DNA from: Candidatus Dadabacteria bacterium
GTDB taxonomy: Bacteria > Desulfobacterota_D > UBA1144 > Nemesobacterales > Mycalebacteriaceae
Length of the DNA stretch: 32,380 nt
Assembly: GCA_026708565.1 (NCBI GenBank)
Contig: JAPOUR010000042.1
Coordinates: 1-32,380 of the forward strand
Reading direction: 5' to 3'
Shown in pieces: positions 1 through 32,380 of this stretch. Numbering within the stretch: the stretch's first letter is position 1; each line of letters begins with the position of its first letter. Position numbers and translations under genes: made by a program. The notes below the pieces were generated by a model. That model searched no databases. It was not told where the DNA came from and saw only the letters and a list, made by a program, of their open reading frames with translations.

Positions 1-100
1 TCTTATGAGTATGAGGAGTATTTGAGGGTGTTTGTGGATTGAAACGAGCGGAAAATGATAAAGTTATCAGTAAAGATAAACTTGAAGGGAGGAGTGCAAA
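1..100. other. Left edge: no complete gene
   Basis: No intact reading frame starts in these 100 bases. They hold several in-frame stops near the edge (for example at 6-8 and 12-14) and then an open stretch without a usable start codon. That stretch reads to a TGA at 102-104, which overlaps the ATG of the next gene as ATGA. It is a diverged relative of the small ORF at 391-501 (see the repeat entries). A strong Shine-Dalgarno sequence, AGGGAGGAG, lies just before the ATG at 101. The promoter of the operon is probably outside the window. Confidence 0.5.
27..81 (+). repeat. Degenerate repeat, copy 1
   Basis: This stretch aligns with 396-451 at very roughly 70 percent identity by eye, with one single-base gap. 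The best block begins GGTGTTTGTGGATTGAAA here and GGTATTTGTAGATTGAAA in copy 2. Copy 1 has lost an in-frame start and looks like the decayed 3' part of a sibling of the small ORF at 391-501. Both copies end in an ATGA overlap with the following gene, so the unit may have been duplicated together with its junction. Confidence 0.5.
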
Positions 101-394
101 ATGAACACCCTGCGCCAGTGGAAAGATGAGACGTGCTTGCTGTGGTTTTTCCGACCGCCAAGCGGTGTGCGCGCCGGGGCGTATGCCGTAAAGCGCACCT
201 CCTATGATTTTGTATTTTGGATGAAACGCCGCCGATACTGGCTGTTTGGGCTGGTGGCTTGTGTGCTTGCGGCGGATTGGTGGCTACTGGAGCGTCCGGC
301 GGTTGAATACATATTGCCGATTCTGCTTAACACAGTGAACTATTTCTTGCTTGCGCGTCTGCCCGCACCGCCCAGCCGCCCCTACCACTTATGA
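101..394 (+). CDS. Small membrane protein, unknown function
   Basis: A 97-residue protein of no family I recognise. It is basic at the N-terminal half, with an Arg-rich patch (WMKRRRYWLFG) followed by one or two hydrophobic segments at about residues 47-60 and 69-85, so it probably sits in the inner membrane. The start is well supported: AGGGAGGAG lies seven bases before the ATG. The stop TGA (392-394) overlaps the ATG of the next small ORF (391) as ATGA, which argues that it is translated as part of the operon. Its GC content looks higher than that of the methylase and nuclease genes behind it. It could be a membrane component of the defence operon or an unrelated small gene caught at its edge. 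Confidence 0.55.
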   Translation: MNTLRQWKDETCLLWFFRPPSGVRAGAYAVKRTSYDFVFWMKRRRYWLFGLVACVLAADWWLLERPAVEYILPILLNTVNYFLLARLPAPPSRPYHL

Positions 395-501
395 GTGGTA
401 TTTGTAGATTGAAATGGGTTGAAAAGATGGTAAAGTTGGCAATCAAGATGAAGCGGAAAAAACTGAAATGCAAAGGGTGCAGAGAGAGTATTGAGCAATG
501 A
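391..501 (+). CDS. 36-residue basic small ORF
   Basis: A 36-codon frame that reads MSGICRLKWVEKMVKLAIKM at its start and is rich in Lys and Arg, with three cysteines. It is joined on both sides by 4-base ATGA overlaps: its ATG overlaps the stop of the gene at 101-394, and its TGA (499-501) overlaps the ATG of the methyltransferase (498). There is no clear Shine-Dalgarno sequence, so expression would depend on translational coupling. It could be a real small protein or a coupling leader for the methylase. Its 5' two thirds resembles the decayed repeat at 27-81. Confidence 0.4.
   Translation: MSGICRLKWVEKMVKLAIKMKRKKLKCKGCRESIEQ
396..451 (+). repeat. Degenerate repeat, copy 2
   Basis: Partner of the repeat at 27-81. 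This copy lies in an open frame with an ATG at 391, while copy 1 is broken by stops. The two copies bracket the 97-residue ORF. Confidence 0.5.
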
Positions 502-1241
502 GCAGGTCATTAAAACTGCTTCCCGACACTCATGCGGGTAAGAACAAGATAAGAACCACCCAAGGGAACTGTTTTCTGCTGATCCAAACATTGGAGAACA
601 ACTCCATTGATCTGATAGCAACTGATCCTCCCTACGAAATAAACTATGAAAAAAATCAGTGGGACAGACCGAATTCTTTGAATTGGGACTTCTTGGCGAA
701 AGAATTTAAAAGGGTTTTGAAGCCCGGTGGCAGTCTGGTTGTTTTTCAGGGTTGGTCTCAGGTTTGTGAAACAAAATCCATACTGGACAAGTATTTTTCC
801 CTACAAAACTGGATTATCTACGACAGGGTCAAAGGCAGGGGAGCTAAAACGAATGTGGTATCAACCAGAGAAGACATACTCTGGTATACCTCAAGCGAAA
901 AACAATACACTTTCCACAAAATAGATTCCAACATAAAAAAGAAAACCGGAGGAATGGGAAAGAAAAACGGCAGGGAACACAGAGCCATTTCCAATGTGTG
1001 GACTGACATACCCCCGCTTGTTCCATGGTCGCGGGAAAAAGTTCCTCACCCCACACAGAAACCCGTATTTATAATGAAGAGGATATTGGAAATGTTTTCC
1101 AATGAAAATGATACCGTGCTGGATCCTTTTATGGGAAGTGGGACCACCGCTTTGGCGTGCAGGGATATGAGTAGAAATTTCGTGGGATTTGAACTGGACA
1201 AAGACTACTATAAACTTTGTGAGAGACGTTTAAATGAGTGA
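498..1241 (+). CDS. DNA adenine/cytosine-N4 methyltransferase, beta class
   Basis: A 247-residue site-specific DNA amino-methyltransferase of the N4/N6 MTase family. It should transfer a methyl group from S-adenosylmethionine to the exocyclic amine of adenine (N6) or cytosine (N4). The catalytic motif TDPPYE is at residues 42-47 (DPPY at 43-46). The SAM-binding motif DPFMGSGTT is at 209-217, after HPTQKP. This order (catalytic motif first, SAM motif last) defines the beta class. No separate target-recognition domain is obvious, and the length is typical of small type II methylases. The start overlaps the stop of the 36-residue ORF, and the stop TGA overlaps the start of the next gene by 8 bases, so methylase and nuclease-like protein are coupled. 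Target site unknown. The DNA looks AT-richer than the core, suggesting acquisition by transfer. Confidence 0.92.
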   Translation: MSRSLKLLPDTHAGKNKIRTTQGNCFLLIQTLENNSIDLIATDPPYEINYEKNQWDRPNSLNWDFLAKEFKRVLKPGGSLVVFQGWSQVCETKSILDKYFSLQNWIIYDRVKGRGAKTNVVSTREDILWYTSSEKQYTFHKIDSNIKKKTGGMGKKNGREHRAISNVWTDIPPLVPWSREKVPHPTQKPVFIMKRILEMFSNENDTVLDPFMGSGTTALACRDMSRNFVGFELDKDYYKLCERRLNE

Positions 1242-1800
1242 TGAATTCAAGCAGGGTTTATTGCGACTTCACACCAGACAATTTGGCTCTGTCGTGGAGG
1301 TCATTGTAAAATTGCTGGCCGACTATCAAGACAGCGAGAAACTTGATTTTGATTTGATTGATGAAAAAACCGGCAAGCGCATAGAGGTAAAGTCATCAAG
1401 AGTTCAAAGAAAGAGCAAACTCCCCAAGGATGATGCGGGAAAGATTTATGACTTTATCATAAACAACAGCAACCGAAGAAGATTTTTAAGACAAAATCAG
1501 GCAACAAAAGTTGACTTTGATTGCAACATACAACAGATAAAAACCGGATTGTTTGATGCAATGTATTACTTGCTGTTTTTCTATGACAAAATTGAAGTGT
1601 TCAGAATTGAGAAAAATGAGATTCTAAGCGATGTCAATATAAACTACAGCGACAAACAACACAGAGGAAACAAAGGAGAAGGGCAGTTCCACATCAATAC
1701 AAAAAACTACCAATACCATAAAGATTCCTACTTTCAGGGTTCAATCAGTTATGAAGACTTAGTGAAGATTCTGCGGAAAAACGGGAATGGAAAAAGCTAA
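1234..1800 (+). CDS. PD-(D/E)XK nuclease, putative type II restriction enzyme
   Basis: A 188-residue protein that I assign as the restriction partner of the upstream methylase, on position and an active-site-like motif. The sequence DFDLIDEKTGKRIEVKSSR carries acidic residues at D38, D40 and D43 and the pair E51-x-K53 on an expected beta strand, matching the D...(D/E)XK arrangement of restriction nucleases. Helical sequence precedes it (FGSVVEVIVKLLADY). The C-terminal half, rich in Lys, Asn and Tyr, may be the DNA-recognition part. The ATG (1234) lies inside the end of the methylase gene. The exact family is not recognised, so it could instead be an accessory nuclease subunit of the McrBC-like pair that follows. 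Cleavage has to be shown. Confidence 0.65.
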   Translation: MSDEFKQGLLRLHTRQFGSVVEVIVKLLADYQDSEKLDFDLIDEKTGKRIEVKSSRVQRKSKLPKDDAGKIYDFIINNSNRRRFLRQNQATKVDFDCNIQQIKTGLFDAMYYLLFFYDKIEVFRIEKNEILSDVNINYSDKQHRGNKGEGQFHINTKNYQYHKDSYFQGSISYEDLVKILRKNGNGKS

Positions 1801-1835
1801 TGCACACTGGAGCGAAGAAAGGATAGGATTGAAAA

Positions 1836-3971
1836 ATGCCTTATAAAACAGTTCACGACCTCTTTGAAGTGTGGGTGAAGCGTTGTTTGGAAAAAGACAA
1901 TTCTTTGCTTTTTGATGAGCCGGGGTTGTGGAATGAGGAAAATTTGAACATTGCAGTGAACTGTATGCTGGGTGACCGACGAACAGACAAAAGCAATTTC
2001 AAAATCAAATTAGAGAGTCAGTTTGGTGCTTACGATAAGAATCACAAAATATGGCTGTTGCTGTGTGAATTGCTTGCTTTGCACTACTGCCCTGACAGTA
2101 AGATGGGGAATAAGAATTGCTTTAAACTTACTATAGAAAAAGAGAGAAGTGATTACGAATTGTTGGAAGAAAAAATCCAGCAAATAATAAAGACGGAAGG
2201 AGTAGCTGACATTGGCCCCCAAAGCTACAGGCCGAAGCAAAACTTCAGCATTGGTTATTACGCATCTTTTGCCTTGAAATACAAAAAAGATGCAAAAATG
2301 AGAAAAACTGTAAGAAGCCTGAGAAACGGCGACCCCCTCTGGAAAGAGGCGGAGGAGATGTTTGACCGAACAAACATAATTGAAAGCAAATTCGTTATAG
2401 ATAAAAGGAAAACTCCTCATGTGCTCATTGTCCTTAACATGTTCTGCCACAAATATCATTGCAGGATGTTTAGCGGCGAACATCGGGGACATATTGTTTC
2501 CACTTTCTCAGATTATCTTCATGGTGATGAGAAAACGGAAAATGAAAAAATCTACTCCATAAGTGAGGCAATGAAGAAAGAAGACTCTTCTTTGCCCATT
2601 CATCTGGACATGGTAGATTTTTACCATCCCACTCTGAGGAAAAGGTGGGATCCATCTGAGGACAATACATACCAAATGCACCAAAAAGACAACACATTAC
2701 ACGAAAAAATATGGGATCCATCCGAGGACAATAAATACCTTGACACCCTGAAACAATTCCGTCAGATAATCTTTCAGGGACCACCCGGAACCGGCAAGAC
2801 CTACCAAGCAAAAAAGATTGCAGAAAAACTGACAGGGGAGAATACACAAGGCAACAAGTGGGAACTAATCCAGTTTCATCCGTCTTATAACTATGAAGAC
2901 TTTGTTAGAGGGATTCAAATACAGACAGAAAATGGTGAGACAACTTATGAAACAGTTGATCGTATTCTTGTTAACATGGCTGAAAAAGCGAGTGCAGATG
3001 AGAGCAGTGATTATGTTCTTATAATTGACGAAATCAACCGCGCTAATGTATCGGCTGTTTTGGGCGAACTTATCTATGCCTTGGAATATAGAGACAAGCC
3101 TATTCACATAACTTATTCTGTTAATGGAAATGCTGAGATAGCGATACCGGGGAATCTCTACATAATAGGAACTATGAACACCGCTGACCGCACAATCGGA
3201 CAGATAGATTATGCAGTCAGAAGAAGGTTTGCCTTTGAAAGTTTTCTGCCAGATGTGGAAGTCATTAAAAAAGAAAGTAAAGCCGACAATGCGGTCAAAC
3301 TCTTTAATATGGTTCAAGAAATGTTTGAAGGAGAAACTTATCTCTCTCCAGATTATCACAAAAACGATGTAGCAATTGGGCATACCTACTTCCTTGCTAA
3401 CAACAACGATGAATTGAAAAACAAAATTCAATATCAAGTCATTCCGATTCTTGAGGAATACTTGAAAGATGGCGTCTTGAAAAAAGAAGCAGAAGAGATA
3501 ATCAAACAAATAGAAGAAGAATTCAATCCACAAGATGACCCAACAGAAGAAATGGAAACTGAAGATGAAAACCTGAAGCGAGAGCGAAAATACTTTCGCT
3601 GGAAACATAAGGCAAACGGCACTACAGACAAAAACTACTGGGAAAAAGACCTCGGACCTAGGAGATTGCCGTGGACAATAGTGAAAGATTTTGTGAAACA
3701 TCAAAATCCTGTAAATGCGAGTGAATTAAAGATAACTTTTCCTGATGAAATTCATAAGGATTACGGTGTCTTTCAAATCCTCGAAAAGCATGAAAGATTT
3801 CTCTCAAAAGAAGATGAATACATTGAACTGGCAAGCGGAGAAAGAATAATGGTTTGCACACAATGGTCTGCCAATCCGGTAAAAAACAATCCGAAAGCCG
3901 TTTCATATAGGAGTTTTCAAGAATTTTTAAAAACATCACAAAATCTCGGCTACGAAATTGAGGAAGTCTAA
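1836..3971 (+). CDS. mcrB: McrB-like AAA+ GTPase
   Basis: A 711-residue protein whose C-terminal part from about residue 310 is an McrB-type AAA+ motor. Walker A GPPGTGKT is at 315-322, Walker B VLIIDEINRAN at 394-404, and the McrB-specific MNTADRT at 447-453, followed by an arginine pair (DYAVRRRF). In Escherichia coli McrBC the McrB motor hydrolyses GTP and drives DNA translocation, with McrC as nuclease. The N-terminal about 300 residues, which should recognise the target DNA, match nothing I know. A linker at about 271-300 contains a duplicated WDPSEDN segment. A charged insertion (about 545-600) separates the motor from the C-terminal tail. It starts 35 bases after the nuclease-like gene, behind GGATAGGA. 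Its target may be modified DNA or, as for LlaJI-type systems, an unmodified site. Confidence 0.9.
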   Translation: MPYKTVHDLFEVWVKRCLEKDNSLLFDEPGLWNEENLNIAVNCMLGDRRTDKSNFKIKLESQFGAYDKNHKIWLLLCELLALHYCPDSKMGNKNCFKLTIEKERSDYELLEEKIQQIIKTEGVADIGPQSYRPKQNFSIGYYASFALKYKKDAKMRKTVRSLRNGDPLWKEAEEMFDRTNIIESKFVIDKRKTPHVLIVLNMFCHKYHCRMFSGEHRGHIVSTFSDYLHGDEKTENEKIYSISEAMKKEDSSLPIHLDMVDFYHPTLRKRWDPSEDNTYQMHQKDNTLHEKIWDPSEDNKYLDTLKQFRQIIFQGPPGTGKTYQAKKIAEKLTGENTQGNKWELIQFHPSYNYEDFVRGIQIQTENGETTYETVDRILVNMAEKASADESSDYVLIIDEINRANVSAVLGELIYALEYRDKPIHITYSVNGNAEIAIPGNLYIIGTMNTADRTIGQIDYAVRRRFAFESFLPDVEVIKKESKADNAVKLFNMVQEMFEGETYLSPDYHKNDVAIGHTYFLANNNDELKNKIQYQVIPILEEYLKDGVLKKEAEEIIKQIEEEFNPQDDPTEEMETEDENLKRERKYFRWKHKANGTTDKNYWEKDLGPRRLPWTIVKDFVKHQNPVNASELKITFPDEIHKDYGVFQILEKHERFLSKEDEYIELASGERIMVCTQWSANPVKNNPKAVSYRSFQEFLKTSQNLGYEIEEV
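2646..2739 (+). repeat. 66-bp in-frame direct repeat inside mcrB
   Basis: Two near-identical 28-bp blocks (2646-2673 and 2712-2739) both begin TGGGATCCATC and end in ATACC. They differ at two positions and are offset by 66 bases (22 codons). They encode WDPSEDNTY and WDPSEDNKY just before the AAA+ domain. The near-identity at DNA level suggests a recent tandem duplication in the linker. Confidence 0.85.
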
Positions 3972-5291
3972 TTGTTCCACAAACCCGCATCACTTCAAAC
4001 AAAAGAGCATAAGATTGTTCCTTTCAGCAATGAGCAAGAGTATTTGTTCGAGTGGTGCGACACTCAAACATTAAGACAAAATAGTCCTGAATTTCTCGGC
4101 TTACATAAAAGACCGGAAGGTTTTGCCCCCAGCAGTTTCATTGGAGCAATCTGGCTCGGCAAGGAAGAAAACAGAATCCCCCTTATTGTCAGGTCAAAAT
4201 TCCCACAAATGGACTATATGTCTATGTATCTCGCCTGTGCAGAAGACCCGGTTGTCGGCTACCATCTGGGTGAATGTTTTCATTTCTGGCCTGAACAGCC
4301 ATTAATTGAGGCAGAAGACTTGCCAAGGCTCAGTGAACTCCTGATAGCTGCTTTCTTACGCGAACTGAACGAACTCTGCTCCCGGCATCTGCGCAAGCAC
4401 TTTGAGAGAGAAACGAACAACCTACAGGGCAAAGTAAAGGGAAAGATACTTTTACATGCACAAGTCAAACAAAACCTTGTCCACGGGCGCAATGACAGGG
4501 TTTTCTGCTCTTATCAGGTCATCAATGATGATATTGCCGAAAACCGCGCTTTGAGAGCCGCGCTTGAGCAATCAGCGAAGTTTATCAATGCAAAACTTGA
4601 TCCCTACGGCAAGTTTTCAGTATTGAATCGCTGGATACACTCAAGCCGTTCAGCCCTCTCCGGCGTTTCCGTTGTCAAGGTCAATCGGGCGGATTTCCGT
4701 AATCTGCGGTCTCGCGGTTCTTTCTTACACTATAGCCGCGCCCTTGAACTTGCAAAGTTTGTCCTTTTGCGCCTCGGGGCAGACCCTCACGCCGAAATCA
4801 AACAAGAAAACATCGTCGCCACCCCTCCCTTTGCCATAAACAGCGCTGAACTGTTTGAAAGATATACAGAAAAAGTGTTGAGGGAAAAGCACGCTATGCT
4901 GGAAGCAGGTTATGAGGATAAGGATACTTACGGAGACAAAGAAGGATTTAATGTTAGAGTACGCCCGGATTTTTGGGTTTCTGAGACTTCAAACAAACCT
5001 GCAAAAATTTTTGACGCAAAATACAAGTCAATAAAAGATGAACGAAATCCAAAACCTTTACAAACAGATATATTCCAGGTCGTTTCTTATTCCAGACATG
5101 AGTCTTTTATTTCAAAAAGATTAAAATGCACAAATACCGACAACATTGAACTTGCCCTTGTTTATCCGAATTTTGAACAGCAAGAGGAAATCAAGGAAAT
5201 AAAAACGGACAACTCCTTTTTGTCGCCCCTGAAAATGCTGTTTGTTAAATGTCCGGCGATAAAAAAGGAAATTATACGGGAAGCCGCTTGA
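3972..5291 (+). CDS. mcrC: McrC-like nuclease subunit
   Basis: A 439-residue McrC family protein, partner of the preceding GTPase. In the family, McrC binds the McrB ring, stimulates GTP hydrolysis and carries the PD-(D/E)XK nuclease. Here the catalytic region has RPDFWV (D333) and KIFDAKYK (D348-x-K350), with an expected nearby Glu in AELFERYTE. The N-terminal half holds the usual McrC scaffold (GKVKGKILLHAQVKQN, DIAENRALRAAL). The start is a TTG placed directly after the mcrB stop (3969-3971), with GAGGAAG just upstream, so translation is probably coupled. The gene ends at 5291, immediately abutting the stop of the convergent biotin-carrier gene, leaving no room for a terminator. Confidence 0.9.
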   Translation: MFHKPASLQTKEHKIVPFSNEQEYLFEWCDTQTLRQNSPEFLGLHKRPEGFAPSSFIGAIWLGKEENRIPLIVRSKFPQMDYMSMYLACAEDPVVGYHLGECFHFWPEQPLIEAEDLPRLSELLIAAFLRELNELCSRHLRKHFERETNNLQGKVKGKILLHAQVKQNLVHGRNDRVFCSYQVINDDIAENRALRAALEQSAKFINAKLDPYGKFSVLNRWIHSSRSALSGVSVVKVNRADFRNLRSRGSFLHYSRALELAKFVLLRLGADPHAEIKQENIVATPPFAINSAELFERYTEKVLREKHAMLEAGYEDKDTYGDKEGFNVRVRPDFWVSETSNKPAKIFDAKYKSIKDERNPKPLQTDIFQVVSYSRHESFISKRLKCTNTDNIELALVYPNFEQQEEIKEIKTDNSFLSPLKMLFVKCPAIKKEIIREAA

Positions 5292-5783
5292 TTATTCCCC
5301 TTCCAACACCACAAGCACAGCCCCGCCGTCAACGGCGTCGCCCTCTGAAACCTTAATCTCCTTTATCTTTCCGCTGACGGACGCCTTCAACTCGCTTTCC
5401 ATCTTCATCGCCTCAACCACTATCACCCCTTCGCCGGATTCAACCGCATCGCCCTCATTTTTAAGTATCTTCACCACCCGGCTCGGCATCGGAGAGGAAA
5501 TCTGCAACCCGCCGCTGTCCGAAGAAGCGGAAATCTCCCTTTCCGTAACGGATTCAAACTCGTAGAGATTCCCGCCGTGAAAAACCTGTATCTTCTTGCC
5601 CTTCTTTACCACCCCGGCGGTGTGAGAGCCGTTCTTGTCGCAAATTACGGAGACAAGCGCGGGGTCAAGCCGCGCAAAATCAACGGTTGAGGAAAAATCA
5701 CCGCACTCAACCACGGCGCGGCCGTTTTCCTCCTCCACATTGACGCGAAACTTCTCATCGCCCAATTTCAGAAGGTATTTCAA
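5292..5783 (-). CDS. Biotin carboxyl carrier protein of acyl-CoA carboxylase
   Basis: A 163-residue carrier subunit. The C-terminal about 75 residues form the biotinyl domain, with the biotinylation motif EAMKM at 124-128, so K127 should receive biotin from BirA. The SSPMPSRVVKI stretch before it is the usual entry to the domain. The N-terminal half resembles the carrier-associated region of propionyl/methylcrotonyl-CoA carboxylases rather than the Pro/Ala-rich linker of AccB. The start overlaps the end of the biotin carboxylase by 4 bases (ATGA), so the two should be made in step. It is the last gene of the operon and its stop directly abuts the convergent mcrC stop. Confidence 0.88.
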   Translation of the reverse strand: MKYLLKLGDEKFRVNVEEENGRAVVECGDFSSTVDFARLDPALVSVICDKNGSHTAGVVKKGKKIQVFHGGNLYEFESVTEREISASSDSGGLQISSPMPSRVVKILKNEGDAVESGEGVIVVEAMKMESELKASVSGKIKEIKVSEGDAVDGGAVLVVLEGE

Positions 5784-7276
5784 TATCCGCCCCTCAAAAC
5801 GCCCATCCTGCGGCCAAACCTCTTCCAGTTTGAAACCGGCTCTTTTCCGCCGCCCTCAGCCGGAGCGGCCGTTCCGAAATGAAGCGCGAGCGCGGCGGTT
5901 ACCGCAGCCTGCAACTTGCCCTCGTCTCCCGGAGTCAGAAGCTCCGGATGCCTCTCTATAAAGCCCGTGTCTATGTCTGCGGAGAGAAACTCCTCGTTTT
6001 TCATCACCCGGATAAGGAAACCGATGTTGGTCTTCGTGCCGAGAACCATGTATTCACCCAGCGCCGCCCCCATCTTGTGTATCGCCTCCTCACGCGTCTC
6101 CGCCCATACCGCCAGTTTGGACAGCATGGGGTCGTAAAAAGAGGTAACCTCGCCGCCGCTGTAAATCGCCGAGTCATCCCTGATTCCGGGCCCGTCCGGG
6201 GTCTTTACATAGTCAATCGGCCCCGGAGAGGGAAGGAAGTTTGTCTCCGGGTCTTCGGCGTATATCCTGCACTCAACGGCATGGCCGTTTATCTTCAAGT
6301 CGGACTGCTTCATCGGCAACTTTTCGCCGTCCGCTATCCTTATCATCCACTTCACAATGTCAAAACCGGTAATGAGTTCGGTTACCGGATGCTCAACCTG
6401 TATGCGCGTGTTCATCTCAAGAAAGTAAAAGTTCTGCTTGGGGTCCATTATGAACTCAACAGTTCCCGCGCCCTTGTATGAAACCGCCTTTGCGATGCTG
6501 ACCGCAACCCGCCCCATCTTCTTTCTGGTCGCCTCGGAAACAAAACCGCTGGGCGCTTCCTCTATCACCTTCTGATGCCTACGCTGAATTGAGCACTCGC
6601 GCTCAAACAGGTGCAACACATTGCCGTGCCCGTCCGCTACGATCTGAATCTCAATGTGGCGCGGCTTTTCCACAAACCGCTCTATAAAAACCGCATCGTC
6701 CCCGAAAGCCGACTGCGCCTCGCTTCTCGCCATTCTGAGCGAACTCTCAAACTCCCCCTTCTCCCGCACAAGACGCATGCCCTTGCCGCCCCCTCCGGCG
6801 GAAGCCTTTATCATCAGGGGATAGCCGATTTCGGCGGCGACTTTTTCCGCCTCCTTGTCATCCACCGCCCCCTTTGAGCCCGGAACAAGAGGCACGTCCG
6901 CATCGGCGGCTATGCCCCTTGCGGTTATCTTGTCGCCCATCTTTCTTATGGCTTCGGCGGACGGGCCTATGAACACAATCCCCGCCTTCTCGCAGGCGGC
7001 GGCGAACTCCTCCTTTTCGGAAAGGAATCCGAAACCGGGATGAACCGCTTCGGCTCCCGTCTTTTTGCACGCATCTATGATTTTTTCCGGAACGAGGTAA
7101 CTCTCGGCGGGCTTTGAGCCGCCTATGTGAACGGCTTCATCGGCGAGGGACACATGGACGGAACTCCTGTCCGCATCGGAGTAAACGGCGACCGTGGCTA
7201 TGCCCATCTCCCGGCACGCCCGGATTATCCTCACCGCTATCTCGCCCCGGTTTGCTATGAGTATCTTGCCGAACAT
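5780..7276 (-). CDS. Biotin carboxylase subunit of acyl-CoA carboxylase
   Basis: A 498-residue ATP-grasp enzyme that carboxylates biotin on the carrier protein using ATP and bicarbonate. It has the N-terminal fold FGKILIANRGEIAVRIIRA, the glycine-rich ATP lid GGGGKGM at 161-167, SIQRRHQKVIEEAP, and the catalytic EMNTRIQVEHPVTE segment. The length is slightly above that of AccC (about 450), with a C-terminal extension of low conservation. It lies between the carboxyltransferase and the carrier genes, so it should serve this complex, though it could also supply a general acetyl-CoA carboxylase. It starts 20 bases after the carboxyltransferase stop. Confidence 0.93.
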   Translation of the reverse strand: MFGKILIANRGEIAVRIIRACREMGIATVAVYSDADRSSVHVSLADEAVHIGGSKPAESYLVPEKIIDACKKTGAEAVHPGFGFLSEKEEFAAACEKAGIVFIGPSAEAIRKMGDKITARGIAADADVPLVPGSKGAVDDKEAEKVAAEIGYPLMIKASAGGGGKGMRLVREKGEFESSLRMARSEAQSAFGDDAVFIERFVEKPRHIEIQIVADGHGNVLHLFERECSIQRRHQKVIEEAPSGFVSEATRKKMGRVAVSIAKAVSYKGAGTVEFIMDPKQNFYFLEMNTRIQVEHPVTELITGFDIVKWMIRIADGEKLPMKQSDLKINGHAVECRIYAEDPETNFLPSPGPIDYVKTPDGPGIRDDSAIYSGGEVTSFYDPMLSKLAVWAETREEAIHKMGAALGEYMVLGTKTNIGFLIRVMKNEEFLSADIDTGFIERHPELLTPGDEGKLQAAVTAALALHFGTAAPAEGGGKEPVSNWKRFGRRMGVLRGGY

Positions 7277-7296
7277 AAAACTTCCCGCGCAAGGGG

Positions 7297-8856
7297 TCAG
7301 AGAGGAATGTTTCCGTGCTTTCTCGGCGGATTGGTCTTCCTCTTTCCGTCAAGCATTGCAAACGCCGAGGCAACGTTCCTTCTGGTGTCCTCCGGCATGA
7401 TTATGCGGTCAATAAATCCGAGTTCCGCCGCCCTGTAGGGGTTGGCAAAATTGCTTCTGTATTCTTCCGTAAGGCGCGCCCTTTCGGCGTCCGGGTCTTT
7501 TGCCTCGGCTATCTGCGAGCGGGAAATTATGTTGACCGCCCCCTCCGAACCCATAACCGCTATCTCCGTGCCGGGGTAGGCAAGGTTGATGTCTCCCCGG
7601 ATGTGCTTTGAAGACATAACGTCATAAGCCCCGCCGTAGGCTTTTCTTGTTATCACGGTAACCCTCGGCACGGTCGCCTCGCAGTATGCGTAAAGCAGTT
7701 TCGCGCCGTGCCTTATGATGCCGCCCCACTCCTGCCCTGTTCCCGGAAGGAAGCCCGGAACGTCAACAAGAGACAGAAGCGGAATGTTGAAGCAGTCGCA
7801 AAACCGGACAAAGCGCGCCGCCTTTACGGATGCGTCTATGTCAAGGCAGCCGGCGAGAACCATGGGCTGGTTGCCCACAACGCCCGCAACCCTGCCGCCC
7901 ACGCGCGCAAACCCGATGACCATGTTTTTGCCGAAATGCTCCTGAACCTCAAGAAAGCGCGAGTCGTCAACGATTCTCTTTATGACCTCTTTCATGTCGT
8001 AGGGTTTGTTCGGGTTTTCCGGAATCAGGTCCGCTATCTCGCCGGTGGCGCGGTCAACCGGGTCATCGCTTTCGGCGGAGGGCGGGTCTTCCATGTTGTT
8101 TGAAGGCAGGAATGAGAGAAGTTCCCTTATTATCTCTATTGACTCCTCGTCATTTGCGGCGGAGAAATGCGCCACGCCGCTCTTGGAGTTGTGCACTCCG
8201 GCGCCGCCGAGGTCTTCCGAGGTTACGTCCTCATGGGTTACGGCTTTTATCACATCCGGCCCCGTTATGAACATGTAGCTGGTGTCTTTTGACATAAGGG
8301 TAAAGTCCGTCATTGCGGGCGAGTAAACCGCGCCGCCCGCGCACGGGCCCATGATGGCGGAGATTTGGGGAATAACGCCGGAGGCGAGCGCGTTTCTCTG
8401 GAATATCTCGCCGTATCCGGCGAGGCTTTCAACGCCCTCCTGTATCCTTGCGCCGCCCGAATCGTTAAGCCCGATAACGGGAGCGCCGGTCTCAACGGCC
8501 ATGTCCATAATTTTGCATATCTTTCTGCCGTGAATCATCCCCAGAGAGCCGCCGAAAACGGTGAAGTCCTGCGCGAAAACAAAAACTTTCCTGCCATCCA
8601 CCGTTCCGTGGCCGGTTACCACGCCGTCTCCGAGGAACTTTTTGTCTTCCATCCCGAAGTCTTTGCACCTGTGGACGACAAACTTGTCCATTTCCTCAAA
8701 AGTGCCTTTGTCAAGAAGGAGTTCTATACGCTCGCGCGCGGTCAGTTTGCCGACTTCGTGCTGGCGGTCTATGCGCGCCTTGCCGCCGCCCAGTTCCGCT
8801 TCCCGCTCCTTCTGCTTGAGTATCCGAATGTTGTCTTTGGTCTCTTTGTCGCCCAT
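7297..8856 (-). CDS. Carboxyltransferase subunit, propionyl-CoA carboxylase type
   Basis: A 519-residue carboxyltransferase of the PccB/MmdA family. It transfers the carboxyl group from carboxybiotin to an acyl-CoA, most likely propionyl-CoA to give methylmalonyl-CoA. Both crotonase-like halves are present: the acyl-CoA half has [18 protein letters not shown] and [12 protein letters not shown], and the carboxybiotin half has [14 protein letters not shown] and [12 protein letters not shown] chose the ATG at 8856 (MGDKETKDN): GGAG lies upstream, and the further in-frame 22 residues back to 8922 look non-conserved. The other two subunits follow directly. The gene lies about 140 bases behind the Nmad-type cassette, with an inverted repeat between. 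Other short acyl-CoAs are possible substrates. Confidence 0.9.
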
Positions 8857-8935
8857 AAAAACGCTCCGCCCGGCGGGAGTAAACAAGACGGCAAATATAC
8901 CGAAAGCGGCGGGTTTCCGCAAGTTGTTTTACCGC

Positions 8936-8972
8936 TTATGCAATTTGCAATTTCTATTTGCAGATTGCATAA
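8936..8972. repeat. Inverted repeat before the carboxylase genes
   Basis: TTATGCAATTTGCAA (8936-8950) and TTGCAGATTGCATAA (8958-8972) are inverted copies pairing at 14 of 15 positions around a 7-base spacer. The element lies between the end of the Nmad3-like gene (8996) and the carboxyltransferase start (8856). No T-tract follows on either strand, so it is a poor intrinsic terminator. It could be an operator for the carboxylase genes, an RNA processing hairpin, or a scar of the cassette insertion. Confidence 0.6.
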
Positions 8973-8995
8973 ATCCACACTGCAAGGAGTGAGGG

Positions 8996-9724
8996 TTAGG
9001 GGTTGTTGCTATGCAACAGTCGCGGGTTCTCGTTTTGAAGCCAGTTGTAAAAGCGTTCAGCGTTTAAAAACAGCGGCGGAGTTGCGCTCCGTTGCAGATA
9101 GCCGTTTTTGACGGACAGACCGCCCCACTGTTCCAGCAGGGGCTTTGTTACGCGATATGCCCCCTCTCTGTATTCTCCTATCCGAATGTATCGGGCAAAC
9201 CGCCCGGATTTGCCTTTCTTGCCTCTAACCACAATGTCTGTGGGTTCGGACGGAGAGTTGCGTGTGTGGGCGTTTTCATCCCGCTTTGAGGCGGAGATGT
9301 CTTTCACAGGTGAAATGTCTTCCACCGTCAGCAACCCTATAAGCGCATAGACGAGTTCGTTTTTTGTTACGGGTCTTAACGAGGCAAAGAAAACCACCAA
9401 GTCATCCTCTCTGAAAGTCAGCAGGTTTTTTCCTCTGCGGGCGGTGTCTCCGTAGGTAAGGTTTTCAAAGTCAGGGTCAAGGTGCATGCGCTGATCCGTC
9501 AGACATTCGGGGAGAAAAATATCGCAGTTGTTGCGTTTTGAAAATCCGTCCAATACCGGAACAATCAAATCGGCATAGCGCTTTTCCATTCCGGGGAGGT
9601 TGGCGGTTTTTGTCTGTTTAATCGGCACATAAACAAAATCGCCCGTCTGCGGGTTGCATGGGGCGTTCCAGTTGCCTGAATCGGCGGTTTGGTCTATTGC
9701 GACACGGATTAGGATTGCGCGCAT
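8996..9724 (-). CDS. Nmad3-like protein (putative nucleotide-modification associated)
   Basis: A 242-residue protein that I place, from memory of family patterns, near Nmad3 (nucleotide modification associated domain 3). That family was named in comparative genomics of DNA base-modification systems; no biochemical function is known to me. Visible features are the start MRAILIRVAIDQTADSGNWN with FVYVPI, the segment MHLDPDFENLTYGD (about 78-91), and DDLVVFFASLRPV followed by ALIGLLTVEDI, which resemble the HLDPD and GD-(L/V)-x-F-F-x-x-x-R pattern of the family. A Lys/Arg-rich loop (VVRGKKGKSGR) follows. The ATG at 9724 overlaps the end of the preceding gene by 16 bases. It is the third gene of the cassette, and the assignment is tentative. 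Confidence 0.6.
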   Translation of the reverse strand: MRAILIRVAIDQTADSGNWNAPCNPQTGDFVYVPIKQTKTANLPGMEKRYADLIVPVLDGFSKRNNCDIFLPECLTDQRMHLDPDFENLTYGDTARRGKNLLTFREDDLVVFFASLRPVTKNELVYALIGLLTVEDISPVKDISASKRDENAHTRNSPSEPTDIVVRGKKGKSGRFARYIRIGEYREGAYRVTKPLLEQWGGLSVKNGYLQRSATPPLFLNAERFYNWLQNENPRLLHSNNP

Positions 9725-10185
9725 TTACATCCATCCCCGGAAGACGGACAGTTATGATATTCTTTCATCAAACCCTCTATTTCATACCGTATTTTTTGGT
9801 CGGAAAGATTTTTTGACATAATATAACGCCGATGTTTTCCTTCGGGAAAAAGGTGGTCATTCAGCCAAGGGGCGCATTCCGAAAGTAGCGGTCCTTTTTC
9901 GTTCATGAGGCAAAAATGCTCAAAAGTAACAAGCGGACCTCTAAACCGTTTTTTAGTTTCCGAGCATGTTTTACCTGCCGGAGGATCTTTTTTATGGGGA
10001 CAAATTCCAACCCAAGTAAGTCTTTGAGCAATATTTTCACAACCTTTCCATGGAGATTTTCCTCCTATGCCTAAAACAGCGTCGTAATTGTAGTTTCTGA
10101 AACTCCCCATGCAATCGCACACTCCGAAAGTCCCGCATTCGCAAGGATCGTTAATATGTGTTCTTATATAAATAAACACATTCAC
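9709..10185 (-). CDS. Cysteine-rich conserved protein of the Nmad cassette
   Basis: A 158-residue protein with 12 cysteines and no family name I can give. The N-terminus has FIYIRTHINDPCECGTFGVC (C15, C17, C23) and then DCMG (C25). A glycine-rich DAVLGIGGKSPWKG motif, a WVGICPHK motif and RGPLVTFEHF follow. The C-terminus ends CPSSGDGCKC. The FxYxRTH start and DCMG...DAVxGxGG pattern look like a conserved family I have seen beside Nmad-type genes, but this is memory, not a search. The cysteines suggest metal or Fe-S binding. The start overlaps the Nmad2-like stop by 4 bases (ATGA), and the end overlaps the Nmad3-like start, so all three proteins are coupled. Confidence 0.7.
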   Translation of the reverse strand: MNVFIYIRTHINDPCECGTFGVCDCMGSFRNYNYDAVLGIGGKSPWKGCENIAQRLTWVGICPHKKDPPAGKTCSETKKRFRGPLVTFEHFCLMNEKGPLLSECAPWLNDHLFPEGKHRRYIMSKNLSDQKIRYEIEGLMKEYHNCPSSGDGCKCAQS

Positions 10186-10880
10186 GACTCTTCATCTTCC
10201 TCATCATCCCTCTTATTCTGTTCGGCGCACAACTTCCTGAATTCCAATTCATCAATTTTATATTTCATCTGCGGTTCGTCAGACAGTTTGTTTGCTTCAA
10301 ACTTGTCCTCCAGCCATTGCTCAAATCTGCTAATCAGCGTTGCGGCTTTACAAACTTTGTAACCTCTGTTTCCGGGAATTATCGCCCTAAGGTAGTGCGG
10401 CATTATTTTGGGGTTTTCTCCAAAATAGTAAAACTCACTTGAAAGAAGAACATTCTCCCCGCTCAAATCCGTTTTTATGTTTGATTCATTATGAACGCCC
10501 TTTCTCTGCAAAGGCTGTTCACCGCCTTCCGAATAATCATAGATACAGTCTCCCACCTTTTTCCTGTAATCCTTGGAACGCCTCTCCGGTATCTTCCCCT
10601 CAAGATCCTTCCGGCAAAACTCATCGTATTCCTCAAGAGTCATCTTGTCCGTAATCTTCATCGCACAAACAACACGACCTGAGAAATCGCGTTTCCTGTC
10701 CTCCAGTTTTGCATTCTTTGAACCCGTTCCGACAACCCAGTCTCCGACGGACGCCGCTTTTCTAATTCCGGGCTTGCAAACTGCCAATGTGCAAACATCA
10801 AAAAAAGGATTCGGCGACAAGCCGCAGTCGTATCTCAACATATAGGAATAAAGACATTTCGCTTTTTTCTTCACAGCCAT
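10182..10880 (-). CDS. Nmad2-like protein (putative nucleotide-modification associated)
   Basis: A 232-residue protein matching my memory of the Nmad2 family: LYSYMLRYDCGLSPNPFFDV followed by CTLAVCKPGIRKAASVGDW and VVGTGSK (about residues 10-56), then GDCIYDY and VLLSSEFYYFGE. The family was predicted to act with DNA base-modification enzymes; its role is not established, and a reader or processing role for modified bases is inference. The C-terminus is highly charged (DDEEDEES). I chose the ATG at 10880 because GGAAG lies just upstream; a GTG nine bases earlier is possible. The start lies inside the last codons of coaE, so the cassette is transcribed with the gltX-coaE genes. Confidence 0.72.
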   Translation of the reverse strand: MAVKKKAKCLYSYMLRYDCGLSPNPFFDVCTLAVCKPGIRKAASVGDWVVGTGSKNAKLEDRKRDFSGRVVCAMKITDKMTLEEYDEFCRKDLEGKIPERRSKDYRKKVGDCIYDYSEGGEQPLQRKGVHNESNIKTDLSGENVLLSSEFYYFGENPKIMPHYLRAIIPGNRGYKVCKAATLISRFEQWLEDKFEANKLSDEPQMKYKIDELEFRKLCAEQNKRDDEEDEES

Positions 10881-11467
10881 TTCTTCCACAGCCTCCCTAT
10901 CTCCGCTCTCAAACTTTCCATTCCCGCCGAATTCTCAATAACAAAATCGTAATCCGGATTGCGCCCTTCCTGCGATTTCAACCTTTTCCTCGCCTCCGCC
11001 TCATCAAGTTTATCCCTTTCCGCTATTCTTTCAATCTTTTTTTCCTCGCTCGCCTCAACCAGAACAAGGTGGTCCACCATCTCCCCCAGAACCCCGCCGC
11101 GAGACAGCAGCGCCGCCTCAATCACCACCGCCCGCGCGCCGGAAGAAACCGCCTTTTCCACCCGCGCGGCTATCTCATCCCTGATTTCCGGGTGGGTTAT
11201 TGCCTCAAGCGCCTTTCTCTTCTTCTCGTCCGAAAAAACCTCAGAGCCAAGTTTCCCCCGGTCTATCTCCCCGTCCGCGCCGATGACGCCGGAGCCAAAC
11301 CGCCGCGCTATCCGCTCAAAAGCCGGTTTTCCGGGCTTGGTAACAAAACGCGAAACCTCATCCGCATCTATAACACGCGCCCCCAAATCCCTGAACATCC
11401 CCGCCGCCGCGGTCTTGCCCGCGCAAACATTCCCGCAAAGCCCTATTATTACGGCTTTTTCACTCAT
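10871..11467 (-). CDS. coaE: Dephospho-CoA kinase
   Basis: A 198-residue enzyme of the last step of coenzyme A synthesis, phosphorylating the 3'-OH of the ribose of dephospho-CoA with ATP. The P-loop GNVCAGKTAA is at about 12-21 (the usual form is GxxxxGKS/T). DADEVSR follows, then FVTKPGKPAFERIARRFG and the HPEIRDE segment, and a late ERDKLDEAEARKRLKSQ typical of the lid. The start overlaps the end of gltX by 4 bases (ATGA). The end overlaps the start of the Nmad2-like gene, so the cassette depends on this operon. Confidence 0.93.
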   Translation of the reverse strand: MSEKAVIIGLCGNVCAGKTAAAGMFRDLGARVIDADEVSRFVTKPGKPAFERIARRFGSGVIGADGEIDRGKLGSEVFSDEKKRKALEAITHPEIRDEIAARVEKAVSSGARAVVIEAALLSRGGVLGEMVDHLVLVEASEEKKIERIAERDKLDEAEARKRLKSQEGRNPDYDFVIENSAGMESLRAEIGRLWKKWL

Positions 11468-12873
11468 TGCCGCCCGCCTGATTTGGCAATGTTTACCGCC
11501 CTTTTAACCCTCCGAACCGCCTCTTCCCCGCCCAAAGCGGCGGCTACCTCAAAAATTCCGGGGCTTTCCGTCCTCCCCGTGAGCGCCACACGCAGGGGCT
11601 GGGCGAGTTGTTTAAGTTTCATTCCCGTCTCTTCCGTAACGGACGAAAGAGCCGTCTTCACGCCGTCAGCGTCAAAATCCCCGCCGGATGCGGAGAACGC
11701 GCCCAAAACCGCCTCAAGCGCGGGCAGTGTCTCCCCGTTGATAAACTTTTCCCGCGCGGCGGCGTCAAACTCCACCTCATCACGGAAAAGAAACGCGCCC
11801 TTTTCCGCCATTTCAACAACGGTCTCCGCCCTCTCTTTCAGGAGAGAGAACGCCTTTTCAGCGTCCGCAGGCGAAACATCAAGCCCCATATCCGCAAACT
11901 CCCGGCGAAGCGGCTCTATAATGTCGGTCTTTCCCTCGCGTATGTGAACGCCGTTGACCCACAGCATCTTTTTCTCGTCAAAATGGGACGGCGAAGTCCC
12001 AAGCCCGCCGAGGTCAAACTTTTCCTCAAGTTCCGCCATTGTGAAGATCTCCTCATCACCGCAAGACCAGCCGAGCCGGGCAATGTAGTTTGCAAGGGCC
12101 GAGGGAAGCATTCCGCGCTTGCGGAAATCGGCGACCGAAACCGCCCCGTGCCGCTTGCTCAGTTTTGAGCCGTCCGGCGCGAGAATCACGGGAAGATGAA
12201 CGAAATCGGGAACGGGCAGACCGAGAGCCCGCAGAATCAATATCTGCTTTGGAGTGTTGACGAGGTGCTCATCCCCCCTGATAACATGCGTTATGCCGGA
12301 GAGGGCGTCATCTATGGCGCATGCGAAGTTGTATGTGGGCATGCCGTCAGGGCGCAGAATGACAAAATCCTCAATATCATCCGTCTCAAAGGCGGTTTTG
12401 CCGCGAAGTTTGTCGTCAACCGCAACCGTTGCGCCGTCCCGCGGGACTGCAAAACGCAACGCAAAAGGCGCGCCATCCTTTTTTCCCCTCTCCGCCCACT
12501 CTCTGTTGTAGCGGAAAATTTTTCCGTGTTCCTTACAAAACCGCCTCTCTTTCTCAATATCTTCAGGGGTCATCCAGCAACGGAACGCATCGCCGGATGC
12601 AAGCAGTTTGTCCGCATATTCGCGGTAGGTGTCCAACCGCTCAGACTGGCGGAGGGTCTGATCATCGTCCCACTCAATGCCAAGCCAGCGGAGCGAATCC
12701 ATTATCTCGGAGAAAAATTTCTCGTCCGACCGCCCGGCGTCCGTGTCTTCAATCCGCACAATAAACTCGCCGCCGTGCCGCCGCGCAAAAAGCCGGTTGA
12801 AAAGCGCAGTTCGCGCACCCCCGATGTGAAGCGAGCCCGTGGGGCTGGGGGCAAACCGTGTTTTGACACTCAT
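11464..12873 (-). CDS. gltX: Glutamyl-tRNA synthetase
   Basis: A 469-residue class I aminoacyl-tRNA synthetase that charges tRNA-Glu (or tRNA-Glx). It has the HIGH-type motif in RFAPSPTGSLHIGGARTALF near the N-terminus and the KMSKS-type motif KLSKRHGAV. The catalytic domain also shows IEDTDAGRS, YNFACAIDDALSGITHVIRG and DEH. The C-terminal anticodon-binding part is present and ends near the expected length. The start and the glutaredoxin stop overlap as TGATG. I cannot tell a discriminating from a non-discriminating form. Confidence 0.96.
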   Translation of the reverse strand: MSVKTRFAPSPTGSLHIGGARTALFNRLFARRHGGEFIVRIEDTDAGRSDEKFFSEIMDSLRWLGIEWDDDQTLRQSERLDTYREYADKLLASGDAFRCWMTPEDIEKERRFCKEHGKIFRYNREWAERGKKDGAPFALRFAVPRDGATVAVDDKLRGKTAFETDDIEDFVILRPDGMPTYNFACAIDDALSGITHVIRGDEHLVNTPKQILILRALGLPVPDFVHLPVILAPDGSKLSKRHGAVSVADFRKRGMLPSALANYIARLGWSCGDEEIFTMAELEEKFDLGGLGTSPSHFDEKKMLWVNGVHIREGKTDIIEPLRREFADMGLDVSPADAEKAFSLLKERAETVVEMAEKGAFLFRDEVEFDAAAREKFINGETLPALEAVLGAFSASGGDFDADGVKTALSSVTEETGMKLKQLAQPLRVALTGRTESPGIFEVAAALGGEEAVRRVKRAVNIAKSGGRQ

Positions 12874-13124
12874 CAGGAGTCGTCAAGCCCGCCCTGCCGG
12901 GCAATCTCCTCAAGTTCATTAAAGCCGCCGACAAGTTCGCCGTCTTTGAGGATGAGGGGAACGGTCATCCAGTTGAACTCGCCCGCCACTCTGGCTCTTT
13001 CCTCAGGGTCTTGAGTAAGGTCTATCTCCTCGTATTTAATCCCCCTGGAAGACAAAAGCGCCTTTGCCGCATTGCAATACGGGCAGGTTTTGGTGGTGTA
13101 AATTTTGAACTTGGAATCGGTCAT
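12873..13124 (-). CDS. Glutaredoxin
   Basis: An 83-residue glutaredoxin of the small bacterial type. It has the dithiol active site CPYC within YTTKTCPYCNAAKALL, the cis-proline segment MTVPLILKDGELVGGFNEL, and normal length. It reduces disulfides or mixed disulfides with glutathione or a related thiol. I chose the ATG at 13124 (MTDSKFKIY), preceded by GGAGG, rather than the upstream start at 13154. It is the first gene of the operon with gltX and coaE. Confidence 0.9.
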   Translation of the reverse strand: MTDSKFKIYTTKTCPYCNAAKALLSSRGIKYEEIDLTQDPEERARVAGEFNWMTVPLILKDGELVGGFNELEEIARQGGLDDS

Positions 13125-13152
13125 CTCCCTTGCCTCCGGTGGTTTTGAAAGC

Positions 13153-13181
13153 AATATACTTGGCTTTGCGCGGGCGTGAAA
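13153..13181 (-). promoter_or_regulatory. Possible promoter of grx-gltX-coaE
   Basis: On the minus strand TATATT (complement of 13153-13158) follows TTTCAC (complement of 13176-13181) at 17 bases. The -10 box is good and the -35 box is poor. It overlaps the plus-strand promoter below, so the two would compete in this 95-base divergent gap. Confidence 0.35.
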
Positions 13182-13188
13182 GTATCAT
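13160..13188 (+). promoter_or_regulatory. Sigma-70 promoter of the aminotransferase gene
   Basis: TTGGCT (13160-13165) and TATCAT (13183-13188) are separated by 17 bases, a good sigma-70 pair. It lies 30 bases before the TTG start at 13219. Confidence 0.55.
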
Positions 13189-13218
13189 TTACACCTCCGC
13201 AACGGAAGGACAAGCAAA

Positions 13219-14349
13219 TTGGCGCGCTCTCAAATCAAAAAACTCGCCCCGCCCGAAAGGATACTTCTCGGCCCCGGCCCCAGCAATGTCAGCAAGGCGG
13301 TTTACGACGCGCTCTCAACACCCATAATAGGGCATCTTGACCCGGACTTTCTCGCCATGATGGACGAAATCGGCGGGATGCTGCGGGAGGTTTTTCAGAC
13401 AAAAAACCGGCTTACGATTCCAATGTCCGGCACGGGAAGTTCGGGAATGGAGACGGCGTTTGTCAATGTGATTGAGCCGGGAGACACCGTAATCATCGGG
13501 GTCAACGGGGTATTCGGCGAGAGGATGTGCGATGTGGCGGCGCGGTGCGGCGCGAAGGCGGTCAGGGTTGAAGCGCCGTGGGGAGACATTATTGAGCCGG
13601 ACGCGTTTATATCCGCGCTCAAAAAAAATCCGGGGGCAAAGGCGGCGGCGCTTGTTCACGCGGAAACTTCAACCGGCGCGCGCCAGCCGCTTGAAGAGGC
13701 GGGCAAATACCTCTCCGGCACGGAGACGCTTTTCCTTGTGGACGCCGTAACCTCGCTTGCCGGATGCGACCTGAGGATTGACGAGTGGGGCGTTGACATC
13801 TGCTACAGCGGAACGCAGAAGTGCCTGAGCGTGCCGCCGGGCATATCGCCGGTAACTTTCAGCGAAAAAGCGGAACGGGCGCTCGCGGCAAAAAAGAGCA
13901 AGGTTCAGAGCTGGTATCTGGACCTCGGAATGATATGCAAATACTGGGGCAGCGAGAGGGTCTATCACCACACCGCGCCCGTCTCAATGCTTTTCGCCCT
14001 CAGGGAGGGGCTGCGCGTCATTCTTGAGGAGGGTCTCGCCAACCGGTTTGAGAGGCACGGGAGGCTGGGCGCGGAACTTGCGGAAAAACTGGGCGCGATG
14101 GGATTCAAGCCGTTTGCGCGCGAGGGATACCGGCTGCCGATGCTTGCCTCCGTTTTTCTGCCGGAGGGGATGGATGATGCGGAGGCGCGGCGCGCGCTTC
14201 TTGAGGAGCACGGGATTGAGGTGGGCCCCGGCCTCGGGGAAACCAGAGGAAAGATATGGAGAGTGGGGTTGATGGGCGAGAGTTGCAAGGCTGAAAACAT
14301 AGACGCGCTCACCCGCGCGATTAGCCGCATGACGGGCGCGGCGGTTTGA
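13219..14349 (+). CDS. Class V PLP aminotransferase (alanine/serine-glyoxylate type)
   Basis: A 376-residue pyridoxal-phosphate aminotransferase of the alanine-glyoxylate/serine-glyoxylate family. It shows the N-terminal LLGPGPSNVS, GTGSSGMETAFVN (phosphate-binding loop), HAETSTGARQPLE, LVDAVTSLAGCDLRIDEWG, and SGTQKCLSVPPG, whose Lys should carry PLP. The C-terminal GLGETRGKIWRVGLMGES is typical. It probably converts glyoxylate and serine or alanine to glycine and a keto acid, but phosphoserine-like or 2-aminoethylphosphonate substrates cannot be excluded. The start is TTG. Its 3' end overlaps the promoter of the ribosomal genes. Confidence 0.88.
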   Translation: MARSQIKKLAPPERILLGPGPSNVSKAVYDALSTPIIGHLDPDFLAMMDEIGGMLREVFQTKNRLTIPMSGTGSSGMETAFVNVIEPGDTVIIGVNGVFGERMCDVAARCGAKAVRVEAPWGDIIEPDAFISALKKNPGAKAAALVHAETSTGARQPLEEAGKYLSGTETLFLVDAVTSLAGCDLRIDEWGVDICYSGTQKCLSVPPGISPVTFSEKAERALAAKKSKVQSWYLDLGMICKYWGSERVYHHTAPVSMLFALREGLRVILEEGLANRFERHGRLGAELAEKLGAMGFKPFAREGYRLPMLASVFLPEGMDDAEARRALLEEHGIEVGPGLGETRGKIWRVGLMGESCKAENIDALTRAISRMTGAAV

Positions 14350-14373
14350 CTTGTCGCGGTGTTTCGTTATAAT
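14346..14373 (+). promoter_or_regulatory. Strong sigma-70 promoter of rplM-rpsI-ino1
   Basis: TTGACT (14346-14351) and a perfect TATAAT (14368-14373) lie 16 bases apart, 20 bases before the rplM start. The -35 box overlaps the stop codon region of the aminotransferase gene. The predicted leader is very short, which leaves little room for an L13-type autogenous site upstream. Confidence 0.75.
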
Positions 14374-14392
14374 TGCCGCCCTGTAATTCGCT

Positions 14393-14824
14393 ATGAAAAC
14401 CTATGTTGAAAAGGCCGGAGGACGCCACAGGCGGTGGCAGGTTGTTGATGCGGAGGGCAAAACCCTCGGACGGCTCGCGACACGGCTCGCAACGATGCTT
14501 CGCGGCAAAGACAAGCCGGAGTTTACCCCGCATGCGGACATGGGCGATTTTGTGGTGGTGGTTAACGCCTCCAAAGTGCACATGACGGGCAAAAAGTCTT
14601 CCGAAAAGATGTATTACCGCCACAGCGGCTATCCCGGCGGGCTGAAATCGGTTTCCGCCGAGACCCTCTCCCAGACAAAGCCCGAAGAGATAATCAGAAA
14701 AGCCGTGTGGGGAATGCTTCCCAAAAACAAGTCGCAGAAAAAACTGATAAAGAGGCTAAAGGTTTACTCCGGGCAGTCCCACCCGCATGCGGCGCAGAGT
14801 CCGGAAGCGGCGGCGGGGCTGTGA
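14393..14824 (+). CDS. rplM: 50S ribosomal protein L13
   Basis: A 143-residue ribosomal protein L13, an early-assembling 23S rRNA binder. Characteristic segments are [62 protein letters not shown] and the C-terminal [10 protein letters not shown] with RLKVYSG. The length is normal. It is followed by rpsI after 21 bases, the standard bacterial pair. Confidence 0.97.
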
Positions 14825-14845
14825 TTGTATTAGGGAGCGCTTGCA

Positions 14846-15247
14846 ATGGCTGTGGTTGAAACGGACAATTTCAGAGGAACGGGCAGGAGAAAAAACTCCG
14901 TCGCCTCGGTGTGGGTCAGGCCCGGCTCCGGCAAGATCACGGTCAACAAGAGAGACTTCAAGGAATACTTTCCGCGCAAAACATGGCAGATACGCGTGGG
15001 CGAGCCTCTTGCCATAACAAATTCGGCGGACAAAATTGACGTTTCCGCCAATGTCCGGGGCGGCGGGCTCACCGGGCAGGCGGGCTCCATAAGCCACGGG
15101 CTTGCCAGAGCGCTCCTGAAATACGATGAAACTTTGAGAAAGAAACTGAAATCCGCCGGGCTTCTCAGGCGCGATTCGCGCATGGTGGAGAGCAAAAAAT
15201 ACGGCCGCAAGAAGGCGCGGCGCGGACAGCAATTCTCAAAGAGGTAG
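14846..15247 (+). CDS. rpsI: 30S ribosomal protein S9
   Basis: A 133-residue S9 protein. The core reads GTGRRKNSVASVWVRPGSGK, with GGGLTGQAGSISHGLARALL and the basic C-terminal tail ending QQFSKR that reaches the ribosomal P site. The length is normal and GGGAG precedes the start. The next gene begins only 6 bases after its stop. Confidence 0.97.
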   Translation: MAVVETDNFRGTGRRKNSVASVWVRPGSGKITVNKRDFKEYFPRKTWQIRVGEPLAITNSADKIDVSANVRGGGLTGQAGSISHGLARALLKYDETLRKKLKSAGLLRRDSRMVESKKYGRKKARRGQQFSKR

Positions 15248-15252
15248 TTCCC

Positions 15253-16596
15253 TTGCCTCCTAAAAAACCCCAGAAACCCGCAAAAGGCAGGAAAATCTCT
15301 CCCGCCGATGGAAAACTCGGCGTTCTGATTCCCGGCATCAGCGGGGCGGTAAGCACAACCTTCATAGTGGGCGTTGAGTCGCTCAAAAAAAATGCGGGCA
15401 GACCCATAGGCTCGCTCACGCAGATGGGAACTATCCGCCTCGGCAAGAGAACCGAGGGCAAAAGCCCGAAAATTAAAGACCTGCTGCCGCTTGCGGACTG
15501 CGATGACATCGTTTTCGGCGGATGGGACATCGCGCCTGAAAGTTGCCACGACGCGGCCGTCCGCTCCGGGGTGCTGAACCCGTCAACCCTTGACAAAGTG
15601 CGGGACGAGACAAGCGCCATCACGCCAATGAAGGCGGTGTTCAACAAAAAGTATGTGAAAAACCTGTCCGGCAAACATGTGAAAAAGGGGCGGACAAAGA
15701 TGGACCTTGCCCGGCAGCTTATGGATGACATAGCGGAATTCAAAAAGCGCAACGGGCTCAAACGCGCGGTGATGGTGTGGTGCGGCAGCACGGAGACCTA
15801 CATAAAGCCGTCCGATGTTCACTCGTCTGAAGCCAAATTTGAGCGCGGACTGAGAAGCAACCACCCCGACATAGCGCCCGGAATGATATACGCCTATGCG
15901 GCGATAAAGTCCGGCGTTCCCTACGCAAACGGCGCGCCCAACCTGTCCGCAGACATACCCGCGCTACTCGCGCTTGCGAAAAAGCACAAAGTTCCCGTCT
16001 GCGGAAAGGACTTCAAAACCGGGCAGACGCTCATGAAAACCATTATCGCCCCCGGTCTGAAAGCGAGGATGCTGGGGCTGGGCGGCTGGTTCTCAACCAA
16101 CATTCTCGGCAACCGGGACGGCGAGGTGCTTGACGACCCGGGCTCTTTCAAGACAAAAGAGGAGAGCAAACTGAGCGTGCTTGAACACATACTTCAGCCG
16201 GGCCTTCACCCGGACCTTTATTCGGACTACTACCACAAGGTGAGAATCAACTACTATCCGCCGCGCGGGGATGAAAAAGAGGCGTGGGACAACATAGACA
16301 TTTTCGGATGGCTGGACTACCCGATGCAGGTAAAGATCAACTTCCTGTGCCGTGACAGCATACTGGCCGCGCCGGTCGTGCTGGACCTTGTTCTGTTTCT
16401 TGACCTCGCCAAAAGGGCGGGAATGAGCGGCATACAGGAATGGCTTTCGTTTTATTTCAAAAGCCCCATGGTCGGCAAGGGGCTTTACCCCGAACACGAC
16501 CTTTTCATACAACTCACAAAACTGAAAAACACCCTCCGCCACATTGCGGGCGAAGAGCAGATAACCCATCTGGGGCTTGATTACTACGAGAAGTAA
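15253..16596 (+). CDS. ino1: Myo-inositol-1-phosphate synthase
   Basis: A 447-residue NAD-dependent inositol-3-phosphate synthase, which cyclises glucose-6-phosphate to myo-inositol-3-phosphate. The N-terminal Rossmann fold has KLGVLIPGISGAVSTTFIVG, then GSLTQMGTIRLG. GGWDIAPESCHDAA, VWCGSTETY, KDFKTGQTLMKT and GGWFSTNILGNRDGEVLDD are family signatures. The first about 18 residues are a Lys/Pro-rich extension. The start is TTG, 6 bases after rpsI, so it should be co-transcribed with ribosomal genes. Likely roles are phosphatidylinositol-type lipids, inositol-based thiols or an inositol osmolyte; nothing in the window decides. Confidence 0.92.
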   Translation: MPPKKPQKPAKGRKISPADGKLGVLIPGISGAVSTTFIVGVESLKKNAGRPIGSLTQMGTIRLGKRTEGKSPKIKDLLPLADCDDIVFGGWDIAPESCHDAAVRSGVLNPSTLDKVRDETSAITPMKAVFNKKYVKNLSGKHVKKGRTKMDLARQLMDDIAEFKKRNGLKRAVMVWCGSTETYIKPSDVHSSEAKFERGLRSNHPDIAPGMIYAYAAIKSGVPYANGAPNLSADIPALLALAKKHKVPVCGKDFKTGQTLMKTIIAPGLKARMLGLGGWFSTNILGNRDGEVLDDPGSFKTKEESKLSVLEHILQPGLHPDLYSDYYHKVRINYYPPRGDEKEAWDNIDIFGWLDYPMQVKINFLCRDSILAAPVVLDLVLFLDLAKRAGMSGIQEWLSFYFKSPMVGKGLYPEHDLFIQLTKLKNTLRHIAGEEQITHLGLDYYEK

Positions 16597-16604
16597 GCCG
16601 AGTT

Positions 16605-16640
16605 CGGGCGTTATTGAAAGCGGTTTCAGTTTGACGCCCG
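16605..16640. terminator. Hairpin between convergent ino1 and sigma gene
   Basis: CGGGCGT (16605-16611) pairs with ACGCCCG (16634-16640), and an inner TGAAA/TTTCA stem sits around a GCGG loop. It lies in the 59-base gap between two converging genes. No U-tract follows, so it is not a textbook intrinsic terminator, but it could slow polymerase on both strands. Confidence 0.35.
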
Positions 16641-16655
16641 CGCCCCTTTCGCCCC

Positions 16656-17990
16656 TCAATTCTGCATAAAACTGTGCAGGTGCGCTCCGATCTCGGAGTT
16701 TCTGAGTTTGCTCAGCGAGTGCTTTTCTATCTGGCGGATGCGCTCGCGCGTCAGGTCAAACATCTTTCCGATCTCATCAAGCGTAAAAGTGCCCGCCTCG
16801 TCTATGCCAAAGCGCAGTTTGATTATCTTTTCCTCTCTGTCGTTCAAGTGCTTTTTGAGCGCCTCGCGGAGTTTCTTGGAGAGGGCGTTCTTCGCTATCA
16901 CAAAATCGGGGATGGAGTTCTCCTGATCGGGAACGGAGTCCAGAAGGGTGGCGTTTTTGCCCTCAAGAATGGGCGTGTCAAGACTTATCGCGTCATTTGT
17001 GGAGTTCAATATCCTCTTGACCACCTCTATGCTTATGCCGGACTCAACCGATATCTCCTCCGGCGTGGGCTTTCTGTCCGTGGTTTTGGAAAGTTTGGAG
17101 ACCGTCTTGTAAACGCGGTTTGCCTGCTCAAGCAGGTAAACCGGAACTTTGATGGTTCTGGTCTGCCCCTGAAGCGCCCTCAGAATCGCCTGATGTATCC
17201 ACCATGAGGCGTATGTGGAAAATTTGTACCCCTTTGTGTGGTCAAACCGCTCCACCGCTCTCATAAGACCGAGATTTCCCTCCTGAATAAGGTCGGGAAG
17301 AGGAAGCCCGCGGTTTGTGTATCTCCTTGAGATGGTTATGACAAGCCTCAGGTTCGCCTTGACGAATTTCTGCTTCATCCTCTGAGCCTTTTTTTCCTGT
17401 GAGACAAGCGCGAGTTTGCGCAAAATTTTAACTCTTCTTGCAATCTGCGCCTTGTTTGAAGGGCTTCGGGATGCTTTGGCTTTTTTCTCAAGACGCTCAA
17501 CTTTTGACAGCGAGCCGAATATTTTCACTTTTTCATCGCCCGAGAGCATTGAGTAGAGGGAAACCCAGGGCAGTTTCTGAAGTTCCTTCTCGTCATTCTT
17601 CTTTTTACGTTTGAGAATGTCCATAACATCGGACTTTTTCTTCTCCCTGTATTCATGGTCCGACAACTCCGATTCCGCTTCGTATTTCTTTATCTTGGAC
17701 GATATCTCAACCTCCTGCCTCGCCGTGAACAGGTCTTCGGACGACATATCCCTGAAATAAACATAGAGAAGCCGCATGTGCTCGTCCGGGCTGAACTCCC
17801 CTTTTTTCTTTTTGTCGGCGTTGTTTGAGGCGTCTATAAACGCCTGGTCGGGCGGCGGCTCAGGAAAAAGCGCGGAGTCTCCGGCAACATCTCCGGCAAC
17901 ATTATCCTCAAGACCGCCGGAGACCTGCCCGGTGTCTTCAGGCGCGTCCTTCAGCACATCCTCTGTGATTTCTTTCTCTTTTTCGCTCAT
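16656..17990 (-). CDS. RNA polymerase sigma-70 family factor (RpoD/RpoS type)
   Basis: A 444-residue sigma factor of group 1 or 2. The first about 85 residues are acidic and divergent. Region 1.2-2.1 begins at [21 protein letters not shown] charged spacer of about 100 residues follows ([17 protein letters not shown]). The core then has [54 protein letters not shown], region 3 ([14 protein letters not shown]) and the region 4 helix-turn-helix [20 protein letters not shown]. Regions 2.4 and 4.2 are intact, so it should recognise TTGACA/TATAAT-like promoters. Without the rest of the genome I cannot say whether it is the principal or an alternative factor. A small hairpin covers its Shine-Dalgarno sequence. 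Confidence 0.9.
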
Positions 17991-17999
17991 ACGCTACGG

Positions 18000-18016
18000 C
18001 CTCCCGCGCTTGCGGG
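18000..18016 (-). promoter_or_regulatory. Hairpin covering the ribosome-binding site of the sigma gene
   Basis: Read on the minus strand, CCCGC, AAGC and GCGGG form a five-pair GC-only stem-loop (complement of 18003-18016). The Shine-Dalgarno GGGAGG (complement of 18000-18005) begins inside the 3' arm, nine bases before the ATG at 17990. Folding would hide part of the ribosome-binding site, so translation of the sigma factor may depend on opening this stem. Confidence 0.45.
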
Positions 18017-18040
18017 CAATCTTTTCCAATCCGGGGGCTT

Positions 18041-18649
18041 TCAGGCGGCCGCCGAGAAGTTTTTCTCAACCAGTTTCCAGTTGACCACTTCCCACCATGA
18101 TTTTATGTAGTCCGGGCGCCTGTTCTGATAATTCAGGTAGTAGGCGTGCTCCCACACATCAAGTCCCAGAATGGGCGTAAGCCCCTCTGAAACCGGATTG
18201 TCCTGATTGGGGGTTGAAGTAACGGCAAGTTTGCCGGAATCAACGCAAAGCCATGCCCAGCCGCTTCCGAACCGGGTCGCGCCCGCCTTTGCAAACTCGT
18301 CTTTGAAGGAATCAAAACTTGAAAAAGCGGCGTCTATCGCAGCCGCAAGTTCGCCGCCCGGCGCGCCGCCGCCGTCCGGAGACATGCATGTCCAGAAAAG
18401 CGTGTGGTTCACATGGCCGCCGCCGTTGTTTCTTACCGCCGTTCTTATGCCCTCAGGGACAGAGGCAAGGTCTCTTATCAGGTCTTCGGCGCTCTTGTCC
18501 GCCAGTTCGGGATGCTTTTCCAGAGCGGCGTTGAGGTTTGTAACATAGGTGTTGTGATGCTTTGAGTGGTGTATCTCCATTGTCCGCGAGTCTATGTGCG
18601 GCTCAAGCGCATCGTAGCCGTAAGGCAGTTCGGGTAAACTGTGTGCCAT
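18041..18649 (-). CDS. sodB: Superoxide dismutase, Fe/Mn family
   Basis: A 202-residue cytoplasmic superoxide dismutase that converts superoxide to oxygen and peroxide. Metal ligands are visible in [10 protein letters not shown] (first His), [11 protein letters not shown] (second His) and [19 protein letters not shown] (Asp and His). [16 protein letters not shown] is the typical start and there is no signal peptide. Whether iron or manganese is bound cannot be decided from the motifs I see, so the symbol is approximate (sodA is possible). It has its own promoter upstream and lies 50 bases before the sigma factor gene, which it may read into. Confidence 0.92.
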
Positions 18650-18706
18650 TTGTCCTATCTCCCTGTGAGTAATGAGAAATTCCGCTTCCCAACTCTCCGG
18701 AGGGGG

Positions 18707-18734
18707 ATTATATCATAAAAATCCCAAACACAAA
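18707..18734 (-). promoter_or_regulatory. Promoter of sod
   Basis: On the minus strand a perfect TATAAT (complement of 18707-18712) lies 16 bases after TTTGTG (complement of 18729-18734). The surrounding DNA is AT-rich within a GC-rich region. It sits about 58 bases before the sod start. Confidence 0.5.
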
Positions 18735-18762
18735 ACGGAAACTTTCCGCCGTCCGCAATTCC

Positions 18763-20118
18763 CTAATTCCCGCGGGCGTTTTTAAGAAGGTCTGTCACCC
18801 CGCCGCTCAAAGCAACTCTCAAACACTGTTTTCCTTTCACCGCTTTGTAAATATCGCTCACAACCACCCCGCCCGCCCAGATGATGTCGCCGCCGCAAAT
18901 AAAGACGGGCAGCCGGTCTCTCAGAAAATGCGGCACTTTTTCGTCCACAAACACGGATTTGAGTTTTTTTGACCCCTTCATTCCGAGCGGGACTATTCTG
19001 TCTCCGGGTCTGAAATTGCGGGCTTCAACGGGAAACCGCGCTTTTTCAAGCGAAAAATGCCCCGCCTCGCGCCTTCCCCAGAGCGAAGTGTCGGATGTTT
19101 TTTCAAAAACGGCGCACACGCCTCCGGGCAACTCATGCGCTCCCTCGCGCTCAATCACCAGCGGGGGACAGCCCGCCGCCGGAGCGCCGCCGCTCAGGCG
19201 GAAAATGCCGTAACTCTTCTCCAGCCTCATACCGTAGGGAAGATTGACCGCGCCCGGCCCCGCCGACATCAAAAGCGCGTCCATCTCCTCAAGGTGGCCG
19301 AACTCAAGCCTCTCAAGGCCGCCCCTGACCTTTGAGTAGGCGGAGCGCAGAACCTCCGTCCGCAAGGCTTTGTGAAGGCGACCGAAGGCGGCGGCGTTGC
19401 CGAAAAGAGCATCGCCGAAAGCGGCGGGGAAAACCGCCGGGAAAGCGCGGGCGGCTTCAAGGGAAATGTAGGAATGCTCCGCCCCGGCGGTGTCCGCAAG
19501 GCGGTTCAGAGCCGTCTTGACGCGCGGGTTGAAGGTCTCAAGAAGCGGCATGAGGCGGTTTCGGACTCTGTTTCTTGTGAATGCGTCCGACTTGTTGCTG
19601 CTGTCCTCAACCCACTTTTCGCCCTTTGCTTGAAGGTACTGCAAAACCTGCCCGCGCGAAACCGCAAAAAAGGGCCTTATAATGTCGCCCGAAACGGGGC
19701 TGATTGAAGACAGCCCCCGGCTGCCGCTTCCGCGAAGCATCCTCATCAGAACCGTCTCCGCCCTGTCATCCATTGTGTGGGCGGTGGCTATCCTGTGTGC
19801 TCCGGTTTTTTCCAGTATCTCGCGGAAAAAGGCGTATCTGAGCTCGCGCGCCCCCTGCTCCGGAGAAAGCCGGTTTTCCCGCGAAAAAGCCGCCGTGTCT
19901 GTGGCGCGTGTCTTCAGTTCAACGCCGTGTTTTTCGCACAGGCGGGAAACAAACTCCGCATCCCGCTCAGACTCTTCCCCCCGCATCATGTGGTTGAAAT
20001 GGCAGGCGATTACTTGCGGCGCGCGCTCCTTCAGCCCGGCAAGAAACAGCAGCAGCGCCACTGAGTCCGCGCCGCCTGAAACGCCCGCCACCACCTTCAT
20101 TCCGGGCCGGGGCAGCAT
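18763..20118 (-). CDS. tilS: tRNA(Ile)-lysidine synthase
   Basis: A 451-residue enzyme that attaches lysine to C34 of the CAU tRNA-Ile, which is needed to read AUA. The PP-loop SGGADS is at 14-19 of this frame. The catalytic domain continues with CHFNHMMRGEESERDAEFV, HTMDDRAETVLMRMLRGSG and VEDSSNKSDAFTRNRVRN. The C-terminal tRNA-binding domains end with the usual FRPGDRIVPLGMKGSKKLK and HFLRDRLPVF segments. The start is uncertain: codons upstream of the ATG at 20118 read LTLERAAARAVREFG, like family N-termini, and a CTG at 20161-20163 overlaps the DUF502 stop as CTGA. It is the last gene of the pheT operon. Confidence 0.93.
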   Translation of the reverse strand: MLPRPGMKVVAGVSGGADSVALLLFLAGLKERAPQVIACHFNHMMRGEESERDAEFVSRLCEKHGVELKTRATDTAAFSRENRLSPEQGARELRYAFFREILEKTGAHRIATAHTMDDRAETVLMRMLRGSGSRGLSSISPVSGDIIRPFFAVSRGQVLQYLQAKGEKWVEDSSNKSDAFTRNRVRNRLMPLLETFNPRVKTALNRLADTAGAEHSYISLEAARAFPAVFPAAFGDALFGNAAAFGRLHKALRTEVLRSAYSKVRGGLERLEFGHLEEMDALLMSAGPGAVNLPYGMRLEKSYGIFRLSGGAPAAGCPPLVIEREGAHELPGGVCAVFEKTSDTSLWGRREAGHFSLEKARFPVEARNFRPGDRIVPLGMKGSKKLKSVFVDEKVPHFLRDRLPVFICGGDIIWAGGVVVSDIYKAVKGKQCLRVALSGGVTDLLKNARGN

Positions 20119-20159
20119 TCCAAACTCCCGGACGGCGCGGGCGGCGGCGCGTTCAAGTG

Positions 20160-20801
20160 TCAGTCTTCGGGTGAAGAGGAAAGCCCCCCGGAGATGATCA
20201 CGTTAAAGGCCTGCTCAACGGACATGGGAACTTGTTTCACCTTGGATTCGGGAACCATCAGGTAAAAGCCGCTCGTAGGGTTGGGAGTTGTGGGCAGAAA
20301 GATGTTAACCATGGTTTCATCAAGCACGTTGTGCCTCTCTCCGGGCTTCATTCTGCCCATCAGAAAACCGATTGAGTAAATGCCCTCCTTGGGATACTCA
20401 AACACAACCACCCCCCTGCCGCCCCTGATTGCGTGGGGGGCAGAAAGCGTTTTCACTATCTGCTTTGAAGCGTTGTAGGCCGTTCTGACAACGGGAATTG
20501 AGAGAACGATGGACTCAAAAAACTTCACGAGGCGGTTGCCGATTATGTTTCTTGTTACATAACCCGCCAGCACGACCAGAAAAACCGTAAAGAAAACGCC
20601 GATGGAGAACGATATGAGTTTGAAAACCCATTCCGGCAATGTGTGAAGAACTGAAACCGCAAGCAGTCTCGCCGGCACGGCGCTGACGAGCGAGTATATC
20701 CACAGCGAGAATGAGTAAAGAAAGAAAAGCACAAGGCCGAACGGAACGATAACCGCAAGGCCCGTGATAAATCCCGTCTTTATCCAGTTAAAAAATCTCA
20801 A
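20160..20801 (-). CDS. DUF502 family membrane protein
   Basis: A 213-residue inner-membrane protein of the DUF502 family, function unknown. Hydrophobic segments occur at about 9-30 (KTGFITGLAVIVPFGLVLFF) and about 58-85 (ISFSIGVFFTVFLVVLAGYV). The soluble part has NIIGNRLVKFFESIVLSIPV, VRTAYNASKQIV, VVFEYPKEGIYSIGF and VNIFLPTTPNPTSGFYLMVP, which are family signatures. The start overlaps the IHF-like stop by 4 bases (ATGA), so it is translated together with that gene. Confidence 0.88.
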   Translation of the reverse strand: MRFFNWIKTGFITGLAVIVPFGLVLFFLYSFSLWIYSLVSAVPARLLAVSVLHTLPEWVFKLISFSIGVFFTVFLVVLAGYVTRNIIGNRLVKFFESIVLSIPVVRTAYNASKQIVKTLSAPHAIRGGRGVVVFEYPKEGIYSIGFLMGRMKPGERHNVLDETMVNIFLPTTPNPTSGFYLMVPESKVKQVPMSVEQAFNVIISGGLSSSPED

Positions 20802-21097
20802 TTGTCGTCCTTCCCGGAGTTCAGTCGCTCCCGCAAAACCCTGCTGGGCGTGAACACAACCTCATTGCGGGAGGGTATGTCTATCACCTCCCCCGTTGAG
20901 GGGTTTCTGCCCTTTCTGGGCTTTCTCTCTTTTACATGGAGACTGCCGAAACGCGGCAGTTTGACCGGCTCGCCCTTGAGAAGCGCCTTTTTCACCGTGT
21001 CAAAAAAGTAGTCCACAATGTCCGAGGACTCCCTTCTTGAAAGCCCGAGCCGGGAGTTTATCAGTTCCGCCAGATCCTTTTTTGTGGTCGCCGCCAT
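20798..21097 (-). CDS. ihfA: IHF/HU family DNA-bending protein
   Basis: A 99-residue nucleoid protein. It has the N-terminal helix TKKDLAELINSRLGLSRRES, the KLPRFGSLHVKER saddle and the DNA-intercalating arm RKGRNPSTGE, whose proline kinks DNA. Its place directly after pheT matches the order of ihfA (himA) in Proteobacteria, so I favour IHF alpha over HU. It starts only 2 bases after the pheT stop. Confidence 0.88.
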   Translation of the reverse strand: MAATTKKDLAELINSRLGLSRRESSDIVDYFFDTVKKALLKGEPVKLPRFGSLHVKERKPRKGRNPSTGEVIDIPSRNEVVFTPSRVLRERLNSGKDDN

Positions 21098-21099
21098 AA

Positions 21100-23637
21100 C
21101 TACTGCCTGACGCGGGCGCCGAAAGAGTCGCCGAGCGTCTTTACCGCCTTTTCACAAACCAGATTTGCGTCTTCGTCCGTGAGGGTCTTTTCAGCGGAGC
21201 GAAGAACCATTGAAATCCCCACGCTCTTCATCCCGTCCCCCAGAGACTTGTCTTCAAACAGGTCAAAAATCCACACCCGCTCCACAAGCGGGCTTACCCC
21301 CCTTACACCGGAAACCATGCTTCCCGCCTCAATCTCTTTTTTCACTACAAAAACCACATCCCGCCTGAGTGAAGGAAATTTACGCCTCCAATTCCTGTCA
21401 AAACCCCTGTGAATCGCGTTAAGTTCTTCTGGTGTTAATTGACTTCTCCCACCCACAGAACTCACCAAACTAACAAATTCATCCTTCTTTTTCTTTTCTT
21501 GGAGAAATACCTCCGAAAGAACAGGTTTTGGGTCCACCTCCGCAAAAGCATAAAGTTTTTCAAGATTCAGTTCAAGGGCGACCACGCCCTCAAGTTCAAA
21601 CGCCCGCGCCGTCTCCGGGTGTATTTCGCCCAGATTTCCGGCGGTCTCGCCGCCAATGGCGATGCGCGCGCTTTTGCCGGGATGAAAACAGGGCTTGTCC
21701 GCGCCGGACTCAAAAACCGCCGCCCCCTCCGGAACATTAAACGCCGTGGCGAGCGTCTTCTCCGCAAGCCCTTTCATGTCAAAGAAATCAAACCCCTCCC
21801 TCTCCCACAGCCGGGCGTCTCCCGCGCCCGCCGCAACTGCGGCAAACATCCTCTCCTCTCTCGGCAACTGCCCGCTGCCCTTGTGGAAAAACACCTTGCC
21901 CGTCTCAAAAAGCCGCGCGGCGGGCAACTGCCTTGACAGATTGAATTTCAGGTTTTTCATAAGCCCCGCAAGCATGGTGTTTCTCATAACGGACAGGTCG
22001 CGCGAGATGGGGTTGAGAATCTCCACCGCCGGGTCGGGGCTGAACGCGCGCAACAGGTCGGGGTTTTCAAACCCGTAGTTCACCGCCTCGGAAAAACCGG
22101 CGAAAACAAAGACGTTTTCCATTGTCTCATGCGCGGCGGCGCGGCGGTCTGCGCAACCGGCAAGCATTCCGAAACCCGGCTCGGCCTCCTCAATGGCGTC
22201 ATACCCGAAGAGGCGGGCTATCTCCTCCGCCACATCCGCCGGGCGCGACACATCGGGCCTGAATGTGGGAATTTTCACACGGACGGGGTCGCCTGAGCCG
22301 GTTACCTCAAAGCCGAGCGCGGAGAGGAGGTTTGCCGTCTCCTCCCTGTCAAAGTCGGCTCCGAGGGTTTTCCACACTTTTTCAAGCGACACGTCAATCT
22401 CAAGCGGACGAACCTCTTCGGGGCAAACGTCCGCAATCATGCCGCGGGACGAGCCGCCCGCAACGGAGAGCATCAATTCCGCCGCTCTTGCAAGGGCGGG
22501 CGGCGGCGCGGCGGGGTCAACCCCCCTTTCAAATCTGTATGACGACTCCGAGGACAGTTTCAGGCGTTTTGAAGAGCGCCTCACGACCGGCGGACTGAAA
22601 CAGGCGGCTTCAAGAAGCACGTCTTTTGTTTCCCCGCTCACGGCGGACTCTTCGCCGCCCATTATCCCCGCAATGGCAACGGGACCCGCGCCGTCCGCTA
22701 TTACAAGGTCCTGCGGGGAAAGGTCGTATTTTTGTGAATCAAGCGCAAGCAGCGACTCCCCTTTTTTCGCGTTTCTTACCGCAAGGACGCAACCGCCCTC
22801 CGCCGCTTTGAGTTTGCCCCGGTCAAACGCATGCAGGGGCTGTCCGGTTTCAAGCATAACAAGGTTTGTTATGTCCACAATGTTGTTGACGGGCTTGATT
22901 CCGCACGCAGACAGGCGCGCCCGAAGCCACAGGGGGGACGTCTCCACCTTGACGCCGCTCACGAGGGCGAGGCAGTAGCGGGAGCAGGCGTCCGTATTCT
23001 CAATAACGGGGGGGCGGATACCGCTCTCATTGCGGACGGGCGCGGGCGGGGGGTTTTGAACCTTCAAAACTCCGCCCGTGGCGGCGGCAACCTCTCTGGC
23101 TATCCCCGTTACGCTGAGGCAGTCCGGTCTGTTCGGAGTAACGGCAATCTCTATCACCGTGTCTTCAAGGTCTGCAATGTCCGCAAGCGGAGTTCCGGGG
23201 GCAACCGCGCCCGGCAGTATCATAATTCCGTCCGATTTGGCGGCGGTAAGTCCGAGTTCGGCTTCGGAGCACAGCATTCCGTCCGATTCGCATCCCCGGA
23301 TTTTCGCCTTTTTGATTGTGAGCCCTTCGGGAAAAGCGGCGGTTTCCGGCAACCGCGCTCCCGGCAGGGCGAGAACCACCGCGTCTCCCGCCTTCATATT
23401 TGACGCTCCGCAAACTATCCGTCTGCCGCCTGAGCCGTCCGAGACGGAGCAGAGGGACAGGCGGTCTGCGTTCGGGTGGGGAGACACATCCTCCACACGC
23501 GCGGCAACTACGTTGTCGGGCAAAAGGTGAGTCAGCGATTCCACCTCAAGCCCGGCCATGGTAAGGGTTTCGGCAATCTCCTGCGGGGAGAGGTCAAAAT
23601 CCACATACTCTTTGAGCCATTTTACTGTCGTCTTCAT
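21100..23637 (-). CDS. pheT: Phenylalanyl-tRNA synthetase beta subunit
   Basis: An 845-residue beta subunit of the alpha2-beta2 synthetase that charges tRNA-Phe. Domains in order: the N-terminal KWLKEYVDFDLSPQEIAETL, the EMAP-like tRNA-binding domain (about 40-150, VCGASNM), the B3/B4 editing domain (TNLVMLETGQPLHAFDRGKL), B5 (about 405-475), the catalytic-like core (EILNPISRDLSVMRNTMLAG), and the C-terminal FDX-ACB anticodon-binding domain (KFPSLRRDVVFVVKKEIEAG). It is slightly longer than the usual about 800. The partner gene pheS, usually just upstream, is absent: the upstream gene is midA on the other strand. Confidence 0.95.
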   Translation of the reverse strand: MKTTVKWLKEYVDFDLSPQEIAETLTMAGLEVESLTHLLPDNVVAARVEDVSPHPNADRLSLCSVSDGSGGRRIVCGASNMKAGDAVVLALPGARLPETAAFPEGLTIKKAKIRGCESDGMLCSEAELGLTAAKSDGIMILPGAVAPGTPLADIADLEDTVIEIAVTPNRPDCLSVTGIAREVAAATGGVLKVQNPPPAPVRNESGIRPPVIENTDACSRYCLALVSGVKVETSPLWLRARLSACGIKPVNNIVDITNLVMLETGQPLHAFDRGKLKAAEGGCVLAVRNAKKGESLLALDSQKYDLSPQDLVIADGAGPVAIAGIMGGEESAVSGETKDVLLEAACFSPPVVRRSSKRLKLSSESSYRFERGVDPAAPPPALARAAELMLSVAGGSSRGMIADVCPEEVRPLEIDVSLEKVWKTLGADFDREETANLLSALGFEVTGSGDPVRVKIPTFRPDVSRPADVAEEIARLFGYDAIEEAEPGFGMLAGCADRRAAAHETMENVFVFAGFSEAVNYGFENPDLLRAFSPDPAVEILNPISRDLSVMRNTMLAGLMKNLKFNLSRQLPAARLFETGKVFFHKGSGQLPREERMFAAVAAGAGDARLWEREGFDFFDMKGLAEKTLATAFNVPEGAAVFESGADKPCFHPGKSARIAIGGETAGNLGEIHPETARAFELEGVVALELNLEKLYAFAEVDPKPVLSEVFLQEKKKKDEFVSLVSSVGGRSQLTPEELNAIHRGFDRNWRRKFPSLRRDVVFVVKKEIEAGSMVSGVRGVSPLVERVWIFDLFEDKSLGDGMKSVGISMVLRSAEKTLTDEDANLVCEKAVKTLGDSFGARVRQ

Positions 23638-23662
23638 AAAAAACCGCCGTCCGGTGTGTATG

Positions 23663-23690
23663 ATTGTAAAATAGTTGCCGTATAAATCAA
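23663..23690 (-). promoter_or_regulatory. Promoter of the pheT-ihfA-DUF502-tilS operon
   Basis: On the minus strand TTGATT (complement of 23685-23690) and TACAAT (complement of 23663-23668) lie 16 bases apart, 26 bases before the pheT start. This supports pheT being the first gene of its operon here. No attenuator (leader peptide plus terminator) fits in the short leader. Confidence 0.55.
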
Positions 23691-23706
23691 ACCACGGCGG
23701 GCAGTT

Positions 23707-24813
23707 ATGGAAAAACCGGAACGTGACAACCTGCGCGGGCGCATAGAGGACGAAATAGACGGGCGCGGCGCGGTAACCTTTGAGAGGTTTATGGAGCGCG
23801 CCCTTTACGAGCCGGAGATTGGATACTACTCACGCGCGCCCCGCATCGGCAAAGAGGGCGATTTTTATACCGGCCCCTCGGCGCACCGGGCGTTCGGGGA
23901 GACTGTGGCGCGAGTGGCAACCGCATTGAAAAAACGGCTTGGTAGAGCGGACATAGTTGAGGCGGGCGGGGGAGACGGGACGCTTGCAAATGACATACTG
24001 TCCGCCCTTGCAAGAGACGACCCTGAAACATACGGGGGCGTCAAATACACTCTGGTTGACCGTTGCGAACCGGAGGTTTGCGCGGCGCGGGGGCATAAGA
24101 ACTTCCGCAGGGTGAAAAGTTTTGATGAGGCGGGGCGGATTGAGGGGATGATATTTTCAAACGAGTTGTTTGACGCGCTTCCGTTTCACCGCCTTGTGTT
24201 CAGGGGCGGGAAGATAAGGGAGATAATGATTTCGCGGGGTTTCAGGGAAGCCGGGGGCGAATTGTCAGACCCGGCTCTGGCGGCGTATTTTGACAGGTGC
24301 GGCGGAGTGGAAAAGATGGGTTTTGCCGAGGGGCAGCGGTTTGAGGTGTGCCTTGCGGCGGCTGAGATGGTGAAGCGCATGGCGCAAACGCTGAAAAAAG
24401 GGCTTATTCTAACGATAGACTACGGCTTCCGAACCGATGAACTTTACAGCCCGGACAGAAAAGAGGGCACTTTCAAGTGCGTGTCCGGTCACCGGATAAG
24501 CGAGTCTCCCTATGAGAATATCGGGGAGCAGGATATTACGGCGCATGTTGATTTTGGAAATCTTGAATATGAGGGAGAGGCGGCGGGGCTTGCGACGCTG
24601 AAATACACAACGCAGGGGCAGTTTCTTGTTGATTGGGGGATTATGGAGGCGGTCAAGGAAAATCCGGAGGAAGTCGGGGCTATAAAGAACCTGTTTATGC
24701 CCGGAATGATGGGGGACAGTTTTAGGGCTTTGATGCAGGTAAAGAACGCGCCGGAACTGGAAGAGGGGTTTTATCCTGAAAGTCCGTTGAGGATTTCATT
24801 CGGGGCGGATTGA
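23707..24813 (+). CDS. MidA/NDUFAF7-type SAM-dependent methyltransferase
   Basis: A 368-residue protein of the MidA (DUF185, COG1565) family. The mitochondrial member NDUFAF7 dimethylates an arginine of a complex I subunit. Features seen: the N-terminal GAVTFERFMERALYEPEIGY, YSRAPRIGKEGDFYTGPSAH, the SAM-binding EAGGGDGTLANDIL, SNELFDALPFHRLVF and LTIDYGFRTDELY. Length and motif order are normal. The substrate in bacteria is not known; a respiratory complex subunit is plausible by analogy. It diverges from pheT across a 69-base gap and is followed at 15 bases by the small membrane protein. Confidence 0.88.
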   Translation: MEKPERDNLRGRIEDEIDGRGAVTFERFMERALYEPEIGYYSRAPRIGKEGDFYTGPSAHRAFGETVARVATALKKRLGRADIVEAGGGDGTLANDILSALARDDPETYGGVKYTLVDRCEPEVCAARGHKNFRRVKSFDEAGRIEGMIFSNELFDALPFHRLVFRGGKIREIMISRGFREAGGELSDPALAAYFDRCGGVEKMGFAEGQRFEVCLAAAEMVKRMAQTLKKGLILTIDYGFRTDELYSPDRKEGTFKCVSGHRISESPYENIGEQDITAHVDFGNLEYEGEAAGLATLKYTTQGQFLVDWGIMEAVKENPEEVGAIKNLFMPGMMGDSFRALMQVKNAPELEEGFYPESPLRISFGAD

Positions 24814-24828
24814 GAAAGGGGCTACCTT

Positions 24829-25044
24829 ATGGTAAGTTACGCCCAAAGGAAAATCGGGATGGAGTTGTGCTTGGAAATACTTGAGGTCGGGACCGCCATT
24901 CTTACCTTAGTGGCGATATTGCTCGGAATAGCCGGAGGCATGATGCGGAACGGCGGTCTAATTATGATTGCAGTATGCTTGTTTGTTGTTGTTTATGTTC
25001 TCACATCAATTTACATACCGACGGTTACACCTACTCCCAAATGA
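24829..25044 (+). CDS. Small two-helix membrane protein beside the Mrr nuclease
   Basis: A 71-residue protein with two hydrophobic stretches, at about 13-38 (ILEVGTAILTLVAILLGIAG) and 43-64 (LIMIAVCLFVVVYVLTSIYI), joined by a short MMRNGG turn and ending in a Thr/Pro-rich tail. I do not recognise a family. AAAGGGG precedes the ATG. It lies 7 bases before the Mrr-like gene and belongs to the same AT-rich block, so the two probably arrived together. It could be a membrane anchor or toxin-like partner, or an unrelated small gene. Confidence 0.6.
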   Translation: MVSYAQRKIGMELCLEILEVGTAILTLVAILLGIAGGMMRNGGLIMIAVCLFVVVYVLTSIYIPTVTPTPK

Positions 25045-25051
25045 GAACATT

Positions 25052-25942
25052 ATGAGTGAGCGAATTAAAATTACCGAAATGCCACAAATGCCTTACTTTC
25101 ACTGCTTTGCTCTGCTTGCAGTTCACAAATTAGGTGGTTCATCCAAAACAAAGGATACTATTGAAGAAATAATGAATTTTTTTGATTTTGAAGAAAATCT
25201 TTTAGAAGAAACTTTAGAGAATGGCAAGAGTAGATTGAAGGAAAGAATTCGTTTTGCAATGGTTGATCTCAAAATGGCTGACTATTTTGCCAAAGACAGC
25301 AAAAGAGGTCTATATCAATTAAGCGACAAAGGGAAATTAAGTATTCAGCAACTAGTTCCTCTAGACCCGACAGAATTCAGAGAAATTGGAGAGTCAATTC
25401 GTAAAGATGTGCAACAGCAAGTGGCAAGGGTACAAAAAGAAAAAAAGAATAAAGAGGCTTTAGAGATAAATGATGAAGACTTTAGCGAAGAAAGTGAAGA
25501 GGAAATGGAATACTTAAATGACTTGGAAATAATTCAGGAAATAAATCCATATTCCTTTGAAAGGCTTTGTGCGCTTCTTTTCAAAAAGGTCGGATATGAA
25601 GATGTTCAAACTACGCAAAAATCCGGCGATGGCGGCTATGACGGAGTTGGCTATTTAGTTTTCGGATTGGTAAGATTTAAGGTTGCTTTCCAAGCAAAAA
25701 AATACAAAAACGACAATAAGATTGGACCCGGTGAAATACGGGAATTTTCTGGAACAATGAAACAACAGGCTGCGGAAAAAGGGGTTTTTATTACAACATC
25801 CGACTTTACCCAGAAAGCCAAAGAAAGCGGGCTTGAACTTGGAATTGAACTGATAAACGGCGAGAAGTTAATTGGACTGTTACAAAAGCACCAAATCGGG
25901 TATTCCCAAAGGATTGACAAGAAGTTCTTTGAAGAACTCTGA
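25052..25942 (+). CDS. Mrr-type (type IV) restriction endonuclease
   Basis: A 296-residue protein with an N-terminal Mrr-type winged-helix domain (about 1-95, ending LYQLSDKGKLSIQQL), an acidic coiled linker (about 120-155) and a C-terminal Mrr_cat PD-(D/E)XK domain. The nuclease motif is FERLCALLFKKVGYEDV, then SGDGGYDG at 191-198 (catalytic D197) and FQAKKY (K216), followed by GPGEIREFSG and KGVFITTSDF. Family members cleave DNA carrying foreign methylation. I chose the ATG at 25052 (MSERIKIT), since the frame before it overlaps the previous gene and encodes unrelated sequence. The gene is markedly AT-richer than midA and the gene that follows. Confidence 0.9.
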   Translation: MSERIKITEMPQMPYFHCFALLAVHKLGGSSKTKDTIEEIMNFFDFEENLLEETLENGKSRLKERIRFAMVDLKMADYFAKDSKRGLYQLSDKGKLSIQQLVPLDPTEFREIGESIRKDVQQQVARVQKEKKNKEALEINDEDFSEESEEEMEYLNDLEIIQEINPYSFERLCALLFKKVGYEDVQTTQKSGDGGYDGVGYLVFGLVRFKVAFQAKKYKNDNKIGPGEIREFSGTMKQQAAEKGVFITTSDFTQKAKESGLELGIELINGEKLIGLLQKHQIGYSQRIDKKFFEEL

Positions 25943-25957
25943 TAACTCCCTTCCCTC

Positions 25958-25985
25958 TTGACACCACCGCCCCCGCCGTTACAGT
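25958..25985 (+). promoter_or_regulatory. Promoter of the CMD-fold gene and mnmE
   Basis: A consensus TTGACA (25958-25963) and TACAGT (25980-25985) are spaced by 16 bases in the gap after the Mrr gene. A strong GGAGGTG (26003-26009) follows before the ATG at 26016. It would make the next genes independent of the Mrr cassette. Confidence 0.55.
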
Positions 25986-26015
25986 AACTCTCATTCACAA
26001 CTGGAGGTGAAACAG

Positions 26016-26702
26016 ATGGCGGATTCAATCTACAAAGACAACATTGGCGCAGAGATGGGCAGGTTCAAGGAAACCAACCCTGAACTGCTTGACTCGTGGA
26101 TGGCTTACCACGACAGCGTTTTCAAAGACGGCGCGCTTACGGCAAAAGAGAAGCAACTGACGGCGCTTGCGGTGGCGCATATAACATCATGCCCCTACTG
26201 CATACGCTCACGCACCAACGCTTCGCTGAAGGCGGGGGCAACCGACAAAGAAATCGTTGAGGTCGTCTATGTGTCAATGCGCCTCGCAATGGGCGCTCCC
26301 TACGCATTCTCAAGCATAGCGTTTGAGGCGTGGGACCACCTTGAAGCGGGCGTGGACTTGAGAGAAGGACACTTCTTCAAGAAAGACATTGTTCACGAGA
26401 TCAACACTTTCAAAGAGCAGAGCGGCGAAGACATTGCCACCCCGTTCGGCGACTTTCACAAAAAGACGTTTGAAGAAGGGGCGCTTTCCAAGAAATTCAA
26501 GCGCGGAATCGTTGCCCTCGCCTGCGCTCTCGTAACAAAATGCCCTTACTGCATAAGGTCTTGCGTAAGAGACGGCAAGGCGGAAGGTGTGAACTCCAAG
26601 CAGATAGCGGAAGCCGTCAACGTGGCAATGGTGATGGCCGCCGGCGCGTGCTGGGCGCACTCGTCCATTGCTATGGAAACGGTTGCCAAAGCGGGGAAAT
26701 AA
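26016..26702 (+). CDS. Tandem carboxymuconolactone decarboxylase (AhpD-like) protein
   Basis: A 228-residue protein made of two carboxymuconolactone decarboxylase (AhpD-like) units. Each carries a CPYC dithiol (C59/C62 in SCPYCIRS and C176/C179 in KCPYCIRS) on the usual helix. In AhpD the pair CxxC plus a His three residues on does the redox work; here the position after CPYC reads IRSR or IRSC, so the His is missing. It may be a peroxiredoxin-like or redox protein acting on an unknown substrate. The start at 26016 is set by GGAGGTG; an in-frame GTG at 26007 is part of that ribosome-binding site. mnmE follows 12 bases after the stop. Confidence 0.85.
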   Translation: MADSIYKDNIGAEMGRFKETNPELLDSWMAYHDSVFKDGALTAKEKQLTALAVAHITSCPYCIRSRTNASLKAGATDKEIVEVVYVSMRLAMGAPYAFSSIAFEAWDHLEAGVDLREGHFFKKDIVHEINTFKEQSGEDIATPFGDFHKKTFEEGALSKKFKRGIVALACALVTKCPYCIRSCVRDGKAEGVNSKQIAEAVNVAMVMAAGACWAHSSIAMETVAKAGK

Positions 26703-26714
26703 GCGTTTCACCCT

Positions 26715-28109
26715 TTGAGCAACCCGCACAAAGCGACGGAAGACGACACCATATCGGCGATATCCACGCCGCCCGGCAAAGGCGGCGTGTGCGTCATACG
26801 CATAAGCGGCGGACAGTCCCTTGCGGTCATCCGCGCCCTGTTTATGTTTCACGGAAAACATAGGGACTTTGAGCACCGCCTGATGTATGCGGGAAACATC
26901 ATTGACCCGGCGGACAAAACCGTTGTGGACAGCGCGATGTGCGTCTTTATGAAAGGGCCCTCCTCCTACACCGGAGAGGACTTGGCAGAAATCCACTGCC
27001 ACGGCGGCGGCGCTTGTTCGCGCAAAATAATGGACCTCACTCTTCGCCACGGATGCAGGGCGGCGGGTCCGGGGGAATTCACCCGCAGGGCGTTCATGAA
27101 CGGCAAGATGGATCTGGCTCAGGCTCAGGCAGTTGCGGACATCATTAATGCGCAGAGTGATCTGGGGCTCAGGCAGGCGGGTCTCCAGTTGTCCGGCGGA
27201 CTTTCCGACAGGATAAACAAACCCAAGGCGCGGCTTCTGGAAATGCTCGCCGAGATTGAGGCGAGGATAGACTTTCCCGAAGAGGAAACGGGGGTTATGG
27301 AAACCGCCGCCCTCAGGCGCGGTGGTGAAACCGTTCTGAGAGACCTTGAGGCGCTTCTCGGCACTTATCTGGCGGGCAGCCTCATAAGAGAGGGGGCAAT
27401 GGTCGCCATAACGGGAAAGCCCAATGTGGGCAAATCAAGCCTTCTTAACGCCCTTCTCGGCAAAGAACGCGCCATAACAAGCCCCCAGCCCGGAACTACA
27501 AGGGATTACATTGAGGAGCAAACCTCCATCGGGGGCATAACAATCCGCCTTACGGACACGGCGGGAATCAGAGACGCGCTCAACGAAGCGGAAAGAGCGG
27601 GCGTTGACATGGCAAGGGAAAAAGCGCTTGGCTGTGATGTTCAAGTCGTGGTGGTTGACTCCGGGCTTCCCCTTTCCGGTGAAGAGAGGGAGATGATAGG
27701 GCAGATTTCTTCAAACGCCGTTGTTGCCGTCAATAAATCAGACCTCGGCGGAGACCTGTTTCACGAAGTTGCCAGAGCCTTTCCGCAGAAGAAAGCGGTT
27801 GCCACTTCCGCCAAAACCGGCGCGGGCATTGACGATTTGAAAGAAGCCGTCAGGGAAACCCTGATGAAAGACACCGCCCCCGTTGAAACCAATGAGGCGG
27901 CGCTGACCGGCATCCGCCACAAACAGTCGGTTGAAGCCGCCCTTGAAGCGGTGAACTCCTTTCTTAAACTGCTTGAGGAGAAAGAATCTCCGGAAATCCT
28001 GTCAATAAAGGTCAGGGAAGCAATGGACAGACTTGGGGAAATAACGGGCGAAACCTCAACGGAAGAGATGTTAGGCGTAATCTTCGGCAAGTTCTGCATT
28101 GGCAAGTGA
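26715..28109 (+). CDS. mnmE: tRNA modification GTPase MnmE
   Basis: A 464-residue GTPase which, with MnmG, adds the (carboxymethyl)aminomethyl group to U34 of certain tRNAs. The N-terminal tetrahydrofolate-binding domain starts DDTISAISTPPGKGGVCVIR and includes GEDLAEIHCHGG and GPGEFTRRAFMNGKMDLAQA. The G domain has GKPNVGKSSLLN (G1), TTRDYIEE (G2), DTAGIRD (G3) and NKSD (G4). The C-terminus ends FCIGK with the catalytic Cys. The start is TTG with no clear Shine-Dalgarno, so expression probably depends on the gene before it. mnmE commonly lies near oriC with mnmG, rsmG and parAB; these are not in the window. Confidence 0.97.
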   Translation: MSNPHKATEDDTISAISTPPGKGGVCVIRISGGQSLAVIRALFMFHGKHRDFEHRLMYAGNIIDPADKTVVDSAMCVFMKGPSSYTGEDLAEIHCHGGGACSRKIMDLTLRHGCRAAGPGEFTRRAFMNGKMDLAQAQAVADIINAQSDLGLRQAGLQLSGGLSDRINKPKARLLEMLAEIEARIDFPEEETGVMETAALRRGGETVLRDLEALLGTYLAGSLIREGAMVAITGKPNVGKSSLLNALLGKERAITSPQPGTTRDYIEEQTSIGGITIRLTDTAGIRDALNEAERAGVDMAREKALGCDVQVVVVDSGLPLSGEEREMIGQISSNAVVAVNKSDLGGDLFHEVARAFPQKKAVATSAKTGAGIDDLKEAVRETLMKDTAPVETNEAALTGIRHKQSVEAALEAVNSFLKLLEEKESPEILSIKVREAMDRLGEITGETSTEEMLGVIFGKFCIGK

Positions 28110-28126
28110 TCAAGGGTTGTTAAACC

Positions 28127-28150
28127 TGAATGTTTCACGGGGAACATTCA
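28127..28150. promoter_or_regulatory. parS-like palindrome after mnmE
   Basis: The 16-mer TGTTTCACGGGGAACA (28131-28146) differs at one position from the parS form TGTTTCACGTGGAACA, the ParB binding site. It sits in a larger inverted repeat: TGAATGTT (28127-28134) and AACATTCA (28143-28150) pair perfectly. The TATCTTTT that follows would also let it serve as a weak mnmE terminator. The mismatch falls in the conserved centre, so ParB binding is uncertain. Confidence 0.45.
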
Positions 28151-28180
28151 TATCTTTTCGGTATCAGGAGGGCGGGGATT

Positions 28181-28213
28181 TTTTCCACAATGAGTGGAAA
28201 ACAGTGTGGAAAC
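28181..28213. promoter_or_regulatory. Cluster of DnaA-box-like 9-mers
   Basis: TTTTCCACA (28181-28189) fits the DnaA-box consensus TTWTNCACA. Two inverted relatives follow: AGTGGAAAA (28193-28201, one mismatch) and TGTGGAAAC (28205-28213, one mismatch). Another, GTTTCCACA, lies at 28332-28340 inside pabC. Real DnaA binding is not shown; the clustering between convergent genes next to a parS-like site is what makes it notable. Confidence 0.35.
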
Positions 28214-28229
28214 TTATAGGTCAAGTCTT
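28209..28229 (+). repeat. 21-bp direct repeat, copy A
   Basis: GAAACTTATAGGTCAAGTCTT lies in the mnmE-pabC gap and recurs with three changes at 28300-28320, 91 bases on, inside the pabC 3' end. Both copies are followed within about 25 bases by CCA-rich sequence (TTACCA, TTTCCACA). Confidence 0.7.
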
Positions 28230-28234
28230 ATGTA

Positions 28235-29080
28235 TTACCACTTAAACGCCTGAAATAAAAGAGTTTTTACTTCCACATAGGAAGGGTGGGTTGATGTTGA
28301 AAACTTATGGGTCAAGCCTTGATATTGCATTGTTTCCACAGGGTTTATCCCTGATACCGAGTTGGTAACAAAGACGAACTCCGCATTTGCCGCAGTTGAG
28401 GGCTTTACCGGAGGTTCGGCTATGGAAAAGCCCGCATCCGCCGCCTTTTCCATCAAAACGCCCCTTGTTATGCCGGGAAGTATGCCGCAATCCTCCGGCG
28501 GGGTGAACAGGTCGCGCCCGCTGCCCCAGAATATGTTCCGGCATGTTGTTTCCGCGATATTTCCGTCCGGCGAGCATAAAAGCGCGTCATCAAACCCTTT
28601 TTTTGCCGCCTCCCTCATTGCAATTACGTTTTCAAGGTAATTGAGGGATTTCACCGCAGACAGCGGGGAATCCGGGCGGGTGCGCCAAACATCCGAAAGA
28701 AGCAGTTTAACGGGCTTGTTTTCCGTCCCGTTTTTAATTTGCCTGACGGAAATAATTGTATGAGAGCCGTCCAGCGGAGCAAAAAAAGGCGAAGGCGGCG
28801 CGTCTGAAATAACGCACACTTTCACCGCGCAGTCGGAAAAACCGCTTTGTCGGACAGCGTTGTTTATTTCACGGGTGATATTTTCCGGGGAGGGCGGCGC
28901 AATGCCAACGGCGGAGGCGGCGCGGGAAATTCTGTCAATATGCCTGTTCAGAAAAACCGGCGCGGACTCCTTCCAGCGCATTGTTTCAAAAACTCCGTCC
29001 CCGTAAAAAACCGCGCGGGGAAAAAACTCCGGAATACCGGTTAAATCTTTTTCCTGAAAATAAATACGTTGATCATTCAC
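28235..29080 (-). CDS. pabC: 4-amino-4-deoxychorismate lyase (class IV PLP enzyme)
   Basis: A protein of about 281 residues of the class IV aminotransferase fold. I read it as PabC, which releases pyruvate from aminodeoxychorismate to give p-aminobenzoate, because pabB lies directly upstream. Features: FFPRAVFYGDGVFETMRW near the start, FLNRHIDRI, the likely PLP-lysine segment SAVKSLNYLENV, and FDDALLCSPDGNIAETTCRN. D-amino-acid or branched-chain aminotransferases share this fold and are the alternative. I chose the GTG at 29080, four bases after the pabB stop with GGAG upstream; a TTG at 29113 is also in frame. The last about 35 codons run through the direct-repeat and DnaA-box-like region, and the C-terminal tail looks unconserved. 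Confidence 0.8.
   Translation of the reverse strand: MNDQRIYFQEKDLTGIPEFFPRAVFYGDGVFETMRWKESAPVFLNRHIDRISRAASAVGIAPPSPENITREINNAVRQSGFSDCAVKVCVISDAPPSPFFAPLDGSHTIISVRQIKNGTENKPVKLLLSDVWRTRPDSPLSAVKSLNYLENVIAMREAAKKGFDDALLCSPDGNIAETTCRNIFWGSGRDLFTPPEDCGILPGITRGVLMEKAADAGFSIAEPPVKPSTAANAEFVFVTNSVSGINPVETMQYQGLTHKFSTSTHPSYVEVKTLLFQAFKW
28300..28320 (+). repeat. 21-bp direct repeat, copy B (within pabC)
   Basis: AAAACTTATGGGTCAAGCCTT matches copy A (28209-28229) at 18 of 21 positions. It lies in the sequence encoding the C-terminal tail of PabC, suggesting that the 3' end of the gene was extended into repeat DNA. Confidence 0.7.
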
Positions 29081-29084
29081 TAAA

Positions 29085-30344
29085 TCAATCTCCGCCCGCC
29101 GCGCTGTTTTCAAGGGCTTTTAGTTTCAGTTTAATTTCCTCAAACTCTCTCCCCGCATCGGAATCCCAAACCACTCCCGCGCCGCTCCAGCATACCGCGT
29201 CTCCGTCCGAAACTTGAAGGCATCTTATTGAAACACTGAGGCAAAAATCCCCGTTCGGATAAAAAACGCCCGCCGCGCCGCAGTAGGGGCCTCGGGGATG
29301 GGGTTCAAGGGCGTCTATTATCCGCAACGCGTTTGTCTTCGGCGCGCCGGTAACGGAGCCGGGAGGGAAGGTTTTTTTTATTATTTCCTCAAGAGAGATT
29401 TCCTCTCTCAAAGTCCCTCTCACTTCGGACTCCATGTGAAAAAGCGTTTCATACCGTCTTATTCCGAAAACTTTGTCCGCGCAAACCGTTGACGGAACGC
29501 ATATTCTGCTCAAGTCGTTCCTCACAAGGTCGGTTATCATGAGTATTTCCGCCTTTTCTTTTTCGTTTCCGGAGAGAGCGCCTTTCATGCGCAAATCCTC
29601 TTCGGGATTTACGCCGCGCCTTGCCGTTCCCTTTATCGGGCGCGACACTATGGAGTCGCCGCTTTTTGCGAGAAACAACTCCATTGAACCGCTTAAAAAC
29701 TGAAACCGCCCGAAATCCATATAGGACGCGAACGGAACGGGCTGTGAGCGGAAAAGGCTTAAAAAAAGGCTATAGGGATTTTGCGGCGGGGGAATTTTCC
29801 ACATTTCCGATATGTTGACCTGATACACGTCCCCGTCCCTTATGTGAGATTTAATTTTTTCCACATTTTTCACGAAACGGTCTCCCTGAGGCCCCCCGGA
29901 AGAGACCGGAGACCGGCATCGCGCGGAAAACCCGCGCCCGCCGTTCCCGGAATGCGGAAGTATCCGTTCGGGAATTTCAGCGGAGCGGCTGACGGAGGTT
30001 TCGGGGTAAAAATGAAAATTTACGGCGGGCGGCGGAACGGCCCCGGTTTTTTTTCTGCGCGGCGACCGCGCAAGCGGCATGCCGTCATCGGTGTTTTCCA
30101 GATATTCGTATCCGAAAAAACCCACGGCAACATAGCCGCCGGAGGTCAGTTTTTCCATTTCACGGACGGGGTCGCCGCTTATTTCCAGTCTTTTTCCGCC
30201 GCCTTCCAGAACAGCCCCGCCGGGCGTTGAAAAAATTGTAAATTCGGGCTTGCTGAATATCAGACAGCCGCCGTCCCCGTCTCCGAGCCAGCCGCCTCCG
30301 GAATCAAGAAGCACGGCGGACGGAAGATGGTTTTCTGTCCGCAT
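29085..30344 (-). CDS. pabB: Aminodeoxychorismate synthase component I
   Basis: A 419-residue chorismate-binding enzyme which, with a PabA glutaminase, aminates chorismate to aminodeoxychorismate for folate. The motif PIKGTARRG carries the Lys typical of PabB (TrpE has Ala there). Others are EKAEILMITDLVRNDLSRIC, RRYETLFHMESEVRGTL, FPPGSVTGAPKTNAL and GVFYPNGDFCLSVSIRCLQV. The N-terminal about 110 residues are shorter and less conserved than in Escherichia coli PabB. It precedes pabC in the same operon and starts 14 bases after the Fe-S oxidoreductase stop. No pabA is present in the window. Confidence 0.9.
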   Translation of the reverse strand: MRTENHLPSAVLLDSGGGWLGDGDGGCLIFSKPEFTIFSTPGGAVLEGGGKRLEISGDPVREMEKLTSGGYVAVGFFGYEYLENTDDGMPLARSPRRKKTGAVPPPAVNFHFYPETSVSRSAEIPERILPHSGNGGRGFSARCRSPVSSGGPQGDRFVKNVEKIKSHIRDGDVYQVNISEMWKIPPPQNPYSLFLSLFRSQPVPFASYMDFGRFQFLSGSMELFLAKSGDSIVSRPIKGTARRGVNPEEDLRMKGALSGNEKEKAEILMITDLVRNDLSRICVPSTVCADKVFGIRRYETLFHMESEVRGTLREEISLEEIIKKTFPPGSVTGAPKTNALRIIDALEPHPRGPYCGAAGVFYPNGDFCLSVSIRCLQVSDGDAVCWSGAGVVWDSDAGREFEEIKLKLKALENSAAGGD

Positions 30345-30358
30345 GGCGTAAAAACCGC

Positions 30359-32365
30359 CTACCCGGAACCCGCGCCGTTTACCGAATCCCTTAGAATTTC
30401 CGCGACATCCTTTATCTGAATATCTTCGGATTTGCCTTTGAATTTGGCGGCGTCCTCAAACATGGTGTTGCAGAAATAGCATGCGGTGGCAAGGGTGTCG
30501 GGCTTGAGTTGTTCGGCCTCCTCAAACCTGTTCCAGTTGACCCTCGGAGCCTCTTCCTCCATCCATATCTTTCCGCCTCCGGCGCCGCAGCAGAAACTGT
30601 TGCGCCCGGAACGTTTCATCTCAACAAGGTCTATGCCCGATATGGATTTCAGTATCTCGCGCGGAGAGTCGTAAATGTTGTTGTATCTGCCTATGTAGCA
30701 GGAATCGTGGTAGGTAACCTTTTCCCCCGCTCCGCCGCCCGGAGTGAGTTTCCCCTGCTTTACCAGTTCAACCAGAAAATCGGTGTGGTGGACCACCTCA
30801 TACTCGCCGCCGAACTGCGGATACTCATTCTTGATGGTGTTGAAGCAGTGCGGGCAGTTGGTGAGTATCTTTTTAACTCCCAAATCGTTCATCGCCTCAA
30901 CGTTTTGAGACGCGAGTTCCTGATAGAGAGCCTCCTCGCCGAGCCTTCTCGCCGGGTCTCCGCTGCATGTTTCGGACGGCCCCATTACGGCGAAATCAAC
31001 GCCCGCCTTCACGAGGAGTTCCACAACCGCCTTTGAAACCTGCTGTCCGCGGGGGTCGTATGCCCCGAAACAGCCCATCCAGTAAACAACATCCACCGGC
31101 TCCGCGCTCTCAAGGTCTTTTCCGAGAATCCGGACGCCGTCCATGCCGGACAGCCACGCCGCCCTTTCCTCGCCGTCAAAGCCCCACGGGTTGCCGTGGG
31201 TCTGGAGTTTCTGAAGGGTGCGGGTCGCCGTGCCGGTAAGTTTGCCCTCAAGCGTCAGGTAGCGGCGCATATCCACTATCTTGCCCATCTGGTCTATAAA
31301 CAGCGGGCACTGCTCCACGCACGCATTGCAGGTTGTGCACGCCCATATCTCTTCGGGGGTTACCCACTCGGTTGACGCCAGTTCCGCGCCTTCCCCGGCG
31401 GCTATTGCGCCGTCTGCCATCTCCTTGCCCTCGCTTGAGAGGTAGTGCCTGAGTTTTACAACAACATCACGCGGGGAAAGCACTTTTTCGGTGTTCCACG
31501 CCGGGCAGTTGTCCGTGCAGCGGCCGCACTCGGTGCAGGTGTAGGAATCCATAAGGTCTTTCCAGCTGAAATCCTCTATCTTTCCCGCGCCGAAATGGTC
31601 TATGTCATCCGGTATGTTTTCAAAATCTATCTTTGCGAGCGCGCCGCGCGGCTCCAGATTTTGAAAGAACACGTTAAGGGCGGCGGTAAAGACATGGCTG
31701 TGCTTGGAGTAGGGAAGGTAGTTCAGGAAGCCGAGAAGGATGAGAACGTGAAACCACCAGAAAAATTCGCGCCAGAACACCTGACCGCCTGCGGTCATCT
31801 GGGTGAAAAGCCCGGCAAACAGGCTTGAAACCGGCAGGAAATCCGCCGGCGCCTCTCCCAGCGCAAGCCGCGCCCCCGTGTAGAGAAACGCCGTCATTAC
31901 AAGGCCGAAGATAAGCCCCAGAACCACCACCGCGTCGGGCCCGTTCACCTCGCGCCTTCTTCCGAAAGTCAGGCGGTTCGTAATTCCCATGCCCAAAGCC
32001 ACAATGACAAGCGCCTGAGTTATGTCCAGCACAAGTTCGTAGTAGTCGTGCGAGACGCCGGGCAGCAGTTTGAATCCGGTTTCGGGGAAGAAGAGGCCCC
32101 CGACAAATATCTCAAGAGTTCCCACCGAGATGATGATAAAGCCCCAGAAGATCATGAAGTGCTCTATTCCGGCAAAGGTGTAGTTCTGCCAAAGCCGCCG
32201 CTGGCCGAAAACGTAGATAAGAACGCGCTTCATCCTTTCGCCGATACGGTCAAGGCGGTTGTCTTCCTTCTTTCCGAGACGCAAAAGCCGGATGAGGTTG
32301 TAGATGTTGTAAGAGAAAAAGGCGAAAGATGAGACAAGAAGGACTGTCATTATGAGCGGTTTCAT
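30359..32365 (-). CDS. Membrane-anchored CCG-domain Fe-S oxidoreductase
   Basis: A 668-residue protein joining an N-terminal membrane part to a heterodisulfide-reductase-like soluble part. About five or six hydrophobic helices occur in residues 1-245, including HFMIFWGFIIISVGTLEIFV and EFFWWFHVLILLGFL, with a NarI/cytochrome-b-like look. Two ferredoxin-type 4Fe-4S motifs follow: CTECGRCTDNCP and CTTCNACVEQCP. Two CCG (cysteine-rich) domains come next, with GCFGAYDPRG, NCPHCFNT, HDSCYIGRYN, CCGAGGGK and CYFC. Relatives pass electrons between ETF or acyl-CoA dehydrogenases and the quinone pool. That role fits a bacterium with an acyl-CoA carboxylase, but the partner genes are outside the window. 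The ATG lies 15 bases from the right edge. Confidence 0.88.
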   Translation of the reverse strand: MKPLIMTVLLVSSFAFFSYNIYNLIRLLRLGKKEDNRLDRIGERMKRVLIYVFGQRRLWQNYTFAGIEHFMIFWGFIIISVGTLEIFVGGLFFPETGFKLLPGVSHDYYELVLDITQALVIVALGMGITNRLTFGRRREVNGPDAVVVLGLIFGLVMTAFLYTGARLALGEAPADFLPVSSLFAGLFTQMTAGGQVFWREFFWWFHVLILLGFLNYLPYSKHSHVFTAALNVFFQNLEPRGALAKIDFENIPDDIDHFGAGKIEDFSWKDLMDSYTCTECGRCTDNCPAWNTEKVLSPRDVVVKLRHYLSSEGKEMADGAIAAGEGAELASTEWVTPEEIWACTTCNACVEQCPLFIDQMGKIVDMRRYLTLEGKLTGTATRTLQKLQTHGNPWGFDGEERAAWLSGMDGVRILGKDLESAEPVDVVYWMGCFGAYDPRGQQVSKAVVELLVKAGVDFAVMGPSETCSGDPARRLGEEALYQELASQNVEAMNDLGVKKILTNCPHCFNTIKNEYPQFGGEYEVVHHTDFLVELVKQGKLTPGGGAGEKVTYHDSCYIGRYNNIYDSPREILKSISGIDLVEMKRSGRNSFCCGAGGGKIWMEEEAPRVNWNRFEEAEQLKPDTLATACYFCNTMFEDAAKFKGKSEDIQIKDVAEILRDSVNGAGSG

Positions 32366-32380
32366 TGTGTGCTCCCGGCG

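What the first reader, a model, noticed from the sequence alone, without database searches (positions are those of the whole stretch)
8996..10880. Nmad2-like / Cys-rich / Nmad3-like cassette wedged into a housekeeping operon
Seen: three genes read as one unit. The Nmad2-like start lies inside coaE, the next junction is a 4-base ATGA overlap, and the third is a 16-base overlap. They separate gltX-coaE from the carboxylase genes. Known: Nmad families were predicted by comparative genomics to act with DNA base-modification systems, without known activity. Inference: here they form a stand-alone three-protein system, without a hypermodification enzyme beside them, possibly for recognising or processing modified nucleotides or for phage defence. 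This is the best candidate for an undescribed system in the window.
Basis: partly seen in the sequence, partly recalled or inferred. Interest (0 to 1): 0.75.

Follow-up and report, generated by a model that had tools for sequence, protein, structure and literature searches.

The report
Nmad2–Cys-rich–Nmad3 accessory gene cassette
Three overlapping bacterial genes, two from little-studied families linked to modified DNA bases and one from an unnamed family, form an accessory block inside a housekeeping operon that probably recognises modified nucleotides, possibly for phage defence, although no activity has been shown.

Summary
Profile searches confirm Nmad2 (PF18753, E 1.6e-61) and Nmad3 (PF18754, E 3.2e-20). 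The middle gene has no Pfam, NCBIfam, PHROG or PADLOC match, but relatives lie in bacteria, a plasmid and viral contigs (33-42% identity). The start inside coaE and the 16-base overlap are right; the 4-base overlap is GTGA, not ATGA.

The exact trio was found nowhere else. Both of its pairings recur: Nmad2 beside Nmad3 at four other loci (plus one truncated), and the Cys-rich gene beside Nmad3 at two intact and two broken loci. Elsewhere Nmad2 usually follows a ThsB-type TIR gene; the cassette has none, and its Nmad2 belongs to a separate TIR-free clade. The cassette is AT-richer than its operon and absent from a same-genus genome, which keeps a 24-codon relic of the Nmad3 tail after coaE: an old acquisition, later lost there.

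A good Nmad2 model resembles ASCH, EVE and YTH (PUA-like) folds, which bind modified bases or cut RNA. Best reading: an accessory, probably defence-type module reading modified nucleobases, with Nmad2 as reader. Enzymatic activity and defence are untested. New variant of a known kind.

The parts
10182..10889 (-). Nmad2 (PF18753), 235 aa from GTG 10889 or 232 aa from ATG 10880; predicted PUA-like (ASCH/EVE/YTH-type) fold
   Evidence: Pfam E 1.6e-61; AlphaFold2 pLDDT 84.6, pTM 0.81; Foldseek best hits ASCH/EVE/YTH
9709..10185 (-). Middle gene, 158 aa, 12 Cys, unnamed family; conserved Y-x-R-T-H-x(2)-D-P-x(3)-G-x-F-G-x(3)-C-M-G-x(2)-R ... G-x-G-G
   Evidence: No family hit; 33-42% identical relatives L017, L026-L031, L045 and a further relative L071
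8996..9724 (-). Nmad3 (PF18754), 242 aa
   Evidence: Pfam E 3.2e-20; L026 relative 46% identical including the C-terminal tail
8996..9073 (-). Nmad3 C-terminal tail whose relic survives just after coaE in same-genus genome G001
   Evidence: LFLNAERFYNWLQNENPRLLHSNNP* against relic FSNAERFYDWFQNQSPRLLRTNNS*
10871..11467 (-). coaE, whose 3' end overlaps the Nmad2 start; upstream side of the insertion site
   Evidence: CoaE Pfam E 1.3e-41
7297..8922 (-). Carboxyltransferase gene, downstream side of the insertion site
   Evidence: Carboxyl_trans Pfam E 5.5e-202; next to coaE in G001 and G017
498..5291 (+). Context only: DNA methylase, REase-like 188-aa protein, McrB-like AAA, McrC
   Evidence: Pfam and PADLOC; no match to these proteins in the stretch held beside the orthologous carboxylase genes of G001 or G017

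Best explanation
An accessory, horizontally acquired, defence-type module that recognises modified nucleobases. Nmad2 is the likely reader, with a PUA-like fold of the ASCH/EVE/YTH class (predicted). Nmad3 and the small Cys-rich protein are its usual or optional partners (supported by recurrent pairings). They probably form a complex that binds a modified base in foreign DNA or RNA, or a modified nucleotide, and removes it, cuts it or inhibits growth (inferred). The genes overlap coaE and each other, so co-transcription and coupled translation with the gltX-coaE operon are likely (inferred from the overlaps). Here the module stands without the TIR signalling enzyme that most Nmad2 relatives have.
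For: Family matches. Nmad2 next to Nmad3 in L056, L062, L076, L083 and truncated in L085; in a sample of 398 proteobacterial genomes Nmad3 occurs in 8, Nmad2 in 5, both in 2, adjacent both times (hypergeometric P 0.0034). Cys-rich gene next to Nmad3 in L017, L026 and, with broken genes, L027, L028. Defence-type surroundings: Nmad2 with ThsB TIR, MazG, uracil-DNA glycosylase, SIR2, SLOG; Cys-rich gene near Mrr (L017), type ISP restriction-modification (L071) and GmrSD/HNH (L030); Nmad2 close to Tet_JBP in phage contig L032. Nmad2 fold: best solved matches are ASCH, TRIP4-DNA, THYN1-5mC-DNA and YTH. Patchy spread: Nmad3 absent in the other 57 phylum genomes searched, lower GC.
Against: Foldseek E-values do not reach 0.001 (best 0.017 against PDB, probability 0.82) and TM-scores are 0.3-0.5, so the fold class is likely but no function follows. 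The trio itself was not found again. Several Nmad3 genes sit alone among housekeeping genes (L055, L057-L060); the similar contexts of L057-L059 suggest vertical inheritance, which does not suit a defence gene. No PADLOC model matches.
Confidence: 0.45

Rival explanations
1. RNA-directed or nucleoside-directed enzyme module. Nmad2 acts as an ASCH-type enzyme (a single-strand RNase like ZmASCH, or an amidohydrolase of modified cytidines like YqfB) and the partners tune it. It works in stress response or salvage of modified nucleosides rather than in DNA recognition.
For: Best solved match is Zymomonas ASCH, titled as having ribonuclease activity on single-stranded RNA (PMC5615036); YqfB of the ASCH superfamily acts on N4-acetylcytidine (PMC6972931). 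Nmad2 has many invariant polar residues (Y, D, N, C, K, R, H).
Against: ASCH is matched by fold only, at 5-10% identity. Most neighbours point to DNA modification and phage conflict, and the nearest phage relative lies close to a DNA-base oxygenase gene.
Confidence: 0.22
2. Partner half of a TIR-type (Thoeris-like) signalling system. Nmad2 is sensor or effector for a nucleotide signal made by a ThsB-type TIR enzyme, and in this genome the signal comes from the TIR gene on another contig, or the partner has been replaced by the Cys-rich protein and Nmad3.
For: ThsB TIR gene directly upstream of Nmad2 at 16 distinct loci. The window's genome has one ThsB_TIR gene, on contig C13 near type I restriction genes.
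Against: That TIR gene sits with a different partner set. The window's Nmad2 falls in a TIR-free clade with support 100/99. TIR-free Nmad2 genes are common, including all Nmad3-linked ones.
Confidence: 0.13
3. Passenger or decaying gene block with no present system-level function, tolerated at the end of an operon; the three genes are neighbours by chance.
For: Nmad3 absent in all other genomes of the phylum checked; deleted in G001, leaving a relic; broken copies in L027 and L028.
Against: All three frames are open, overlap tightly, and each pairing recurs in distant lineages in both gene orders.
Confidence: 0.12

Closest known systems
Nmad2 (PF18753) and Nmad3 (PF18754), nucleotide modification associated domains
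   Same: Two of the three proteins are members by profile score
   Different: A third, unnamed family sits between them; no base-modification enzyme is directly beside them
NMAD-containing defence candidates of DefensePredictor (PMC13092281)
   Same: The figure legends of validated systems and of predicted systems in that paper both list an NMAD domain
   Different: The text read does not say which Nmad family; thymidylate synthase, kinase, MazG and uracil-DNA glycosylase domains listed there are absent here
ThsB-TIR plus Nmad2 gene pairs on plasmids (this work)
   Same: Same Nmad2 family; gene pair in defence-like islands
   Different: No TIR here; different Nmad2 clade; Nmad3 and the Cys-rich protein instead
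EVE, YTH and ASCH (PUA-like) readers of modified bases (PMC7641849)
   Same: Predicted fold of Nmad2 and its association with modification-dependent conflict genes
   Different: No sequence-level match; extra elements; binding untested
McrBC and Mrr modification-dependent restriction
   Same: Presumed target class (modified DNA); present in the same window
   Different: The cassette has no recognisable nuclease or translocase

Membership tests
Nmad2 (PF18753) | Profile score above the curated cut-off over most of the domain | tested here: met
   207.7 bits against 26.1, profile positions 4-194 of 200
Nmad3 (PF18754) | Profile score above the curated cut-off over most of the domain | tested here: met
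   73.2 bits against 27, profile positions 1-200 of 247
Nmad2 family (for the Cys-rich protein) | Significant profile similarity to Nmad2 | tested here: not met
   hhalign E 0.0028 with probability 10.9 on one alignment pair; on larger sets score 20.5, beaten by 2 of 60 column shuffles
PUA-like superfamily (ASCH/EVE/YTH), for Nmad2 | Fold match to solved members | tested here: inconclusive
   Nearly all leading PDB matches are of this class but the best E is 0.017, TM 0.3-0.5; best viral match E 2.1e-3, probability 0.99
Thoeris-like TIR system | ThsB-type TIR gene adjacent | tested here: not met
   None in the cassette or beside it; one unlinked gene on C13
DNA hypermodification gene cluster | Base oxygenase, kinase, transferase or pyrophosphorylase beside the Nmad genes | tested here: not met
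   Immediate neighbours are coaE, gltX and carboxylase genes
Anti-phage defence system | Protection in a phage challenge | not testable with these tools
   Context only; no PADLOC match

The most novel reading that the evidence does not exclude
A three-component modified-nucleobase sensing and defence system in which the Cys-rich protein is a new family (possibly a shrunken, very distant Nmad2-like domain) that joins Nmad2 and Nmad3 and takes the place of the TIR partner.
Probability: 0.22. Interest if true: 0.7.

Novelty: new variant of a known kind. Interest (0 to 1): 0.5.

Why it matters
Nmad2 and Nmad3 are named only by their company. Recurrent adjacency of the two, an unnamed third family that also pairs with Nmad3, and a confident PUA-like model of Nmad2 turn a vague label into a small testable module with a concrete prediction: modified-base binding by Nmad2. 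The wide Nmad2-TIR pairing offers a second, independent handle on function.

Tried and rejected
Phage records: no tblastn match for Nmad2, Nmad3 or the Cys-rich protein. Search for the trio: 387 relatives with the Cys-rich profile gave one other genome, G378, with the gene alone; 399 proteobacterial genomes gave G102 and G404; no trio. Homology of Nmad2 to Nmad3: none. Homology of the Cys-rich protein to Nmad2: suggestive motif, not significant against shuffles. Structure of the Cys-rich protein: pLDDT 57, no fold match. Nmad3 sequence profile against solved structures: weak METTL3 similarity at E 0.015, treated as chance. Promoter and terminator scans: no more than shuffles. The idea that the 24-codon stretch in G001 was coincidental was dropped because the L026 Nmad3 has the same tail and the stop codon is in the same place. 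The 2013 paper that, from memory, named the Nmad families is not in the library, so whether it already lists the Nmad2-Nmad3 pair could not be checked.

Full report
OBSERVATION. The three minus-strand ORFs are present and open. Nmad2 scores 207.7 bits and Nmad3 73.2 bits, both well above Pfam's cut-offs; the middle protein matches nothing in Pfam, NCBIfam, PHROGs or PADLOC. Nmad3 also has a PHROG match of unknown function at E 2.7e-7. The Nmad2 start (GTG 10889 or ATG 10880) lies in coaE. The next junction is a 4-base GTGA overlap, not ATGA, and the last is a 16-base overlap.

SITE AND HISTORY. In the same-genus genome G001 and the same-order genome G017, the order glutaredoxin-gltX-coaE-carboxyltransferase-biotin carboxylase is intact without the cassette. 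The cassette is AT-richer than the operon (GC 0.44, 0.42, 0.51 against 0.56-0.57). G001 is not a clean empty site: directly at the end of its coaE lie 24 codons that match the last codons of the window's Nmad3 (17 of 24 residues identical, 78% at DNA level, same stop position). That tail is a real part of Nmad3, because the Nmad3 of L026, from a distant lineage, ends the same way (SFLDPARFIEWFEEQGPELLATNNP). The simplest history is acquisition before the two species split and later deletion in G001. No other genome of the 58 in the phylum has Nmad3; G017 has an unlinked solo Nmad2.

WHAT TRAVELS WITH WHAT. Nmad2 relatives on plasmids, genomes and viral contigs often follow a ThsB-type TIR gene (PF08937): 16 distinct loci, usually abutting or overlapping. 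These stand in islands with MazG-type pyrophosphohydrolase, uracil-DNA glycosylase, SLOG, SIR2, patatin and further TIR genes. The Nmad2 tree places the window's gene with G017 and phage contig L032 (support 100/99), away from the TIR-linked set; in L032 a Tet_JBP oxygenase gene lies just upstream, one small gene away. Nmad2 is next to Nmad3 in L056 and L062, L076 and L083, in either order, and as a truncated copy in L085. In a sample of 398 proteobacterial genomes (G102, chosen because it was a hit, left out) Nmad3 occurs in 8, Nmad2 in 5 and both in 2, adjacent in both; P is 0.0034 for co-occurrence alone. The Cys-rich gene is next to Nmad3 on Cupriavidus necator H16 plasmid pHG1 (L017, where the Cys-rich gene has no listed CDS), in L026 in reverse order, and as broken pairs in L027 and L028. 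It also occurs without a detected Nmad3 in L029-L031, L045 and L071; L030 and L071 lie beside GmrSD/HNH and type ISP restriction genes. The window thus joins two pairings that each recur, but the trio was not seen twice.

FOLD. AlphaFold2 on 12 sequences gives Nmad2 at pLDDT 84.6 and pTM 0.81. Against the PDB the leading matches are ASCH (E 0.017, probability 0.82), TRIP4 ASCH with DNA, THYN1 (EVE) with 5mC DNA, then YTH and other EVE proteins. Against viral models the best has probability 0.99, and several are labelled ASCH. None reaches E 0.001, so the PUA-like class is probable rather than proven, and it fits both base reading and RNase or amidohydrolase chemistry (PMC7641849, PMC5615036, PMC6972931). 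The Cys-rich model is too weak to use. Its similarity to Nmad2 (Y..TH..D.P..G..C..R..GxGG) is suggestive but not significant.

MECHANISM. Shown: family identity, overlaps, recurrent pairings, patchy and lost distribution. Predicted: PUA-like Nmad2. Inferred: the three act as a complex; Nmad2 binds a modified base; the outcome is restriction of modified foreign nucleic acid or growth arrest. That the window also carries a methylase-McrBC cluster (498-5291) and an Mrr nuclease (24968-25942) shows a genome invested in modification-related restriction, but no functional link to the cassette is shown.

NOVELTY. Nmad families are known and NMAD-bearing defence candidates are published (PMC13092281). 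What appears unreported in the sources I could read is the Nmad2-Nmad3 pairing, the unnamed Cys-rich family tied to Nmad3, and the PUA-like model of Nmad2. The founding paper was not available, so priority is unsettled.

Noticed in passing
window 498-5291 (+): DNA methylase, small REase-like protein, McrB-like AAA and McrC in one run, next to the biotin-carrier gene; no match to them in the stretch held beside the orthologous genes of G001 and G017.
   Followed up: partly
window 24968-25942 (+): Mrr_cat restriction endonuclease (type IV-like by PADLOC) beside housekeeping genes such as mnmE.
   Followed up: no
plasmid loci L004-L011, L013-L015; L034, L042, L072: ThsB-type TIR gene directly upstream of Nmad2, a widespread pair, often with MazG and uracil-DNA glycosylase genes next to it; looks like a system in its own right.
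   Followed up: partly
L037 1140-1637, L040 5576-6010: Instead of a TIR gene, an unnamed 144-165 aa protein without Pfam match sits directly before Nmad2, with uncharacterised or MazG_C genes around.
   Followed up: no
L017 4980-5504: Cys-rich family gene on Cupriavidus necator H16 pHG1 has no CDS in the gene table at hand although it is conserved and precedes an Nmad3 gene.
   Followed up: yes
L094 5893-10032 (own genome C13): ThsB-type TIR, membrane protein and 1038-aa TIR-like protein beside a type I restriction locus.
   Followed up: no
L033, L062, L074, L026, L029, L030: Several TIR-free Nmad2 proteins and most Cys-rich family proteins end in short Cys-containing tails, which may bind metal.
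   Followed up: no
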